NCBI GenBank assembly: GCA_020854055.1 | Contig: JADZGD010000003.1 | Span: 1 to 64,000 of the forward strand | Direction: 5' to 3' | DNA length: 64,000 nt | Source of the DNA: Bryobacterales bacterium | Lineage (GTDB): Bacteria > Acidobacteriota > Terriglobia > Bryobacterales > Bryobacteraceae | In this document: piece by piece, positions 1-64,000 of the stretch | Layout: each line of letters opens with the position of its first letter | Numbering within the stretch: the stretch's first letter is position 1 | Program-made: the position numbers and the translations under genes | The notes under the pieces: model-generated | Seen by the model: the letters and a program-made list of their open reading frames with translations, nothing else | What the model was told of the DNA's origin: nothing | Databases searched by the model: none

Positions 1-296
1 GCATAGCGGGTGTGCGCATCCATCCGCACTATGATTTCACCGCGGGCTTCACGAATCGCGGCATTGAGTCCGTAAGAAACGAAGCGGCCGGGATTCGGCA
101 CGATGCGGAAACGCGGGTCCTGTTCCGCATACGCGGTGAGGATCTCGCGGGTACCATCATCGGACAGACCGTCGGCGATGATCGCTTCCCACTTTTCGCC
201 GATATCCTGCTCCGCAATGGAATCGAGCAGGGTATGGATGAAATTCTTTTCGTTCCGGCAGGCGACGATGATGGAGATGACGGGAACGTCAGGCAT
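1..296 (-). CDS. Glycosyltransferase family 2, ExoA-like (N-terminal part, cut by window edge)
   Basis: The gene starts at ATG 296 and runs off the left edge, so only about 98 N-terminal residues are visible. They begin MPDVPVISIIVACRNEKNF, the usual start of a GT-A fold family 2 enzyme, and reach a metal-binding segment reading IVRMDAHTRY. A stretch reading GLSDDGTREIL lies between. This combination is typical of ExoA-type enzymes that add sugars to lipid-linked exopolysaccharide intermediates on the cytoplasmic face of the membrane. The start overlaps the end of the preceding PaaK-like gene by 8 bases, so it belongs to the same operon. The acceptor and donor sugars cannot be told from the sequence. 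Confidence 0.88.
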   Translation of the reverse strand, partial: MPDVPVISIIVACRNEKNFIHTLLDSIAEQDIGEKWEAIIADGLSDDGTREILTAYAEQDPRFRIVPNPGRFVSYGLNAAIREARGEIIVRMDAHTRY

Positions 297-1710
297 GCAG
301 GTTCTCCTGGTTCACCGGCAACTGCTCCGGCGGAATGAGGCAAGCGACGGAGCGGAACTTACCGTTTGGCAGACGAGGAATCTGCGGCACCCAATCGAAC
401 TGGACATACGTCTCGCCGAAAACCTCAACGACGCGCTCGGTCAGTTCCCGCTGGTATTCGGGAGAGAGTCTCTTTTCGGCTGTGTAGACGATCCGAATGC
501 GGCCAAGCTCCTCCTGGATGACCTGGACCTCTCGAATTGGAAGCGACCCGCTGATAATGCCGTCAACTCCGGCAACCCTACGGCCGTCGCGGGTGATCAG
601 TACATCGCTGACGCGCCCGCCCACCGTTCCGAGGAGCGAGAGTCCGCGCCCACAGGAGCACGATTCGGCCGCCGCCGGCAAGGAACTCGAGTCGCGGGTG
701 CAGTAGCGAATCAGGGGCATATCGTCGTTCACCAGGCCGGTGCAAACCAGTTCGCCGGACGCGCCCGCGGGTACGGGTTCCTGGTTATCGCCGAAGACTT
801 CGACGAAGCCGGTATCGGGCCACAGGTGCATCGACCCGCTCTCGCATTCTCCGGCGGCGGCAACCACCTCGGCGCTGCCATAGGTGTCGCGGACGGGGCA
901 ACGGAACACGCTGCTGATAACACTCCTCTGCATTTCCGATAGCGGTTCGGCATTGGTAATCACCACCGCCATGGGAAGCGAAATTGTTGACTGCCGGGCA
1001 TGATGCGCCAGCACCTGGAGCGCGGAAGGATAGCCCAGAATGTACTTGACGCCGTGGTGGCGCATCGCCTTGATGGCGGTCTCCGCCACGGTGGGAGAAA
1101 GGTGAATCGCGGAAACATAGAGCTGATTCAGACCGCGATTCCACACCCAGGCCGGAGATTCCTTTTTTCCTATGGCCGCCACCCGTTGCCCTCCCACAAT
1201 GGCCCAGCGATCGTGCCGCGACACTCCGTGCCAGTGGCGCGAGCGCGCCTCAAACAGCGCATACCACCGCTGGATATTGCGGCGCGACCAGTACAGGCGA
1301 AGCGGCGTTCCGGTACTTCCACTGGTGGACCAGACGTGCATCCGGCGCGGGTTGCAATCGTCGGCAACAAACGCCTCGGGCGATTTCCGCACCGATTCTT
1401 TATTCAGCAGCGGCCAGTTCTCCAGCCGTTCCCAGGAGCTTCGATCACCGCGCGCCCGGCGCCCGGACCAGTAATCGCGGTAGAACGGCACGCGGGTGGC
1501 GGCCCGGTGCAGTATGTAGGCCAGCCGCTCCCCGGTCCAGTTCTGCCATTGGGATGGAGTCCAGTGATCACGCTGCAGCGCGTCGGCGGCCAGCTTTTCC
1601 GTCTCCCGGCTATAACGCAGCCAGCGCAGATAATAGCCCCAGGTACTGGCCGTGACCGAGCGCAGCGCGTAGGGCAGCGATTGGTAAAAGTTGATAAGTG
1701 ATCGTTCCAC
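289..1710 (-). CDS. PaaK/CapK-like adenylate-forming ligase, copy 1
   Basis: This is a 473-residue member of the phenylacetate-CoA ligase/CapK branch of adenylate-forming enzymes. The nucleotide-binding loop STSGSTGTP lies at about residues 128-136, ILGYPSAL near 224-231, and DTYGSAE at about 275-281; RYCTRD near 335-340 fits the later conserved Arg/Asp segment. Such proteins are frequent in capsule clusters, where their acyl substrates are mostly unknown. The start is GTG at 1710, which shares one base with the stop of the small ORF upstream (TAGTG). A paralogue of the same length lies just upstream in the operon. A role in activating an acyl group for glycan decoration, perhaps through the carrier protein at 23014-23256, is inference. 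Confidence 0.88.
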   Translation of the reverse strand: MERSLINFYQSLPYALRSVTASTWGYYLRWLRYSRETEKLAADALQRDHWTPSQWQNWTGERLAYILHRAATRVPFYRDYWSGRRARGDRSSWERLENWPLLNKESVRKSPEAFVADDCNPRRMHVWSTSGSTGTPLRLYWSRRNIQRWYALFEARSRHWHGVSRHDRWAIVGGQRVAAIGKKESPAWVWNRGLNQLYVSAIHLSPTVAETAIKAMRHHGVKYILGYPSALQVLAHHARQSTISLPMAVVITNAEPLSEMQRSVISSVFRCPVRDTYGSAEVVAAAGECESGSMHLWPDTGFVEVFGDNQEPVPAGASGELVCTGLVNDDMPLIRYCTRDSSSLPAAAESCSCGRGLSLLGTVGGRVSDVLITRDGRRVAGVDGIISGSLPIREVQVIQEELGRIRIVYTAEKRLSPEYQRELTERVVEVFGETYVQFDWVPQIPRLPNGKFRSVACLIPPEQLPVNQENLHA

Positions 1711-1862
1711 TAGCGCACGGCCCCAGAAACCGTTCGGATCATAGTCATATCAGCAATTCGCTCAACCGCCGCCGGCCTTTGCTCCCGTGCCGGATGCAGT
1801 TCCAACCACAACAAACCGTCCCAGGGGATTTCGAAAAGGGAGATCCCGGAAATGTCAGACAT
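1710..1862 (-). CDS. Small 50-residue ORF between the two PaaK-like genes, possible gene relic
   Basis: An ATG at 1862 opens a 50-codon frame ending in TAG at 1710-1712. It overlaps the stop of the upstream PaaK-like gene by 8 bases and shares one base with the GTG start of the downstream one, so it could be translated by coupling. I recognise no domain. Its first residues (MSDISGIS) loosely resemble the start of the ExoA-like gene that follows the other PaaK copy (MPDVPVIS), and the 8-base overlap is the same in both places. It may be what is left of a duplicated glycosyltransferase gene, or it may be non-functional spacer. Confidence 0.4.
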   Translation of the reverse strand: MSDISGISLFEIPWDGLLWLELHPAREQRPAAVERIADMTMIRTVSGAVR

Positions 1863-3276
1863 GGGAACTCACCTTCTTCGGCGGCCAATCCTCCGGAGGG
1901 ACCAGGCAGGTGGCCGAACGAAACTTGCCATTCGGCAGGCGGGAAATCTGTGGCACCCAGTCGAATTGAAGACTCGTCTCTCCGAAAACATCCACAAAGC
2001 GTTTCGTCAGGTCGCGTTGGCACTGCGGAGAGAGTCTTGCTTCGGCGGCGTAGACAACCCGGATGCGGTCGATCGCCTCCTGGATAACCTGGACTTCCCG
2101 AACTGGAAGCTGCCCCTTGAAGATACCGTCGATGCGCGTGATCCTGCGTCCGTCACGCGCCACCAGCACATCATCGAGCCGGCCCTCCACCTTGCCCAGC
2201 AACGGAAGGTTGCGTCCACAACCGCAGCGTTCCCGGGGATCAGGAAGCGATGCCGAGTCGCGGGTGCAGTAGCGGATCAGGGGCATGTCGTCGTTGACAA
2301 GGCCAGTACAAACCAGTTCGCCCGGTAGTCCCTGGGGCGCTGGATCGTGATTACGGTTGAAAACTTCGACGATGCCCGTATCGGGCCACAAATGCATCGA
2401 CCCACACTCGCATTCACCGGCCCCCGCAACTACTTCGGCACTCCCGTAGGTGTCGCGGACAGGGCAGCAGAACGCGCTGCTAATGATATCCCGTTGCGAA
2501 TCAAACAGCGGTTCGGCGTTGGTGATGGCGACCGACATCGGCAGCGTAACTCCGGACTGCTGTGCATACTGCGCCAGCACCTGAAGGGCCGAAGGATAAC
2601 CGACGATATACTTCAGGTTGTGGGCCCGGATCGCATCGATGCTGGCGTGCGCCAGCGCTGGAGAAAGATGAATTGCGGAGACATAGAGCTGATTCAAACC
2701 GCGATTCCACACCCACACGGGCGATTCCTTCTGCTCAATCGCCGCCACGCGCTGCCCGCCGACAATAGCCCAGCGGTCGTGCCGCGAAACCCCGTACCAG
2801 CGGCGTGAACGTGCTTCAAACAGCGCATACCACCGCCGGATATTGCGGCGGGACCAGTACAGGCGAAGCGGCGTTCCGGTGCTTCCGCTGGTAAACCAGA
2901 CGTGCATCCGGCGGATGTTGCAATCATCGGCGACAAACGCCTCTGGCGATTGTCGCACCGATTCTTTATTCAGCAGCGGCCAATTCTCCAGCCGCTCCCA
3001 GGAGCTTCGATCGCCGCGCGCCCGCCGCTCGGACCAGTAACTCCGGTAGAACGGCACGCGCGTGGCGGCCCGGTGCAGAGTATACGCCAAGCGTTCCTCG
3101 GTCCAGTTTCGCCACTGGGAAGCGGACCAGTGGTCACGCTCCAGCGCTTCGGCGGCCAGCGTTTCAGTCTCCCCGCTGTAGCGCAGCCAACGAAGATAAT
3201 AACCCCAGGTGCTGGCGGCGGCCGATCGCAGCGGGTAGGGCAGCGATTGATAAAGGTTGATTATGGATCGATTCAC
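1855..3276 (-). CDS. PaaK/CapK-like adenylate-forming ligase, copy 2
   Basis: This is the paralogue of the gene at 289-1710. I place the start at GTG 3276, which overlaps the stop of the deacetylase gene in the four bases GTGA and gives 473 residues, exactly the length of copy 1. A longer in-frame reading to 3414 would run deep into the upstream gene and is unlikely. The nucleotide loop (TSGSTGTPL), the YIVGYPSAL segment and the DTYGSAE segment are all kept, and residues around 86-107 match copy 1 almost without change. The two copies differ more in the C-terminal third, so both may be active with different substrates. The substrate is unknown. Confidence 0.88.
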   Translation of the reverse strand: MNRSIINLYQSLPYPLRSAAASTWGYYLRWLRYSGETETLAAEALERDHWSASQWRNWTEERLAYTLHRAATRVPFYRSYWSERRARGDRSSWERLENWPLLNKESVRQSPEAFVADDCNIRRMHVWFTSGSTGTPLRLYWSRRNIRRWYALFEARSRRWYGVSRHDRWAIVGGQRVAAIEQKESPVWVWNRGLNQLYVSAIHLSPALAHASIDAIRAHNLKYIVGYPSALQVLAQYAQQSGVTLPMSVAITNAEPLFDSQRDIISSAFCCPVRDTYGSAEVVAGAGECECGSMHLWPDTGIVEVFNRNHDPAPQGLPGELVCTGLVNDDMPLIRYCTRDSASLPDPRERCGCGRNLPLLGKVEGRLDDVLVARDGRRITRIDGIFKGQLPVREVQVIQEAIDRIRVVYAAEARLSPQCQRDLTKRFVDVFGETSLQFDWVPQISRLPNGKFRSATCLVPPEDWPPKKVSSHV

Positions 3277-4127
3277 CGGAACACCACCTCGCTCGCGGCG
3301 CGTCGCGTTACCGCATCGCACATCCGTTGAAATGTTACGAGGCCGCTCTCCCTGGCCGGCTTTAATTCGGAGAGCAGCGAATCCAGCCGGTCGATGTTCT
3401 CGTCGTTGTCGCAATGAGCCTGGTTCGGGTGGGCGCAGAGTGTGACCAGCAGGTCGGTATGAATCAGGGCGCGTACCAGTGTGCGGGCGGCATCACCAAA
3501 CCCCATAACGTTGGCAGGAATGGCCAGCACGCCTGATTCCAGGAACGGCTGTTCCGGCCGGTGCGGACGAGCCAGGCCCGTCAATTCGAGCGTGCGGTGC
3601 AGTTTGTCGGAGAAACTCACACGCGACCACAGGAAGCCCGCTTCACGAAGCGCCGCCAACATGGATGGAATGCTCTGCTTGCCGAACCCGCGGCGATGCA
3701 GACCCAGCATTTCGGAGACACTGGGCGCGAACCGGCGGGGAAAGTGCATCGGCCGGTTGAACGGAGGAACAAAACCCGTGACCGGCGCGCCAATGCAGTC
3801 TTCCAGCACTCGCCGGCTGTCCGTGGCGTCCTGCATCAATTCGGAGTAACTCATTGGCGGAATGAACTTGTGGTGCATCGAATGCGACGCCACTTCATGG
3901 CCGGCAGCATGAATTTCGCGAACCTGCTCGGGACAGTGTACCGGTATGGTTCCGGCGAGAACGGCCTCTCCCACCACGGCGAACGTAGCGGGAACAGAGT
4001 AATCGGCAAGAACCTTCAACAACGCTTCGGTTCCCTTATAGTCGGCCCAGGGATCCGTATCGCGCATGCGGAAGGATTCCCGGTAACCCGCGGGTGAGTC
4101 ATAGTCGAAGCACAAGGTGATTCTCAT
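3273..4127 (-). CDS. Polysaccharide deacetylase family protein (NodB-like)
   Basis: This 284-residue protein has the NodB-homology signature. FDYDSP at residues 6-11 carries the metal-site and catalytic aspartates, SHSMHHKF near residue 81 is the H(S/T)xxH metal motif, and FVPPFNRP follows. It has no signal peptide, so it probably acts in the cytoplasm on a sugar intermediate or a lipid-linked unit. Family members remove N-acetyl groups from amino sugars. It lies one base from the methyltransferase stop and overlaps the next gene by GTGA. A second deacetylase of a different subfamily is at 20914-21870, so the cluster may deacetylate two positions or two intermediates. Confidence 0.85.
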   Translation of the reverse strand: MRITLCFDYDSPAGYRESFRMRDTDPWADYKGTEALLKVLADYSVPATFAVVGEAVLAGTIPVHCPEQVREIHAAGHEVASHSMHHKFIPPMSYSELMQDATDSRRVLEDCIGAPVTGFVPPFNRPMHFPRRFAPSVSEMLGLHRRGFGKQSIPSMLAALREAGFLWSRVSFSDKLHRTLELTGLARPHRPEQPFLESGVLAIPANVMGFGDAARTLVRALIHTDLLVTLCAHPNQAHCDNDENIDRLDSLLSELKPARESGLVTFQRMCDAVTRRAASEVVFR

Positions 4128-4128
4128 A

Positions 4129-4857
4129 TCAGTGGTCTCCGTCGGGTTGAATCACGGCGAAGTAGTGTGTACGAAGCAGCGGACAACAATTGAGGAGCGA
4201 TGCGGCACTCCAGGAGATCGGGACGATCGAACGCGCGATTGGCGGCGCCAGCGTGACTTTCTTGAACCCGACCCGGCACTGGGGAAATAGCTCCCGCACT
4301 TCGCCCGCGCGAATCCCGCGGACATTGCGATTCCGCGGGCTGTCGTGAAAGAAGTCATACCAGAGGATGATGCCGCCTGGCTTGAGCACGCGGCGCATTT
4401 CGGAAGCCGCGCTCCGCCGGATTCCGGAATCGAGGATAGAGCTGAATGTGACGAACGCGGCGACGACATCGAATGAGTTGTCGGACCAGGGCAGCTTGCC
4501 GGCGTCGCCACAACGCAGGTCCATGCCCGGCAAGCGGCGCCGCGCGATATCGATTCGCCTCTCGCTAACGTCGATACCGGAAAGACATCCGGCGGATGCC
4601 CCCCAGGTCAGAAATGACGACGGCCAAAGGCCTTCACCGCAGCCAACGTCGAGGATACGGCGTTCGGCGAGTGGAAACATTCCAGCACGGCGAAGCGCGT
4701 CAAGCACGTTGCGGTAGAGATGGAAATACCAGAACTGGTTGACGGGGTGTTGCCACCCGTAACGGCCGCCCGGAACGTCGCTGGCCTTGGGAGTGCCGCT
4801 TGCGCCATTGTGCGCTACGTCGGCGTGCTGCCGCCTGGCTGCCCGCGTAAGTGTCAT
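4129..4857 (-). CDS. Class I SAM-dependent methyltransferase
   Basis: The protein is about 242 residues if it starts at ATG 4857, which overlaps the upstream stop as ATGA; a longer reading to 4890 would overlap by 37 bases and is less likely. The SAM-binding motif I is ILDVGCGEGLW, followed by SGIDVSERRIDIAR and by LPWSDNSFDVVAAF, the usual pattern of the Methyltransf_11 group. The segment MRRVLKPGGIILWYDF completes the fold. In an exopolysaccharide operon such enzymes usually methylate a sugar hydroxyl. The acceptor is unknown. Confidence 0.88.
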   Translation of the reverse strand: MTLTRAARRQHADVAHNGASGTPKASDVPGGRYGWQHPVNQFWYFHLYRNVLDALRRAGMFPLAERRILDVGCGEGLWPSSFLTWGASAGCLSGIDVSERRIDIARRRLPGMDLRCGDAGKLPWSDNSFDVVAAFVTFSSILDSGIRRSAASEMRRVLKPGGIILWYDFFHDSPRNRNVRGIRAGEVRELFPQCRVGFKKVTLAPPIARSIVPISWSAASLLNCCPLLRTHYFAVIQPDGDH

Positions 4858-5903
4858 GATTGGGTGCACTCCAGCAGCAGTCGTTCCCAACGGGGAAGAA
4901 TACTACTCCAGTCGAAGGATTCGGTCTTTCGCCGGCCGGCCAGGGAGAGCCGGCCGGCTAGATCGGAATTGGACAACAGGCGGCGGACGGCATCCGCCAT
5001 GCCTGCCGCGTCGTCACTCGGAACCAGTAGCGCGTCTTGTCCATCCTCAACCAGGTAAGGAATCCCGCTGGTGTTAGTGGCAACGACGGGCAGGCCACAG
5101 GCCATCGCCTCGATCAGGGTGACCGGCGTGTTGTCCACAGTGGAAGTGCAGAGAAAGATCTCACCGGCGCCCATACAGCGTGGAACCTCCAGCTTCGGCA
5201 CGGGCCCGAGAAACCGGACTTGCGAGGCAATGCCCAACTCCTCGGCCGCGCGCCGGGCTGCCTGTAGGGAACCGTCGCCTTTGTCGGCTCCAATCATGGT
5301 CAGTGATAGTCCTGCGAAGTCGCGCGCCACCAGCGCGGCTGTCTTTACCGCCAGAACCGGATTGTAGACATGATGAAACGCTCTCAACCAGACCAGATTT
5401 GGCTTGGGCCGGGTACGCTGGCGAAAGACATAGTGTTCGACGTCGAGCGCGTTAGGAAGCAGTTGCACCTCCACCCGCATTGATTGGAGCGAGGCTGCCA
5501 GGTAGCGCGAGGGCGCCGTGACAGCCTTGGCAGACTGAAGGAGGCGGCCTACCCGGCCGGGATTCCGGGCCGCGAACGCAGGCAGACCCCCGCCATGCAG
5601 CGTGATGATGTAGGGCTTGCCCAACCGGCGCAGCAAAGCGCAGGCGGCCTCCGCCCACAAGAACGCAGAGCCGCTGTACAGATCCACATGAGCAATCTCG
5701 AAATCTCTACGCCGCGACCAGATGGTGTGCAGCATGTCCATAAGCCGCCAAAGCCGGGCGGACCGGCTGGAGGTGGTCGTGACAGGCCATCCACGGCGGG
5801 CCAGGCGATCGGAGAGCTCTTCGCAAACTCCCCGGGGGGCGCCCGTCGCCGAGAGGAAATTCCCGATAAATAGTATGGGTACGGTGGAACCGGCGGTGTT
5901 CAT
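4854..5903 (-). CDS. Glycosyltransferase family 4 (GT-B fold)
   Basis: This is a 349-residue GT-B glycosyltransferase. The N-terminal half has a glycine-containing loop (GNFLSATGAPRGVCEEL), and the C-terminal half has the donor-binding E-x7-E region VTLIEAMACGLPVVAT near residue 261, followed by GIPYLVEDGQDALLV. These are standard features of family 4 retaining enzymes that use nucleotide sugars. It overlaps the beta-helix gene upstream and the methyltransferase downstream by four bases each. It is one of four GT4 enzymes in the operon and would add one residue of the repeat unit; which sugar is unknown. Confidence 0.92.
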   Translation of the reverse strand: MNTAGSTVPILFIGNFLSATGAPRGVCEELSDRLARRGWPVTTTSSRSARLWRLMDMLHTIWSRRRDFEIAHVDLYSGSAFLWAEAACALLRRLGKPYIITLHGGGLPAFAARNPGRVGRLLQSAKAVTAPSRYLAASLQSMRVEVQLLPNALDVEHYVFRQRTRPKPNLVWLRAFHHVYNPVLAVKTAALVARDFAGLSLTMIGADKGDGSLQAARRAAEELGIASQVRFLGPVPKLEVPRCMGAGEIFLCTSTVDNTPVTLIEAMACGLPVVATNTSGIPYLVEDGQDALLVPSDDAAGMADAVRRLLSNSDLAGRLSLAGRRKTESFDWSSILPRWERLLLECTQS

Positions 5904-7366
5904 CGTGGCAACACCACAAAGACCGCAAATTCCGGAGCGGTGTGCCGGGGTGCTACCGGCACGCTTCCGTTTGGCGGTGCAACCGGGCGGGCGAGGACAG
6001 GAATATTGACCGGGTTCCCATCATACCTTCCCGTCGCCACGGGAGCGCCATCGAAATCCTGAACGTCGCGAATTTGGTAGGCGGTCCCGGGGTCAAGAAA
6101 GCTGGACAGGTCCACCGCCACACTCGGACTCTGGTCCCAGTTGTAAATGGTGATAGTCGCCCGCTGGGGCTCATAGTAATTGGGTCGAACGAAAGTCCAG
6201 ACACCTTTCGGCGTGCCAGGGGTGAAGGTGCTGTTGTGATCGAAGCCGCTCTCACCCACCCAGTCGGGAAAGGTGCGCGTATGGCTGGCATTGCTGAACC
6301 AGCCTGTCCCGAAATAAGAGTTTCCGTTCCATTGATACGGCTGTGCCGCTTCGCCCAACGGGTAGTCAACAAGAGCGTTAAGGCCGCCTACCGAGTAGGT
6401 GACGTTGTTCTCGAAGGTGAGCGACTTCCAACGGTTCAACATCACCGCAATCTGCCCGCCGATCCAATAATTCCCGCGAATCGCCGCCGAGCCGTTGACG
6501 GTATCGTATTCCCACCCGATGCGGGAATAGCCGGTCCTGGCATTCGGTGTGTGGTACGTGAGGTTCTGGTCGAGAACAATCCGGTCAACGCCCGAGCCGG
6601 ACGCGAAAAGGATGTTGTCATCCCGGTTCGAATCGGTCGAGATTACGCCGCTGTTGAAAACCACATTCCCATCGAGTTCCAGCCCCCGCACCCAACCCGC
6701 CTGGGAAGAGTAAGCGGAAATCCCAATACCGAATTGATTGAAGATGATGTTGTCGGCCAGGAGCTTGAGGCCGTCCTTGTTCTGCACATAAATGCCGTGG
6801 CCGTGGCCGCGATCCGGCGCCTGGAAGCCGTTGTTAAAGATGAGATTGCCGTAGATCTCCGAGTCGACGGCTTCGCTCCACATTCCGATACCTTGCCGTG
6901 TATCGTGAATCACGAGATTGATCAGACGGGTGCCAGGTCCAAAACAGTCGATTCCATTTTTGAGGGCGGAGGTGCCATCGATCTGTCCGGTGCGATCGGT
7001 AATCGAACTGGTGATCTCGAATCCCCAGTACCAGGTGTAAGCGCCGTAGATCCGTAGCCCGCCATTGATGGTCGCGCGTCCGCCCGGAAATTGGCGTACT
7101 ACGATCGGCCGGCGGTCGGTGCCGGTGAGGTTGCTCTCAAAGATCGTGCTGCCGGAGCCGTCACCGTAGGTCCCAGCGAGCAGCCAGATCGTATCTCCGG
7201 GCCGTACGATCGAAGGTTGCGAAAGAGCGCTTTGCAAGTCCCATGGATTGCCGCGGCTGCCATCCCCGGTACTCGAACCGCATGGCGAGACAAAGTAGCG
7301 GGCGGCAGTCAGCGGAATCGGAAGCGACAGAGCGGCGAGAACGAGCGAAAGTCTGACTATCGTCAT
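5900..7366 (-). CDS. Secreted right-handed beta-helix protein
   Basis: The 488-residue product begins with a Sec signal peptide (hydrophobic residues about 4-20, cleavage probably after TAA). YFVSPCGSSTGDGS and PGDTIWLLAGTY then mark the start of a pectate-lyase-like parallel beta-helix. Many Asn- and Gly-rich rungs follow (GIDCFGPGTRLINLVIHD, DNIIFNQFGIGISAYS). Such proteins bind or cut acidic polysaccharides. Being translationally coupled to glycosyltransferases (ATGA at both ends), it probably trims or modifies the polymer made by this operon. No catalytic residues can be assigned confidently, so lyase, epimerase or binding functions all remain possible. Confidence 0.82.
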   Translation of the reverse strand: MTIVRLSLVLAALSLPIPLTAARYFVSPCGSSTGDGSRGNPWDLQSALSQPSIVRPGDTIWLLAGTYGDGSGSTIFESNLTGTDRRPIVVRQFPGGRATINGGLRIYGAYTWYWGFEITSSITDRTGQIDGTSALKNGIDCFGPGTRLINLVIHDTRQGIGMWSEAVDSEIYGNLIFNNGFQAPDRGHGHGIYVQNKDGLKLLADNIIFNQFGIGISAYSSQAGWVRGLELDGNVVFNSGVISTDSNRDDNILFASGSGVDRIVLDQNLTYHTPNARTGYSRIGWEYDTVNGSAAIRGNYWIGGQIAVMLNRWKSLTFENNVTYSVGGLNALVDYPLGEAAQPYQWNGNSYFGTGWFSNASHTRTFPDWVGESGFDHNSTFTPGTPKGVWTFVRPNYYEPQRATITIYNWDQSPSVAVDLSSFLDPGTAYQIRDVQDFDGAPVATGRYDGNPVNIPVLARPVAPPNGSVPVAPRHTAPEFAVFVVLPR

Positions 7367-8457
7367 AGCGACTCCAATGCAGTGTCATAGACATGGCAGA
7401 TCCGGTCTATGACCGATTCAGGACTGTACGAATCACAGACTTGCCGGTGGAGCGCGGCCCCAAGTTGCCGGCGCAGTTCCGGTTGCTCCAGCAGGCCCAG
7501 TAGAGCGCTTCCCAACATGTCTGGATCGGACGGCGGAACCAGCCGTCCGGCTTGGCCCTGATCCAATACCTCGGCGCACTGTCCAACGTCGGTGGATACC
7601 GCCGGAAGACGTGCTGCTCCGTACTCGAGCAGTGAGAGCGGAAGGCCCTCGGAAGCGGAACTCAGTACGCCGATGTCACAGGCTGCAAGAACCGATGGAA
7701 CGTCGTTGCGAACACCGAGCCAGGTCACGTGACGGCTCAGCTTCAGTTCGCTAATCAGGCCCAGAATGCGATCAAGATATTGCTTATCACCATCCGCGCC
7801 GATCAGCAGCAGGTGAGATTCGGGAACATCCGCAACGACTCGTTGCATCGCGTGAAGCAGGTTTGGATGGTCCTTCTGCGACCGTAAATTTGCGACGCAA
7901 GCGATGCGGAACCCCGGCTTCCCGGGACGCCCGCCGGCCGGTGTGGCATCGCCCGTGGTGGATATGAGATTGGGTACATAGAACACGCGCCCGGCCGGCA
8001 CATGAAGCTGTGTACGCGTCCAGGCGGCTAGCTGCTGGTTGACGGAGATCACGGCGCTGGTTCCGCGCGCCATCGTCCGGTAAAGCCAGACGGGGCGATC
8101 ATCGAAATGACACCGGCCGTAGTGATCGTGCCAGACGACCGAGCATTTGGGCGCGATAAGCGAAACCAGCCTCGCGAAAAATACTGAGGAGCCGTGCGCG
8201 TGAATCAGCCGGATATCGTTGCGGCGGACATAGTTGCGGATACGAAGAATAGGCGCAGGGTCAAAGCGCCGTGAGCGCTGGGCCCGGACATGGGTGACGT
8301 GCGGCTCGACAAGGCTTAACAGTGGTCCCTCGGCGCGGGTGGAACACAAAAAAGACCGGTAGCGCTCACGCGGCAGCAGGTTGGCGAGGTTGACCGCCAC
8401 CCGCTCGGCACCGCCCACAGCGAGGCTATCGATCATCTGCATTACGCCGAGTGTCAT
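7363..8457 (-). CDS. Glycosyltransferase family 4 (GT-B fold)
   Basis: This 364-residue GT4 enzyme begins MTLGVMQMIDSLAVGGAERV, the GGAE-type N-terminal loop of the family, and has LIHAHGSSVFFARL near residue 80. The donor site segment SSASEGLPLSLLEYGAARLPAVSTDVG lies about 275 residues in. The stop overlaps the beta-helix gene start as ATGA and the start follows the previous gene by two bases. It is expected to be a cytoplasmic, membrane-associated enzyme in repeat-unit assembly. Donor and linkage are unknown. Confidence 0.92.
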   Translation of the reverse strand: MTLGVMQMIDSLAVGGAERVAVNLANLLPRERYRSFLCSTRAEGPLLSLVEPHVTHVRAQRSRRFDPAPILRIRNYVRRNDIRLIHAHGSSVFFARLVSLIAPKCSVVWHDHYGRCHFDDRPVWLYRTMARGTSAVISVNQQLAAWTRTQLHVPAGRVFYVPNLISTTGDATPAGGRPGKPGFRIACVANLRSQKDHPNLLHAMQRVVADVPESHLLLIGADGDKQYLDRILGLISELKLSRHVTWLGVRNDVPSVLAACDIGVLSSASEGLPLSLLEYGAARLPAVSTDVGQCAEVLDQGQAGRLVPPSDPDMLGSALLGLLEQPELRRQLGAALHRQVCDSYSPESVIDRICHVYDTALESL

Positions 8458-8459
8458 GA

Positions 8460-9644
8460 TTAACAGGAAACCGGGGCAGCCGGTACGTGGCCAGCCGGCA
8501 GCCGGGGCTCAAGACGCACGTTCCATTGCGTTTCCAGCAGTGTGCGCAGAGCTTCGCGTAAACCTTCAATGGAGAAGCGCGCCGACCATTCCAGCGCCAG
8601 GCGGCGCATTTCTTCGTACTGCTCCGGATGCGCGGCAATATCCACGAGCGCATTCGTCAGAGCCTGAACATCACCCGGTGGAACGGCAATACCCCGCCCT
8701 CCACCCAACATCTCCTTAAGGAAGCCGATGTCGGAGCCGACACAGACCAAACCAAACGCCATCGCTTCAGCGGCCGACTTCGGCCAGCCCTCGCTATCGG
8801 AAACCAGCACCAGCACCTGCGAGCGTTCCAGGTATGGGATCACCTGCTCAAACGCCAGGCCGCCGGTAAAGTGCACTGTTTCCCCAAGGCCCAACCGCCG
8901 CGAAAGTTGATTGAGAGACTCGCGTTCCGGCCCATCGCCGATGATGGTGCAGGACGACTCGATGCCGTTTTCCCGCAGGCCCGCGATGGCTTCAAGCAGC
9001 ACATGAACGTTTTTCGCCCTGGATAGCCGGCCTGTGTACAGAATCCTAAGCGGTAACGAAAGTGGGCCGGACGCAGCGCGCCGGCCGCGCTCGATCTGCT
9101 CGGTCGTGAGCAGGGAGGTAAAAAATGGTGTGACATGAGAACGCTGGTTGGGCCAGCGTCCGTAGACCGTCACCGGCCCACGCCACCATCGCGATCCAAG
9201 AATCCGGCGCTGGAGTCCGAAACTCCACGGCTCATTCACAGACTCGCCCCACAGGCCTGCATACTTTGCAACCAGCCGGCGTGAGAACAGCGGCGCCAGT
9301 ATGCTGCCGACCAGACCGATATTGCCCGGACAACGGACATGTACCGCGTCAGCGCGGAACATCTCCCGCGACAACCTCCAGATCCAGGACGGGAGAGCGA
9401 TCATCAGCGACAATTTGGCCAAAAATGTTTCTCCGCCGGCCTCCCTCTGCGGTGCCAACCGGATGTTGGACTGGGCAAGCGGAACACAATCACCGGACGG
9501 CGCGGTATGACGGCATGGCGCCGCGATCACTACCTCCGAAAACAGTTGGGCCCACAGGTCGATCTCCCGCGCATACGGGCCGTAGGCGTGGATACGGCCG
9601 CCGTGCGCGTAGTGAACCACGTGCGAGACAATCAGAATTTGCAT
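8460..9644 (-). CDS. Glycosyltransferase family 4 (GT-B fold)
   Basis: This 394-residue protein has the GT4 architecture. MQILIVSHVVHYAHGGRI is the N-terminal loop, RILYTGRLSRAKNVHVLLEAI begins the second Rossmann half, and DSEGWPKSAAEAMAFGLVCVGSDIGFLKE is the donor-binding E-x7-E region. The pattern resembles enzymes of exopolysaccharide clusters. It sits six bases after the polymerase gene and two bases before the next GT4. Its specificity is unknown. Confidence 0.92.
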   Translation of the reverse strand: MQILIVSHVVHYAHGGRIHAYGPYAREIDLWAQLFSEVVIAAPCRHTAPSGDCVPLAQSNIRLAPQREAGGETFLAKLSLMIALPSWIWRLSREMFRADAVHVRCPGNIGLVGSILAPLFSRRLVAKYAGLWGESVNEPWSFGLQRRILGSRWWRGPVTVYGRWPNQRSHVTPFFTSLLTTEQIERGRRAASGPLSLPLRILYTGRLSRAKNVHVLLEAIAGLRENGIESSCTIIGDGPERESLNQLSRRLGLGETVHFTGGLAFEQVIPYLERSQVLVLVSDSEGWPKSAAEAMAFGLVCVGSDIGFLKEMLGGGRGIAVPPGDVQALTNALVDIAAHPEQYEEMRRLALEWSARFSIEGLREALRTLLETQWNVRLEPRLPAGHVPAAPVSC

Positions 9645-9650
9645 AATGAA

Positions 9651-11168
9651 TCAGTTCGCCGGCAGGGGTAGGTTGATTCCCATCCCCGCCTGGGGTATGG
9701 GTCCGGTTGGGAAGCGGCCGTCCGTCATTACACTCAGAGGGGGATGTAATGGAGCGGCGCGCAGTTCGCTTCCGTCGCCGGACCCACCGGCCGGGCAGCC
9801 AGCCGCGGCAGGCTGCCCAACTTCATGCGGCAGGGCGGGCCGAATCAGCCAGACCCGCCAACCACATCCGGATAGAAGTCCAAGACCCAGAAACATGGCT
9901 GCGTTGCCATCAATTCCTGGAATGCTGATCCCGATGGTCAAAAATCCAAGCACGCCGATAAGAGGTCCCATCTCTCCAGACCATCGCCGGTGCCGGAACC
10001 CCATTCGAAGCAGCGCCGCCAGGCACGAGAAGCAGATAAGAGCGCCCAGCAGGCCGGTTTCCGCGATTACCTGAAGGTAGAGAGCATGCCACAAAAGACG
10101 GCGGCCGGCAAACCTTGCAGCCGAATCGCGGCCGGTACCGGGACCGAATCCCCATACCGGCGATTCGGCGATGAGGCTGGGAAGCGCGCGCCACTGATCG
10201 CTACGGCCCGTGGTGCGTTTGGCCCAGGTGACATCGGGCGAAAATGTCTTGTCGATGTAACTGAGCAGAATTCCTTCATGTCCGAATGAGATCAGGCCGA
10301 TCGCCAGTATTGGAATGATGCCCAGTGGCACCAGAATCGCTTTGCGCCGTGCCCGGTCATAAATGAACACGGCTGCCATTCCGGCAAGAACAATCAGCCA
10401 GGCGCCCCTCGACGTAGTGAGCAGCAGAATGATCCCGGTGAGCACTTGAAGGATCACTTTGTACCAGCGGTGATCCCGCAGGCCGAGCAACGCTCCGCCA
10501 TCCACAATCGTCAGAAGAAACACCAGCGCGCATGGGTTTCCAATTTGAATTGGATTTCCAAGCCGTAAATGTTCAAAATCAACCATGCCCAGCCGGGTGC
10601 TGAAGGGCAGCATGCCCAAGCCCAGCGTGCAAGCCGTAAGGCCGATGCCGAGAAAGGCAGTCGCCAGATGCGACCGGTGGTGCCCCAAAAGAACCACCGC
10701 ACACGCCGCAAACGCCAGTTCGAAGGTGCGGTAATTCGATGTGTAGTCCTTCGTCACGATGAAAGACAGCAACCAGTACAGAGTCGCCAGCACCAACAGT
10801 GTGGCTGTACCAGGCGTGGTAAGCAGTGTGACGATCCGCTCCCGCCACACCACCAGCCAGAGCAACATACACACCAACAACAGCGCTTGAATTGAGCTGT
10901 AAAACAGAAAATCACGAAAGAACATCATCGCCGGCATGACCGCCAGAAGCAGGGTGGTGTAGCTCAACGCATTCCGGCGCAAGAGATGGAAAGCCAGCAT
11001 TGTCAACAGCGCCGCAAAGAAGCAGCGTCCGCCCCACAGCGGGCGGCCGGTGGCCAGAAGCGCTGCCGCCGGTACGACACAACAGGCTGCCTGTACGATC
11101 GTTCCAAGCCGGAGAGTTGGCGGCATCCGGTATATCCCGCTTCTGATCTGTGAAATGCTTTCGGTCAT
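9651..11168 (-). CDS. O-antigen ligase/polymerase-like membrane protein (Wzy-type)
   Basis: This is a 505-residue integral membrane protein with roughly ten to twelve hydrophobic segments. The segment ILLLTTSRGAWLIVLAGMAAV and the periplasmic-loop pattern with WGFGPGTGRDSAARF are typical of the Wzy_C (O-antigen ligase/polymerase) family. Family members join undecaprenyl-linked repeat units at the periplasmic side of the inner membrane or ligate a glycan to a carrier. The start at ATG 11168 overlaps the previous stop as ATGA. Its presence with an ABC exporter in the same operon is unusual, because ABC-exported glycans normally need no polymerase; it could instead be the ligase. Confidence 0.85.
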   Translation of the reverse strand: MTESISQIRSGIYRMPPTLRLGTIVQAACCVVPAAALLATGRPLWGGRCFFAALLTMLAFHLLRRNALSYTTLLLAVMPAMMFFRDFLFYSSIQALLLVCMLLWLVVWRERIVTLLTTPGTATLLVLATLYWLLSFIVTKDYTSNYRTFELAFAACAVVLLGHHRSHLATAFLGIGLTACTLGLGMLPFSTRLGMVDFEHLRLGNPIQIGNPCALVFLLTIVDGGALLGLRDHRWYKVILQVLTGIILLLTTSRGAWLIVLAGMAAVFIYDRARRKAILVPLGIIPILAIGLISFGHEGILLSYIDKTFSPDVTWAKRTTGRSDQWRALPSLIAESPVWGFGPGTGRDSAARFAGRRLLWHALYLQVIAETGLLGALICFSCLAALLRMGFRHRRWSGEMGPLIGVLGFLTIGISIPGIDGNAAMFLGLGLLSGCGWRVWLIRPALPHEVGQPAAAGCPAGGSGDGSELRAAPLHPPLSVMTDGRFPTGPIPQAGMGINLPLPAN

Positions 11169-12244
11169 TGAGCGCCTTTACGAGCAGAACACTGCAAAGC
11201 AAACTGGCGGCGAACTGGCGGTTCCTCATAGCTGGGCGGCCTGATCATACAGCGCATGGCGCCGATTGCCAATCCGGCGGCATGGCACAGCGAGGACAGC
11301 CGCCATGGCCGCGTCGCAAAAGCCGCAAGGTCCGCCGCGATAAGAACCTGAACATCGGCCCAGAACAACAGCCGGATCCGCAACGAGGGCTTGGGTGTAT
11401 ACCGGGTCCAGATAAAGTGCCGGTTCACCACCTCCATCATTCCCTTGGCGAATCTCGGCGGGCGTCCGCCCGTCGCGGGATTGTGTACTACGTGCGCGTC
11501 CCCGGCACAGGCTACCTTCCAGCGGCGCCTAATGCGCAGGGACATTTCAAAATCCTCTCCTTGCGAGTACCCTTGGAAGAACTCCGAAAACCGCTCGTGG
11601 TCGAATACCTGCCGGCGGATCGCCACAGCGCCTCCAGGAAAAACATCCATCATCTTGATTCCATGGAATGGCTTGAGAGCGCACCGCGGAATGCACATCG
11701 CGGTAGGGAAGTACATCATCGGCTGCATTCGGGGAATCAATCCCAGGGCGAACCGTACCTTGAATCGCGCCAGCAGCGGACGGTTGATCTCGTTGATGAT
11801 GCATCCGGCTACGGCCCCGATAGACGGCTCCTGCTCAAGCACTTTGCAGATTGTGGAAAAGTATCCCTTCAGTGGAATCGCGTCGTCATCCAGCCAGAAC
11901 AGGTACCGCCCGGTACTGAGGTCCAGGCCGGCATTTCGCTGGCGCGTCAGTCCGGCGGAGCTCTCGGCGTAAATCAAAGTGAACGGAAGAAGCTCGCCGG
12001 ATGCCCATTGCCGAAGCTGGTCGCCGAGGGCCAGATCCGGGCTGCCATCGACAATGATCACTTCGTCCGGCGGGGCGGCAAGTGTCAGCAGATGGTTTAC
12101 TAACTTCATTACTTCCGAAGGACGGTGGTAAGTGGCGACGATCAGCGAACATTTCTCGATCGCCCCCGGTTTTGCCCGCTCGTGCCGCCAACCCGGAAGA
12201 GACTGAAGCTCTTTCGGATCGGCTGTGTCCGAGTTGCCGCTCAT
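11165..12244 (-). CDS. Glycosyltransferase family 2
   Basis: The protein is 359 residues from ATG 12244, which overlaps the preceding stop as ATGA; the in-frame extension to 12265 is unlikely. After a short tail, KCSLIVATYHRPSEVMKLVNHL opens the GT-A fold, VIIVDGSPD follows, and LFWLDDDAIPLKGYF carries the DxD-type metal site. The segment MDVFPGGAVAIRRQVFDHERFSE fits the catalytic region. The C-terminus has hydrophobic stretches that may hold it at the membrane. It is expected to add one sugar of the repeat unit. Confidence 0.9.
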   Translation of the reverse strand: MSGNSDTADPKELQSLPGWRHERAKPGAIEKCSLIVATYHRPSEVMKLVNHLLTLAAPPDEVIIVDGSPDLALGDQLRQWASGELLPFTLIYAESSAGLTRQRNAGLDLSTGRYLFWLDDDAIPLKGYFSTICKVLEQEPSIGAVAGCIINEINRPLLARFKVRFALGLIPRMQPMMYFPTAMCIPRCALKPFHGIKMMDVFPGGAVAIRRQVFDHERFSEFFQGYSQGEDFEMSLRIRRRWKVACAGDAHVVHNPATGGRPPRFAKGMMEVVNRHFIWTRYTPKPSLRIRLLFWADVQVLIAADLAAFATRPWRLSSLCHAAGLAIGAMRCMIRPPSYEEPPVRRQFALQCSARKGAQ

Positions 12245-13404
12245 CCTTGCAAGTGCTGATGGCATGTCGTTTTGAACCTATCGATGCAGCTTTGGTAAAA
12301 GTACTCGTTACGCGGCACCAGCACATCGGTTGAGAAGCTTGATGCAACGCGAAGCCGTCCGGCCGCGCCGGTGCGGGCGGCAAACTCCCGGTCGTGAAGC
12401 AGGCGAAGAATCACGCGGGCGATCCCCGGAACATCATCCGGATCAACCAGCAACCCGTCAGCCCCGTCGGTAATGAGTTCCGGTCCGCTGGCACGGGTTG
12501 TGTAAACCACCGGGCAGCCTTCGGCCATCGCTTCCATCGGCGCCAGGGCGAATGCCTCCGAATACGAAGGGAAAACCGCCAGCGCGCACGATCGAAGCGC
12601 GCTTTGCACATCCTCCCGCGGGACATGACCATGAAAGCTGACGCTCGCCACGGCGCTGCCGGGAAGCAGGGAGGTCAGCCATTCCTGCATCGACGCGCCT
12701 GCCGATGGCCGTTGGTCTTTTCCGTAAACATGAAGTTCGGCTTTCGGATGAGCGGCGGCCACGATGGGCCATGCCTTGATCAGTTGAACAATCCCCTTCT
12801 TGGCGGTCAGCGTTCCCGCGTAAACAACCCGGTGCGTATCCCGCTGCTGCTGCCGGGGGATGGAATCGATTTCGACCGGGTTGTAAAGCACCTCCACGCC
12901 GCTGCGGTGCGAACCCATTAACTGGGTTGTGCGGCGGGCGGTGTAGTTGCTGGTGGAGCACGAAAAATCGGACCGGCGCCAGGAACGCCGCTCCAGCCAT
13001 GACGTCAGACGGTCGGCCGGTTGCGACATCTCCGAGCAGAAGTAGGTAAGCGATCCGTGCAGCCGTGAAACAACCGGCACCGGCAGTGAACTCCAGCCGG
13101 CCGCTCCGCCTTCCCAGTCGGGAACCTCCACGACGTCGATTTCGCCGTTCCGCGCCCAGCGGCTGATTTGACGAAACAGATCGCGCCGCGCCGTCAACCA
13201 GCTAAAGCGCCCCGCGCCTAGGGGCATTCGATAAATCTCAACACCGTGGTCGTTGTCCCGCTCCGGCAAGGATTCTGGATAGCAGCCAATCACGCGGACC
13301 TGATGGCCGGCGGAGGCCAGCGCGCGTCCCAGGACGCGAGTTACCGATCCGATGCCGCCGTGACGGCCCGGGGGATATTCCGAACACAGGAAGCAAATCT
13401 TCAT
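12241..13404 (-). CDS. Glycosyltransferase family 4 (GT-B fold)
   Basis: I place the start at ATG 13404 (MKICFLCSEYPPGRHGGIG), which overlaps the previous stop as ATGA and gives 387 residues; a reading to 13443 would add 13 unlikely residues. The N-terminal loop with YPPGRHGGIGSV, VVYAGTLTAKKGIVQLIKAW in the middle and PSYSEAFALAPMEAMAEGCP as the donor site are classic GT4 features. It belongs to the same coupled series of transferases. Donor sugar unknown. Confidence 0.92.
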   Translation of the reverse strand: MKICFLCSEYPPGRHGGIGSVTRVLGRALASAGHQVRVIGCYPESLPERDNDHGVEIYRMPLGAGRFSWLTARRDLFRQISRWARNGEIDVVEVPDWEGGAAGWSSLPVPVVSRLHGSLTYFCSEMSQPADRLTSWLERRSWRRSDFSCSTSNYTARRTTQLMGSHRSGVEVLYNPVEIDSIPRQQQRDTHRVVYAGTLTAKKGIVQLIKAWPIVAAAHPKAELHVYGKDQRPSAGASMQEWLTSLLPGSAVASVSFHGHVPREDVQSALRSCALAVFPSYSEAFALAPMEAMAEGCPVVYTTRASGPELITDGADGLLVDPDDVPGIARVILRLLHDREFAARTGAAGRLRVASSFSTDVLVPRNEYFYQSCIDRFKTTCHQHLQG

Positions 13405-14375
13405 CCCATTTGGCTCCGCAGTGACGGGCGCCGCGCCCACCAAGCCGTGAACATGCTGCCATCCAGCGGAAAGCGTTCGCGCAATTGCTCTTCCTCCCGC
13501 TTCCAGGCGTCCGGCAGACGTGCGGGAGCGGAGCGTCCGAGATGCCCGCAGGTGACAACTCTCCGAACTTCAAATTCCGGCAGATAGGCTCTTTCAATGT
13601 GAGCCCAGTTGAGTCCCGGAGAGTGGGGCGGAAAGTGCGGATCGATGATCGCCGCAATTTCCGCAAAACTATAGTTGGCCGGCCACCCATGTCTCTGCTT
13701 CAGCAGCCCATTCACCCTGGCGGCAAGTTCCGGCTTGTGATTGAATCGCGAGGCGACCCAATCCGCGATTCTCTTCGGATGCAGTCGCCTTCGCAGACTC
13801 CGGCGCCGGGTCTGCTCGAACCTCTCGGCGGATCGCCGGCAATCGGAATTGGAGGTGAATCGGCTATTGGGCTCATGTGCCGCGACGTACGCGCCGGCCG
13901 GATTGATCAGCTTAGCCACGAAGGCGAGAACGATATCCAAATCGAAAATGAAGTGCAGCAACGAGTGGCTGACCACCAGGTCGAATTTCGACTGGCCCAA
14001 CCCGCCGTGAAGAATCGCCGGTGTCAGGTCGAGCGAATGCAGCTCAAACCGGCCGGCGGGAAGGGTCTCCTCGCAAACCCTGAAAGCGAATTCCGAGCTC
14101 CGGGCTGCCCAGCCGTTTCCGGCGCCGAGCGCGAGGATCCGGCCACCCTGCGGCACAAGGGAAGCCGCATCGCGAAGCACGCCGGCAAAATCCGGGTGAC
14201 AGCGGCTGCCGCGGCAGGCCGCAAACATCTGTGCGGCCGGCTTGGCCTGAGCAACGACAAACGCCGACGCGACGGCCGACACGAACTCCTGATCCGCCGC
14301 CGGAGAGCCCGTGGATTGGGCTAACTGTTCGGCAAGCCTGGGAAGACTCGCGTCGTAATCGCGTTCGGTCAACAT
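13401..14375 (-). CDS. SAM-dependent methyltransferase-like protein, paralogue of 15784-16797
   Basis: This 324-residue protein has a Rossmann-type SAM site (GGRILALGAGNGWAAR) and the segment FDLVVSHSLLHFIFDLDIVL, which matches the post-motif region of class I methyltransferases. Its middle (RRSLRRRLHPKRIADWV) and tail (LPDAWKREEEQLRERFPLDGS) closely parallel the protein at 15784-16797, so the two are diverged duplicates on either side of a transferase gene. Motif I here reads ALGAGNGW, less canonical than in the paralogue. The start ATG 14375 overlaps the previous stop by seven bases. A sugar or nonulosonate methylation role is inferred from context. Confidence 0.75.
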   Translation of the reverse strand: MLTERDYDASLPRLAEQLAQSTGSPAADQEFVSAVASAFVVAQAKPAAQMFAACRGSRCHPDFAGVLRDAASLVPQGGRILALGAGNGWAARSSEFAFRVCEETLPAGRFELHSLDLTPAILHGGLGQSKFDLVVSHSLLHFIFDLDIVLAFVAKLINPAGAYVAAHEPNSRFTSNSDCRRSAERFEQTRRRSLRRRLHPKRIADWVASRFNHKPELAARVNGLLKQRHGWPANYSFAEIAAIIDPHFPPHSPGLNWAHIERAYLPEFEVRRVVTCGHLGRSAPARLPDAWKREEEQLRERFPLDGSMFTAWWARRPSLRSQMG

Positions 14376-15787
14376 GCAATCCTCTCAAGCGCCTCCACCG
14401 TGCGCTTGCTCGATTCTCCCAGTGGAACGTCAACCTGCATGTCCGCCAGGCGCCTGCGGCCCTCCCGGTCGGTCTCCGGATGATCGAGATATACATTGAT
14501 TTCGTCGGCCAGTTGCTCACGCGAACGGGCAAAGCGAGCCGCTCCGAATTGGATCACCGGCCGGAAGTGCTCGTATTGGTAGTAGTAATCCCATACCGGC
14601 ATGCCGAAAATGGGAGGATTCGCGCAGTCAAAAGCCAGGTTCACCACCGGTTTGTCGTGAAGTCCGAAATCCAGTGTCATGGTGGAACCCAGATTTACGT
14701 TCAGATCGGCGTGATGCGTGAGATTGGCGAGAAAGCGCACATCCTCGGGCCACGGAATCACCTTGCGCCAGTTTCCAGGATCGGCGTGAAACCAGGCCGG
14801 CTGGCAGTAGATGATCTCCGGAAATTGCTTCAGGACCGCCTGATAGCGCTTGCCGTCGTCAACCGGCACCGGCCGCAAGAGCACCTGTGGATTGTGGCGA
14901 ATCCGGCCGGCGCGAACAAACTCCATCAACACACCCAGGTGCTTGGGATCTTCCGGGCAGGTTCCCGCATCGCCCCCGGAGTAACAGATGATCGGCCGCT
15001 TGGGATCGGCTCCGGCTTTGGCGCAGAACTCCTCGCGACTCCACAGCAGTTGCGGCGCGGCGTAGGGCTCAAACTGCGGTGTTCCGACAATATGAATCGA
15101 CTCTGGCGGCAGGTGAGGATAAAATCTCCGCAGTTCGTCGTGCATGTGGCGGCTCCACACCAGGTAATGGTCAAAGGGCGCGGCGATGCGTCCTTTGCTG
15201 CTCAGGTTGTCCCAACTGAAGATAAACGTAACGGTCGGGATGCCCAGTGACCGCGCCGCAAGCACCGCCGGAATGATTGCCGTGGGGCGCTGATGGGAAC
15301 TGAACAGCACGTTGGGCCGGATCGAACGAAAGATCTGGCGATACTGCTCCACCTCGGGCTGCCGCTCCACCGCGGCGCAGTGTAGCCGTTCCAGCCAGCG
15401 CAGCCTCCTTGGGCCGGCGGCGGCCTTTCCGAGAAGGCGCGAAGAGTGCTTGAAAGCCCGCCAGCGCAGCGGCCCGGTGATGGGCCTGTTCAGGGCGCGC
15501 CGCATCGCCATTGTGCCACCCCAGTACAAGTGCGCCTTCTCCAGCGCGCCCTGAAGAAACAGCGGCAGGTGCGGCTGCTCGTAGGGGAGCATCGGTCGCC
15601 ATTCGACGTCACCGCTGACCGAACTGGCGTAGGTATCCAGGTTGTCTTCCGGAATAACGTGAAAAACCGACACTTTGGCGCGCGCGGCAAGTTTGTTAAG
15701 AAACTCTCCGATGACAAAGTTGCGCACGCCCACGCCGTCCGGGACAAAAACCGCGGCTCGCATGCCGGTCTCACTATGTGAATTCAT
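14369..15787 (-). CDS. GT-B fold transferase of the CDP-glycerol glycerophosphotransferase-like superfamily
   Basis: The product is 472 residues from ATG 15787, which overlaps the preceding stop as ATGA. The N-terminal half holds NVLFSSHQRPTAIIPAVLAARSLGIPTVTFIFSWDNL, and the C-terminal half has ADLNVNLGSTMTLDFGLHDKPVVNLAFD. Both resemble the acceptor and donor sides of GT-B transferases related to CDP-glycerol glycerophosphotransferases and UDP-GlcNAc 2-epimerases. It could transfer a sugar or a polyol phosphate. The flanking methyltransferase paralogues suggest that it works on the residue they modify. Function beyond the fold is uncertain. Confidence 0.7.
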   Translation of the reverse strand: MNSHSETGMRAAVFVPDGVGVRNFVIGEFLNKLAARAKVSVFHVIPEDNLDTYASSVSGDVEWRPMLPYEQPHLPLFLQGALEKAHLYWGGTMAMRRALNRPITGPLRWRAFKHSSRLLGKAAAGPRRLRWLERLHCAAVERQPEVEQYRQIFRSIRPNVLFSSHQRPTAIIPAVLAARSLGIPTVTFIFSWDNLSSKGRIAAPFDHYLVWSRHMHDELRRFYPHLPPESIHIVGTPQFEPYAAPQLLWSREEFCAKAGADPKRPIICYSGGDAGTCPEDPKHLGVLMEFVRAGRIRHNPQVLLRPVPVDDGKRYQAVLKQFPEIIYCQPAWFHADPGNWRKVIPWPEDVRFLANLTHHADLNVNLGSTMTLDFGLHDKPVVNLAFDCANPPIFGMPVWDYYYQYEHFRPVIQFGAARFARSREQLADEINVYLDHPETDREGRRRLADMQVDVPLGESSKRTVEALERIAC

Positions 15788-16797
15788 ATTGATTGTCTTG
15801 TTCTCTTCCATGCCGCCGCCAGTTGCATGCCGTCGAGCGAATGCCGGCGGATTAGTTCCTGCTCGCCCTTCCGGAATCGCGCGGGAAGGGTGGAGTCGAG
15901 TCCACCATAGAATGCATACGATCGCTGGCTCACCAGCCGATAGCCGGGGAGCACATGTTGCAAGCTGTCGGTTTCGACACCTTTACCATCGTGAACGCGT
16001 AAATCGGTTACACTCCAGATTTCATCGTCGGTCAGCGGAACTGCGGCCACTCCGCTTGCCAGCAGCGCCTCATTCACCGTTTCCATATAGGATCGCGGCA
16101 CCGGCAGGCCGAGCATGCGGCGCGCTCGGTTCGCCAGGCGTTGCGGGTGGAGCCGTGATGATAAGCTCCGTAGACGCACTTCGGGCGCAGCTTCCAACGC
16201 CTTCATCCGGCGCCTGAGGACGCTGCTTGCAAGAGCAGCTCCGTTGGGGTCCTGCAGGTGCAGAAATACTCCGCCTGGCGGCTGGAGTTTTTGCAGTTTC
16301 GAGCCAAATTCTTCAAGATCGGGAATGTGATGAAGCACCGAGCAGCAAAGGATCAGGTTGTACCTTGAAGACTCCTTCAAATCGGCAAGCGTTCCACGAA
16401 TGAACCGCGGCTGGTACGAGCGTATGCTTTCGCGCTTTGCACAAAGCTCAATCATCTTGGGCGAAGTGTCCAGCAGGTCGAGTTGGGCGACTCGAATCAT
16501 CTTCAACTGATCGAGCAGGAGTTCCGCCGACTGGCCTGTTCCACCGCCGATGTCAAGAATTCGCAGCGGCTCATTCGGAAAGCTATCGGCTGCGATCAGG
16601 TCATCAATCAGAAGTGCGAACTGTTGTGGAAGACTGCGCCGCATGTCTGCGTGCAGTTCGTCATACCGTTCCGCCTCACACTCGTGGAAGATCAAATTAA
16701 CCGCCGACTGGAACTGTGCGGCGGAAAGAGTGACCCCCTTGGATTGCATCAGCGGAAGAAGGCGGTCAAGATCATGAGCGATACCGAAGCCGCGCAT
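15784..16797 (-). CDS. Class I SAM-dependent methyltransferase
   Basis: The start at ATG 16797 is preceded by GAGG with six bases of spacing, which is better than the upstream TTG at 16809; this gives 337 residues. Motif I is ILDIGGGTGQSAELL, with LDLLDTSPKMIELC as the acidic loop and YNLILCCSVLHHIPDLEEF as the post-motif. The tail (RFRKGEQELIRRHSLDGMQ) is shared with the paralogue at 13401-14375. It lies 31 bases after the ABC ATPase gene. The most likely role is methylation of the growing glycan or of its terminal residue, which in some ABC-exported glycans acts as the chain-length signal; that link is inference. Confidence 0.85.
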   Translation of the reverse strand: MRGFGIAHDLDRLLPLMQSKGVTLSAAQFQSAVNLIFHECEAERYDELHADMRRSLPQQFALLIDDLIAADSFPNEPLRILDIGGGTGQSAELLLDQLKMIRVAQLDLLDTSPKMIELCAKRESIRSYQPRFIRGTLADLKESSRYNLILCCSVLHHIPDLEEFGSKLQKLQPPGGVFLHLQDPNGAALASSVLRRRMKALEAAPEVRLRSLSSRLHPQRLANRARRMLGLPVPRSYMETVNEALLASGVAAVPLTDDEIWSVTDLRVHDGKGVETDSLQHVLPGYRLVSQRSYAFYGGLDSTLPARFRKGEQELIRRHSLDGMQLAAAWKRTRQSI

Positions 16798-16840
16798 ACG
16801 ATGCCTCAAAAGGATCCGCGGCCGTCAAAAGACGGCCCGG

Positions 16841-18106
16841 TCATTGTTCAATACTCAACGACTCCACCGGACTCAGATGCTCCACGCTCCACTCTCTGCG
16901 TGGACTGATCATCGACCCCCAGCCGCAACACTGGCCGGAAACATCGAGATGCAAAATATCGGACATATGCCGGGGAGCCGCATCCTGCCCCCAAAGCAAC
17001 ACCTTGAAGTAGAGCGAGTACAAGCCGGGTTCCAGCCACAAAGCCGGAAGTTTCACATTCAGCCGGTACCGGCCCTGCCAGGTTTTACCGGACCCAAACT
17101 CGGGGCTATCCTGGCGCATGTGAAAGATGCGGCGCTGTTGCATGTCATCCAGCAGGCAGAGCAGCGTGAATCCCGGCACCGGATCGTAGAATCGAAGTTC
17201 AGCGGTGATTTCGGCTTCCTCGGATTGGTCGATCGTACAGCTCTCCCGTCCGGCGACGGCCACTTTGCCAAAGCTGAAGCCTTTGGCCTTCGAGTTGTCC
17301 GTGTCGGTATCTTCTTTTGTGGCGATCAGACGGTGGTAGTCCGAAACGGCGGATGAAATATCGCCGGAGCTGTATACCTTCCCGCGGTCGAGCACCACGC
17401 CGCGATTGCACAATGACCGGATCGCGCCCATATTGTGGCTTACGAAGAGAATGGTCCGGCCCTGGCGCGCAACGTCGCCGATCTTGCCGATGCACTTCTT
17501 TTGAAACGCCAGGTCGCCCACCGCCAGTACCTCATCAACGAACAGGATGTCCGGATCGAGGTGAGCTGCCACCGCAAAAGCAAGCCGCAGATACATGCCG
17601 GTGGAGTAGTGCTTTACCGGCGTATCAATGAACTTCTCCACCTCGGCGAAGTCCACGATGGCATCAAACTGTCGCTCGATCTGCCGGCGCTTCATGTTGA
17701 GAATCGCGCCATTCAAAAAGATGTTCTCCCGCCCGGTCAACTCATTGTGAAATCCCGTTCCGACTTCGAGCAGCGTTCCCACCCTTCCGTAGACGTCGGC
17801 GTAGCCGGTAGTCGGTTCGGTGATCCGCGAGAGCACTTTGAGCAGCGTACTCTTCCCCGCCCCATTGCGCCCGATCACCCCGACAATTTCGCCCGGCCGG
17901 ACGTCGAGCGATACATCCGACAACGCCCACAGGATGCGATCTTCCTCCGACTGCTTGCGCCGGTTCCGGAATCCGCGCCGGACCGCATCGACCGATGCGC
18001 GGCAACAGTCGACAACCGTGTCGCGAAGGGTCCGGTACCGCTGGGTGCGCTCCCCAAGGTTATAGCGCTTGGAAAGATTGTTAATTCGAATTGCGTACTC
18101 GGGCAT
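16841..18106 (-). CDS. ABC transporter ATP-binding protein for polysaccharide export (Wzt-like, with C-terminal glycan-binding domain)
   Basis: The N-terminal 250 residues form an ABC ATPase. GRNGAGKST is the Walker A loop, HYSTGMYLRLAFAVA is the signature region and DILFVDEVLAVGD is Walker B. The remaining 170 residues (from about SKAKGFSFGKVAV) look like the beta-sandwich found at the end of Wzt proteins that recognise the finished end of an O-antigen. The start is taken at ATG 18106; a TTG at 18127 is also possible. It overlaps the dehydrogenase gene by 26 bases. Its permease partner is at 27337-28218, about 9 kb away in the same operon, which is unusual because the two genes are normally adjacent. 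Confidence 0.9.
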   Translation of the reverse strand: MPEYAIRINNLSKRYNLGERTQRYRTLRDTVVDCCRASVDAVRRGFRNRRKQSEEDRILWALSDVSLDVRPGEIVGVIGRNGAGKSTLLKVLSRITEPTTGYADVYGRVGTLLEVGTGFHNELTGRENIFLNGAILNMKRRQIERQFDAIVDFAEVEKFIDTPVKHYSTGMYLRLAFAVAAHLDPDILFVDEVLAVGDLAFQKKCIGKIGDVARQGRTILFVSHNMGAIRSLCNRGVVLDRGKVYSSGDISSAVSDYHRLIATKEDTDTDNSKAKGFSFGKVAVAGRESCTIDQSEEAEITAELRFYDPVPGFTLLCLLDDMQQRRIFHMRQDSPEFGSGKTWQGRYRLNVKLPALWLEPGLYSLYFKVLLWGQDAAPRHMSDILHLDVSGQCCGWGSMISPRREWSVEHLSPVESLSIEQ

Positions 18107-19049
18107 AAATAGAGATTTGATCCTCAATCGATTTGATGGTGCTGATGATCTTCCGCGCCAGAAACACTTCGGTTTTCTGCATGGATTCCAAGGTGCAGCC
18201 GCCGATATGGGGTGTGGCGATCAGATTGCCTTGTTGGCATGCGTGCTGCAATACCTCCGGAACGCGGCCACCGTGCCCGCCCTCGTCCTCGAATACGTCG
18301 ATTGCCGCGCCGGCCAGGCGTCCGGTGTGCAGTGCCTCCACCATCGCCTGTTCGTCAACCAATTCACCGCGCGACGTATTGACAAACCAGCTTGCCGGGC
18401 GCATACGGTGGAAACATTCCCGCGAAAAGAAGTGATGATTGTCCGGCGTCCAGTTGACATGGAGCGTCACAATCTCCGCCCGCTCCAGGACGGTGTCCAA
18501 AGGAAGCGCGGACGCGCCGAGCGCCGGATCCGCAATCAGGATCCGCGCTTCGAACGCTTGTAAGTAACGGCCGACAATCCGGCCCAGCCGTCCGTAGCCA
18601 ACGATGCCGACCGTCTTGCCGTAGAGTTCGTGCCCGCGGAACAGGTCACGATTCCAGCCTCCGGCGCAGACATGCGAGGCAGCCGCTGGAATCGAACGTA
18701 GCAGCGACAGCATCAGCCCGATGGTATGCTCCGCGGTGGCGCGGACCTCGCTGAGGAAGTCTGCTTCGCCCTTCAACGACACTAATTTAATTCCCCGCCG
18801 TTTGAGCGCCTCGACGTCGATGTGGTTGAGGCCGGTGGTCGGCGTGGCGACAACTTTCAGCCGCGGCGCCTCCTCCAGCAACGCTTCATCTATTTGATGG
18901 CGCAGCCGCACCCAAAGAACCTCGGTCTCGGTCAGCGAATGTGCAAGTTCGTGACGCGAAAGATCGGCCAATCGTACAGTGTTCGCTTCACCCAGTATGC
19001 CTGCAGCCTCGTCAGAGAAATTCCTGCACTCGGCGATCAGAATGTTCAT
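18081..19049 (-). CDS. D-2-hydroxyacid dehydrogenase (PGDH-like)
   Basis: This 322-residue NAD-dependent oxidoreductase has the nucleotide loop KTVGIVGYGRLGRIVG, the arginine motif FVNTSRGELVDEQAMVEAL, the acidic segment AAIDVFEDE and the catalytic histidine in IATPHIGGCT. All expected residues of the family are present. It follows neuA with a 38-base overlap and has a GAGGAAG ribosome-binding site before ATG 19049. In this setting it may make or reduce a 2-hydroxyacid (for example glycerate- or lactate-type) used as an acyl donor, or act on a precursor of the nonulosonic acid. The substrate is not readable from the sequence. Confidence 0.88.
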   Translation of the reverse strand: MNILIAECRNFSDEAAGILGEANTVRLADLSRHELAHSLTETEVLWVRLRHQIDEALLEEAPRLKVVATPTTGLNHIDVEALKRRGIKLVSLKGEADFLSEVRATAEHTIGLMLSLLRSIPAAASHVCAGGWNRDLFRGHELYGKTVGIVGYGRLGRIVGRYLQAFEARILIADPALGASALPLDTVLERAEIVTLHVNWTPDNHHFFSRECFHRMRPASWFVNTSRGELVDEQAMVEALHTGRLAGAAIDVFEDEGGHGGRVPEVLQHACQQGNLIATPHIGGCTLESMQKTEVFLARKIISTIKSIEDQISIYARVRNSN

Positions 19050-19773
19050 CGAACTTCCTCTCTGGACTTAGCAGTTGTCCGGCAATGAATAGATCGAAGG
19101 AGTTATCGATATTGCACGCTCTTTCTTCGGGCATCAACCAGGCCCTGCAATCCTGCCCTTTGAGCGAGTTGTGTTCCATCAGCACGTCACGGCGCATCAG
19201 GTATACGGATCCCTCGCGAAGATATAACCGCGGCAACTGCTGTCGCGGCTGGCCTTCAAACAATTCGGCAAACGGTGGATCGATTACCCGGCCATCCGGA
19301 TCGATGTACTTCATCCGGGCCGGATGCTTCTCTCCGACGGATACAAAAGAGATCACTGAGTCCGCGCCGGTGTTCTCCAGCAGCTCAATGGCACCATCGA
19401 TATCGTCGGCGTTTCTCAGCGGATTGGTCGGCTGCAGCAAAAAGATCGCGTCATAGCTCTCGCCTTGTTGTTCGACCGCCCGCACAGCGTGCTGAACCAC
19501 CGGAATCGAAGGAGTCATATCAAGCGCAAGTTCAGGCGGACGCAGGAAGGGAACCTCCAGCCCGCAGGCAATCGCCACTTCGGCGATTTTCGGATCGTCG
19601 GTGGAGACGATCGTGCGCGCCAGCCGGCGCGATGCCCTGGCCGCGTCAGCCGTGTAGGCCAGGAGCGGCCGCCCCAAAAGAGGCGCGATGTTCTTGTGGG
19701 GGATCCCTTTTGATCCGCCCCGTGCCGTTACCACTCCCAACACCCGTAGCCTGTTCGGAACATTCATAGACAT
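19012..19773 (-). CDS. neuA: CMP-nonulosonic acid (CMP-sialic acid-like) synthetase
   Basis: This cytidylyltransferase couples CTP with an activated nonulosonic acid. The hallmark VVTARGGSKGIPHKNIAPL lies at the N-terminus, with LLAYTADAARAS, IVSTDDPKIAEVA and FLLQPTNPLRNADDI following, all typical of the NeuA/LegF/PseF family. ATG 19773 (or ATG 19767, six bases later) is the only sensible start, because a longer in-frame reading to 19920 has no family similarity. The gene start lies inside the last part of neuC, an overlap of more than 120 bases. About 253 residues is a normal length. Which nonulosonic acid is used (sialic, legionaminic or another) cannot be decided here. Confidence 0.93.
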   Translation of the reverse strand: MSMNVPNRLRVLGVVTARGGSKGIPHKNIAPLLGRPLLAYTADAARASRRLARTIVSTDDPKIAEVAIACGLEVPFLRPPELALDMTPSIPVVQHAVRAVEQQGESYDAIFLLQPTNPLRNADDIDGAIELLENTGADSVISFVSVGEKHPARMKYIDPDGRVIDPPFAELFEGQPRQQLPRLYLREGSVYLMRRDVLMEHNSLKGQDCRAWLMPEERACNIDNSFDLFIAGQLLSPERKFDEHSDRRVQEFL

Positions 19774-20917
19774 AGTGGAGCCGTTTCTGCGTATAAGGAC
19801 GAAGGGCCGCCAGCCCGCTGGCAATTCGCTCCGAAATGTTGCCGGCGCCATAGAGCGTGCTGGGCGCATAGCGTCCCTGGCTGATTTGAAACCGGACACA
19901 CTCTTCGATGGCGGCGGCATCGACCGGACAGTTCAGAACATGAGTGTCCACTTCGCGGCCCGCCTGGCGGTCGCCCACCAGCACTACCGGAGTTCCAAAA
20001 TAGCCGGCGTCGCGTACAAAGCTGCTGGAGTTGCCGATCGCGCAGGCGGTCCGGGCCAGAATCTGGAGGTAACTTTCCGGGCTTACGTTGGTGATCGTGC
20101 GAAGCCAGTCCGGAGCATGCTGATCCCGGAACACACGAATCGTCTTGCTGATCTGATCTGAACCCGCGTCGATGTTAGGCCACAGCATCAGCGTGGGCAT
20201 GTGAATCTGTTGCAGCGCATTGAGAAGCTCACTCATGGAGTGAACTTCAGTGCCGAACTCGGTGGTGGTGGGATGGAATACAACCAGCGAGAACGGCTCT
20301 TCGATCTCGATCAGCGCGCCGCTGCCGGAGCCGTTCACCGTCTGCGATGAAAGCTGCGGGTCGAGTGACAATGCGATGTCGCTGCTTGGGCATCCCACCG
20401 TCAGGATGGTCTCCGGATTCTCTCCCATCCTCACCAGGTACTCGGCCGACCGCACCGTACTCGGGAAATGATAGTGCGCGAATTTTGAGATGGCGTGCCG
20501 CGCGCTCTCGTCGATTGAACCCGATACTTCCCCGCCTTGAATATGCGCAATGCAGATGTTCATGTAGGCGGCGGCAACCGCCGCGGCGAGCGCTTCGTAG
20601 CGATCACCGATCAGCAGTACGACGTCCGGCTTCAGCCGGTGAAATTCGCCGGCGAACTCCAGCACACCCACGCCGACCGACTTCGCCATCGCCGCGGGAG
20701 TAGAACCTTCCACCTCCAGAAATACCTCGGCGCTGACTTCAAATCCGTCCCGGCGTACCGTTTCGACCGGCCGGCCGAAGCGTCCAAGAACCATTGTCCC
20801 GGCAGCGAGCAATTGCATCTCCAGGCCGGGATGATTGGCGATGGCATGCATCACCGGTTTCAGGCGTCCGTAGTTGGCGCGATCAACCAACACAACGCAG
20901 ACTTTTCGTTTATTCAT
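19646..20917 (-). CDS. neuC: UDP-GlcNAc 2-epimerase, hydrolysing (NeuC/LegG-like)
   Basis: The first 385 or so residues match the hydrolysing UDP-HexNAc 2-epimerase family. VLLIGDRYEALAAAVAAAYM with HIQGGEVSGSIDESARHA are strong NeuC signatures, and SLVVFHPTTTE and IGNSSSFVRDAGYFGTPVVLVGDRQ form the C-terminal nucleotide site. It would make a ManNAc-type sugar for NeuB. The 423-residue frame runs about 38 residues past the usual end (near TQKRLHYV) and through the start of neuA. This tail is Gly/Pro/Arg-rich and looks like out-of-frame neuA coding sequence. The start overlaps the previous stop as ATGA. Confidence 0.93.
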   Translation of the reverse strand: MNKRKVCVVLVDRANYGRLKPVMHAIANHPGLEMQLLAAGTMVLGRFGRPVETVRRDGFEVSAEVFLEVEGSTPAAMAKSVGVGVLEFAGEFHRLKPDVVLLIGDRYEALAAAVAAAYMNICIAHIQGGEVSGSIDESARHAISKFAHYHFPSTVRSAEYLVRMGENPETILTVGCPSSDIALSLDPQLSSQTVNGSGSGALIEIEEPFSLVVFHPTTTEFGTEVHSMSELLNALQQIHMPTLMLWPNIDAGSDQISKTIRVFRDQHAPDWLRTITNVSPESYLQILARTACAIGNSSSFVRDAGYFGTPVVLVGDRQAGREVDTHVLNCPVDAAAIEECVRFQISQGRYAPSTLYGAGNISERIASGLAALRPYTQKRLHYVYECSEQATGVGSGNGTGRIKRDPPQEHRASFGAAAPGLHG

Positions 20918-21870
20918 ATGGATGCCGTTGTTAGTGAACGTGGCGTTGCGAGCTTGCAGTCGATCCGGCGAATGCGAAACAGGTCCGACCCTGCCTGCGC
21001 GGGCCCCGCTTCGGTGGAAAGACCGCAGCAGAATCCCAGGCTCTGTAGCGTCTCCACCGTAAAATCATTGAATGAATCGAGTTTGCCGTACGGGTAGCAG
21101 AACGGCCACAGTGCCTGCGGCCGAAGATGCCGGTCAAGCAGGCTCCGGCACAGCGTCAACTCGGCTTGGAGTTCTTCTTCGGCCAGCGTAGAAAGGGGCC
21201 GGTGGCAGTGAGAATGGCCCCCAATAACCATCCCGGCCGATTGCATCGTCCTGGCCTGCTCCCAATCGAGATAAGTCTCTTTCGCCACTTCTGCCTCTGG
21301 GCCGATGTGGCGTTCAAAGAGCCGCCGTATCACCGGACTCCTGACGTCAGGCGGAAGAATGAAGTTATAAAAATATTTGAAACTCGCAACTTCTTCCGAA
21401 TCCCAGACGTAGGTACGGCGCGCAGCCGCGGCATTGGCATCCACTTGCTTCACCAGCGTTTCATCGCTCTGTTGAACCTCAGCCAGGAAGGCATTCCTGT
21501 AATCGGCAAAATCCAGCGACGCCATTAGAAAATGGTTCATGTGAACGTCGGCCACGCGATGTTCGTCCATGCAGCCCGTAATAACCGAAAAGATGCCCTG
21601 GACCTTGCGCTCCGCGAGAACGGGCAGCACATTGTTGAAATGATCCGTTACCCCGTCGTCAAAAGTGAGCAGGCAAAGCTCACGCCGCGGGCTGTAAGTG
21701 CCGTCAAGATAGGCGAGCGACGACTCCAGTGTCGCCATCTCGAACGCGCTGCTGAGTTCCGCAACCTGGGCGCGAAAATCACTCAGCGACATACCCTTGA
21801 GGCGGGGGAACTTCGCCGTCTCGGGATCGAGTACATAGTGGTACATCACTACGTGCAGTGACGGTGCCAT
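20914..21870 (-). CDS. Polysaccharide deacetylase family protein
   Basis: This 318-residue NodB-domain protein has LLTFDDGVTDHF (metal and catalytic aspartates), GGHSHCHRPLS (metal histidines) and FCYPYGKLDSF (motif 3), so the active site looks complete. A 90-residue insertion between motifs 1 and 2 distinguishes it from the deacetylase at 3273-4127. It has no signal peptide. A good AAAGAGG site precedes ATG 21870. Its place between the GNAT-like gene and neuC suggests that it frees an amino group on the nonulosonate or its precursor so that a new acyl group can be added. That order of events is inference. Confidence 0.85.
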   Translation of the reverse strand: MAPSLHVVMYHYVLDPETAKFPRLKGMSLSDFRAQVAELSSAFEMATLESSLAYLDGTYSPRRELCLLTFDDGVTDHFNNVLPVLAERKVQGIFSVITGCMDEHRVADVHMNHFLMASLDFADYRNAFLAEVQQSDETLVKQVDANAAAARRTYVWDSEEVASFKYFYNFILPPDVRSPVIRRLFERHIGPEAEVAKETYLDWEQARTMQSAGMVIGGHSHCHRPLSTLAEEELQAELTLCRSLLDRHLRPQALWPFCYPYGKLDSFNDFTVETLQSLGFCCGLSTEAGPAQAGSDLFRIRRIDCKLATPRSLTTASI

Positions 21871-21880
21871 TGAAACCTCT

Positions 21881-23014
21881 TTAATTTGGGCGGTCCTGAT
21901 CAGAATCAGATTTTGTCCAGTGCCACGGACAATCTGACTCCGTGGTGCAGGCCGGCACTTCAGGATTGGCGAACAGAGCGCTCAGGATGCGGCCGTCTTT
22001 GCCATCGAGCGGCTGGAAGCGTGACGGAATTTCGTTGCCATCCGCGTGGATCGCGGTGGACGGAATGCCAAGCTCCCGCAGGGATGTGAGCGTGGGCCCA
22101 TGAAAACCATAGAAATCGGCGCCGAAGGCATCACACTCGCGCAGTTCACCTAGGAACGCCGCCGCCAGCCCGCGGGCGTTATCAACGGACAGCGGCATGA
22201 ATTCCACCAGGCGTCCAATGCGGTCCACATCCTCAAAGCCGTCCTCGGTTTTTCGCCGGATCGTTTCGAGCCGCCAGACCGCCATGCCGGTGCGTGGACC
22301 TTCGGGGATCGAAATAAAACGGTATTTGAAGGTCGGATGATCCCGGTAACGCCAGTTCAGATACTCCGCATTCCGCGCCGCGCCAACAGTCTGTTCGGCC
22401 AGCGCCGGCCAGTCCACGCGGTCCCAACCATCTGGAATCTGGCAGGCTGCCTCGATACCGCGGTCTTCAATCGGCTCGATGACGAAGGCTTCGGCCAGCT
22501 CCCGTGCCCGGTCCGCTTCCCAGTCGGGATGCGCGAGGCGCAGGAATCTCACCATCCTGTCAAGCGCGTCCGGCAGAACCAGGAAGTGCCGGGGAATATG
22601 CGGTAAAACCTGTCCGCGAAGCACCCGGTAGATAATTGCCGACGCGGGCGTGATTCCGAACGCCACCACCGGATGAAACTCCGGGCTGCGGAACATACTC
22701 AGCAGTTGTAGCGCCGCCGGACCCTTGCGGTGCTCCGGCCCGATCACGTAATTGGCAATCCAGATCCCCTTGGACGTCTTGCCGAAACAATTAAATGTGA
22801 ATGGGATGCCACCGAGAATCCCTCCCAGTTGGCCGTCCGATTCGCCCAGCGCGAAACTGAGCTGGTTCGGGTCCCAGTGTCCGGCGCGGTGAAACGTCCA
22901 GTCAAACAGCCGTTGGTCACGGCAATACACATGGTTCGCCGCCCAATACTGCCCAAGAAACTGGCTGATCCGCGGGTACTCATCGCGTCCGGCAAACCGG
23001 TATTCGAGAGACAT
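21881..23014 (-). CDS. GNAT-like acyltransferase (polysaccharide-associated)
   Basis: The protein is about 377 residues from ATG 23014 (sharing one base with the carrier protein stop, TGATG). The first 150 residues resemble a GNAT fold, with WIANYVIGPEHRKGPAALQLLSM in the position of the acyl-donor loop. The middle has AARNAEYLNWRYRDHPTFKYRF and the tail ends WTKSDSDQDRPN, a motif I recall from uncharacterised GNAT-like proteins of lipopolysaccharide clusters. Being directly coupled to an acyl carrier protein, it is a good candidate for the enzyme that moves the acyl group to an amino sugar. The reaction itself is not shown by the sequence. Confidence 0.72.
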   Translation of the reverse strand: MSLEYRFAGRDEYPRISQFLGQYWAANHVYCRDQRLFDWTFHRAGHWDPNQLSFALGESDGQLGGILGGIPFTFNCFGKTSKGIWIANYVIGPEHRKGPAALQLLSMFRSPEFHPVVAFGITPASAIIYRVLRGQVLPHIPRHFLVLPDALDRMVRFLRLAHPDWEADRARELAEAFVIEPIEDRGIEAACQIPDGWDRVDWPALAEQTVGAARNAEYLNWRYRDHPTFKYRFISIPEGPRTGMAVWRLETIRRKTEDGFEDVDRIGRLVEFMPLSVDNARGLAAAFLGELRECDAFGADFYGFHGPTLTSLRELGIPSTAIHADGNEIPSRFQPLDGKDGRILSALFANPEVPACTTESDCPWHWTKSDSDQDRPN

Positions 23015-23256
23015 CACGACTCCTCAAGTGCGACGCACTTTTCTTCGACCAATGCAGCGATCAATTCCACCGACAGCATCTGCTCCATCTCCTCGGGCGT
23101 AAATTGCAGGTTGAACGCATGTTCCAAGGCCAGGACCAGGTTCAAGTGCTGGATGGAGTCCCACTGATCCACCGTGTCCGGTGAAGTCTCCGCCAGCACT
23201 TGCTCCAGCGGTATGCCGAACAGGTCAGCGATTATTGAGCGGATTTGATCAAGCAT
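23014..23256 (-). CDS. Acyl carrier protein
   Basis: This 80-residue acidic protein has the phosphopantetheine attachment site in WDSIQHLNLVLALEH, with Ser34 as the modified residue, and the usual helical pattern around it. It starts at ATG 23256, overlapping the FkbH-like gene by eight bases, and its stop is coupled to the GNAT-like gene. As a dedicated carrier it would hold an acyl group loaded by the FkbH-like protein or by a PaaK-like ligase. No fatty-acid synthase genes lie nearby, so it is probably not the housekeeping carrier. Confidence 0.92.
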   Translation of the reverse strand: MLDQIRSIIADLFGIPLEQVLAETSPDTVDQWDSIQHLNLVLALEHAFNLQFTPEEMEQMLSVELIAALVEEKCVALEES

Positions 23257-25147
23257 GAGTTACTTCCGGGACCGCTGTGCGAAGTTGAATCCAGGGCGGA
23301 CACTGAATTGAAGCGCTGGTCACGTCAAGTGTCCACAGAACGCCGGAGCCGTTGCCATCGCCGGGTGTAAACCCGTGGGCGCGGTAGAAATCCGCCGCCG
23401 GAGCGTTTTTCGCCGTCGGCAGGAACCAACCGCGCAGCAGCCGGATTCCCCGCGCCCGACACTGTTCCACCAGGTGCGCCAGCAGCGCGGTTTCCACGGT
23501 GCGGCTGATAATCCGGCAGCTCAACAGGAATGTATCGATCTCACAGGTTGCTTCCGAGGTGCGGGTAATCATCACGGCGGTGATCCCGTTGTCTCCAAAC
23601 CGGTCCGTCACCCGGGCGGCGTATACGTCAACCGCGGGATCCTCAGCCAGAAGCTTGATTTCCTGCTCGCTGTAACGCCGCGTCGTCAGGTTGAACTGAT
23701 TCGTCTTCTGTGTCAGTTGAGCGACCCGGCTTAAGGTGGCTGACGCCGCCGGTTGAAGCTCGACTTCCTGGGCAAGCTGGCGGTAATAATCTTCCACTGT
23801 TTGCGCTTGCCGCTCCATCTCCGCGCGCTGCCGCTGAACCTGATAGAGATTCTTCCGGTCGCGGTCTTCACCGGAAACCGACAGCCGCTGCAACTGGGGG
23901 CAGTCACGGACGAGGCGGGCATACTCCATGGGGTCATCCGGAAGCTCGATCACCGTTACTTCCGGGCACTCCAGGCGGACGCGCTTTCGCTCCGCCGGAT
24001 TGTCGTCAAGAAACACCAGGCTATCCATCCCCAGATTGAGTTCCGCCGCAATCTCGCGGAGGTTGTCCGGCTTGGGGTTCCAGTTCATCCGGTCCGCGGA
24101 GAAGTGTTCCATCCGCAGAACCATGTCCGGATGCCGGTCAAATACCGGCAGAACATCGTCGCGATTGTTCTTACTGCAAATCGCCAGCAGAACGCCCCGC
24201 CGGCTGCAATCGAGCAGGGCGCGCTGAACCGCCCGGTAAGCGCAACCGGGATGCGATTTGCCGGCCTGAATGCCGTCGATACCTTCCTCGCCAACCACGC
24301 CGTGCCATAGGGTGTTATCGAGATCGGTCACCAGCACCTTCGCTGTCCGTCCCGCCAGCGGACACACAATCCGCATCCAGGCTTCCGCCACTGCGGTTAA
24401 CCGTTCAGCCCGAAATGGCATGTTGATGCTGGCCCACTTGTGCGGATCATGCCAGTTTTCACGCCCATATCTTGCCACCAGCGCGCCGTAATCGAGCACA
24501 TGAACTCCCGGCGTCGCGGCGGCAATCGAACGAATGTGCTGGTTGATGCGGAATAGCGCCTCCGCCTGGCTGGTCGGCGACTGGTGGTCCAACTCTCCGC
24601 AGGCGGAGGTCGCCGGAATCTCCAATGTTTGAAGAACTATGTGGGCGGCCGTAGAAGCGCGAAGCGTTTTCACCCAGGAGGTGAAGTCGTCCTGCGTCCT
24701 GGCGACGATCCGGTTCACGTCTCCCGAGTCGAGGTCCGCATAACCATCCCACAGCTCAGGAACGACGTCCGCCGCCTGAAGGCTCAGAAAGATCGCATTG
24801 TTCGGCTCGCGGTAAACCGGGTTGGTTGTGTCGAGGATCTCCTGAACGTACGAATTGTATCCTCCGGCCGTAACCTTCAAATCGATGCGGTGCGCGTACG
24901 CCGCCGCCCGCAGCACCGGAATCAGCGGCTCAACCGCATAGGAGCGTAGAATGGCCAGGCGGAATGGTGTCAGATGCAGATGAGGCGCGATACGCCCGTA
25001 ACTGGAGGTCACGTAGGGAGCGAGAACCGGCGAGGCGGCCCCGCTCCACAGGACCTCGAGTCCGGCCTGGGCGGCGGCATACTGTTTCCTTTCGATTGCC
25101 GCTCCGATCTCGGCTCGCAGTTCAGATTGTTCCTTGGATCTCATCAT
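23249..25147 (-). CDS. FkbH-like HAD-superfamily protein (HAD-IIIC) with N-terminal SGNH-like and C-terminal GNAT-like regions
   Basis: I place the start at ATG 25147 (TAATG with the previous stop), giving 632 residues. The HAD domain has VLVTDLDNTLWHG at about residues 271-283, ICSKNN, a lysine in WNPKPDN and VFLDDNPAER, so all four HAD motifs are present. The first 250 residues hold a hydrolase-like domain common in FkbH proteins, and the last 150 (LTQKTNQFNLTTRRYSEQE) form the GNAT-like tail. Characterised FkbH homologues move a glyceryl group from 1,3-bisphosphoglycerate onto a carrier protein, and a carrier protein gene follows here. A glyceryl or related C3 group is therefore the leading prediction for the cargo. 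Confidence 0.88.
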   Translation of the reverse strand: MMRSKEQSELRAEIGAAIERKQYAAAQAGLEVLWSGAASPVLAPYVTSSYGRIAPHLHLTPFRLAILRSYAVEPLIPVLRAAAYAHRIDLKVTAGGYNSYVQEILDTTNPVYREPNNAIFLSLQAADVVPELWDGYADLDSGDVNRIVARTQDDFTSWVKTLRASTAAHIVLQTLEIPATSACGELDHQSPTSQAEALFRINQHIRSIAAATPGVHVLDYGALVARYGRENWHDPHKWASINMPFRAERLTAVAEAWMRIVCPLAGRTAKVLVTDLDNTLWHGVVGEEGIDGIQAGKSHPGCAYRAVQRALLDCSRRGVLLAICSKNNRDDVLPVFDRHPDMVLRMEHFSADRMNWNPKPDNLREIAAELNLGMDSLVFLDDNPAERKRVRLECPEVTVIELPDDPMEYARLVRDCPQLQRLSVSGEDRDRKNLYQVQRQRAEMERQAQTVEDYYRQLAQEVELQPAASATLSRVAQLTQKTNQFNLTTRRYSEQEIKLLAEDPAVDVYAARVTDRFGDNGITAVMITRTSEATCEIDTFLLSCRIISRTVETALLAHLVEQCRARGIRLLRGWFLPTAKNAPAADFYRAHGFTPGDGNGSGVLWTLDVTSASIQCPPWIQLRTAVPEVTHA

Positions 25148-26310
25148 TACATTGCCAGCCCGCCGCAAACGGGCAAATCCGTTCCGGTTATGAAACGGCC
25201 CGAATCACCGGCCAGGAAAACAACGGCATCCGCCACATCTTCGGGAGTACACAGCCGCCTCAAGGGAACGTGCATCGCCTCCACTTTTCTGAGGCGATCC
25301 GATCCGCCGGCTGCCGGGCCGGCCGCGCCCGAACCGGGAGAGATCATGTTCACCCGAATGCCGGCAGGACCAAGTTCCACCGCCAGAGATTTCGTCAGCG
25401 CCTTGAGTGCGGCCGCCGCGACGGCCACCGGCGCGGTCTGCGCGGCAGGCACGGTCCAATTGATCAGTGATCCGATGTTGATGATCACGCCGCCGCGTTG
25501 CTCGCGCATCCCGGCGACGGCGGCCGCGCAGCAATTGAAGACGCTGCGTACATGGATGTCGATCAGGTCCTGATAACCGGTCCAGCCGCCATCGTCGAAA
25601 GGGTGCTTGGCGTAGGCGGCATCGGGACTGTTCACCACCAGCGTCACCGGGACTCCGAATTGCCGGCGGGCCGTGTCACAGGCGCTAACGGCCTGGCTGC
25701 TGTCCCTCGTATCGGCCGTAAGAGAAAGGGCGCCGTTGCTGCTCTCGTAGGGGAAGTTGGTGGCTACACGCACGCCTTGACGTTCCAGGGCGGCAGCAAT
25801 CGCTCCGCCGAGCCCGCTCGTGCCATTGACGAAGGCGACTCTTTCACTGAGGGGAATCGTCCGCTCAATTTCCCTGAACTCTGGCATTTTTACAGATCCT
25901 TCTCCTTCAAGCACAACCACCCCATGCTGATTCGTTGCCTTCACCTTGAGCACCACCACTCGAGAGCCGGCGGACTTTTGGACAACCGTTAATCCGATCT
26001 CCAGGCTGTCTCCGATGAACACCGGCTGTTTCCACGAAAACGACTGGCTCATCCACAGACTCCCGGTTCCCGGTAACTGCGTGCCGATGAGTGTAGAGAC
26101 GTAACTGGCCACCAGCATTCCGTGTACCACGCGGTGCTGGAAGCCGGCGCCGCGCGCGAACTCCCGGTTCATGTGCAGCGGATTGTCGTCTCCCGACAAC
26201 TTCGCGAAATCGTTGACATCCTGCTCGGTGATGGTCCGCCTGATCGTGGCGGTACTTCCGGCCTCGATGTTCTCGAACGTTGCCAGCGCGGATTGAGTGC
26301 CGGAGGTCAT
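25147..26310 (-). CDS. MaoC-like hydratase fused to a degenerate SDR domain
   Basis: The 387-residue protein starts at ATG 26310, six bases after the neuB stop. Residues 1-140 form a MaoC/(R)-hydratase domain with the catalytic Asp/His motif (SGDDNPLHMN, residues 39-48) intact. Residues 155-387 follow the short-chain dehydrogenase fold (VNGTSGLGGAIA, IINIGSLINW, GIRVNMISPG). However, no tyrosine occurs after residue 246 and the expected YxxxK is replaced by V295 and A299. The NNAG motif reads VNSPD and the glycine loop is one residue short. The second domain is thus unlikely to be a working reductase. The gene sits between neuB and the FkbH/ACP pair and probably acts on carrier-bound or CoA-bound acyl groups. 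Confidence 0.85.
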   Translation of the reverse strand: MTSGTQSALATFENIEAGSTATIRRTITEQDVNDFAKLSGDDNPLHMNREFARGAGFQHRVVHGMLVASYVSTLIGTQLPGTGSLWMSQSFSWKQPVFIGDSLEIGLTVVQKSAGSRVVVLKVKATNQHGVVVLEGEGSVKMPEFREIERTIPLSERVAFVNGTSGLGGAIAAALERQGVRVATNFPYESSNGALSLTADTRDSSQAVSACDTARRQFGVPVTLVVNSPDAAYAKHPFDDGGWTGYQDLIDIHVRSVFNCCAAAVAGMREQRGGVIINIGSLINWTVPAAQTAPVAVAAAALKALTKSLAVELGPAGIRVNMISPGSGAAGPAAGGSDRLRKVEAMHVPLRRLCTPEDVADAVVFLAGDSGRFITGTDLPVCGGLAM

Positions 26311-26315
26311 CGGTA

Positions 26316-27347
26316 TCAATGCGACCAGGCGAGGTCGGTTTCGCGAAGCAGTTCGCCGCTCTCGATGTCGCGCAACAGCCGGCGCCCGATCACCGAATCG
26401 ATGCGATCGGCCGGAATGCCGGTTCCAGGCTTCCGCAGCGCCAGTTGATCCGGGCTCAACGTCGTTCCCGCGGGCAGTGACTCTTTCGCGACGATGCTCT
26501 TGGTGAATAGCGACCGTACCGGTTGCAGCCTCGCCGCCTGCTGATCCTTGTCGGCCGGAGCGCGCTTCATCGCCTCGATAAATCGCACGCCCTCCACCAG
26601 TTGCTTCAACTCCGCCGTTGTTACCGAAGCTGTAACGTCCGGACCGAACATCTCCCGGCTCAGCGTGACATGAACCTCCAGCACCTGGATGCCAAGAGTA
26701 ACCGCGGCGAGTCCGGGAAAGATAGTGCCCGAGTGATCCGAGAGTCCAACCGGACAACGGTACCGGGAGCGGAATACGGACAGCAGGTTGAGCCCGATAT
26801 CCGCCGGAGAGCAGGGATAGCTGGTGGTGCACTGCAGCACCGTCAGCGGAAGTCCATGGCGGCGAATACGCTCCACCGCCTGGTCGATCTCGGAAAACGG
26901 ACTCATTCCGGTGGACAGAAACACCGGCTGGCGCGTGGGCGCGATGCACTCCATGAGTTGGGTGTTGTTCACCTCGCCCGACGGGATCTTCCAGGCATCC
27001 ACTTCCACCCGCTTCAGCAGTTCCGCCGCCTCAACTGAGAACGGCGAGCTAAGAAACTTCAACCCACGGTCGGCGGCGTGTTTCCGCAGCCCCATCCATT
27101 GCTCTTCGGTGAACTGCATCCGCCGCCAATATTCCCAGCGGCTTTCATCCTGAAGGCTGAACTTCACCCGCCACGGTTCGCCCGGTGTGCTCTCGGCTGC
27201 GGCGATGTGCGTTTGAAACTTGACCGCATCGGCGCCGGCATTGGCAATGGCGTCAATAAACGCATGAGCGAAGCCGAGGCTGCCATCGTGAGCTTGCGCC
27301 ACCTCGCCAATGATCATGCACGGCCGCTCGCTGTTCTTATACGACAT
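26316..27347 (-). CDS. neuB: Nonulosonic acid (N-acetylneuraminate-like) synthase
   Basis: This enzyme condenses phosphoenolpyruvate with a six-carbon N-acyl sugar. The TIM-barrel part shows GADAVKFQTHIA, LKFLSSPFSVEAAELL, DAWKIPSGEVNN, LSTGMS and GLSDHSGTIFPGLAAVTLG. The last 60 residues form the SAF (antifreeze-like) domain (TTLSPDQLALRKPGTGI). With 343 residues from ATG 27347 it has the normal length. A TTG six bases upstream gives the alternative reading MPM. It overlaps the ABC permease by 11 bases. With NeuC and NeuA in the operon it completes a pathway to a CMP-nonulosonic acid. Confidence 0.95.
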   Translation of the reverse strand: MSYKNSERPCMIIGEVAQAHDGSLGFAHAFIDAIANAGADAVKFQTHIAAAESTPGEPWRVKFSLQDESRWEYWRRMQFTEEQWMGLRKHAADRGLKFLSSPFSVEAAELLKRVEVDAWKIPSGEVNNTQLMECIAPTRQPVFLSTGMSPFSEIDQAVERIRRHGLPLTVLQCTTSYPCSPADIGLNLLSVFRSRYRCPVGLSDHSGTIFPGLAAVTLGIQVLEVHVTLSREMFGPDVTASVTTAELKQLVEGVRFIEAMKRAPADKDQQAARLQPVRSLFTKSIVAKESLPAGTTLSPDQLALRKPGTGIPADRIDSVIGRRLLRDIESGELLRETDLAWSH

Positions 27348-28218
27348 CGGCAAAGGACCTTTCCATCCGGCGGAAATACAGCGCTCCGCTGATCAGGGCC
27401 AGCAGCGAAACCACCGCCGAGATCGCAATCATTGGGCCGGACACGGAAGTCGATCCGAGCAGCACCCAGCGAAAGCCGTCCACCACTCCGGCCATCGGAT
27501 TCAATCCGTAAAGCAGGCGCCACTTTTCCGGCAACAGGCTGCTTGGATACGCGATTGGCGTCGCGAACATCCAGAACTGCGTGAGGAACGGAACCGTGTA
27601 CTTGACGTCGCGGAACTTCACATTCATTGCCGAAAGCCACAACCCCACTCCCAGCGCCGTAACGAAAGCCAGTAACACGAAAAAGGGAAGCCAGACCACG
27701 TTGTGGGTGGGCGTCCGCCCGTACCAGGCCATCATCACCAGTAGCACCGAAAACGCCAGCGTGAAGTCCACCAGGCCCGAACATACGGTCCCCATGGGAA
27801 TCGCCAGCCTTGGGAAGTAAACCTTCTTGATCAGGTTGGAACTGCCCACCAGGCTATCGGCGGACTGGCTGAGCCCCTGGGCGAAAAAGGTCCACGGTAC
27901 CAGGGCGGCATAACTGAACAGCGAATACGGAAGACCATCGGAAGGCACCTTGGCCAGCCTTCCGAAAAACAGCGAAAACACCAGCATCGTGAAGAACGGC
28001 TGAATAATCGCCCAGGCCGCGCCGAGAGCGGTCTGTTTGTAGCGAACTTTGACGTCCCTCCACACCAGGAAGTACATCAACTCGCGGTAGTTCCACAGTT
28101 CCCGAAGTTGCAGCGCCACCCAGCCGCGAGTAGGCTCAATCCGGTAATGGGCTAGTGGCTCAGTCGCCGGTGCCGGCCCACCGTCCTGCTCCAAAACTCG
28201 ATACTCGCTGGCTGTCAT
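27337..28218 (-). CDS. ABC-2 type polysaccharide export permease (Wzm/TagG-like)
   Basis: The 293-residue membrane protein has an N-terminal amphipathic region, LMYFLVWRDVKVRYKQTALGAAWAIIQPF and about six membrane segments. LIKKVYFPRLAIPMGTV and NVKFRDVKYTVPFLTQFWMFATPIAYP are hallmark segments of the family. It would form the inner-membrane channel for a lipid-linked glycan. The start ATG 28218 lies 59 bases inside the end of the dehydratase gene. The matching ATPase is nine genes further on (16841-18106). Confidence 0.93.
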   Translation of the reverse strand: MTASEYRVLEQDGGPAPATEPLAHYRIEPTRGWVALQLRELWNYRELMYFLVWRDVKVRYKQTALGAAWAIIQPFFTMLVFSLFFGRLAKVPSDGLPYSLFSYAALVPWTFFAQGLSQSADSLVGSSNLIKKVYFPRLAIPMGTVCSGLVDFTLAFSVLLVMMAWYGRTPTHNVVWLPFFVLLAFVTALGVGLWLSAMNVKFRDVKYTVPFLTQFWMFATPIAYPSSLLPEKWRLLYGLNPMAGVVDGFRWVLLGSTSVSGPMIAISAVVSLLALISGALYFRRMERSFADVV

Positions 28219-30136
28219 GCAATTCTCCTTTTACAATGTGTGGGTGCGGCGCATTCTTTGTAAGAACCTCCCGCCAGTGGCCGTCCGGGTTGTACTCCGG
28301 AACAAGTTGCTTTAATAACTGAATCGCCGTTACCTCGTCCCGCCCATGAAGCTGCTTTTTCAATTCGCGGATCCACGCTTCGATTTCCGCGCCGCGTGGC
28401 CGTTGGCTGCGAAGAACCTTGATCTTTTCGTGGTAAGTCGGGGCGATATCCTCGCTATCCAGCACCAGTTCCTCGAATAATTTCTCTCCCGGCCGCAGGC
28501 CGGTGAAGCGGATTTCAATTTCGCTCTCGTCTCTGCCGGATAGCCGGATCATGTTGCGCGCAAGGTCGACAATGTGTACCGGTTCGCCCATGTCCAGCAC
28601 GAAGATCTCCGATCCGTGACCCATTGTTGACGCCTGCAGCACCAGTTGCACCGCCTCCGGAATGGTCATGAAGTAGCGCTTCATCTCCGGATGGGTGACG
28701 GTCACCGGCCCGCCCGCCATGATCTGCTGCTTGAATAGCGGAATCACGCTGCCGTTGCTGCCCAGTACATTGCCGAAGCGCACACAGACGAATCGCGTGC
28801 TCCCCAGCGTGGCATCCTGCATGGAGGAAACGATCAGCTCGGCAACACGCTTGGTGGCGCCCATGATGCTGGTCGGATGGACCGCCTTATCGGAAGAAAT
28901 CATCAGGAACGAGCCCACGCGCGATGCCCGCGCCAGAGCCGCCAGGTTATAGGTTCCAATCACGTTGTTCCGCAGAGCCTCCAGTAAATGAGACTCCATC
29001 AGCGGAACATGCTTATAGGCCGCTGCATGAAAGATCGAATCGACGTGGTGATCGCCGATCACTTCTTCCACCCGCAGCGTGTCGCGAATGTCGCCGATGC
29101 ACGGGAGCACATCGAGTTGCGGAAAACGATCCTTCAACTCCAGTTGCAGCCGGTACAGCTCGCTTTCATTCTGTTCAAATGCGATCAGTTGCTTCAGGTC
29201 GAAGTGTGACAACTGGCGGCACAGCTCGGATCCGATCGAACCGGCGGCTCCGGTAACCAGAACCACCCTGCCATCCACCGCGGCGCGTATCTGCGTTTCA
29301 TCCAGCTTTACCGGTTCGCGGCCAAGCAGATCGAGCACCGATACCTCGCGCAGTTGCTTGGTGAGCACGCGGCCCGAAATCAACTCCCCGATGCTCGGTA
29401 CCGTTTTGCACGGGACGTGCGCTGCCCGGCAGTTGGCCAGCGCTTCCTGCTTCCGGCGGCCGGCGGCGGAAGGCATGGCGATAATGATCTCGTCCACATT
29501 TCGCCCTCTGCGCCTGAACCCTTCTACGATGACGCTGGCGTCACGCCCGCGCCCAAGAACCTGGGTACCATCGATATCCGTGCCGCGAATGGCGGGATCG
29601 TCGTCCAGAAATCCTAACGCGCGATAGCCGAGCGAGTGATTGTCTCGTAGTTCGCGCAGGATGGTGACTCCCGCCCGCCCGGCGCCGTAAATGATCACAT
29701 TTCTTGCTCCCGGCTCGGGGGAAGCCTTACTCCTGCTGGCGGCGAACAGGCGCGCGATGAAGCGTACGCCCGCGGTAAGAAGAATCGAGTTCTGAAGATC
29801 GATGACATAGATCGAGCGTGGAAAGCCCGCGCCAACCACGATGTAGGTCAGACCGGCGAATAGAGCCGAGGCGATAGCGTTGGCGATGATGATTCGGAAT
29901 AGATCGGTTACGCCGGCATAGCGCCAGCCGCCATGATCGAAACGTGCAAAGTAAAACACGCAGGACTTGCATAGCAGCGCAATCGCAAGTCCAGCGAATA
30001 GATGAGCCGCCTCATTTCCGGGGATTCCGAAATCAAACCTCAACAAGAAGGCACTGGTGAGGCTCGCGGCAATCAATACGACGTGGAGAGCGCGGAGCAG
30101 CGAAACCCAGTGGCGATGTAGAAGGCGGAAAGTCAT
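28160..30136 (-). CDS. UDP-sugar 4,6-dehydratase/epimerase, membrane-bound (WbpM/PglF/CapD-like)
   Basis: From ATG 30136 the protein has 658 residues. About four N-terminal membrane helices are followed by a first Rossmann-like region (VIIYGAGRAGVTILREL) and then the SDR domain with VTGAAGSIGSELCRQ. The active-site stretch reads SSDKAVHPTSIMGATKRVAEL, where methionine takes the place of the usual catalytic tyrosine, as in WbpM-type UDP-GlcNAc 4,6-dehydratases; YKHVPLME is also typical. The product would be a 4-keto-6-deoxy sugar, the substrate for the aminotransferase upstream. That pair starts pathways to bacillosamine- and legionaminic-type sugars. Its 3' end overlaps the permease gene by 59 bases. 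Confidence 0.92.
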   Translation of the reverse strand: MTFRLLHRHWVSLLRALHVVLIAASLTSAFLLRFDFGIPGNEAAHLFAGLAIALLCKSCVFYFARFDHGGWRYAGVTDLFRIIIANAIASALFAGLTYIVVGAGFPRSIYVIDLQNSILLTAGVRFIARLFAASRSKASPEPGARNVIIYGAGRAGVTILRELRDNHSLGYRALGFLDDDPAIRGTDIDGTQVLGRGRDASVIVEGFRRRGRNVDEIIIAMPSAAGRRKQEALANCRAAHVPCKTVPSIGELISGRVLTKQLREVSVLDLLGREPVKLDETQIRAAVDGRVVLVTGAAGSIGSELCRQLSHFDLKQLIAFEQNESELYRLQLELKDRFPQLDVLPCIGDIRDTLRVEEVIGDHHVDSIFHAAAYKHVPLMESHLLEALRNNVIGTYNLAALARASRVGSFLMISSDKAVHPTSIMGATKRVAELIVSSMQDATLGSTRFVCVRFGNVLGSNGSVIPLFKQQIMAGGPVTVTHPEMKRYFMTIPEAVQLVLQASTMGHGSEIFVLDMGEPVHIVDLARNMIRLSGRDESEIEIRFTGLRPGEKLFEELVLDSEDIAPTYHEKIKVLRSQRPRGAEIEAWIRELKKQLHGRDEVTAIQLLKQLVPEYNPDGHWREVLTKNAPHPHIVKGELHDSQRVSSFGAGRWAGTGD

Positions 30137-30149
30137 TGTATTTCTTGTT

Positions 30150-31346
30150 TCATGCGCAGGGGGCAAAACTCTTTTTCGCCCTTCTTGCGTTATGCAGAGT
30201 CTGTTTGACAATCGCGGCAACCCGCCGCACCTCGTCTTCTGTCAGACGCGAATGCATCGGCAGTGAAACCAGCCGCGGATAAAGAGCCAGCGCGCGGGGA
30301 CAGGCGTTATGCGGCAGTTCCGCCCACGGCCGGAAAAAGCTCAACAGGGGAACGGGAATGAAATGAACGCTTGCGCCGATACCACGCTTGCGCAAGCTCT
30401 CGATAAACTCGGCGCGATCGAGGTTGATCTGCTCCAGGTTGAGCCGGATGGCGAACAGATGCCAGGCGTGCCGCCGGCCGGCGCGCTCCCGCGGCAGTTC
30501 CAACTCATCGACATCCGCCAGCAGTTCGCGGTACAGATCGGCAATCCGCTTGCGTGCGGCGATGAAGCTTTCCAACCGGCGCAACTGCTGAAGGCCAATG
30601 CCCGATAGCAGATCCGGCAGGTTATACTTGAACCCCGGCTCAAGGACGTCGTAAAACCAGTTTCCTTCACGTGAGTAGCGGTTCCAGGCATCTTTCGAGA
30701 TCCCGTGCAGAGCAAGCGTTTTCATCTGCTCGTACAGATCCGCGCTCCCGGTTGTAACCATGCCACCCTCACCGGTGGTGAGATTCTTGGTGGCGTAAAA
30801 GCTGAAGGCAACCACGTCGCTCGGTGCCGAAGATGCGCCGATGGGTACATCGTGGTAGCAGGCGCCAACCGCGTGCGCGGCATCTTCCACCACGGCCAGG
30901 CCGTATTCTTCGGCCAGCCGCCAAATGCCGTCCATCTCACAGGGGAGGCCCCCCAGGTGAACCGGTATGATGGCCCGGGTTTTGGATGTAACCCGCTTCC
31001 GGGCTGACTCCGGCGAGAGATTCCCGTCAGCGTCCACATCGGCCAGCACCGGCGTTGCGCCTGCGTGCAAAATCGCCGTGATCGTGGCGCAGAACGTCAG
31101 CGGCGTCGTGATCACCTCATCACCCGGTTTAAGCCGCAGCGCGGTCAACGCCAGGTGAAGTCCAGCCGTGCAGGAACTCACCGCCAGTGACTGTCGGGCG
31201 TTGGTGTATTCCCGGAACTCCTTTTCAAACTGAGCCGTCTTTTCTCCGGTTGTAAGCCAGCCGGAGCGCATGGTCGCGACGACCTCCGCGATTTCCTCCT
31301 CACCGATGTCAGGTACTGAAAAAGAGATGTAACTACTACTATTCAT
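30150..31346 (-). CDS. DegT/DnrJ/EryC1/StrS family sugar aminotransferase
   Basis: This is a 398-residue PLP-dependent aminotransferase. ATG 31346 overlaps the upstream stop as ATGA, so the longer in-frame reading to 31622 is rejected. The PLP-binding aspartate lies in VVEDAAHAVGA (about residue 155), and the Schiff-base lysine is K187 in FSFYATKNLTTGEGGM. GWLTTGEKTAQFEKEF at residues 29-44 is a family signature near the active site. It probably aminates the 4-keto sugar made by the dehydratase encoded next, giving a 4-amino-4,6-dideoxy sugar. Which stereoisomer forms cannot be told. Confidence 0.92.
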   Translation of the reverse strand: MNSSSYISFSVPDIGEEEIAEVVATMRSGWLTTGEKTAQFEKEFREYTNARQSLAVSSCTAGLHLALTALRLKPGDEVITTPLTFCATITAILHAGATPVLADVDADGNLSPESARKRVTSKTRAIIPVHLGGLPCEMDGIWRLAEEYGLAVVEDAAHAVGACYHDVPIGASSAPSDVVAFSFYATKNLTTGEGGMVTTGSADLYEQMKTLALHGISKDAWNRYSREGNWFYDVLEPGFKYNLPDLLSGIGLQQLRRLESFIAARKRIADLYRELLADVDELELPRERAGRRHAWHLFAIRLNLEQINLDRAEFIESLRKRGIGASVHFIPVPLLSFFRPWAELPHNACPRALALYPRLVSLPMHSRLTEDEVRRVAAIVKQTLHNARRAKKSFAPCA

Positions 31347-32008
31347 GCATTCTCCGATGATGCTGACTCCCAGGCCGAGACATTGAATTCGAAGTGTCGT
31401 GGAAAGAAACTGGAAAGCACTGTGTACAGCAAAATTCGAAAGTCCTCCGTTAGCGAGCGTGCGCGCAGATACCGCAGATTGATGGCAAGCTTCCTGGGCA
31501 GAATCGTCTCCCGGTAATAGCGCACCGGATCGGCCGCGCCCGAAAGCAGATTCTCTTCGTCCCGGAATATCAGTGTGGCGATATCGGTGATTCCCGGCCG
31601 TGCGCTCAGCACCGCCTGCCACGTGGGATCGCTCAGGTCAACAAATTCGGGCACCTCCGGCCGCGGGCCGATCAGGCTCATGTCCCCGCGGCACACGTTC
31701 CACAACTGCGGCAGTTCGTCCAGCTTGTACCGGCGTAGAATCGCGCCGCTACGCGTGATCCGGTGGTCTCCACTACGGGTGACGGAAGCCCCCGTAGTCC
31801 GCAGCCGCATGGTTCGCAACTTCAGAATGGAGAACAGGCGGCCGCCCCGCCCCACCCGCTTCTGGCGGAACAACACGGGCAACCCGTCTTCCAACACCAC
31901 CGCGGCGGCGGCAATGGCGATCAGTGGAGAGGCCGCCACCAGAGCGCACAGCGCGATCGTGCGCTCGGCGGCGGCTCGCACCACGAATGTCATCCCGATG
32001 TGCATCAT
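31343..32008 (-). CDS. Undecaprenyl-phosphate sugar-phosphate transferase (initiating enzyme)
   Basis: This is a monotopic phosphoglycosyltransferase of the bacterial sugar transferase family. It has one hydrophobic anchor (TIALCALVAASPLIAIAAA), then GLPVLFRQKRVGRGGRLFSILKLRTM, RRYKLDELPQLWNV and DMSLIGPRPEVPEFV, which are the conserved catalytic segments. It lacks the long multi-span N-terminus of WcaJ/WbaP and is about 220 residues from ATG 32008. A GTG at 32104 would extend it into the Wzc-like gene, and the true start is uncertain. It should place the first sugar phosphate on undecaprenyl phosphate. Confidence 0.92.
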   Translation of the reverse strand: MMHIGMTFVVRAAAERTIALCALVAASPLIAIAAAAVVLEDGLPVLFRQKRVGRGGRLFSILKLRTMRLRTTGASVTRSGDHRITRSGAILRRYKLDELPQLWNVCRGDMSLIGPRPEVPEFVDLSDPTWQAVLSARPGITDIATLIFRDEENLLSGAADPVRYYRETILPRKLAINLRYLRARSLTEDFRILLYTVLSSFFPRHFEFNVSAWESASSENA

Positions 32009-32040
32009 GATGTGCGTAAGGCGAAACGAAGTTGGACCGG

Positions 32041-34344
32041 CTATGCGTGAACCGAATAGTCGGCGTAGGCGTATCCGTAGCGCGTCGCGGAGCGTACGTC
32101 CCACCGGTTCAGGATCGTGCCAAGAACCCTGCTGCCGCCCTCCACCAGCAGTTGCTTTGCAAACAACGCTTCCCGCGGCCTGGTCTTTCCGGCGCGAATC
32201 ACCAGGATGGCGGCGTCAGCCCAGCGCCCCAACACACGGGCGTCGGCCAGGTGCAGCAGGGGCGGAGTATCGATCAGGATCACATCGAACTCGCTCCTCA
32301 GCCTCTTCAGCAGCTTCGGAAGTTGCTCGGAGTAGAGGACGCTGGAAATGTTGGCGCTCGACGGGCCGGAGGGAAGCAGCCACAGTCCGGGTACCTGTGT
32401 CCGGCGTGCCAGTGACACCGTGGGTGTCGTGTCAAATGTATCTTTCTCCAGCAGCAGATTACTAAGTCCCCATGTATTGGGCACATTAAAAATGGGAGGA
32501 AGCTTCGGATTGCGCAGGTCCGCGTCGATGATCAAAACTCTAGGCAGAACTTCAGCCAGAGCCACGCCCAGGTTGCCGGTTACGGTGCTCTTGCCATCTC
32601 CTCTCGACGCGCTCGTCATCATGATTACCTGCGGGCGATCGCCGTTACCGTTGCCCAGAATCGATGCCACCGCGCCGCGGAACGACTCGGCAAGCACCGA
32701 CTCACGGTCAAACCAGGTGGCTAGCGCCAGGTTCTGGTTGTTGTCCAAAGCCGGTCCATCCGAAACGTTCAGTGATTGGATCCGCCGGTTGAAGCCGTTC
32801 GTGGCGCGGGCCGCGGGCTCCTTGATCGCCGAACGCTCAGGAATAAGCCCCCACTCCGGTAACCCGAGATGATACGGAATGTCTCCCGGCGATTTCAGGG
32901 TGCGGTTCAGCAGATCCTTGCCGACTACCAGTCCCAGCCCCAGCGCCAGGCCGGCAACCGCGCCCATCAGCGTGTTGCGGAACGGTAGCGGTTTGAAGGG
33001 CGCCTGCGCCGGCTCGGCGAGGTCAAGCACGCGGATGCTGCTGCCGCGCGCCGCCGAAACGATGGCCGATTCGTTCACTTTGCGGACCAGTTCGTCATAC
33101 AACCGGCGCAACGAATCCACTTCCCGCTGGATGATTTCGTGTTCCACCAGCGATTGCGACATCTTGGTAACCGCCGTTCTCTGCGTCCGGTATGCGCCGA
33201 GCAGCAGGGACTCCCGCTCGGCCGCCGCTTTGTACTCATTGCGGATTCGCCCAACGATACTGCCGCGCTCCCGCTGTAGCGTGGATTGAAGCTCCTGTAT
33301 CTGCGCCTGCACCCGCTTCACTTTGTAGTGCTCCGGAGTGAGCTCCGAACTCAACTCAGCCAGTTCCCGCTTGAGATCGGTCAGCTTGGTCTGGTATCCG
33401 CTCAGCCGTTCGTTGTCGATCACTTCCGGAATCGACTCGATCGGCACGGAATTGGCCACTTCGTAAAGCGACTGTTTCGCGATACGCTCCGATTGGGCCT
33501 TGGTCAGCTCATCCTGAAGTTGCATCAACTGCGTCTGGCCGACCTCCCGTTTGTCGTCGGGACTGAGAACGATTCCCGACGTTCGTTCGTAGGTCCGGAG
33601 TTGGTTTTCCGATACCTGCAGCCTGCCCTTGAGATCTTCCAGTTGCTTGGTCAACCACTCCCGCGTCCGCTGCGCCGCGGCCCACCGCGTTGAAAGATGC
33701 TCGTCAATGTAGACGCCCACCAGCGTGTTGGCATATTCGGCGGAATACACCGGGTCGGCGGAATCGCTGGTGACTTCGATAATGCGCGTGTTGTCGAGGA
33801 CCTTGACCTTGTAATCAATCTTGGGCAGGCCGGATGCGGGCGCCGGTTCGAAGGCCGCGCAGTTCAACCCCAAGTACTCGCACCAGCTCTGCAGGTGTCT
33901 GGGCGGGTTGTTGTTCCAGTTCTGCTTCTGGCCCAACAGTTTCCGCTCCACCGCCAGCATCATGGATTTGCTCTGCAAAATCCTTGCCTGCGTCTGGATG
34001 TAAGACTCCGGCGTGAAGCTCTGACCGCCGGAGCCCGGGTCGCCATCGCCGAGGCCCAGGTGAACCGTCGAGTCGGGAACCGTCTGTATTTCGATCGTCG
34101 CCCGGGATTCATACAACGGGACTTGCCACAGCGACAATCCAAACAACGCCGCCGCGCCCAGTAGCGTGAAAAATAGGATCATCCGGATGTGCCTCCGGAT
34201 CAGTGAAAGGTAGTCAAGCACGCCATCGCTCGATGCTTCACGGTTTCCAAAGACCGGTTCCATAAAGAACGGACCCTGAAGTCCTGCCGCCGGCGAGAGT
34301 TGCTTCGCGATCGTTCGTGGTTGATGGACGAGTTCCTCAGACAT
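32041..34344 (-). CDS. Polysaccharide co-polymerase with BY-type tyrosine kinase domain (Wzc/GumC-like)
   Basis: The 767-residue protein has a Wzz-type N-terminus: a membrane helix at about residues 54-73 (ILFFTLLGAAALFGLSLW), a long periplasmic coiled coil (about 210-420) and a second helix near 465. A cytoplasmic kinase follows, with Walker A SASRGDGKST at 578-587, Walker A' VLIIDADLRNP at about 603-613 and Walker B VILIDTPPL at about 688-696. The C-terminus has a short tyrosine cluster (RYGYAYADY). It would control chain length and couple the inner membrane to the Wza-like export protein. It starts 13 bases after the Wza-like gene. Such proteins usually work with a cognate phosphatase, and none is seen in the operon. 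Confidence 0.93.
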   Translation of the reverse strand: MSEELVHQPRTIAKQLSPAAGLQGPFFMEPVFGNREASSDGVLDYLSLIRRHIRMILFFTLLGAAALFGLSLWQVPLYESRATIEIQTVPDSTVHLGLGDGDPGSGGQSFTPESYIQTQARILQSKSMMLAVERKLLGQKQNWNNNPPRHLQSWCEYLGLNCAAFEPAPASGLPKIDYKVKVLDNTRIIEVTSDSADPVYSAEYANTLVGVYIDEHLSTRWAAAQRTREWLTKQLEDLKGRLQVSENQLRTYERTSGIVLSPDDKREVGQTQLMQLQDELTKAQSERIAKQSLYEVANSVPIESIPEVIDNERLSGYQTKLTDLKRELAELSSELTPEHYKVKRVQAQIQELQSTLQRERGSIVGRIRNEYKAAAERESLLLGAYRTQRTAVTKMSQSLVEHEIIQREVDSLRRLYDELVRKVNESAIVSAARGSSIRVLDLAEPAQAPFKPLPFRNTLMGAVAGLALGLGLVVGKDLLNRTLKSPGDIPYHLGLPEWGLIPERSAIKEPAARATNGFNRRIQSLNVSDGPALDNNQNLALATWFDRESVLAESFRGAVASILGNGNGDRPQVIMMTSASRGDGKSTVTGNLGVALAEVLPRVLIIDADLRNPKLPPIFNVPNTWGLSNLLLEKDTFDTTPTVSLARRTQVPGLWLLPSGPSSANISSVLYSEQLPKLLKRLRSEFDVILIDTPPLLHLADARVLGRWADAAILVIRAGKTRPREALFAKQLLVEGGSRVLGTILNRWDVRSATRYGYAYADYSVHA

Positions 34345-34346
34345 AG

Positions 34347-34368
34347 TTAGTACCTTGTTAGTACCTTG
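34347..34368. repeat. 11-bp tandem duplication over a stop codon and ribosome-binding site
   Basis: On the minus strand the 11 bases CAAGGTACTAA occur twice in direct succession. The upstream copy carries the last codons and the TAA stop of the Wza-like gene. The downstream copy supplies the AAGG that sits eight bases before the ATG of the Wzc-like gene. The duplication appears to have added a second ribosome-binding site and moved the two genes apart. Confidence 0.85.
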
Positions 34369-35326
34369 CCAGGATGTAGAGACCGGCTGTCAGTACGCTC
34401 GCGGACGACGACTGAACGAGAGTTGCGAATGCGCTGGAGGGCACATACACAATGTCGCCCGGCATGAGTTCAAGGTCCTTGGCCTTGCCCTGCATGATTT
34501 TCTTTAAGTTGATTCGGGCCATTGATGTTTGCACACCAGCGGCGTTCACATGAGTCACGATGGTGTGGGAAGGAGACGACGCCCTGGTGAGTCCTCCCCC
34601 AACCGCCAGCAGCTTCATCAGCGACACGACGTCCTGAGAGACCAGTTCGATCGCCCCCGGCCGGCTCACCTCGCCCGCGATGTACACCATCCTCGGCTGG
34701 CTCGGCGGCGAAACCGTGATCCGGTCGTAGGGTTGGATCAGCAGGTTGGCGCCGCGGCTGTGCGCGTCAAGCACTTCCTTCAGGTCCAAATCCACCATCG
34801 CGAATTGGCCGCTCCCGGCGGGGCGCGCCTGCGGAAGAGGAATGGCGCCCATGCTCTTTTCTCGAACCACACTGACCATTCCAGTCGGATCTTTCGCTCC
34901 ACCGGCCCGTACCAGCATGTCGTAGAGCGTTGCCGGACCGTCGAGTTGAAAGGTGCCCGGTTGAGCCACCGTGCCGGTGACAATCACCGGCCGGCTCCGG
35001 GATTCGGCGATATACACACTCACCTGCGGAGTCTTCACATATCGCTTCAGCCGCGCCGAGATCGCCGTCTCCACCTGGTCGACTGTCATGCCGGAAACCG
35101 ACATGCGTCCGATCATCGGAAGGTTCACATCCCCCGACGAATTGACGCGCCAGGTTTTCGAAATCTCTTCGGCGCCAAGCGCCTGGATGGCAATACTGTC
35201 CTCCGGGCCGATTCGTGCCGTCTGAATGCGATCCGGCTGCACGGCCGGATGCGCGTCGGACTGCATGCCTGCCTCGAGGCACAATGGGGGTAGGCACAGA
35301 AACAGCGTGACTAAGTACCGTTTCAT
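34358..35326 (-). CDS. Polysaccharide export protein with SLBB domains (Wza/GumB-like)
   Basis: The 322-residue protein begins with a signal peptide (MKRYLVTLFLCLPPLCLEAG), then has the polysaccharide export domain (IGPEDSIAIQALGAEEISKTW, GDVNLPMIGRMSVSGMTVDQ). Two SLBB-type segments follow (VSVYIAESRSRPVIVTGTV, MVYIAGEVSRPGAIELV). It would form the outer-membrane export channel with the Wzc-like protein. A cysteine near the cleavage site does not fit a good lipobox, so lipidation is uncertain. The start overlaps the upstream gene by ATGA. Confidence 0.93.
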   Translation of the reverse strand: MKRYLVTLFLCLPPLCLEAGMQSDAHPAVQPDRIQTARIGPEDSIAIQALGAEEISKTWRVNSSGDVNLPMIGRMSVSGMTVDQVETAISARLKRYVKTPQVSVYIAESRSRPVIVTGTVAQPGTFQLDGPATLYDMLVRAGGAKDPTGMVSVVREKSMGAIPLPQARPAGSGQFAMVDLDLKEVLDAHSRGANLLIQPYDRITVSPPSQPRMVYIAGEVSRPGAIELVSQDVVSLMKLLAVGGGLTRASSPSHTIVTHVNAAGVQTSMARINLKKIMQGKAKDLELMPGDIVYVPSSAFATLVQSSSASVLTAGLYILARY

Positions 35327-35748
35327 TGGATGACTCCTCCAGCGGACGAGTTTGTCTGCGGAATCTTTATCGAACTCTTGTTGTCACCCTTGGTTACTGT
35401 GACCGTAATGAAAAAGCGTCCTTCAACACCGTTTGGACGGAATGTTTCGGCGCTCGCTTCCCCGCCCTCATCGGTCCGCGTGCGGTACTCCCGCTTTCCC
35501 GAAACAAACTCTCCCGAGGGCCCATGCGTCGGTAACGCAAACGTTACATCGGCGCCGGCAATGGGAGCATCATTTCGATCCACAGCCTTGATTTGAGGTG
35601 ACTGCGCACGTTTCTTGACAATATTGTTGATGCTCCCCTCTCCGGAAGTGATAAGGATTCTTATCGATCCTTCGGTAGCTCCGGCGGGGAACACGGTGAA
35701 CGCTGACACTGCCAGCGCCGTTATACAGAGAACGACTCTTTGTTTCAT
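35323..35748 (-). CDS. Small secreted protein with an Ig-like/carboxypeptidase-regulatory-like domain
   Basis: This 141-residue protein has a clear Sec signal peptide (cleavage after GAT or nearby, about residue 25) and one domain in which KAVDRNDAPIAGADVTFALP, RTRTDEGGEASAETFRPN and GRFFITVTV form the strand pattern of Big-1-like or carboxypeptidase-regulatory-like domains. ATG 35748 has a GGAG site seven bases upstream. It is coupled to the Wza-like gene by ATGA, so it may be an accessory of the export machine or a surface protein that binds the glycan. No enzymatic motif is visible. Confidence 0.75.
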   Translation of the reverse strand: MKQRVVLCITALAVSAFTVFPAGATEGSIRILITSGEGSINNIVKKRAQSPQIKAVDRNDAPIAGADVTFALPTHGPSGEFVSGKREYRTRTDEGGEASAETFRPNGVEGRFFITVTVTKGDNKSSIKIPQTNSSAGGVIQ

Positions 35749-35787
35749 TGCACTACTCCAGATTGGCCGCGCTAAGTCGGAACTTGT

Positions 35788-36144
35788 TTACTCTTCACCG
35801 GGTCCCAGCACCCGCCGGATGAGTCCGCTGACGTCGTTCAGCGCCGAATCGATCTCTTTCAGCCTTGAACTCAATGTGGTCAAGTCCCGGGTCAACGACC
35901 CCGAGGAGTCCTTAGGCTGCACGTTGGCGAGAACCGCAGACCTGGCGAAGTCAGAAACGCTCCGCCAGCCTTCTGCTATGCAGAATTCGCGGACCGCTTC
36001 ATACTCGGCATCCGTCATCCGAAAGGTGATGTTCCGTCGGCGAGCCCTTGCGTCCGATAACAAGTGCTTTCTGGTAACCACGCGGTTTGAACTGTTTTCC
36101 GTAAGTCCCACGAGATATGACGGCTTTATGCCGATTTTCTGCAA
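35788..36144 (-). CDS. Small ribbon-helix-helix-like protein with C-terminal coiled coil
   Basis: The frame of up to 118 residues overlaps the UpxY-like gene by 19 bases. RRNITFRMTDAEYEAVREFC followed by GWRSVSDFARSAVL matches the strand-helix-helix layout of Arc/CopG-type DNA-binding proteins. The last 35 residues (LTTLSSRLKEIDSALNDVSGLI) look like a short coiled coil. The start is uncertain: TTG 36144, GTG 36111 and GTG 36081 are all in frame and none has a good ribosome-binding site. Its place directly after the antiterminator gene suggests a regulatory role in this operon, perhaps acting on the dyad at 36979-37006; this is inference. Confidence 0.65.
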   Translation of the reverse strand: MQKIGIKPSYLVGLTENSSNRVVTRKHLLSDARARRRNITFRMTDAEYEAVREFCIAEGWRSVSDFARSAVLANVQPKDSSGSLTRDLTTLSSRLKEIDSALNDVSGLIRRVLGPGEE

Positions 36145-36698
36145 TCGTCAGAAGAGTTCTGCATGGCGTCGGAGCCGGCAGAACCAGCGGATGCGACTGG
36201 CGTGACCCAGTCGCGGTCGATTTCAACAAGAACACATCGTTGAAGAAGAGTCACAGACAACACCAACCGAAGCGTCCTGCGAATTTCCACTACGGTGCCG
36301 TGAAGTCCGGTAAGAGGGCCGTTTGACATGATTACCCTCTGTCCCTTTAGCAACTCGGGCCAAGCCGCGAAAGGCAGCCTCGCCATCTGTGCGCGTTGGA
36401 GGGCTTCAATCTCCGCGGAGTCTACGGTCGCCGGGGCGTTTCCAATCCGGACGACACCCATTACTCCGGGAGACTTGAATACAGGATGAGTGCGTAGGGG
36501 TTCAAACCGGCAAAATAAATAGCCGGGGAACAGAGGCAATTCTACCAGCTTGGTTCGATCAGCCCAGCGATGCCACTCGCGAGATAGAGGAAGAAAGGCT
36601 TCGTAGCCTTCCCGGGCCAGATGCGAGTGTACGCTCTTTTCGTAACGCGATCGAACTTCCAGAGCGTACCAAGAATCCACGGACGTGGGGACACTCAT
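36126..36698 (-). CDS. UpxY/RfaH-type NusG-family transcription antiterminator
   Basis: This is a 190-residue NusG paralogue. The N-terminal NGN domain (DSWYALEVRSRYEKSVHSHL, REWHRWADRTKLVELPLFPGYLFCRF) is followed by a KOW domain (LKGQRVIMSNGPLTGLHGTVVEI, about residues 118-140). Operon-specific members of this family (UpxY in Bacteroides, RfaH in enterics) bind polymerase early in a polysaccharide operon and let it read through pauses and terminators. Here it is the first gene of an operon of more than 36 kb and has a leader of about 240 nt. No good ribosome-binding site precedes ATG 36698. The last 20 residues are Ser/Ala-rich and not conserved in the family. Confidence 0.92.
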   Translation of the reverse strand: MSVPTSVDSWYALEVRSRYEKSVHSHLAREGYEAFLPLSREWHRWADRTKLVELPLFPGYLFCRFEPLRTHPVFKSPGVMGVVRIGNAPATVDSAEIEALQRAQMARLPFAAWPELLKGQRVIMSNGPLTGLHGTVVEIRRTLRLVLSVTLLQRCVLVEIDRDWVTPVASAGSAGSDAMQNSSDDCRKSA

Positions 36699-36756
36699 AA
36701 ATATATAGACTCAGGGGATGAGTTGAGAGAGGGAAGGAGGGAGACTGAGAACCACG

Positions 36757-36772
36757 AAAACCCGAATTCGGG
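36757..36772 (-). terminator. Possible attenuator hairpin in the leader
   Basis: The minus-strand transcript contains the palindrome CCCGAATTCGGG (36761-36772), able to fold as a CCCG/CGGG stem with an AATT loop, directly followed by TTTT (36757-36760). It lies about 170 nt after the predicted transcription start and about 60 nt before the UpxY start codon. The stem is short, so it would be a weak terminator or a pause site. That is the type of element a UpxY protein is expected to overcome. Confidence 0.45.
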
Positions 36773-36945
36773 CGTGCTTCCGCCATAACCACTTACAGGA
36801 CCTTTCCTCTGATTATTGTTTTCGGCGGATGCATGACCGTTCCTGTTGTCGTGTCTGCATCGCCGTGCCACCCCGTGCGCCGTCAAAACTGCTCGGTCCA
36901 GACGAGCTCAACGGGATAGCGAATCACCGACCACGGATATTAGTG

Positions 36946-36973
36946 ATTATACTTAGCCCTCAAAACGTGTCAA
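36946..36973 (-). promoter_or_regulatory. Sigma-70-type promoter of the polysaccharide operon
   Basis: On the minus strand TTGACA (36973 to 36968) and TATAAT (36951 to 36946) are both perfect consensus boxes, separated by 16 bases. Transcription would start near 36939. No other place in the operon upstream of the UpxY gene shows boxes of this quality. A perfect consensus promoter usually needs a repressor or a downstream control step, and both are suggested by the neighbouring dyad and hairpin. Confidence 0.82.
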
Positions 36974-36978
36974 GACTT

Positions 36979-37006
36979 TTAATACATTCGCTGGCGGATG
37001 TATTAA
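36979..37006. promoter_or_regulatory. 28-bp dyad next to the -35 box (putative operator)
   Basis: The arms TTAATACATTCGC (36979-36991) and GCGGATGTATTAA (36994-37006) are inverted copies with one mismatch and a two-base centre. Flanking bases (CAAGACTT and AAGTTTTG) extend the symmetry imperfectly. The dyad ends five bases upstream of the -35 box, a position suited to an activator or a repressor. The two-base centre argues against an RNA hairpin and for a dimeric DNA-binding protein. Confidence 0.75.
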
Positions 37007-37035
37007 GTTTTGCTGCACCGAAAGTACTAAGCGTG

Positions 37036-37350
37036 TTACAATTGTCTAGTATTTTGGTTTACGCTTTCGGCGCCCCTCACACTCTGACGCTGCGCTACTA
37101 CCAGAGTCGTGTCCGGCGCGACCTCGGTCCCGATGTAAATCACGCTTCCGTCACCGACAAGATGCTTCTGTGTTTTTAATGCGATAGAGGAGGATGTTTC
37201 GAGCAATACATCAATACTCTCGACCAGTTCGGCCGGAATCTGCATGACCCACGCCGGCACAACGACACCTTCGTACAATTGCCTGGCCCACGCCGGCGCT
37301 TCGCCGTATTTCCAGATGGTGATCAATGCCTGACCTCTCGGGCCATTCAT
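37036..37350 (-). CDS. Hypothetical protein, 104 residues
   Basis: The frame starts at ATG 37350 and ends just upstream of the dyad and promoter of the polysaccharide operon. The translation (for example WARQLYEGVVVPAWVMQIPA and HLVGDGSVIYIGTEVAP) has a normal protein-like composition with no low-complexity bias. I recognise no family, signal peptide or membrane segment. No clear ribosome-binding site precedes the ATG. It diverges from the PEP-CTERM gene. It could be a regulator or an unrelated small gene, and it may also be a chance frame. Confidence 0.45.
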   Translation of the reverse strand: MNGPRGQALITIWKYGEAPAWARQLYEGVVVPAWVMQIPAELVESIDVLLETSSSIALKTQKHLVGDGSVIYIGTEVAPDTTLVVAQRQSVRGAESVNQNTRQL

Positions 37351-37480
37351 GGGATCAGAGTACCAGTATTAAACCGCGATTTCCCCGGCGAGCGCAACTT
37401 GCTAGTACGAATAGCCGTACGCTCACCATTGCAATTCAACGCGAGCTACGTTATCTTTACAGCCAGTGAGGCACTGTACG

Positions 37481-38116
37481 ATGTCCTTCGGTCGTAACTT
37501 GAAAATTCCGGCGCTGATTGTCTTTTGTGCAGCGTCTGTGTTCGTTTCCACGCCGCTATACGGCACACCGGTGTTTTCGTTTAACACTGGGTACACCGCG
37601 TCCTCCGATATCTGGGCCGTTCCGGACGTCGGATGGGCCTTCACCAGTCCCCTTACCACCGTGATTTCAGGTGTTCAGACAGAATTTTACCAGACTGACG
37701 GCCGGACCGTAACCCTGGAATTCTACTCCGGAATTCCGAACCAGATCGGGAGCAGTCTGCTTGCGCAGGCCCTTTATATTCCGGTCGGCGGTTCTCTCTT
37801 CGGCCCCTCGATCGGCAACGTCTCGCTCACCGCGGGGACAACCTACTTCGTCGGTTTCAAAGGTGTCCAGGGATTGGGCGTCAACTACACCGGTAGTGGC
37901 GATCCGGGCGTCACCGACCTCGCACTCTACTACGATACCGCTCCGCCACCTTATTTCGACAAGCTGCAAACGGGATACTCTACTGGGCGGCCCATTCTGT
38001 CGTTTGAGGGAAGCATGCCGGAAAGTGGCGTCCCGGAACCGGCAGCGGTGTGGTCCACCGCCATTGGCCTCTGTGGATTGTGGCTGGGCCGCCGCCGCTT
38101 GCTGCGCCGCGGCTGA
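37481..38116 (+). CDS. PEP-CTERM sorting domain protein
   Basis: ATG 37481 has GAGG nine bases upstream and gives 211 residues; a GTG at 37466 is also in frame. A Sec signal peptide (about residues 1-28) precedes a beta-rich domain of about 150 residues (for example TVTLEFYSGIPNQIGSSLLA and LTAGTTYFVGFKGVQ). The C-terminus shows VPEPAAVW, a hydrophobic helix and the basic end GRRRLLRRG, the tripartite PEP-CTERM signal recognised by exosortases. No exosortase gene is in the window. Proteins of this type are exported and often linked to exopolysaccharide, which fits the neighbouring operon and the ExeA-like ATPase at 60525-61412. Confidence 0.9.
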   Translation: MSFGRNLKIPALIVFCAASVFVSTPLYGTPVFSFNTGYTASSDIWAVPDVGWAFTSPLTTVISGVQTEFYQTDGRTVTLEFYSGIPNQIGSSLLAQALYIPVGGSLFGPSIGNVSLTAGTTYFVGFKGVQGLGVNYTGSGDPGVTDLALYYDTAPPPYFDKLQTGYSTGRPILSFEGSMPESGVPEPAAVWSTAIGLCGLWLGRRRLLRRG

Positions 38117-38162
38117 CCTGAACTGAACAGGGGCGACGAAAGACGAAGGTGCTGCGGCCAGG

Positions 38163-38179
38163 CTCAGGGCGCTCCTGAG
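38163..38179 (+). terminator. Hairpin downstream of the PEP-CTERM gene
   Basis: CTCAGG and CCTGAG form a six-base stem with a five-base loop about 45 bases after the stop codon. No T-run follows, so intrinsic termination is doubtful; the hairpin may only protect the transcript end. Confidence 0.25.
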
Positions 38180-38301
38180 TCAAAGTGTCCGTTTGCATCT
38201 TCGCGCCCCACGTCCCGCGCAGTCCGCTACCCTTTCCCTTGACGCCGCCCGTGATCGGATAATCTTGATAGTAGATTCATTCGAGGGGCTAAACCGTCTG
38301 C

Positions 38302-39153
38302 ATGAAGCGCATTCTGATCCTCTGCACAGGAAATTCAGCACGGAGCCAGATGGCCGAAGGCTGGCTTCGTTCTTTTGATTCCGAACTCGAAATCCGCTCG
38401 GCGGGCACGGAACCAGCCGCCTCTGTACACGCGGCGGCCGTGGCGGCGATGGCGGAGGTGGGTATCGACATTTCATCTGCCACCCCCACCAGCGTAAGCC
38501 AGTTCATAGACCAAGACTTCGATTGGCTGATCACCGTTTGCGAACAGGCCCGCACCGCCTGCCCCGCTCTTGCCGGCAGCGTGGCGCAGCGTATTCACTT
38601 CGGGTTCGATGACCCGGCGGCGGTTCACGGCACCCCCGAGCAGGTGCGCCAGGCATTCCGTCGCGTCCGCGACCAGATCCGCATCCAACTGCAGCGTTTC
38701 TACCGTGAGAAATTGGGGCCGCTGCTGCGTGACGCTCTGCCCCAGGACCTGCAACCGGTTCGCGCGCTGCTGCAGGTGTGCGGCCTTCTCGAAAACGACT
38801 TCGAGCGACAGTTCGGACCCGGCTGGACCGTCGTGATTCGAGGCGATGTGCCCGTAGGTGCCGCCTGCATCGATACCTACGGCCGTTTCGGCCTGCTGCG
38901 TTCCGTGGTGGTCGCCGGCGCCCATCAGCGCCGGGGACTGGGTCAACTGCTCGTCCGCAATCGCATTGACTGGGCACGCGAACGCGGAATCGATTCACTC
39001 TTCCTCGCTACTGCCACCGCCGTCGATTTTTTCGCTCGCAATGGTTTTCGCGAGGTGCCCCGCCTCGCTGTACCGATCGAAATTCGTACCTTGCCCAAAT
39101 TTGAAGGCAGCGAGACGGACAACTCCACCGTTATGGAGTTCCGAATCCGATAA
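38302..39153 (+). CDS. Arsenate reductase (LMW phosphatase type) fused to a GNAT acetyltransferase (ArsN2-like)
   Basis: Residues 1-135 match the thioredoxin-coupled ArsC family. The P-loop LCTGNSARSQ holds the nucleophile Cys8, and TVCEQARTACPAL holds Cys80 and Cys87, the pair that relays the disulfide. Residues 150-283 form a GNAT domain (LQPVRALLQVCGLLENDFERQF, then LRSVVVAGAHQRRGLGQLLV as the acetyl-CoA loop) similar to ArsN2-type proteins of arsenic operons. The fused protein would reduce arsenate and modify an arsenic species or related target. No other ars genes are seen nearby. Both active sites look complete. The coupling of the two steps is inference. Confidence 0.88.
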   Translation: MKRILILCTGNSARSQMAEGWLRSFDSELEIRSAGTEPAASVHAAAVAAMAEVGIDISSATPTSVSQFIDQDFDWLITVCEQARTACPALAGSVAQRIHFGFDDPAAVHGTPEQVRQAFRRVRDQIRIQLQRFYREKLGPLLRDALPQDLQPVRALLQVCGLLENDFERQFGPGWTVVIRGDVPVGAACIDTYGRFGLLRSVVVAGAHQRRGLGQLLVRNRIDWARERGIDSLFLATATAVDFFARNGFREVPRLAVPIEIRTLPKFEGSETDNSTVMEFRIR

Positions 39154-39417
39154 TTGAATCGCCACCGGCACTCCCACCGCATCGGTGCGCGCGGTATCAA
39201 CGGTCCTATGCCCTGGAATGCCTGGGAGGTATCACCAGAATAGATCAGCCAGTACTCCCCGTCGTCGTGGATCGGAAGCGGTGCAAAAACATGGGGACCG
39301 GATCGAACGGATCAACCACGGGACTTCAATTCGTGCCCGCACCGGCCGGGAAGTAGACTGGGGATAAATACCAGCGAGGGCGGCCCTGCCGGCGCCGCTT
39401 CGCTCAAGGAGAGATCG
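39154..39417. other. Intergenic stretch, nothing recognised
   Basis: This 264-base gap between the ArsC fusion and the GH127 gene holds only a ribosome-binding site (AAGGAGAG, 39406-39413) for the downstream gene. I see no repeat, RNA gene or convincing reading frame. Confidence 0.5.
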
Positions 39418-41853
39418 ATGAGCCAGCAGCCGTGGTTGCCATTTAATAGACGCGGTTTTCTCAAAACCGGCTTTGCTGCCGCCTGGCGGGACGGAACTGC
39501 CGCCGGCGATGTCCAGACCACGCCTGCCCTGCCGTCCCAAGCCGGCCGGATGGCCTTCTCGCCCGCCACCTGGTACCGCCCTTATATTTCAAAAATGGTG
39601 CGCGATCCCGGTGCGCTCTGTTGGGTGCAGATTGATCTCGGCATGGCGCGTGAGATCCAGGCCGTCCGCCTGTATCCGGCCTTCCACCTCGGCGGAAAGA
39701 ATATGAGCGGTTTTGGATTCCCCGTCCGTTTTCGAATCGAAGGCGGCGCCGGCGCTTCGCTCTCCCATCCCACCCTGCTGGTTGACTCCACGGCCGCCGA
39801 CTCACCGAACCCCGCAGACCGCATACAGCAGTATCCGGTTCCCTCGGCCCGCGTTCGTTACATCCGGCTCACCGCCACCCGCCTGCGCCCTTCCCGTGAT
39901 GGGATTGGGTATTCGCTGGCGCTTTCGAAAATCGAAGTAGTGTCGGAGGGACGAGACGTTGCCGCCGGATGCCCCGTTACGGCCGATCCGGTGTCGGCGC
40001 AGCCGGCCGATCTGGCGCAACTCACTCGCGCGCCGCGACCGATGGGGGAAGGCATCATCACCGACAATCCCGGCAACGTCACGCCAGCCGGTGAATGGAA
40101 GCCGGCGGAATACCGGGCATCGGCCCCGCTCACCGGCGTGACGCTGACCGGAAAGCTGTTCCGCGCCGCCATGGAGAAGAACATCGGCTATCTGCTCGGT
40201 GCCTTCTCTATTGATGAAATGCTGCGTCCGTTTCGCCAGCGCGCCGGAAAGCCGGCGCAAAGCGGCCTTCGCCCGCCGGTCCCATTCTGGGACACCGAAC
40301 TGCCCGGCTCCAGTGCGGGCCGTTTCCTCATGGGCGCCGCCGGCACCCTGCGATGGATCGAGCACGCCCACTTGCGCCGCGCACTGAACGAACTGATTGA
40401 CGGCATCGAGGATTGCCGCGCTCCGAACGGCTACATCATGGCCTACCCGGAAGAGGAGATCTTCGATTCCGAGCGCGCCGCCTACACCCGCGCCTGGCTC
40501 ACCCACGGCCTCATCGAAGCGGGCTATACCGGCAACCCCAAGGCTTTCGCCCTGCTACGTGGCTACTATGACTGGTATGATTCCTGCCCCTACCTGCCGA
40601 AACTGCTTCGTGGCGCCGCCCAGGGTGTGCAGGGAATGGTGGCCAATACCCGAATGTATTTCACTCCCGCCGGTAAGCGCGAGGACATTCAGGTACTCCA
40701 GCGCTACTTTCAGGAGAACTACTGGCTGGCCGGTCTCGCCGCCCGCAATACGGATCTAATCTGGCAGTATCCCTACGACCGCCCGCACAATTACCTGATC
40801 ACCGTTTTTGAAGCATATCTGGATCTGTACCGCGCCACTGGCGACCATCGTTACCTCAAAGCGATGCAGGGCGCCTGGGATCTGTTTCACGGCAATTGGG
40901 AACACACCGGCGGCTCCATCGCCATCACCGAATTCGGCCAATTCCCGCCCAAGTCTTACCGCCTGGAGGCACAGGAGCCCTTCTGCGAGACCGGAGAAAC
41001 CTGCGGCAGCGTTTTCTGGGTGAAGTTCAACCAGCGCTTCCAGTCTCTGTTTCCCGATCGGGAGAAGTACACCGCCGAAATCGAGAAGTCGATTTACAAC
41101 GTCGGGCTGGCCAATCAGGTCATGTCGTACGGCATCATTTATCACGCCCGGCTGGTAGGCCGGAAGGGCGATCTCCCCGTTCCGCTCTGCACCAACTCCT
41201 GTTGCGAGGGCCAGGGAACCCGCCTGCTCGGGTCGTTACCGGAATACATCTACTCGCTGGCCGCCGATGGCATCTGGGTCAATCTCTACGAGCCCTCCAC
41301 CATTCAATGGAACCATCCCGGCGGCCGGATGACGCTGGCCATGACAGGCGGCTTCCCGTTCGATCCGGATGTAACGCTGAAGGTCTCTGCCCAGAGCCCG
41401 GCGCCGGCTCGCATTCGCGTGCGGGTCCCCGGTTGGGCTGCCCGGCCGGTAGCCATCTCGGTAAATGGAACGCCTGAAATTACGGCTCAACCCGGTACGT
41501 ACGCCGTTCTCGATCGCCGCTGGGTATCGGGCGATGCCATCACCTTCACCCTGCCCATGGAACTTCGCCTCGCCCGGTACGGCGGCATCGACAAAGTCGA
41601 GGGCCATGAGCGCTTCGCCATCGAGTACGGTCCGGTGCTGTTGGCGCTGGTTGGTTCCGATAACGCCATGCTGAAGGTTCGTGGTTCCCGGGAATACACC
41701 GGCATCCTGCGGCAGTTGAAGCCGGACCCGGACCGGCCGCTTCAGTTCACCATCGACGGCCACCCGGAGTACCGTTACAAACCATACTGGCAGGTCCTCA
41801 GCGAGGCCTTCACCTGCTATCCGGTAATCGACTGTGGTGAGATAAGAGCGTGA
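39418..41853 (+). CDS. Glycoside hydrolase family 127-like enzyme (DUF1680) with N-terminal discoidin-like domain
   Basis: The 811-residue protein begins with a twin-arginine type leader (RRGFLKTGFAAA). Residues about 45-180 form a beta-sandwich resembling F5/8 type C (discoidin) domains (ALCWVQIDLGMAREIQAVRL, VRYIRLTATRLRP). The rest matches DUF1680, an (alpha/alpha)6 barrel fold. The metal and nucleophile residues known from bifidobacterial beta-L-arabinofuranosidase appear conserved: E527 and C529 in GETCGS, and C595-C596 in NSCCEGQG. It is therefore predicted to cleave beta-L-arabinofuranosides or related sugars outside the cytoplasm, using a zinc-bound cysteine. AAGGAGAG precedes the ATG. 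The next gene starts within its stop codon (TGATG). Confidence 0.87.
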   Translation: MSQQPWLPFNRRGFLKTGFAAAWRDGTAAGDVQTTPALPSQAGRMAFSPATWYRPYISKMVRDPGALCWVQIDLGMAREIQAVRLYPAFHLGGKNMSGFGFPVRFRIEGGAGASLSHPTLLVDSTAADSPNPADRIQQYPVPSARVRYIRLTATRLRPSRDGIGYSLALSKIEVVSEGRDVAAGCPVTADPVSAQPADLAQLTRAPRPMGEGIITDNPGNVTPAGEWKPAEYRASAPLTGVTLTGKLFRAAMEKNIGYLLGAFSIDEMLRPFRQRAGKPAQSGLRPPVPFWDTELPGSSAGRFLMGAAGTLRWIEHAHLRRALNELIDGIEDCRAPNGYIMAYPEEEIFDSERAAYTRAWLTHGLIEAGYTGNPKAFALLRGYYDWYDSCPYLPKLLRGAAQGVQGMVANTRMYFTPAGKREDIQVLQRYFQENYWLAGLAARNTDLIWQYPYDRPHNYLITVFEAYLDLYRATGDHRYLKAMQGAWDLFHGNWEHTGGSIAITEFGQFPPKSYRLEAQEPFCETGETCGSVFWVKFNQRFQSLFPDREKYTAEIEKSIYNVGLANQVMSYGIIYHARLVGRKGDLPVPLCTNSCCEGQGTRLLGSLPEYIYSLAADGIWVNLYEPSTIQWNHPGGRMTLAMTGGFPFDPDVTLKVSAQSPAPARIRVRVPGWAARPVAISVNGTPEITAQPGTYAVLDRRWVSGDAITFTLPMELRLARYGGIDKVEGHERFAIEYGPVLLALVGSDNAMLKVRGSREYTGILRQLKPDPDRPLQFTIDGHPEYRYKPYWQVLSEAFTCYPVIDCGEIRA

Positions 41854-42377
41854 TGTTATCGGGGACGTTCGCCTTTCCTGGCGTCGCGCGGGCATTGCCA
41901 TTCTGGGCCCCGGCGGCAGGCTCCACCCTGGGGCTGTTCGCCGTGCTCGCCTGGCGTGTGCACGAGACCAGCCGCGCCGTTTCAGCTAGAAAAATTGTCC
42001 TGCCCCCGCTGGGGATGGCCACCGGATTGGCGATGTTCGCGCTCAGGGCCTTCCGAGTTCCATGGCATTGGGCCGGGTCGGCGCTGCTATTGGGTGCGAT
42101 CGTGCTGGCCTATCCGCTGGTGCGCACAACCCGCCTGGAGCGTCGCGGACAAGACGTCATCCTGCACCGCTCCAAGGCGCTGTTTGCGGTGATCCTGGGA
42201 CTGGCGGCGATTCGATTTGCCGCCCGCGGCTACCTTGATTCGATACTTTCCACCGGGCAGACCGCGTCCTTGGCGTATCTTCTCGCCTTCGGAATGATTG
42301 TGCGCTGGCGAGTACAGATGCTGCGGGATTACCGGCTTCTCACCAGCGGCAGGGAACAGACGCCGGCCGCCCCTTAA
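41853..42377 (+). CDS. CcdC-like membrane protein
   Basis: ATG 41853 lies in the TGATG overlap with the GH127 gene and gives 174 residues. The protein has four to five membrane segments. The C-terminal half (VRTTRLERRGQDVILHRSKA, LGLAAIRFAARGYLD and LAFGMIVRWRVQMLRDY) resembles the CcdC family found beside cytochrome c biogenesis genes in Gram-positive bacteria. No cytochrome maturation genes are nearby, so its role here is unclear. Coupling to a glycoside hydrolase is unusual and may be accidental. Confidence 0.7.
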   Translation: MLSGTFAFPGVARALPFWAPAAGSTLGLFAVLAWRVHETSRAVSARKIVLPPLGMATGLAMFALRAFRVPWHWAGSALLLGAIVLAYPLVRTTRLERRGQDVILHRSKALFAVILGLAAIRFAARGYLDSILSTGQTASLAYLLAFGMIVRWRVQMLRDYRLLTSGREQTPAAP

Positions 42378-42411
42378 AAGGGGTGAAAGAATGATTCCAA
42401 GCCGTTGAGGT

Positions 42412-43326
42412 ATGAAAGAATTGATGCGCAAAGCAATCCTGTTTGCGGCCATGGGCTGCCTCGGTTCGATCGCCTACTCGGCCGCCCGGCCTCAATTCTC
42501 CTTCGGCGTCATTTCCGACGTTCAGTATGCTGGCCAGGACACTCGAGGGAAACGCGACTACCGGGGCGCTCTCCCGAAGCTGGAAGAATTCGTCGCCGCG
42601 GTGAACGCCGCCCGCCCCGCATTCGCCATTCAACTCGGTGACTTGATTGACACAGGTGCGGCGAATCTGAAGAAGATCCTGCCCGTGTATGAGGGCATCC
42701 ATCCGCCGCGCTACCACGTCCTTGGCAATCATGATTTCTGCATGGATCGCGCCTCGCTGCTGTCCAGCTTGGGTCTCCGGAGCGCGTACTACAGCTTCTC
42801 TCACAAAGGCTGGCGATTCGTGGTGCTTGATGGAATGGATGTAAGTACCGGCGGCGGTTGGCCCGCGGGAAGCGAGAATCACCGTCTGGGTCTCGAAATG
42901 CTGCTCGCTCTTCGCCAGCAGGGCGCAAAGAATGCGGTCGAATGGAACGGTGGCATCGGCGCTGCCGAAAAGCAATGGCTGGTGGAAACCCTAACGCGCG
43001 CCGCCACCCACCACGAACGCGTCATTGTCTTCTCACACTTTCCGATTCTGGAGCAGGCCACCACCCCCCACCATCTTCTGTGGAACCACCAGGAAATCCT
43101 TCGCCTGATCGAATCCTCCGGCTGTGTGGCCGCCTATATCAATGGTCACGACCACAACGGCGGCTACGCCCGTCACAACGGAATCCACTACGTCACGTTT
43201 CCCGCAGTTGTGGAATCCGGCCCCCGCAACGCCTTCGCCTTCATCGATGTCTACGGGGATCGTCTGGAATTGCGCGGCACTGGAACCGTCATCTCGCGCT
43301 CGCTTGAACTGAACGCGAAACCATAA
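42412..43326 (+). CDS. Exported calcineurin-like metallophosphoesterase (ADPRibase-Mn-like)
   Basis: The 304-residue protein has a probable signal peptide (FAAMGCLGSIAYSAA). The dinuclear metal motifs are SDVQYA (35-40, Gln where many families have His), QLGDLID (74-80), GNHDFC (105-110), FSHFP and GHDHNGG. The Gln in the first motif and the WNGGIGAAEKQWL segment resemble the Mn-dependent ADP-ribose/CDP-alcohol diphosphatase group. It probably hydrolyses a phosphodiester or pyrophosphate in the periplasm. Start codons at 42412 and 42424 are both possible. Confidence 0.85.
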   Translation: MKELMRKAILFAAMGCLGSIAYSAARPQFSFGVISDVQYAGQDTRGKRDYRGALPKLEEFVAAVNAARPAFAIQLGDLIDTGAANLKKILPVYEGIHPPRYHVLGNHDFCMDRASLLSSLGLRSAYYSFSHKGWRFVVLDGMDVSTGGGWPAGSENHRLGLEMLLALRQQGAKNAVEWNGGIGAAEKQWLVETLTRAATHHERVIVFSHFPILEQATTPHHLLWNHQEILRLIESSGCVAAYINGHDHNGGYARHNGIHYVTFPAVVESGPRNAFAFIDVYGDRLELRGTGTVISRSLELNAKP

Positions 43327-43336
43327 ACAGATTCGC

Positions 43337-43615
43337 CTACTGGTTACCGATATCCCACATCGCCTCCAGGTTGCGCCGGCTGTAAGCCTGGAATGCGATC
43401 AGCGTATTGGTGGACTCGATTCCGGTGATCTTCTGAATGTGGCCGGCCACCAACTCCTGCAACTCGTCCTGACGGCGAACCCGCCCGATGGCCACCAGGT
43501 CATAGGGCCCCGCCACCGAGTACACCTCCGTAACTCCCGGAAGGTCGATCAAGGCCTGGGCCACATCCTCCACCTGGCCCTGCGCCACGTTAATCAGAAC
43601 AATCGCCGAGATCAT
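43337..43615 (-). CDS. Stand-alone Lrp/AsnC ligand-binding (RAM) domain protein
   Basis: This 92-residue protein matches the C-terminal alpha/beta ligand-binding domain of Lrp/AsnC regulators (AIVLINVAQGQVEDVAQAL, VYSVAGPYDLVAIGRV) and has no DNA-binding domain. Such stand-alone domains form oligomers that bind amino acids and may regulate full-length Lrp proteins. It converges with the metallophosphoesterase gene, with only ten bases between the stops. Confidence 0.88.
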   Translation of the reverse strand: MISAIVLINVAQGQVEDVAQALIDLPGVTEVYSVAGPYDLVAIGRVRRQDELQELVAGHIQKITGIESTNTLIAFQAYSRRNLEAMWDIGNQ

Positions 43616-43677
43616 CGCTCCCCTATTGTTATCACCAAACGCTCAGCCACGGGCGGCTGGCGGCAAAATCTGATAAG

Positions 43678-45609
43678 ATGGCACCATTTTCTATGCGACT
43701 CCCCGGTCCGGTTACTCTTCTCCTGTTGACGGCTAATTGCTTTGCGCAAAGCGGCCCTCCGCAGATCAGCCGGATCCTGAAACCGTCCATTGTGGATGGG
43801 GAAGTGGTTACTTCCCGAATCCAGCAGTACCTGCTCGACAAGGGCAAACCGCTGCCGGCCGCAACCTCGGCCAGCGACTGGACCGCCCAGGCCGCCCGCC
43901 TCAGGCAGGCCTACCTCGAAAAGATCGTCTACCGCGGCTGGCCGGAAGAGTGGGTGAATGCGCCCCTCCGGGTGGAAAAGGCCGGCGGCGTTCCAGCCGG
44001 CCCTGGATACCGGATGGAGAAGCTGCGCTACGAGATCGTTCCCGGGTTTTGGACCACGGCAATCCTTTATCTGCCCGACCCCTTGCCCGCCCATGCACCC
44101 GCGATCCTCAACGTGAACGGTCACGTTGCTCCTCTGGGAAAGTCCGTCGAGTACAAACAGAAGCGATGCATTAGCCAGGCTCGTCACGGCGTCATCGCGT
44201 TGAATCCCGAATGGATCGGTTTCGGTGAATTGGCTAATGCCGAAAATGAGCACTGGTTCGCCGCCCACATCGATCTTGCCGGCGCCGCCGGAGTGGGTGT
44301 CTTCTATCTCGCCATGCGCAAGGGATTGGACCTGCTCTGGGAACATCGCAACGTGGATCGCAAGCGCATCGCCGTCACCGGACTCTCCGGCGGAGGTTGG
44401 CAAACCATAACTCTCAGCGCTCTCGATGACCGTGTCGCCGTGGCCGTTCCCGTTGCCGGCTACTGCGACTTCACCGCCCGGGTGGAACGCGAAGACGATG
44501 TCGGCGACCTGGAGCAGAATCCGGCTGACTCCCAAACCCTGCTCGACTATCCACACCTCACCGCCATGCGGGCTCCCCGCCCCACCCTGCTGATCTACAA
44601 CATCGAAGACACCTGCTGTTTCCGCGCCCCGCTGGTCAAGCCGGCCATCTACGACGCGGTGCGCCCTTTCTTCAGCCTCTACGGCAAACAGAACGACCTT
44701 GCCTGGCACCAGAACGCCGACCCCGGCACACACAACTATCAACTGGATAACCGCATGGCGGCCTACCGTTTTCTCTACCGCTACCTGGGACTGCCCGACA
44801 CTGGGACCGAAGGGCCGGTTGATGCGGAGATCAAGTCATACGACGAACTAAGAGTGGGTTTGCCGCCGGACAATCTCACGCTGCTCGGACTAGCGCGCAA
44901 ACTCGCCGCCGCCAACCGGCGCCCCGGTGGATCCCGCGCCGACTTGGCCCAAGTGGTTCGCTATCGCAATCTGAACCTGCGCCATCCTTGGGCGCTCCCC
45001 AATACCACCAATAAAGGAATCGATGCCCGTCCCTACCGGTTCGATTTTGCAAACGGCCTGCCGGCCACCGGCGTGCGAATCAAAGCTCTTTCGAACCAGC
45101 CCGCGGTGGCCACCATTATCCTCGACGACCGAGGCCGCGTACATTCCTCGGCCGCTGTCTCCGATCGTGTGAACCGCGGCGAAGACGTGCTGGCCGCCGA
45201 TCTTCTCTTCCTGGGCGATGCCAGTCCTTCCAAGTCCTGGCCGATGCGCCTGCCGCAGCTTATTGACGCCGCTGGAGATCGCGTGCTCGGTATCAACGCC
45301 GCCCAGCTGGTCACCCTGGCCAACTGGATGAAGGCGACTTCCCGGGTGACGGCCGTGCGGCTGGAAACCTCCGGTATCCGTTCGCAGACCATCGCGCTGG
45401 TCGCGGCCGCGCTCAATCCCGGCCTGTTTCGCGAAATCATCGCTCGGGACGGCATGGACTCCCTGGCCCACCTGCTCGCCGCTCCCGTGCTCTATACGAA
45501 AGCGCCGGAGCTGTTTTGCCCCGCCCTCTACCAGCGCTTCGATCTCAGTGAATTGGAGAGATTTGCCACGCCGACTGTTGTTCGGCGAATCCATACTCCG
45601 GCGTCATGA
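43678..45609 (+). CDS. Secreted alpha/beta hydrolase (acetyl xylan esterase-like)
   Basis: The 643-residue protein has a signal peptide (hydrophobic residues about 8-23, cleavage near CFAQS). The middle carries an alpha/beta hydrolase fold with the nucleophile elbow GLSGGGWQT (Ser237), preceded by HRNVDRKRIAVT. WHQNADPGTHNYQLDNR is a likely histidine region. The N-terminal 100 residues and the C-terminal 230 residues (which contain a second, Ser-poor hydrolase-like repeat) are shared only with long secreted homologues. It is predicted to be an esterase acting on plant or microbial glycan esters. The second half may be a degenerate duplicated domain. Confidence 0.78.
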   Translation: MAPFSMRLPGPVTLLLLTANCFAQSGPPQISRILKPSIVDGEVVTSRIQQYLLDKGKPLPAATSASDWTAQAARLRQAYLEKIVYRGWPEEWVNAPLRVEKAGGVPAGPGYRMEKLRYEIVPGFWTTAILYLPDPLPAHAPAILNVNGHVAPLGKSVEYKQKRCISQARHGVIALNPEWIGFGELANAENEHWFAAHIDLAGAAGVGVFYLAMRKGLDLLWEHRNVDRKRIAVTGLSGGGWQTITLSALDDRVAVAVPVAGYCDFTARVEREDDVGDLEQNPADSQTLLDYPHLTAMRAPRPTLLIYNIEDTCCFRAPLVKPAIYDAVRPFFSLYGKQNDLAWHQNADPGTHNYQLDNRMAAYRFLYRYLGLPDTGTEGPVDAEIKSYDELRVGLPPDNLTLLGLARKLAAANRRPGGSRADLAQVVRYRNLNLRHPWALPNTTNKGIDARPYRFDFANGLPATGVRIKALSNQPAVATIILDDRGRVHSSAAVSDRVNRGEDVLAADLLFLGDASPSKSWPMRLPQLIDAAGDRVLGINAAQLVTLANWMKATSRVTAVRLETSGIRSQTIALVAAALNPGLFREIIARDGMDSLAHLLAAPVLYTKAPELFCPALYQRFDLSELERFATPTVVRRIHTPAS

Positions 45610-45637
45610 TAACCTGATGGTAATTGGAGGTTCTGGG

Positions 45638-46351
45638 ATGAACACTCTGTCGGTTACGATACTGGGTATTGTGTCCGCCGGCCTGCTCCCGGCCGTGTCC
45701 CTCTCCGCTGCCGGCGCGATGGAAGCGCCGCTGGCAAAATCAACCGTTCGGGGTGAATACATGGAAGCCCGCAACGCCGATGTCTACACCGGCGCCTGCT
45801 TTGCCAACGCCGAGGAAGGGCTGGTGGGCGACCTGGCGGTGCTGGGGTGGAAGATCGATCAGGGTTCGTTCAACGGTGTCAGCCTTGCCGGACTTGGCGT
45901 GGTGGGCGTGGTTCGCGCCCAATCGACGCTGGGCAGCAAGTTTGGCGAGCCCGTGCAGGCGCAAGCCGTACTGCTCATTGACTCCCGGGCCAATACCGCC
46001 CAGCGGCAAGCCCTGCAGGCGTTTGCACAACGGATGGGCGGCCGCCTGTTGCAACACGTAGTGAGCGTGGAGTATCAACCGGTAGACATGGAGATCAAGA
46101 ACGGCAACATTCATCTGGCTGAAGCCACCCTCACCGCCGGCCCCGTGGCCAGAATCACCACCCGCGCGCTCGGCGAGACCGACCAGATCTGCCATCACGA
46201 ACAGGTCTGGTACCAGCCGCTCACTCAACTCGATCACGCCATGCCGGCCTACACAATTACCAGCAGCTATCGCGGCCACGACCTCGGCGCCCAGTGGAAT
46301 ACCTGCGAAAAGCGCAGCGCCTTCGTAGGAAGTTTCCATTATCAGGATTGA
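45638..46351 (+). CDS. Exported DUF1326-like protein
   Basis: The start ATG 45638 follows a GGAGG site at 45626-45630, so the longer in-frame reading from 45548 is rejected. The 237-residue product has a signal peptide (cleavage near SLSAAGA) and the segment VRGEYMEARNADVYTGACFANAE followed by GVVRAQSTLG, which resembles DUF1326 proteins common in Acidobacteriota. A conserved cysteine and several histidines (QICHHEQVWY) could bind metal. Function unknown. Confidence 0.72.
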   Translation: MNTLSVTILGIVSAGLLPAVSLSAAGAMEAPLAKSTVRGEYMEARNADVYTGACFANAEEGLVGDLAVLGWKIDQGSFNGVSLAGLGVVGVVRAQSTLGSKFGEPVQAQAVLLIDSRANTAQRQALQAFAQRMGGRLLQHVVSVEYQPVDMEIKNGNIHLAEATLTAGPVARITTRALGETDQICHHEQVWYQPLTQLDHAMPAYTITSSYRGHDLGAQWNTCEKRSAFVGSFHYQD

Positions 46352-46400
46352 TCCCGTCGCGCATGCTGCCACAGGCCGCCGGATCGGGTATCTTGATAGA

Positions 46401-46805
46401 TTGAAACGGCCCCTGGTGGTAGTCGCGGCGCTAATCGAATCGAACGGCCTCCTTCTGATTGGCCAGCGTAAGAACGGCGATAGCCATGCGCTCAAATGGG
46501 AATTCCCCGGCGGCAAGGTGGAACAGGGCGAATCGCCGTCTCACGCCTTGGCGCGCGAACTAAAAGAGGAACTGCAAATCGAAGCCGAGATCGGCCCGGA
46601 GGTCGCCCGATATTACTACCGCTATCGATCACGATCTCCAATCCTGCTCATCTTTCGCCGGGTGTCCCGATTCACCGGAGAGCCCCAATGCGCCGAGTTT
46701 GAGCAGATTCGATGGGAATCCCCAGCCAATTTACCCCACTATGACTTCCTCGACGGCGACCATGATGTCGTCCGCCGCCTGGCGCGAGGAGAATTTCAGC
46801 CGTGA
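46401..46805 (+). CDS. Nudix hydrolase (MutT-like)
   Basis: This 134-residue protein has the Nudix box GGKVEQGESPSHALARELKE followed by ELQI, with the metal-binding REL-EE residues intact and Gln in place of one usual Gly. WEFPGGKVE and IGQRKNGDSHALKW resemble the 8-oxo-dGTP diphosphatase branch. The only start in frame is TTG 46401. It would remove oxidised nucleotides or a related pyrophosphate; the substrate is not certain. Confidence 0.88.
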   Translation: MKRPLVVVAALIESNGLLLIGQRKNGDSHALKWEFPGGKVEQGESPSHALARELKEELQIEAEIGPEVARYYYRYRSRSPILLIFRRVSRFTGEPQCAEFEQIRWESPANLPHYDFLDGDHDVVRRLARGEFQP

Positions 46806-46911
46806 ACGCCATTTGCCCGCGACGCCGCGCGCTCGCCGCCCGGGCCGTCGGTTGGGGGTGGCTGCCCCACGATGCGCAACATTTTGAGACAATTCGGTTT
46901 AACAGGTTCTT

Positions 46912-49005
46912 ATGGTGACTCTGAAATATTACGGAGCAAGTGTGCTCCTGGCCCTGTTCGGAACTACGGTTGGCGCCGCGGCCAGTTCGGCTGTGGATCT
47001 GAACGCCCTGCCCGCGCGCTTTGAGTCCAACCGGGGCCAGTGGCCCGCCAACGAGAAATTTCGTGCCCGTTCCAGCCAGTATTCCCTCTCCTTCGACGAT
47101 CGCGGCGCAACCCTCCTGATCGCCTCCAAGGGGCGCGCGGTACGCTTTTCTCCGGTTGGCGCCAGCCATGACGTGGAACTGATCGGAGTGGATCCGATGC
47201 GTGCCAGGGCCAATTACATCAGCGGCCGTGATAAGTCCCAGTGGCGCTTCGGCGTGCCGATGTACGAGAAGATCCGTTACCGCGGCATCTATCCCGGAGT
47301 GGATCTGGACTACTACGGTCAGGGCGGCCGCCTCGAATTCGACTTCATCGCCCAACCGGAAACCGATACCCGCTCCATCCGCATGCAAATCGCCGGCGCC
47401 GATCACCTGAAACTGAATCGCGATGGCGACCTGGTGATCCACGTTGCCGGCGAACAGATTCTCCAGAAAAAGCCGGTACTCTATCAGATTGCGGCCAACG
47501 GAGCCCGCGAGCCGGTCGAAGGCGGTTACCGGCTCACCGGCAAAAATTCAGTAGGTTTTCGCGTCGGCGCCTACGACCGGTCCCGTACCCTGGTGATCGA
47601 TCCCGTCTTGTTTTATGCGTCGCTCATTGGCGGCATCGGCAACGATGCAATCACCGGCGTGCGTGCCGATGCCAACGGTTTCTTTTATGTCGCCGGCTAT
47701 ATCACCGCCGACGGTCCCGGCGCCACCGACGGCGCCTATCAGACCACCGTGCGCGGTGGCGCCGATATCGTCGTCGCGAAAATCGACCCCAACACGGCGG
47801 GTGGCTATTCGTTACTGGGGATGACCTTCCTTGGCGGTACGGCGGACGACAAGCCGTCGGCCATGGCGGTAGACTCCAACGGCAACGTTTACCTGACCGG
47901 CACCACCACCTCCGGCGACTTCCCGGGAATCGCTCCGTTTCAGGAGGGCCTTGGCGGCGGTACCGATGCCTTTGTCGTGATCATAAATCCGATGGTGCAA
48001 GGAGCCGATGCGGTCTCCCTATCGAGCTACCTCGGTGGCGCCGATACCGACGCCGGCAATGCCATCGCCCTCGACGCGAGTGGCGCGGTCTACATCTTTG
48101 GGACTACGCGTTCGGCGAATTATCCGGTCACTGCCGATACCGCCGCACAACCGGTACGCTGGGGCGTGCAGAACTGTTTTCTTACCAAGTTCACGCCGGG
48201 CAACTCGGCATTGACTTACTCCAGCTACTTTGGCGGTGAGTTTAGCGACGATGGCCGGGCCATGGCCGTCACCTCAGACGGCATCGTATACGCCGCCGGC
48301 GCCACTTACTCCAACCAGCTTGCACCCGTTGGCGACGCCTACCGCGCCACGCGCGAAGGGCTGGATATCTTCCTGGCCAAGATGGATCTCAACCAGGCGC
48401 CATCGAATATCGTTCAATATGTCAGTTACTTTGGCGGCAAGGGCATGGAAGAGGTCCGCGCGATGACACTCGACAGTAAGAACCGGCCGGTCATCACCGG
48501 CTACACCGCCTCTACCGACTTCCCCACCACCGATAACGCCTACCAGAAACGGTTGAAAGGCTACGCGAACGCGTTCGTGTCGGTGCTCGATCCCAATGCG
48601 CCCAAGGACAAGTTCGTGGCCTACTCTACCTACCTCGGGGGATCCTTTGGTGAGGTGGCTTATGCAATCGCTACGGACCCCTCGGACGCCATTTACCTCA
48701 CCGGCTACACCATGTCGGCCGATTTCCCGGTTACCGCCGACGCCTTTGAGGGTGGGAATGCCCGCGCAATCTACAGCTTTGTTACCAAGCTCGACCCCTC
48801 CCGTGACCTGGCTCAGTTGGTCTACTCCACCTGCATGGGTACCGATGGCGTCAATTCCGGTTTGGCGATCGCGGCCGGCGCCGATGGAACCATCTACACT
48901 GGCGGCTATACCGGCCCCAGTTACATCCAGTTGAACGAGAAGACCTTCCAGCCCGCCTACAACGGTGGGACACAGGACGGCTACATTGTGGTGATCAAAC
49001 CATAA
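46912..49005 (+). CDS. Secreted beta-propeller protein with SBBP repeats
   Basis: The 697-residue protein has a signal peptide (about residues 1-26) and an N-terminal domain typical of these proteins (RFESNRGQWPANEKFRARS, RYRGIYPGVDLDYYGQGGRLEFDF). This is followed by repeated blades with the pattern YSSYFGG..DDG.A..SDG..Y.AG (for example SSYFGGEFSDDGRAMAV and SSYLGGADTDAGNAIAL). At least six SBBP-type repeats can be counted. Proteins of this kind are numerous in Solibacter-like genomes and are thought to be extracellular binding proteins. No enzymatic residues are visible. Confidence 0.9.
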   Translation: MVTLKYYGASVLLALFGTTVGAAASSAVDLNALPARFESNRGQWPANEKFRARSSQYSLSFDDRGATLLIASKGRAVRFSPVGASHDVELIGVDPMRARANYISGRDKSQWRFGVPMYEKIRYRGIYPGVDLDYYGQGGRLEFDFIAQPETDTRSIRMQIAGADHLKLNRDGDLVIHVAGEQILQKKPVLYQIAANGAREPVEGGYRLTGKNSVGFRVGAYDRSRTLVIDPVLFYASLIGGIGNDAITGVRADANGFFYVAGYITADGPGATDGAYQTTVRGGADIVVAKIDPNTAGGYSLLGMTFLGGTADDKPSAMAVDSNGNVYLTGTTTSGDFPGIAPFQEGLGGGTDAFVVIINPMVQGADAVSLSSYLGGADTDAGNAIALDASGAVYIFGTTRSANYPVTADTAAQPVRWGVQNCFLTKFTPGNSALTYSSYFGGEFSDDGRAMAVTSDGIVYAAGATYSNQLAPVGDAYRATREGLDIFLAKMDLNQAPSNIVQYVSYFGGKGMEEVRAMTLDSKNRPVITGYTASTDFPTTDNAYQKRLKGYANAFVSVLDPNAPKDKFVAYSTYLGGSFGEVAYAIATDPSDAIYLTGYTMSADFPVTADAFEGGNARAIYSFVTKLDPSRDLAQLVYSTCMGTDGVNSGLAIAAGADGTIYTGGYTGPSYIQLNEKTFQPAYNGGTQDGYIVVIKP

Positions 49006-49019
49006 TGGCGGCCGGACCG

Positions 49020-49406
49020 CTACAGCCGCATGTGCTCTTTCAAAATGCAGCGGTCCATCACCACCGCCAATCCGGCGGCCTTGGCCTTGGAGGCGGCTTC
49101 TTCGTTTACCACGCCCTCCTGCATCCATACGGCCTTGGCGCCGATGCGGATGGCCGCGTCCACGATCTCAGGCACAAACTCCGAGCGGCGAAAGATGTTC
49201 ACAATGTCTACCGGTCCAGGGACATCCTCCAGACTGGCGTAAGCCTTTTCGCCCAACACGGATGTTTCGCGCGGGTTCACCGGGATAATCCGGTAGCCCG
49301 CCCGCTGCATGTATTCGGAAACGCCGTAGCTCGGCCTCATCCGGCGGCTTGAGAGCCCTACCACGGCGATCGTATGCATGCTCTTCAGTATTTCCGACGT
49401 CGACAT
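49020..49406 (-). CDS. CoA-binding domain protein (YccU-like)
   Basis: This is a 128-residue single-domain Rossmann protein. TIAVVGLSSRRMRPSYGVSEYM is the nucleotide loop and YRIIPVNPRETSVLGEKAYASL is the following signature of the CoA_binding_2 family. ATG 49406 shares one base with the rluB stop (TGATG). Homologues bind CoA in solution, but their cellular role is poorly known. Confidence 0.9.
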   Translation of the reverse strand: MSTSEILKSMHTIAVVGLSSRRMRPSYGVSEYMQRAGYRIIPVNPRETSVLGEKAYASLEDVPGPVDIVNIFRRSEFVPEIVDAAIRIGAKAVWMQEGVVNEEAASKAKAAGLAVVMDRCILKEHMRL

Positions 49407-50140
49407 CAACTCTCCTCGTTCAGTTTGAGCAGCTTTCGAAAGCGCTCTACTTCCTTTGGAGTCAGCTCGCGGAAGTCGCGCGGTTTAAGCCCTCCCAGCT
49501 CCAGAAAGCCAATCCGTACGCGCCGCAACTTTTCCACCAGCACTCCAAAATGTTTGAACATGTCGCGGACCTGATGGTTTCGCCCTTCCTGCAAGCGAAC
49601 TTCATACCACGGGTTCGCCGCCCGTTTCGCCACCCGCAATCCGGCAGGCTCGGTCTTGCGCCCGTGCAGGGGAATCCCTCCGCGAAATATCTCTTCCTGC
49701 TCCGCGCTCAGGTAGCCGGTCACCTTCACCAGGTAGGTCTTGGCTACATGGTAACGGGCCGAAGTGATGCGGTTGGCGAACTCGCCGTCGTTGGTCAACA
49801 GCAGCAGCCCTTCGCTGTGATAGTCCAATCGCCCTACCGGGTACAACCGCTCCCGGAGGCCCTTTACCAGGTCCATCACGGTTTCACGTCCCTGCGGGTC
49901 GCTAACCGTGGTCACTACCTCCTTCGGCTTGTTGAGCGCGACGTAGACGTGGCGCCGGGGCGGCCGCAGCAACCTGCCGTCCACCTTGACGTGGTCGCGG
50001 CCCAGGTCGGCTTTGCTGCCGAGCTCGGTGACGATGTGGCCGTTCACCATCACCCGGCCATCGGTAATCATTTGTTCGGCGGCACGGCGGCTGGCGACGC
50101 CGGCGCGGGAGATGATCTTCTGTAGTCGCTCTTCCGGCAT
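49406..50140 (-). CDS. rluB: 23S rRNA pseudouridine synthase, RsuA/RluB family
   Basis: The 244-residue protein starts with an S4 RNA-binding domain (LQKIISRAGVASRRAAEQMI, residues 6-25). The catalytic domain follows with the aspartate in YPVGRLDYHSEGLLLLTNDG, then KTYLVKVTG and LQEGRNHQVRDMF. It modifies a uridine of ribosomal RNA; the RluB assignment (23S position 2605 in E. coli numbering) rests on its place after scpA-scpB, a common gene order. It starts in the TAATG overlap with scpB. Confidence 0.88.
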   Translation of the reverse strand: MPEERLQKIISRAGVASRRAAEQMITDGRVMVNGHIVTELGSKADLGRDHVKVDGRLLRPPRRHVYVALNKPKEVVTTVSDPQGRETVMDLVKGLRERLYPVGRLDYHSEGLLLLTNDGEFANRITSARYHVAKTYLVKVTGYLSAEQEEIFRGGIPLHGRKTEPAGLRVAKRAANPWYEVRLQEGRNHQVRDMFKHFGVLVEKLRRVRIGFLELGGLKPRDFRELTPKEVERFRKLLKLNEES

Positions 50141-50964
50141 TATTCTTCCACCGGTTCCTGTGCCGGCGAATCATCCTCGCCCGCCTCCGGCTCCGCTGCG
50201 GCCGCGGTTCCGGCTTCTGCCGGCGAAGGAGCCTCACCCGCCTCCCCAGCCTCCAGCCCGAGCACCGGTTCATCCGCAATCGCCAGACGCCGCAACTCCT
50301 CAAACTCCTTGAGCGTGGGTAATTCCGCCAGGTCCTTGAGCCCGAACTGCACCAGGAATTCGCGTGTCGTCTTGTAGAGCATCGGCTTGCCGATCACGTT
50401 CTTCCGTCCCGCGGTGGCAATCAACTTGCGGTCGAGCAGCGTCTTCAGCACACTCGTGCCCTGCACACCGCGAATCTCCAGAATCTCCGGCGAGGTAATC
50501 GGCTGCTTGTAGGCAATCACTGCCAGCGTTTCTAATGCCGCCAATGACAATTTCAGCGGAGGCTTCAAATTCCTGACAAACTGCCGGATCGCCTCATGGT
50601 GCTCGGGCTTGGTGCCCATCTTGAAGCCGCCCGCCACCTCGCGAATTGTCAAGCCGTGTTCCGGATTGGAGTACGACTCGATCAACTCGTCCAGCAGACG
50701 GCGTACACGCTCCTCCGGTTCTCCTAGCGCCGTGGCAATCTGCTCGGCCGTTAGCGGCTCCTCGGTGATATAGACCAGCGCTTCCAGCATGGCCTTGGCC
50801 TGCGCCTCACTGGGATCGGCGGCCGATCGAGTGGCTTCAGAAGTGCCGAGCAGTTGCTCGGGCGAGAACTCGAGCACCGGCTCCACCGCCTGCTCTTCAA
50901 CCGGCGTAACAGCCGGCTCGTCCGGGAGTAAAGCCGGTGGTAACTGGGATTCGATCGGTTCCAT
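50140..50964 (-). CDS. scpB: Segregation and condensation protein B
   Basis: ScpB binds ScpA and SMC to form the chromosome condensation complex. The winged-helix core is present (AMLEALVYITEEPLTAEQIA, LKLSLAALETLAVIAYKQPI, VLKTLLDRKLIATAGRKNVIGKP). ATG 50964 gives 274 residues; an upstream reading to 51033 would overlap scpA. The C-terminal 40 residues and the N-terminal 40 residues are acidic, Ala/Pro/Glu-rich extensions not needed for the fold. Confidence 0.93.
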   Translation of the reverse strand: MEPIESQLPPALLPDEPAVTPVEEQAVEPVLEFSPEQLLGTSEATRSAADPSEAQAKAMLEALVYITEEPLTAEQIATALGEPEERVRRLLDELIESYSNPEHGLTIREVAGGFKMGTKPEHHEAIRQFVRNLKPPLKLSLAALETLAVIAYKQPITSPEILEIRGVQGTSVLKTLLDRKLIATAGRKNVIGKPMLYKTTREFLVQFGLKDLAELPTLKEFEELRRLAIADEPVLGLEAGEAGEAPSPAEAGTAAAAEPEAGEDDSPAQEPVEE

Positions 50965-50974
50965 TCCTGTGTTG

Positions 50975-51766
50975 TTAGTTGTATTCGTCTTCAATCGACG
51001 AAAGGTCTTCGTTTGAAGAGAATGCAGCCTCAAAGTTCTGGTGTTTCTTTATAGCAATTTCGCCAAACGCTTCCGATTGTACCAGCAACACCGCCTGCCG
51101 CTTTACCAACTCCAGAATCGCCAGAAACAGACAGATCATGGCCCGCTGGCTGCGCTGGCTCTCGAAAAGTTCCTGCGCTCGAATGGGTTCGTTTTGTGAA
51201 TTCGACTCGAATCGCGTACGCAAAAACTGCACCATGTCCGGTATGCTGACGTCTTCGTTCCCAATCTCGTAGACAGGCCGGCTCTTCACCCGCTCCAGCA
51301 CTTCCTGGAGCGTTTTCACCAGGTCAAACAGGCTCACGGCCAGCCCTGGGCTGTCATCCTCGGACACAAATTGCGATATCTGTGGATTCGACCAGATTGC
51401 CTCTTCCACAAGTCGTTTCTGTTGAAGCATTTCCGCCGCATTCTTAAAACGTTCGTGCTCCAGCAGCCGCTCCACCAGTTCACGCCGCGGATCCTCTTCC
51501 GGCGCAATCTTCTCCAGTTCCGGATCGCGCGGAAGCAGCATCCGCGATTTAATGTGGATCAGGGTTGCGGCCATGTATACGAACTCGGCGCTCAGCTCAA
51601 AATCAAGCTCCATCGCCTTTTCCACATACTCCAGATACTGCGCAGTGATGGTGGCAATCGGGATGTCATAGACGTTGATCTGCTGCTTCCGAATCAGGTC
51701 CAGCAGCAAGTCGAGCGGTCCTTCGTAATGTTCCAGATGGACGTTCAACGGCGATGACACTTTCAA
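50975..51766 (-). CDS. scpA: Segregation and condensation protein A
   Basis: This 263-residue kleisin bridges the two SMC heads. VHLEHYEGPLDLLLDLIRKQ at the N-terminus, YDIPIATITAQYLEYVEKAM and FVYMAATLIHIKSRMLLP are the family signatures. The C-terminal winged helix follows a variable linker. It lies ten bases upstream of scpB. Confidence 0.95.
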   Translation of the reverse strand: MKVSSPLNVHLEHYEGPLDLLLDLIRKQQINVYDIPIATITAQYLEYVEKAMELDFELSAEFVYMAATLIHIKSRMLLPRDPELEKIAPEEDPRRELVERLLEHERFKNAAEMLQQKRLVEEAIWSNPQISQFVSEDDSPGLAVSLFDLVKTLQEVLERVKSRPVYEIGNEDVSIPDMVQFLRTRFESNSQNEPIRAQELFESQRSQRAMICLFLAILELVKRQAVLLVQSEAFGEIAIKKHQNFEAAFSSNEDLSSIEDEYN

Positions 51767-51827
51767 CAGGATAACAGGGATTTCCGGCTCCCCGGCTTAG
51801 CCCGCCCGCCACCCGGCGCGAGCATCT

Positions 51828-53075
51828 TCACCGAAAGTGGCGCTCCGTGGCGCGGGCTTCCCGCGTTGCCTCGATCATCTCTTCGAGCACCCTGCCGGGT
51901 GTCAGCCGGTCGCCGCGGACCACAGTCACCGTCCCCGCTCCCACCGGCTTCCATCGCTGCAGCGTCCGCTCTCCGGCAAATCCATGGAACACGACGGCTC
52001 GCGGAACTCCGCATGCCGCGGCGACATGCTGTCCGGAGGAATCGTAACCCAGATACATCGACGCCCGCCCAATTATGCTGGCAAACGCGGCAAAGGAGCC
52101 CTCCCAGGCGAACAATCGATCCTCAAATGCCGGCAGCCGGTCAACCAGCCTCTCAACGCGCTCCATCTCTTCTCCCGGCGCTCCCTTGTCGATGACCACA
52201 AAAGCGCCGCAATCCAGCACCGAACGAACCAGCATCTCCTCAAAGGGATCCGCCAGCCGTTTGCCCTGGTTCTCACCCACCCCCAGGCTGATGGCGACAA
52301 ACGGAGGCTCCGGACAGCACTCCTCCGGCAGCGGGGCAATCCAGGGCCTCGCACACTCCACGCCAAAGGTTTCCCGGCACCAGTCAGACGCGAGTTCCGA
52401 TAGCGACAGGCTCCCCTGGCCGCCGCAAGCCCGGCTCTCAAAAAAGTAGTAGTTCTCTTCCGGGCAAACGGGCAGCACTCCCAGTTGAGTCAGGCGGGAG
52501 TCCGGATCAATCACTACGGTACCCGGTTGGGAGAGCGCCGGCTGCAGTTCGGGCCAGATCGACAGGCGGTCACACAGCGTGGCCCTGCGGCCGTATTCGA
52601 GCGGGAGGTGGCCGATGCGCCCGTCCATCGCAAATAACTCCCGCGCCTTGGCGCTGCCGGCAAAAATGATCTGGGCCTCGGGAAATGCGCGTTTGGCCGC
52701 ATCCAGCATCACGCTGGTGATAGCGACATCGGCGCCCAGCGTCACCCGGGAAAGCACCACGATCCGGTTGACGCCGCGGCGCGGAATCGGCCGCGGCCGG
52801 CGAATCCGCCCGTAACGCTCCAACAGCGAAGCAGCACTCACCTCCGGATACACCAGCGCCACGATCCCGCAAAAAAGCTCAGCGTAGGCGTCGCAGTAGC
52901 GCGGCTCGAAGGCATCGCTGAGCGGTTCCACCAGGTCCCGGAACAACTCCTCTGTGGCGGCCGCCGCCATCTGGGGTGAGTCACTTGCCGCTCTCTCAAC
53001 CAGGCGCCGTACCAGATCAGGCGGACAGCGCTCGCCCCGGACACAATAAGAGCGCAACTGCTCTGCCAGCTTCAT
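51828..53075 (-). CDS. Glycosyltransferase family 9-like protein (heptosyltransferase-like)
   Basis: The 415-residue GT-B protein has an atypical alpha-helical N-terminus of about 95 residues, then RIVVLSRVTLGADVAITSVML as the first Rossmann half. PFVAISLGVGENQGKRL follows, and SMYLGYDSSGQHVAAACGVP, which matches the donor site of ADP-heptose:LPS heptosyltransferases. It may add a sugar to lipopolysaccharide core or to a protein. It is not next to other LPS genes; scpA lies about 60 bases downstream. An AGAAGG site precedes ATG 53075. Confidence 0.78.
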   Translation of the reverse strand: MKLAEQLRSYCVRGERCPPDLVRRLVERAASDSPQMAAAATEELFRDLVEPLSDAFEPRYCDAYAELFCGIVALVYPEVSAASLLERYGRIRRPRPIPRRGVNRIVVLSRVTLGADVAITSVMLDAAKRAFPEAQIIFAGSAKARELFAMDGRIGHLPLEYGRRATLCDRLSIWPELQPALSQPGTVVIDPDSRLTQLGVLPVCPEENYYFFESRACGGQGSLSLSELASDWCRETFGVECARPWIAPLPEECCPEPPFVAISLGVGENQGKRLADPFEEMLVRSVLDCGAFVVIDKGAPGEEMERVERLVDRLPAFEDRLFAWEGSFAAFASIIGRASMYLGYDSSGQHVAAACGVPRAVVFHGFAGERTLQRWKPVGAGTVTVVRGDRLTPGRVLEEMIEATREARATERHFR

Positions 53076-53151
53076 GGCCTTCTCAATTGTGACGGTTGGG
53101 ATCGGGAGAGCGTAACCTCAATTGTAACAGCGCCCGTCCGGCGGCCTCTGG

Positions 53152-54900
53152 TCAGGCCTCCCGGCCGAACCCGAGCGGACCGGCATCGAGCAGTCCCCGG
53201 CTGGCCAGAATGTCGCAAACCGCCTCGGCGGCCTGCTGATCATCCACCGGCAGACTCTCGGGCTCAATCACCACCAGGCGGTCGTAGCCGATCAATTCCC
53301 GGGCCCGCTCCAACTCCTCCCGCATCCCCGAGGCGATTGAGCAGATGGCGATCAACCCGGAGGAAACCACAATGCTCGCCACCTCCGGCAGTACGTCACT
53401 ATCCACGTCGTCGCTTAACAGGTGAGCCATGCAGTGGAGGTCGAACAGGCGCCGCTCCACCAGCTTGGCGACTTCCGGCCGCGCGGTGAGCCACACCGCG
53501 GCGGCGTGATGCCCCAGCCGCGCCGCCCGTTCGGCCGGCGTCGGCCGTTCGGTTTTGAACTGAATCCCCATCAGGGCCTGGCGAATCCGCTGGTGTCCGG
53601 CGTCGCCTACGCGCTCGCGGATCATTCCTGCGCCTAGTGTCAGGTTGGTCAGCGGGTCGATCAGGATGAAGCTGCCGGTGGCGCGGTTCTCTTCGTAGGG
53701 ATCGAAAAACAGCGGCCGCTGCGTCTCCACCGATACCCGCGCGATCTCATTCAGCTGCAACCGGCCGGCGGGCGCGTGCCCGAGTGAATTGATGTCTACC
53801 TTGTGGACAATCGCCGTCACGGTTGCCGGCACCTGCTGGGTGGTGTGTTTCAGCAGATAGGAGCGATTGAGCTCCAGCGGCTGCCCGTTCATCCACACCA
53901 GCATCGCCTCGAAGTGGCGCGACATGTGCGGCAGGGCTGAGGGATGCACCAGCATGTCTCCCCGGCTGACGTCGATCTCGTCCTCCAGGCACACCGTAAC
54001 TGAAAGTGGCGCAACGGCCTCCTCCAGGTCGCCGTCGTAGGTGACAACGGACTTCACCACCGAGGTCCGCCCCGAGGGCAGCGCCATCACGTGGTCGCCA
54101 GGACGGATGGTACCCGAAGCAACCTGCCCCGCATAGCCACGAAAATCCAGATGCGGCCGGATTACATATTGCACCGGGAAGCGCATCTGCTCAAACGGCT
54201 TCGACGGTCCGCCAGGCACGGTTTCCAGGTGCTCCAGCAGACTCGGCCCCTGATACCATGGCATGCGCCGGCTGCGGGTTACGACATTGTCCCCATCGAG
54301 CGCGCTTAACGGGATGAACTGAACGTTATCCGAGCGCAACCGGGCGAAAAACTCAATCAACTCCAGCCGGATTCCGTCGAACACTTCCTGGGAGAACCCC
54401 ACCAGGTCCATCTTGTTCACTGCGACTGTCACCGATGGAATGCCCAGCAGCGAGGCGATGTAGATGTGGCGCCGCGATTGCGGCAGCACGCCGCTGCGCG
54501 CATCCACCAGCACCACCGCCAGGTCCGCCGTGGAAGCGCCGGTCGCCATGTTGCGCGTGTACTGCTCATGGCCGGGCGTGTCGGCGATGATGAACTTCCG
54601 CCTGGGCGTGGAGAAGTACCGGTAGGCTACGTCGATTGTAATTCCCTGCTCCCGTTCCGCTCGAAGACCATCGGTGAGCAGCGAGAGATCGATTTCCCTT
54701 CCGGAACGGTTCACCGGCGACTTTTTCACCGAAGCCAGTTGGTCTTCATACACGCCTTTGGAATCGTAAAGCAGCCGGCCGATCAGCGTGCTCTTGCCAT
54801 CGTCCACGCTGCCCGCGGTGGTGAACCGCAGGCACTCTTTGGCCTCGTTCTCCTTGAGGAATTGCTCGATCGGGGATAGTTGTGCCAGGGTGCCGGCCAT
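53152..54900 (-). CDS. cysN: Sulfate adenylyltransferase large subunit (CysN) with degenerate APS-kinase-like tail
   Basis: Residues 1-430 are a CysN GTPase, with [15 protein letters not shown] as the P-loop, [18 protein letters not shown] as the switch region and NKMDL as the guanine site. With CysD it makes adenosine 5'-phosphosulfate from ATP and sulfate. Residues about 456-582 follow the APS kinase (CysC) fold seen in CysNC fusions ([45 protein letters not shown]). However, the P-loop GLSGAGKS is replaced by ARPEVAK, and the DGD and RxENIRR segments are gone. The tail cannot bind ATP in the normal way and probably serves a structural or regulatory role. The start is coupled to cysD by TGATG. 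Confidence 0.92.
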
Positions 54901-55805
54901 CAGAAATATCCCTCGCGCTTTTTGATCTCCATGGAGCCTTCCTGATCATGATCGATCACCCGGTTCTCGCGCTCCGATCGCCGGAACAGCATCAATTCTT
55001 CAATGATCTTCGGAATCGTGTCAGCCTCCGAACGGATCGCGCCGGTGCAGTGTGTACAACCAAGCGACCGCATCCGGCACATCACCATCCGAGGCTTCTC
55101 GCCGGGCAGCAGCGGAGGATTGTGCTCCACCGAAATCAGCATGTCACCGCGCACCACAACCTCGCGCTCCGCTGCAAAATACAACGGCACCACGGGAATT
55201 TCCTCTAAGTGAATATATTGCCAAACGTCGAGTTCGGTCCAGTTGGAAAGCGGAAACACCCGGATCGACTCCCCCTTCTCCAACCGCGAGTTGTAAAGAT
55301 TCCACAACTCCGGCCGCTGGTTTTTCGGGTCCCACTGCCCGAATCCGTCGCGGAACGAGTAGACTCGTTCTTTGGCACGGCTCTTCTCCTCTTCGCGCCT
55401 CGCTCCGCCGAATGCGGCGTCGTACGGTCCGGCTGCCAGCGCGTCCAACAGCGCCTTGGTCTTCAACAGCGCGCAGCACTTCTGCGTGCCCAGCCGGAAC
55501 GGATTCGCCCTCTGGGCCAGCGCCTCCTCATTGCGATGGACGATCAGCCGCGCTCCGATCGAGGCCGGGTACCAATCCCGGAACCGGATCATCTCGCCAA
55601 ACTTGAAGGAAGTGTCAATATGCAGCAGAGGAAAAGGAATCGGCCCGGGATAGAAGGCCTTCTGGGCCAACCGCAACATGACCGACGAATCCTTCCCGAT
55701 GGAGTACAACATCACCGGGCGCTGGAATTCGGCCGCCACTTCACGGAAGATATGGATGCTTTCCGCCTCCAGTAGTTTCAGATGGCTAGTGATCCGGACG
55801 CTCAT
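54900..55805 (-). CDS. cysD: Sulfate adenylyltransferase small subunit
   Basis: This 301-residue member of the PP-loop superfamily has [20 protein letters not shown] (the SxGKDS loop), [17 protein letters not shown] and [15 protein letters not shown]. The C-terminal [20 protein letters not shown] is also conserved. It forms the catalytic part of the sulfate-activating complex with the adjacent CysN. ATG 55805 has a GGAGAG site. It diverges from the M28 peptidase gene across 85 bases, which must hold both promoters. Confidence 0.95.
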
Positions 55806-55890
55806 TCGTTCTCTCCATACAATACCACATCATCACAATTCCGATCATGATTAGGGTGATTGATTTTCGAGCAAACCGAAAAGTGACATC

Positions 55891-57504
55891 ATGAAACTCC
55901 TGCCCGCCATCTTCTTTTTTATTGGAGCACTCCAAGCACAACCGCTTCCACAGATCTCTCCACAGCGGATCCGCGCCGATGTCCGCCTGCTTTCGAGCGA
56001 CCTGCTCGAAGGGCGTGGAGTCGGCACCCGCGGCGGCGAACTCGCTAGCCAATACATTGCCACTCAGTTCGAACTGGCCGGCTTGAGACCTGCCGGTGAC
56101 AATCAAACCTATTATCAGCGCGTTCCCCTGGTCGGTGTCGAACCGCAGCCCGGAACCAGCCTCAGCGCCACCACCGCCGGACAACCGTTGTCGTTCGAAT
56201 ATCTGCGGCAATTTGTCGGCGTGACCGGGAAGCAGCAGGCCGACGTGCGCTTCCGGGCCGAAGCGATATTTGTAGGACACGGAATCACCGCGCCCGAATT
56301 TCACTGGGACGACTACAAGGGCATAGACGTTCGCAATAAAGTGGTGGTCCTGTTTACGAACGAGCCGGCTTCGAGCGATCCGGGCTTTTTTGGAGGCCGC
56401 TCCCTAACCTACTACGGCCGGTGGACGTACAAGTTTGAAGAAGCGGCACGGCGAGGCGCGCTCGCCTGTATTATCATCCACACCACGCCGACGGCCGGTT
56501 ATGGCTGGGATGTGGTCCGCAATTCCTGGGGAAAGGAAAACCCGCAGGTTCGCCTGGCGCCAGGCGCCTCCGCGCTGGCACTGAGCGGATGGATCACCGC
56601 GGACGCGGCCACCGCGCTGCTGCGAAAATCAGGCCGCACGGTGAGCGATCTGCTGGCAGCCGCCGAGTCGCCACACTTTCGGCCATTTCCGCTTGGCGTC
56701 ACCATCTCAGCGCACCTGGTGAGCAAACTGCGCGACATCGAATCGAACAATGTGGTCGCCATTGCGCCGGGCAGCGATCCGCGGCTAGCCCGGGAAGCGG
56801 TGGTGTTCTCGGCTCATTGGGACCACCTCGGAATCGGAACGCCGGTCCGTGGCGACGGTATCTATAACGGCGCGGTGGACAATGCCACCGGTTGCGCCAT
56901 CCTGATGGAGCTGGCCCGCGCCTGGGCGGCCCTGCCGCAAAAGCCGCGGAGATCGGCCGTCTTCGTTGCGGTCACCGCCGAGGAGGCCGGTCTTTTGGGA
57001 AGCCAATACTATGGCGCCCACCCCGTGATTCCAGCGGGAAAAACGGCGATTAACCTCAATTACGACGCGTTGCTGCCCGCCGGCCGGCTCGATTCCCTCA
57101 CCGTTTCCGGAGCGGAGCGAACCACGGCCTGGCCGGTCGTCCGGCAGATCGCGCAAAGGATGGCACTCAAGCTGGATCCCGAGGCCCACCCCGAAGCCGG
57201 CTACTATTATCGCTCGGACCACTTCTCCCTGGCCCGGGTGGGAATTCCCGCATTCTCCATCGGCGCCGGCTCCAGCTACTCCGGAAAACCGGCTGACTAC
57301 TCCCGGCAGGTGAGCGACCGCTACGGCGAGGATTACCACCAGCCCTCGGATGAGTTTCACCAGGACTGGGATTTCACCGGCCTGGCGCAAGCCGCAAGTT
57401 TCGGGATGGCGCTGGGTATGGACATCGCCAATGCCAACGGTCTTCCGTCCTGGAACGCCGGCGACGAATTTTTCGCCATCCGTGAGGCGAGCAGCGCTCG
57501 CTGA
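55891..57504 (+). CDS. Secreted M28 family metallopeptidase
   Basis: The 537-residue protein has a signal peptide (cleavage near ALQA). The zinc ligands and catalytic residues of M28 are all present: H309 in SAHWDH, D330 in AVDNATG, E364-E365 in AEEAGLLGS, D392 in LNYDA and H483 in DYHQPSDE. An apical PA-like domain precedes them. It would release N-terminal residues from peptides outside the cytoplasm. Confidence 0.92.
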   Translation: MKLLPAIFFFIGALQAQPLPQISPQRIRADVRLLSSDLLEGRGVGTRGGELASQYIATQFELAGLRPAGDNQTYYQRVPLVGVEPQPGTSLSATTAGQPLSFEYLRQFVGVTGKQQADVRFRAEAIFVGHGITAPEFHWDDYKGIDVRNKVVVLFTNEPASSDPGFFGGRSLTYYGRWTYKFEEAARRGALACIIIHTTPTAGYGWDVVRNSWGKENPQVRLAPGASALALSGWITADAATALLRKSGRTVSDLLAAAESPHFRPFPLGVTISAHLVSKLRDIESNNVVAIAPGSDPRLAREAVVFSAHWDHLGIGTPVRGDGIYNGAVDNATGCAILMELARAWAALPQKPRRSAVFVAVTAEEAGLLGSQYYGAHPVIPAGKTAINLNYDALLPAGRLDSLTVSGAERTTAWPVVRQIAQRMALKLDPEAHPEAGYYYRSDHFSLARVGIPAFSIGAGSSYSGKPADYSRQVSDRYGEDYHQPSDEFHQDWDFTGLAQAASFGMALGMDIANANGLPSWNAGDEFFAIREASSAR

Positions 57505-57534
57505 GCCCTCGCCCGCCTCTCCCGGTATCCGCGG

Positions 57535-58869
57535 CTACACCTTGGGTGGTTTTGCGGTTACCTTCCAGTTCTTCTCGTCGAAGTAGAGGACCTTTCCCTC
57601 GCGATACGACTCGACCGACATCGAAATCAGCACCTGCGCATGGGCCGCGGTTTCCACGTCGAGAGTCGGCTTCTGGCGGCTGCGCACGCAATCGAGGAAG
57701 TTGTTGATGTGCGCCGACATCATATCGCGTTGCTCAACCGGAATCGACTGGGCCGCCTCACCGAATTTCGAACGATAGGCATCATTGATTACATTGCGTT
57801 CCGGCCGCAGCGTGATATGGTCGGTATGCCCCTCGAACATTCCGTGCTCCACCATGATGATGGTACCCTCATGTCCCCGGATGAGTCCGGGGATGTGCTG
57901 CGAGTTGGCCATCGAAGAGGTCAACACCACCGAGTGGCCTTGGTTGTATTCCGCCACCAGGTGGAAGGTGTCCGGCACCTCACGCTCATCCTTGAAGACG
58001 TAGATTCCGCCACCCGCCATTACCTTGTGGGGGAACATCGGTTCAGGCCAGCAGATGTTGAGCGGCGCTACCACGTGGAAGAACAGATCCGTGGCGATGC
58101 CCCCGGAGTAGTCCCAGTACTTGCGGAAGTGAAAGAAGCGATCGGGAGTCCACGCCCGCTTGGGCGCCGAGCCAAGCCACGTTTTCCAGTCCACGTAGTT
58201 TTCGCCGGACTTGTCCGGACCGGCCTCGACATCGATCGGTCCGTTCCACTCGCCACGCGTCGAGTTCCGGTGGTACGAGCCCTGGCTCATGATCATCTGG
58301 CCGATGGCTCCGTCCGCGATGCATTTTTTCGCCTTCCACCACTGATCGGCCGACGTAGTTTGAGAGCCCACCTGAACAACACGCTTCGTCTCCCTCACCG
58401 TGTCTACCAGTCGCTTGGCTTCGGCAATGGTGTGGCACATCGGCTTTTCCAGGTAGACATCCTTGCCCGCGTCCATCGCCGCCAGCGCGATGGGTGCGTG
58501 CCAGTGATCGGGAGTGGCAACGATAACGGCGTCAATATCGTTGCGGCTGAGCACTTCGCGGTAGTCCAGATAGCCCTCGCAGTTGTGCGCTTGCTTATTG
58601 GCGTTGACCCGCTTCTGGTAAACGTCGCACACGGCCACGATCTTTGACTTATCGGAGCCGAACAAAGCGAACTTACCGGCTACGTACGTTCCCCGGCCGC
58701 CGCATCCGATCACCCCTACGTTGATCTTATCGTTCGCGCCGAGTACCCTCGTCGTGGATAACTTGTTGCCCCGCGCCAGCACCGTGCCGGCGCCCATGAG
58801 ACCGGCGCCGATGGCGCCCGCCCCCCGGAGAAAATCTCTGCGACGGAAATCGTCAGAATTGTTCGACAC
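57535..58869 (-). CDS. Gfo/Idh/MocA family oxidoreductase with twin-arginine leader
   Basis: The 444-residue protein starts at GTG 58869, eight bases after a GGAGGG site. Residues 1-35 form a Tat leader ([18 protein letters not shown]). The NAD-binding loop is [18 protein letters not shown], and [18 protein letters not shown] contains the family's catalytic lysine (EKP). Export through the Tat system suggests that it folds with its cofactor before secretion. The sugar substrate is not known. Confidence 0.92.
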
Positions 58870-58967
58870 TGCCTGCGCCCTCCATGATGGCGAAAACCGG
58901 AATATTGATCTCGATTAGTTTCGAGTCAAAACCAGTGTACTCCGGCTTAAGGCGGGGGTCAAAGAAT

Positions 58968-59696
58968 TTAAGATCCTGTTTCCGTCTCGGAGGAAGATGA
59001 GCCGGCCGCATTTCGTTTGGGCGCGGTCCGATCGATTGGCGGCAGGGCGGTTCTTGTGGCTTCGACGGCCGGCGTCCGGCGCAGCGCCCTCCACCAGACA
59101 AACGAGCAGAGAAAACTGCTGAACACCGCGATGTTGCTGCCGGTGAAATAGTAGTCTCGCGATAGCGCGATCAAGGACATCCCGATCGCCTGCCCGGCCA
59201 TCTGCAGCCCCAATCCGCTGCTGATCAGCAGGATCTGCCGGTCGCGGCTCCGGTATACCATCAGGCGCGACCACAACAGCAGGTTCAATATCGCAGAGCC
59301 AAAGCTCAGGTTGCGGTCCAATGCATTCATCCAATGACCGACCCGTTCGTTGTGGCAGGCCCACAACGAGACGAGCCAGAAAAGGATCGCCCCGGCAATC
59401 ACCATTCGCGCAAAGGGCGCGCGCTTCGGTCCGGGAGGGGCAGATTTCAGAATGAGGCTGACCACAATCGCCAGAATCCCCGTCTGGCGAAGGATTTCAT
59501 CGTAGTAATAATACGTGTAATTCAGCAGGCCAACTTCTGTCGTCGCCGCGATTTCGACTACCGTTGTGAGAAAGAGGATAATGCAGAAGGCAAACAGGAA
59601 GGGGAACTTGCGGAAGGCTCCCCGTATCAGGGCAGCCAGCACCATCACCTGGAGAACGCCGCCAATGATCCAGAGGACGAATTGATAATATTTCAT
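58968..59696 (-). CDS. Multi-pass membrane protein of unknown function
   Basis: This 242-residue protein has about seven predicted membrane helices (for example FVLWIIGGVLQVMVLAALI, FLFAFCIILFLTTVVEIAA) and a Ser/Glu-rich cytoplasmic tail. I recognise no family motif. The tyrosine cluster YTYYYYDE after the second helix is notable. No partner gene is obvious. Confidence 0.72.
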   Translation of the reverse strand: MKYYQFVLWIIGGVLQVMVLAALIRGAFRKFPFLFAFCIILFLTTVVEIAATTEVGLLNYTYYYYDEILRQTGILAIVVSLILKSAPPGPKRAPFARMVIAGAILFWLVSLWACHNERVGHWMNALDRNLSFGSAILNLLLWSRLMVYRSRDRQILLISSGLGLQMAGQAIGMSLIALSRDYYFTGSNIAVFSSFLCSFVWWRALRRTPAVEATRTALPPIDRTAPKRNAAGSSSSETETGS

Positions 59697-59816
59697 ACGA
59701 CCCCGCCTGGATACACCTTCACTCTAATCCAATCCAACCGGGATCCAGTCACCAAATAGAAACGGGGAGATCCTTGGCCACCAGACCAAAGACCTCCCGT
59801 TTCAATGAGTTCAGAG

Positions 59817-60257
59817 CTAGACGAATTTCGGAGGGCCTTCGTCCCACGGATTCGGGGGAAGCGTCGGTCCAATCGTAAGCTTCGGAGGGCCTTCGTCCCA
59901 CGGATTCGGGGGAAGCGTCGGTCCAATCGTAAGCTTCGGAGGGCCTTCGTCCCACGGATTTGGAGGAAGCGTCGGTCCAATCGTAAGCTTCGGAGGGCCT
60001 TCGTCCCATGGATTTGGAGGAAGCGTCGGTCCAATCGTAAGCTTCGGAGGGCCTTCGTCCCACGGGTTCGGGGGAAGCGTCGGTCCAATTGTGAGCTTCG
60101 GTGGGCCTTCATCCCACGGGTTCGGTGGAAGTGTCGGTCCAATTGAAACGCCAATCGAGGGGCCATTCAGACGATGACCAGTATTCGCACTAGCGACGAG
60201 CGCGAACGTCAAAATCACAATAACACAAACCGAGACACGCACAATGACTGATCTCAT
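59817..60257 (-). CDS. Secreted protein of six identical 18-residue repeats
   Basis: The 146-residue precursor has a Sec signal peptide (hydrophobic residues about 5-22, cleavage near ASA), a short linker and then six perfect or near-perfect copies of IGPTLPPNPWDEGPPKLT; the last copy ends KFV instead of KLT. The mature part is Pro-rich and acidic, has one Trp per repeat and no Cys. ATG 60257 has an AAGG site eight bases upstream. DNA copies differ almost only at synonymous positions, which points to selection on the peptide. I know no characterised homologue. It could be a surface fibre, a glycan- or protein-binding repeat or a precursor cut into short peptides. Confidence 0.85.
   Translation of the reverse strand: MRSVIVRVSVCVIVILTFALVASANTGHRLNGPSIGVSIGPTLPPNPWDEGPPKLTIGPTLPPNPWDEGPPKLTIGPTLPPNPWDEGPPKLTIGPTLPPNPWDEGPPKLTIGPTLPPNPWDEGPPKLTIGPTLPPNPWDEGPPKFV
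59820..60143. repeat. Six tandem 54-bp coding repeats
   Basis: The units lie at 59820-59873, 59874-59927, 59928-59981, 59982-60035, 60036-60089 and 60090-60143, without spacers. The four units at low coordinates are nearly identical, and the unit at 60090-60143 (first in the protein) is the most diverged. The array probably grows and shrinks by slippage or unequal recombination. Confidence 0.95.
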
Positions 60258-60299
60258 GTGAGATACCTTAGAGAGACTGCGCCTCTCCTCTTAGTCTCA

Positions 60300-60349
60300 G
60301 GGGATAACTCCCCCTATGTTTTCACCTACTACACCTCAATTGTAGGGGG
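60300..60349 (-). promoter_or_regulatory. Two mutually exclusive hairpins upstream of the repeat-protein gene
   Basis: CCCCCTA (60310-60316) can pair with TAGGGGG (60343-60349), or its CCCC (60310-60313) can pair with GGGG (60300-60303) across a six-base loop. The two pairings share the same bases, so only one can form at a time. The region lies 43-92 bases upstream of the start codon and may be in the mRNA leader. Whether it is transcribed is not known. Confidence 0.4.
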
Positions 60350-60524
60350 GTGCAAACTCTTAGACTATATCGGATTATTCCGTAGTGACGACTAGGGGAA
60401 ACGCCTGGGAGGAAGGCCGGAAACGGCACATTCGGTTGGAATGCGAACGTCTGTTCAGTGGTCTGAATCCACTATACTCGAGGCGGCGACTCGGTTTCTT
60501 CTTTGTTTTAAGTTGGTTACAAGA

Positions 60525-61412
60525 TCAGTCGCCGCGCGTGTAGTACGTTGGCTGCTGATAACTGTCACCACCGGATGGGGAGCGGTGCCTGGGCTGTCCG
60601 GGCCACTCAAGCCGCATGTCATCGCAGACCTCATCGAGCATTTCTAAGGTGGTAACCTTACTTTCCAGCGCAAATGCGGTGAGCAACAGGTTGTCGCAGA
60701 TCGCGTTGATGATGCGCGCCAGACCTTGGGAGCGGACGTGAATCTCGCGAAGCACCGGGGCCGGGAATGCCGTCTGGTCCCTCATTCCCGCCTTAGCCAA
60801 CCGGGAAGCGATGTACTCGATGGTCTCGCCTTCACGAAATGGCTGTAGTGAGCAGCGCAGAACGATCCGCTGCTTCAACTGCCGGAGATTGGGAGCATCC
60901 AGTTTCCGGTCCAGTTCGGGCTGGCCGGCCATAATGATCTGGAGTAATTTGCCGTGGCGGTTTTCGAGATTGCCCAGCAGGCGAATCTCCTCCAGAACAT
61001 CCCACTCCAAATTGTGCGCTTCGTCTACGATCAGCACCGTGGTCCGGCCCTCATTGGCCTGCTGGATCAGCAGGTGATTCAGCGCGAACAGCACTTCGGT
61101 TTTCGAAGTCCGGTTGCAGCGCAGGTCCAGATCATAGGCGATCATCTCGAAAAACTGGTCCGGCGTAATCCGGGAATTGAACAGGAAGGCAAACTCGATG
61201 AACTGGCTCTCAAGAAAATCGCGCAGGCACTCGAGCATCGTCGTCTTGCCCGTGCCCACCTCTCCGCTCAGGACAATGAAGCCTTTCCGGCTTTGCACGC
61301 CGTAGATCAGGTTGGCCAGAGCCTCCTCATGCTGCGCGCTGCGATACAGGAAGTGCGGGTCCGGACTCAAGCTGAACGGGCTGTCTGAGAATCCGAAAAA
61401 TGCGTTATACAT
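60525..61412 (-). CDS. ExeA/GspA-like AAA ATPase (exosortase-system type)
   Basis: From ATG 61412 the protein has 295 residues and begins MYNAFFGFSDSPFSLSPDPH, the characteristic start of ExeA-like ATPases and of the ATPase linked to PEP-CTERM/exosortase exopolysaccharide loci. LSGEVGTGKTT is the Walker A loop and VLIVDEAHNL is Walker B. IIMAGQPELDRKL and LKQRIVLRCSLQPF carry the sensor and arginine-finger regions. A TTG at 61442 would add ten residues. It fits with the PEP-CTERM protein at 37481-38116. No exosortase is in the window. Confidence 0.87.
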   Translation of the reverse strand: MYNAFFGFSDSPFSLSPDPHFLYRSAQHEEALANLIYGVQSRKGFIVLSGEVGTGKTTMLECLRDFLESQFIEFAFLFNSRITPDQFFEMIAYDLDLRCNRTSKTEVLFALNHLLIQQANEGRTTVLIVDEAHNLEWDVLEEIRLLGNLENRHGKLLQIIMAGQPELDRKLDAPNLRQLKQRIVLRCSLQPFREGETIEYIASRLAKAGMRDQTAFPAPVLREIHVRSQGLARIINAICDNLLLTAFALESKVTTLEMLDEVCDDMRLEWPGQPRHRSPSGGDSYQQPTYYTRGD

Positions 61413-61536
61413 TGATGGTTCGAACTGCGGAGAGTCTGCCAACTCCCGGCTAGCATCATCTTAACACTCCGGGATGCGCCATCCGGCGGAATTCGGCCGT
61501 TACCAGCAAATGGTTCCCGGGTTGCCGGACCCAGGA

Positions 61537-62685
61537 TCAGGAGACTTCCACCAGCACCCATCCTGGCAAGGTAGCCGGCTGGGTACCGTGAAAAACAATC
61601 CGCCGGGTCTTGGGGAAAGGCATGCCGGTCTGGATCGCCCGCGCATAGAGCGCTACCTGGCGGGCGACCTGCCGGAACGGTTCCGAACCGGTATCGGGCC
61701 ATGCCGTCTTGGACACCAGCCCGCCTCCCCAACCCAGCGGGAGCAGGCAGGCATTACCCTGTGTACGGATCGAATCCAGCCGCGAGCGGAGTTCACTGAC
61801 CGCTGATGCAACCGCCGCAAGGCCGGCTCGTTCCGCATATTGCACGCTGGCTTCGAGCACCGCGCCCGCGTAATCGTTAGCGGCTGCCAGCAGCCTTTGC
61901 CTTCCGGGCGCCTCCTTCCAATTGAGCAGCCGCAAGACATCGGGCTGGCTGAAGTAGGACCGCTCGTTCCACACGCCGCTGAATTGGGTCCCTGGAACGG
62001 CCATCTCGACAAAGGTTGGCGTGCCATCGTCCGGCGAGTTGACGGTTCCACGCGGGCTGTTTTTCCATCCTTGGACCAGATTCTGCCCGCGCATTTGGAG
62101 CGTGCAGACCCGGGTCATGTAGATCTTCATCAGCGAGGCGGAGGAGGAGTCCGAATCTCCAATCGCCAGCGCCTTCGTACGGCTGACGCCCGAAGGGCCG
62201 AGCGCGCGTTCTTCGGGAACCTCTCCCAGCCGCCGCGGCGGCCGTTCGCTCTCCATCCGCAAGGCCAGATCCTTCAGGGCTCCCAGTGATGAGCGGGCGA
62301 ATACCAGCGCCGTGCGAAAAGCGCCCTTCAGAGCCGTACCAGGAACGTAGGGTCCCGCCGTAGCGGCGGCAAAGGTGGGGATGAACAGATTCTCGCTGGA
62401 AGCCGACTCCCACACCCGGGTCAATGCCGCGCTTTCAAACGGAATCCGGCGTCCGGCAAAGTTCTGCGCGAAACCGCCCCATGACGCGAAATCCAGCTTG
62501 CTGGCCCTCTTGAGCTGCGACAGGTAGCCCTCGAGCCGTGGCCCCTTGGCCAGCAGGCGGAAAATACGTCGCTGATCGAGGATGTTGACCTGGTCCTTCC
62601 AGACCATGTAGTCGATCGGAGCGAGCCTCTGTCCATCGCCGACCAACGTCGGGGTGACACACGTAATCCGATAGCGCATGCTCAT
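61537..62685 (-). CDS. csm5: Type III CRISPR effector RAMP protein, Csm5 family
   Basis: The start ATG 62685 overlaps the csm4-like stop as ATGA and gives 382 residues; the longer reading to 62910 is rejected. The N-terminus (RYRITCVTPTLVGDGQRLAP) followed by IDYMVWKDQVNILDQRRIF matches the start of Csm5 proteins. VPGTALKGAFRTAL at residues 114-127 is the RAMP motif, and LPLGWGGGLVSKT at 315-327 is the second glycine-rich loop. Csm5 caps the crRNA 3' side of the type III-A complex and helps its maturation. With the csm4-like gene upstream it indicates a type III-A or closely related operon that continues beyond 64000. Confidence 0.85.
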   Translation of the reverse strand: MSMRYRITCVTPTLVGDGQRLAPIDYMVWKDQVNILDQRRIFRLLAKGPRLEGYLSQLKRASKLDFASWGGFAQNFAGRRIPFESAALTRVWESASSENLFIPTFAAATAGPYVPGTALKGAFRTALVFARSSLGALKDLALRMESERPPRRLGEVPEERALGPSGVSRTKALAIGDSDSSSASLMKIYMTRVCTLQMRGQNLVQGWKNSPRGTVNSPDDGTPTFVEMAVPGTQFSGVWNERSYFSQPDVLRLLNWKEAPGRQRLLAAANDYAGAVLEASVQYAERAGLAAVASAVSELRSRLDSIRTQGNACLLPLGWGGGLVSKTAWPDTGSEPFRQVARQVALYARAIQTGMPFPKTRRIVFHGTQPATLPGWVLVEVS

Positions 62686-63992
62686 ACCACCCGCCAGGGG
62701 ACAGGAATGGAAATCGCATAGCCCGCCCGATACACCGGGTGCGGATGACCCTCCGGAGCCACGTTGCTGGCCACGCCGCGAGGATCGCCTGAAGCGATTA
62801 CCACCGAACCTTCGGCCACCATGCGCGCGGTCTGTTTGAGGCTGCCCGAACCGGCTGAGCTTTCGACACGGCCGCTCCGTTCCAGAATCGAATACGAACC
62901 CTGCTCCCAATCGACCATGTCGGCGGCCGCCGGCGAGTAGAGCGAAAGCAGCCAGAAGGCAGCGGGCGGAGCCGGGGGCATGGGTGCGGGCGTCATGAGC
63001 GGGGCGACAACCGCCGCGGGTTCAGACGCGGCAGTCAGGCCTGGCCCCGGTTCGGAACCTGCGGTCTCCACTTCCGGCCCGGAGGCGGCAGCCTCCGGTT
63101 GCCCGGCGTCCTGAGCCGTTGGTTCGGCGCCTGAAACCGCCGTTTCCGCATCCGGCGCGGCCATCTCATCCACCGGTTCCGGTTGAGGCTCCGTAGCGAT
63201 CTCAGGCTCAGGCGCCACCGCAGTCTCCGCCGTCACAGATCCAGCGGTCAAATCCGGCGCCGGCGCGGGCTGCTGGCTTGCCGCCGGAACGGATACACCG
63301 AGCGGCAGAACGATAGCTGGAAATTCACCTTCCTCGATCTCCGGCACCTCCGCGCGGCCCCATCCGCGGGAACGGCCGCCGCCAAATCCGGAGTCGGCCA
63401 GCAGACGGAGCGCGGCCGTAACCGTGGAACCCCACTCGGCACGGGCATCCGGAGAACTGAAGACCACCACGAACCAGAGTCCGGCATCGGGAGCAAACTC
63501 GAGGCAGGCTGAGGAGTGTGACGCTATGCTGCCGGAACCCAGCCGGTCAATCGCCGCCGCGCCGCGCACGGCGATTCGGAACGGAGCCGGCGCGACGCCG
63601 CGCCGGTCGACGGCCAGCAGGCACTGGCTGGAGGCATCCACTCTCCAGCGCTCTTCTTCAATTCCTTTGCCGGCGATCAGGCGCTCGACAATGACTCGCG
63701 GAACAAAGCGCGCTCCCTTCCACCGCTGCCGGCCCGCGGCAGGTGGCCACAGGTGCCGCGGAGGCGCAAAGTAAAGGGTCCCGGCGCTGAATGGGAAGCA
63801 CGAACTCAATCGCACCCGGGGTTCGTCCGGGGCGCCGGCGGTCGCTCCCAGCCACTCGTCGAGACGGCCAAGCCGCTGCATTGCCCATGAGACCGCCGAG
63901 AATAGCGCATCGCTGTGATAGATCACCTCGGTGCGATCACGCTCACCCGAATCGCTCCCGGTCCGCCAGGGCGTGACCGGCCGCAAACGCAC
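62682..63992 (-). CDS. csm4: Type III CRISPR effector RAMP protein, Csm4 family, with low-complexity insertion
   Basis: The 436-residue protein begins MRLRPVTPWRTGSDSGERDR and has HSDALFSAVSWAM (residues 26-38), CFPFSAGTLYFAPP (65-78) and the glycine-rich loop SGFGGGRSRGWGRAE (201-215), all typical of Csm4, which binds the crRNA 5' tag and contacts Cas10. Residues about 232-345 are an Ala/Pro/Glu-rich stretch inserted before the C-terminal RAMP half (FWLLSLYSPAAADMVDW). The start is GTG 63992, which shares one base with a TAG stop (TAGTG) of a gene beyond the window, probably csm3. The insertion is unusual for the family. Confidence 0.82.
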   Translation of the reverse strand: MRLRPVTPWRTGSDSGERDRTEVIYHSDALFSAVSWAMQRLGRLDEWLGATAGAPDEPRVRLSSCFPFSAGTLYFAPPRHLWPPAAGRQRWKGARFVPRVIVERLIAGKGIEEERWRVDASSQCLLAVDRRGVAPAPFRIAVRGAAAIDRLGSGSIASHSSACLEFAPDAGLWFVVVFSSPDARAEWGSTVTAALRLLADSGFGGGRSRGWGRAEVPEIEEGEFPAIVLPLGVSVPAASQQPAPAPDLTAGSVTAETAVAPEPEIATEPQPEPVDEMAAPDAETAVSGAEPTAQDAGQPEAAASGPEVETAGSEPGPGLTAASEPAAVVAPLMTPAPMPPAPPAAFWLLSLYSPAAADMVDWEQGSYSILERSGRVESSAGSGSLKQTARMVAEGSVVIASGDPRGVASNVAPEGHPHPVYRAGYAISIPVPWRVV

Positions 63993-64000
63993 TAGATATG

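Follow-up and report, generated by a model that had tools for sequence, protein, structure and literature searches.

A hypervariable exported tandem-repeat peptide and its neighbouring seven-helix membrane protein in Acidobacteriota, a candidate ligand-receptor pair

The window analysed here, a whole stretch of 64,000 nucleotides from a Bryobacterales bacterium, carries on its minus strand a gene for an exported tandem-repeat peptide (59817..60257) and, directly downstream of it, a gene for a seven-transmembrane (7TM) protein of 242 amino acids without a known family (58968..59696). The best explanation of the two genes is an exported peptide ligand with its cognate 7TM receptor, a reading that is quite possibly correct and is put forward tentatively. 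At its base lie a signal-like sequence, tandem units under selection, the fixed order of peptide and 7TM genes, a predicted N-out topology of the 7TM protein and the joint divergence of both partners. The wider proposal, an undescribed cell-cell signalling system of Acidobacteriota in which each lineage has a private pair of hypervariable, tandem, Sec-exported peptides and stand-alone 7TM receptors of GPCR-like topology, is possible and somewhat more doubtful.

The peptide gene starts with ATG and encodes 146 amino acids; its assignment is based on the open reading frame, the signal-like N-terminus and the homologues. By inspection, the N-terminus (MRSVIVRVSVCVIVILTFALVASA/NTG) resembles a Sec-type signal sequence (60186..60257, minus strand), with R2 and R7, a hydrophobic core and an AxA motif before the predicted VASA/NTG cleavage site. 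The repeat units begin at residue 39. There are six of them, of 18 amino acids each (IGPTLPPNPWDEGPPKLT; 59820..60143, minus strand, with starts at 60143, 60089, 60035, 59981, 59927 and 59873), and all their residues are equal except that the sixth unit ends with PPKFV and the others with PPKLT. Tandem Repeats Finder placed the array at 59827-60143 with a period of 54, 5.9 copies and 95% matches, and found no other tandem array in the 64-kb window. These findings agree with the preliminary description of the locus, which had reported six copies of an 18-residue unit after a Sec signal at 59817-60257 and had regarded the peptide as both exported and repeated. Further open frames cover the array, for example 59693..60166 on the minus strand and 59805..60146 on the plus strand; they were rejected as by-products of the periodicity, because the signal sequence and the homologues belong only to the frame at 59817..60257. 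In Pfam and NCBIfam all matches of the peptide were chance matches below the cut-offs, in line with the earlier statement that no characterised family with this unit was known. The candidates rejected on these grounds include the exosporium leader (TIGR03720; 14.8 bits against a cut-off of 23, a chance match to IGPTLPP) and SsdA_C (PF24120; 20.1 against 27 bits, with 15 residues matched).

Selection at the level of the peptide, which had been claimed from the window, is borne out by the variation between the copies. Within codons 1 to 16 of the unit, the window array varies at eight positions; each is a third position and each change is synonymous, with a pairwise pS of 0.29 and a pN of 0. Since about one quarter of random changes are synonymous, the probability of such a result by chance is about 1.5e-5. 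For all arrays pooled, pN/pS between adjacent copies was 0.04, a value that is biased low because the repeat-bearing frame was the one chosen.

Relatives of the peptide were detected in 31 of 237 Bryobacteraceae genomes by a tblastn-style search with a single query and in 42 of the 237 by a profile of two-unit stretches; both counts are low estimates because many matches sit at contig ends. Homologues with signal and repeats, whose absence had been named as a ground for discarding the proposal, are thus common in the family. When 85,000 species were searched with a two-unit DNA pattern, 19 stretches matched; every one belongs to a record with an acidobacterial title, several of them naming Bryobacterales, Bryobacteraceae or Solibacter. 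The exact unit peptides yielded no relatives in genome contigs because the unit differs from species to species. Relatives of the window unit possess a signal-like N-terminus and copies of the core [HIS]GP-x-x-PP-[DN]-PW-[DE], with a spacer that varies among species and is nearly constant inside one gene. The earlier expectation that this particular unit is conserved did not hold: the unit, of 10-26 amino acids in 1 to 11 copies, is nearly invariant within a gene but lineage-specific between genes. Other units found upstream of 7TM genes are GPLPPPDDGDTSVLV, ALGPWPSPDPFERPV, AHIAPPPDIWEL, HGPDGDPGGDGNF, SGPGPAADGF, NGGAPLPPTPWK and IPMSPIPVGRVVSS, besides many more. The frame, the signal and the position of the peptide gene are kept across many genera. 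In one other genus (L166, L168, L169), very short two-copy reading frames such as MFIIPVTPPLPDDVKIIPVTPPLPDDVK, apparently without a signal sequence, lie upstream of a divergent 7TM gene. Runs of N occur inside the arrays at L106, L122, L195 and L097, and many contigs end at arrays; since repeats break short-read assemblies, the true numbers of copies and of genes are higher than those counted.

The 7TM gene was compared over 99 loci from Bryobacteraceae and from further families in the class, each with at least 300 nt of upstream sequence. Directly before the 7TM gene, 75 loci have a tandem-repeat peptide frame and seven a single-copy one that ends straight after the unit, so that a peptide precedes the 7TM gene in 82 of the 99. 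A PAS/HisKA/REC gene replaces the peptide in ten loci, all of one clade, and no recognisable peptide was seen upstream in the last seven, one of which reaches the contig end while another may hold a degenerate unit. The gap between peptide and 7TM genes has a median of 75 nt and measures 45-130 nt in most loci. Genomes without a PPxPWD unit likewise have, upstream of their 7TM gene, a small exported-looking frame with tandem units of different sequence, and in one genome three 7TM paralogues are accompanied by three different peptides. Additional distant 7TM genes, one of them beyond the class, mostly have a small signal-bearing, proline-rich frame just upstream. As the upstream units differ from lineage to lineage, it is the pair that is invariant, and the window unit is one lineage's version of it. 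Among the exceptions, two genomes (G104 and G166) have the peptide gene with no 7TM gene detected, and a third (G045) has both genes unlinked. The single-copy loci are scattered over the 7TM tree, and therefore copies are gained or lost frequently and a single unit seems to suffice.

These results bear on three guesses made earlier about the function of the peptide. A surface fibre is possible, but single-copy versions exist in at least seven loci and the length of a polymer is thus unlikely to be the point. A multi-core precursor of modified peptides finds no support, as neither a recurring modification enzyme nor a dedicated exporter was found among the neighbours of the peptide gene. The best of the three is a ligand for a partner protein, the likely partner being the 7TM protein.

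Joint divergence was measured on 31 loci having the peptide, the 7TM and an adjacent ATPase gene. The distance between units correlated with the distance between 7TM proteins when ATPase distance was controlled for (partial Mantel r=0.38, p=2e-4), whereas with ATPase distance, given the 7TM, the correlation was r=0.11 (p=0.09); differences in rate could add to this result. Identity between genomes is about 34% for the 7TM protein and about 74% for the ATPase. Two features of pheromone-receptor systems are seen here, namely an exported peptide precursor, as judged from the signal-like N-termini by inspection, and a peptide that diverges together with its candidate receptor.

No family was assigned to the 7TM protein in Pfam or NCBIfam. 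Proteins of this group are about 230 amino acids long with seven helices, and a few of them touch the models of MASE3, 7TMR-DISM and 7TMR-HD weakly (best E 0.0016, below the Pfam cut-offs). The gene is present in 115 of the 237 Bryobacteraceae genomes, usually as one copy per genome; a sample of 299 genomes of the class had more distant relatives in 137, and a sample of the phylum gave just one partial match beyond the class. The 7TM protein is a better marker of the system than the peptide unit. Two relatives of the window protein, distant 7TMs from different families, were modelled with AlphaFold2. The Bryobacteraceae protein gave seven helices with a pLDDT of 94.1 and a pTM of 0.88, and the protein from another family of the class a pLDDT of 83.5 and a pTM of 0.78, with its seventh helix broken. 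Lysine and arginine are more numerous in loops 1, 3 and 5 and the C-terminal tail (2.4-3.4 per sequence) than in loops 2, 4 and 6 (0.9-1.3), from which an outside N-terminus and an inside C-terminus are predicted. Seven helices and an N-out orientation, as in GPCRs and microbial rhodopsins, are thus indicated by the models and the positive-inside count. With both models, the best Foldseek matches in the PDB were all GPCRs, microbial rhodopsins or a designed fold resembling a GPCR, and the lists include peptide receptors and Ste2; none of these matches was significant (best E 0.063 and 0.046, TM mostly 0.35-0.60). A 7TM HMM searched against PDB sequences likewise gave no significant likeness to GPCRs or rhodopsins (best E 0.028). 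The fold matches support the modelled topology, not common descent with GPCRs, and any seven-helix bundle of such topology might score alike. A microbial rhodopsin was rejected, as helix 7 lacks the conserved retinal lysine and has IWWxAF(R) as its conserved motif.

The neighbourhood was compared over 40 Bryobacteraceae loci and the window, with all open reading frames set against one another. The most frequent neighbours were an ExeA-like ATPase (28 of 41 loci) and the membrane protein of about 230 amino acids (27 of 41), and in the mapped loci the ATPase, peptide and membrane protein genes follow in this order on a single strand. In the window the ATPase (60525..61442, minus strand) is an AAA protein with an AAA_22 domain, similar to TIGR03015, against which it scored 277.8 bits, under the equivalog cut-off of 324.5. 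It is a lineage-specific third neighbour; an obligatory role was rejected because other families sampled have the pair without an adjoining ATPase. In several of those families, the 7TM gene is followed closely by a gene for a protein of about 135-160 amino acids with a single TM segment (L253-L267, L270, L271); it is without a Pfam match, its start sometimes overlaps the stop of the 7TM gene, and it is a candidate third component there. In one genus, the position immediately before the 7TM gene is taken not by the peptide but by a PAS-PAS-HisKA-REC gene (L170, L171, L173, L175-L177, L201, L211, L213, L214). The 7TM proteins linked to this histidine kinase form one supported clade nested inside the peptide-linked ones, and the kinase neighbour is a single event in one genus.

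Directly upstream of the ATPase gene lies a type III-A-like csm1-csm5 cluster (61537..63998 in the window and 130-2956 of L292, both minus strand), with csm5 and csm4 inside the window and csm3, csm2 and Cas10/Csm1 beyond it. The Cas10/Csm1 protein of 494 amino acids matches just the C-terminal third of the model. No repeat array of at least 22 bp was found in the next 16.8 kb, nor cas1, cas2 or cas6 among the reading frames checked. In about 20 Bryobacteraceae loci the ATPase gene is preceded by a homologue of csm5, and the complex is possibly kept vertically without an array of its own. Searches of Rfam gave no match in the window region and a single match elsewhere, a group II intron domain just downstream of the 7TM gene at L100 (6840-6928, minus strand).

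The layout of the locus bears on the strongest rival of the ligand-receptor reading, in which the peptide gene is a SecM-like regulatory leader that acts mainly in cis on the 7TM gene; its translation or stalling would open a hairpin hiding the 7TM start, and the 7TM protein would be made depending on export or translation behaviour. We consider this fairly unlikely. It would suit a short exported frame whose proline-rich units, sometimes with PP-x motifs near the stop, reach the stop codon or nearly so in most loci, with the 7TM gene following at the short distance given above. In the window, the stretch that separates the stop codon of the peptide gene from the start of the 7TM gene contains a terminator-like hairpin core found by pattern and fold (59765..59798, minus strand); the fold of 59697-59819 extends its stem and is strong, with -54.8 kcal/mol and, relative to 200 dinucleotide-shuffled sequences, a z of -5.0. 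In a comparison of 73 loci, the region around the start of the 7TM gene was less accessible than in shuffles (Wilcoxon p=7e-5), with a rank of 0.05 or lower in 30 of the 73, but the start in the window ranks at 0.38 and is not specially hidden. The hairpin and the low accessibility fit either a leader or a surplus of peptide over receptor. Arrest motifs would be expected to be conserved, yet the units are hypervariable and no C-terminal arrest motif is conserved; several units, HGPDGDPGGDGNF, SGPGPAADGF, DGTTTAPEMR and AGPWPFPDDSAGGNIA, are without any PP. Furthermore, a stall does not need amplification up to 11 copies, and the peptide gene is kept in the genomes mentioned above in which a downstream 7TM gene is not detected or is unlinked. 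Upstream of the peptide gene, a sigma-70-like promoter candidate (TCGTCA-16-TATAGT; 60364..60391, minus strand) matches 9 of 12 consensus positions, though the pattern is weak, with four found against 1.1 expected in the region.

The locus might also serve to build the envelope: the peptide would be a spacer rich in proline or a component of the surface, and the 7TM protein, here with the ATPase, a factor for its assembly or export. ExeA-like and TIGR03015-like ATPases are tied to secretion and exosortase systems by family annotation, and an exosortase (PF09721, E 2e-69, at G000:C81:542-1300, far from the ATPase) is encoded in the genome, as are PEP-CTERM-type glycosyltransferases, whose genes lie upstream on the same contig as the pair. 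The peptide, however, is without a sorting motif, the scattered single-copy loci argue against a length-dependent fibre, and the pair occurs without an adjoining ATPase in other families, so that we regard an envelope structure as unlikely. Slightly less probable still is a bacteriocin-like toxin that inhibits close relatives, with the 7TM protein as producer immunity and the pairs diversifying jointly. A hypervariable secreted peptide that diverges together with a membrane protein, both transcribed in a constant order, would agree with it, as would the several different pairs in one genome, but most genomes have one pair, inheritance is mainly vertical, acidic units are common and no recurring modification or dedicated export genes accompany the pair. 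Phage and viral searches and defence databases gave no match for peptide or 7TM, and a plasmid search a single weak and uncertain one (Streptomyces plasmid, E 0.01, 46% identity). Finally, the array could be a low-complexity by-product, a minisatellite that is either selfish or neutral and sits in a frame the cell can do without. Copy number does shift often, and arrays break assemblies and leave many matches at contig ends; the entirely synonymous variation between copies, together with the frame, signal and position conserved across many genera, contradicts this reading, which is very improbable.

Under the preferred ligand-receptor reading, the gene would encode a precursor with six near-identical tandem copies of a short peptide destined for export and would form a functional pair with the adjacent 7TM gene. 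Either intact or cleaved into its units, the peptide would leave through Sec, and the 7TM protein may recognise it from outside and report its presence to the cell via a lineage-specific intracellular partner, putatively the ATPase in the window, the single-TM protein in several other families and the PAS/HisKA/REC protein in one clade. Thanks to the tandem copies, each transcript would yield more ligand, and the system as a whole would consist of a peptide signal made by the cell itself and a receptor-like 7TM protein cognate to it. Against the receptor stand the lack of a recognised output domain in the 7TM protein, the lack of one intracellular partner common to all lineages, the non-significant fold matches, the peptide genes without a detected 7TM gene and the seven 7TM loci without a peptide.

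No description of the unit or of the peptide-7TM pair was found in open-access literature text, nor one of peptide signalling in acidobacteria, and both genes are outside named families. Should peptide signalling be confirmed, the pair would add a new kind to a logic that is already known. Acidobacteria abound in soils, and a class-wide pair, in which every lineage has its private peptide beside a 7TM protein that looks cognate to it, would offer a testable way into the question of how they recognise kin. With units of 10-26 residues, synthetic peptides make the ligand hypothesis cheap to test.

Several known systems resemble parts of the pair. SecM is an export-sensing leader peptide before secA, and is similar in the Sec-exported short frame directly upstream, the units near the stop and, in many loci, a hairpin covering the start; it differs from the hypervariable unit repeated up to 11 times without a conserved arrest motif. 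The 7TM protein is, like the sensor domains MASE3, 7TMR-DISM and 7TMR-HD, a predicted N-out 7TM and a candidate for sensing, but it is below their Pfam cut-offs and stands alone, without an HD, GGDEF or kinase domain. The neighbouring ATPase is of the ExeA-like type of the XrtA/PEP-CTERM-associated ATPase (TIGR03015), but falls below its cut-off, and the exosortase is elsewhere in the genome. Agr, ComX/ComP and Phr/Rap are peptide pheromone systems of Gram-positive bacteria in which the peptide is encoded beside its receptor and both diverge together. The acidobacterial pair shares with them a self-encoded peptide beside a candidate receptor and joint divergence; it differs in the 7TM protein without a kinase, the absence of a conserved adjacent processing enzyme, the tandem copies and the host. 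The precursor of the yeast alpha-factor is exported and contains a short peptide in several tandem copies, and its receptor Ste2, a class D GPCR, is an N-out 7TM protein; the system diverges fast. All these traits, an exported tandem precursor, a cognate-looking N-out 7TM protein and fast divergence, recur here, although no sequence kinship was found, the fold match to Ste2 is not significant (E 0.41), Kex2-type dibasic sites are absent between the acidobacterial units and no G protein is known in bacteria. If the 7TM protein is a receptor, the pair would represent a bacterial peptide-7TM system that shares its logic with the yeast alpha-factor and its receptor Ste2, whether by convergence or through very distant kinship.
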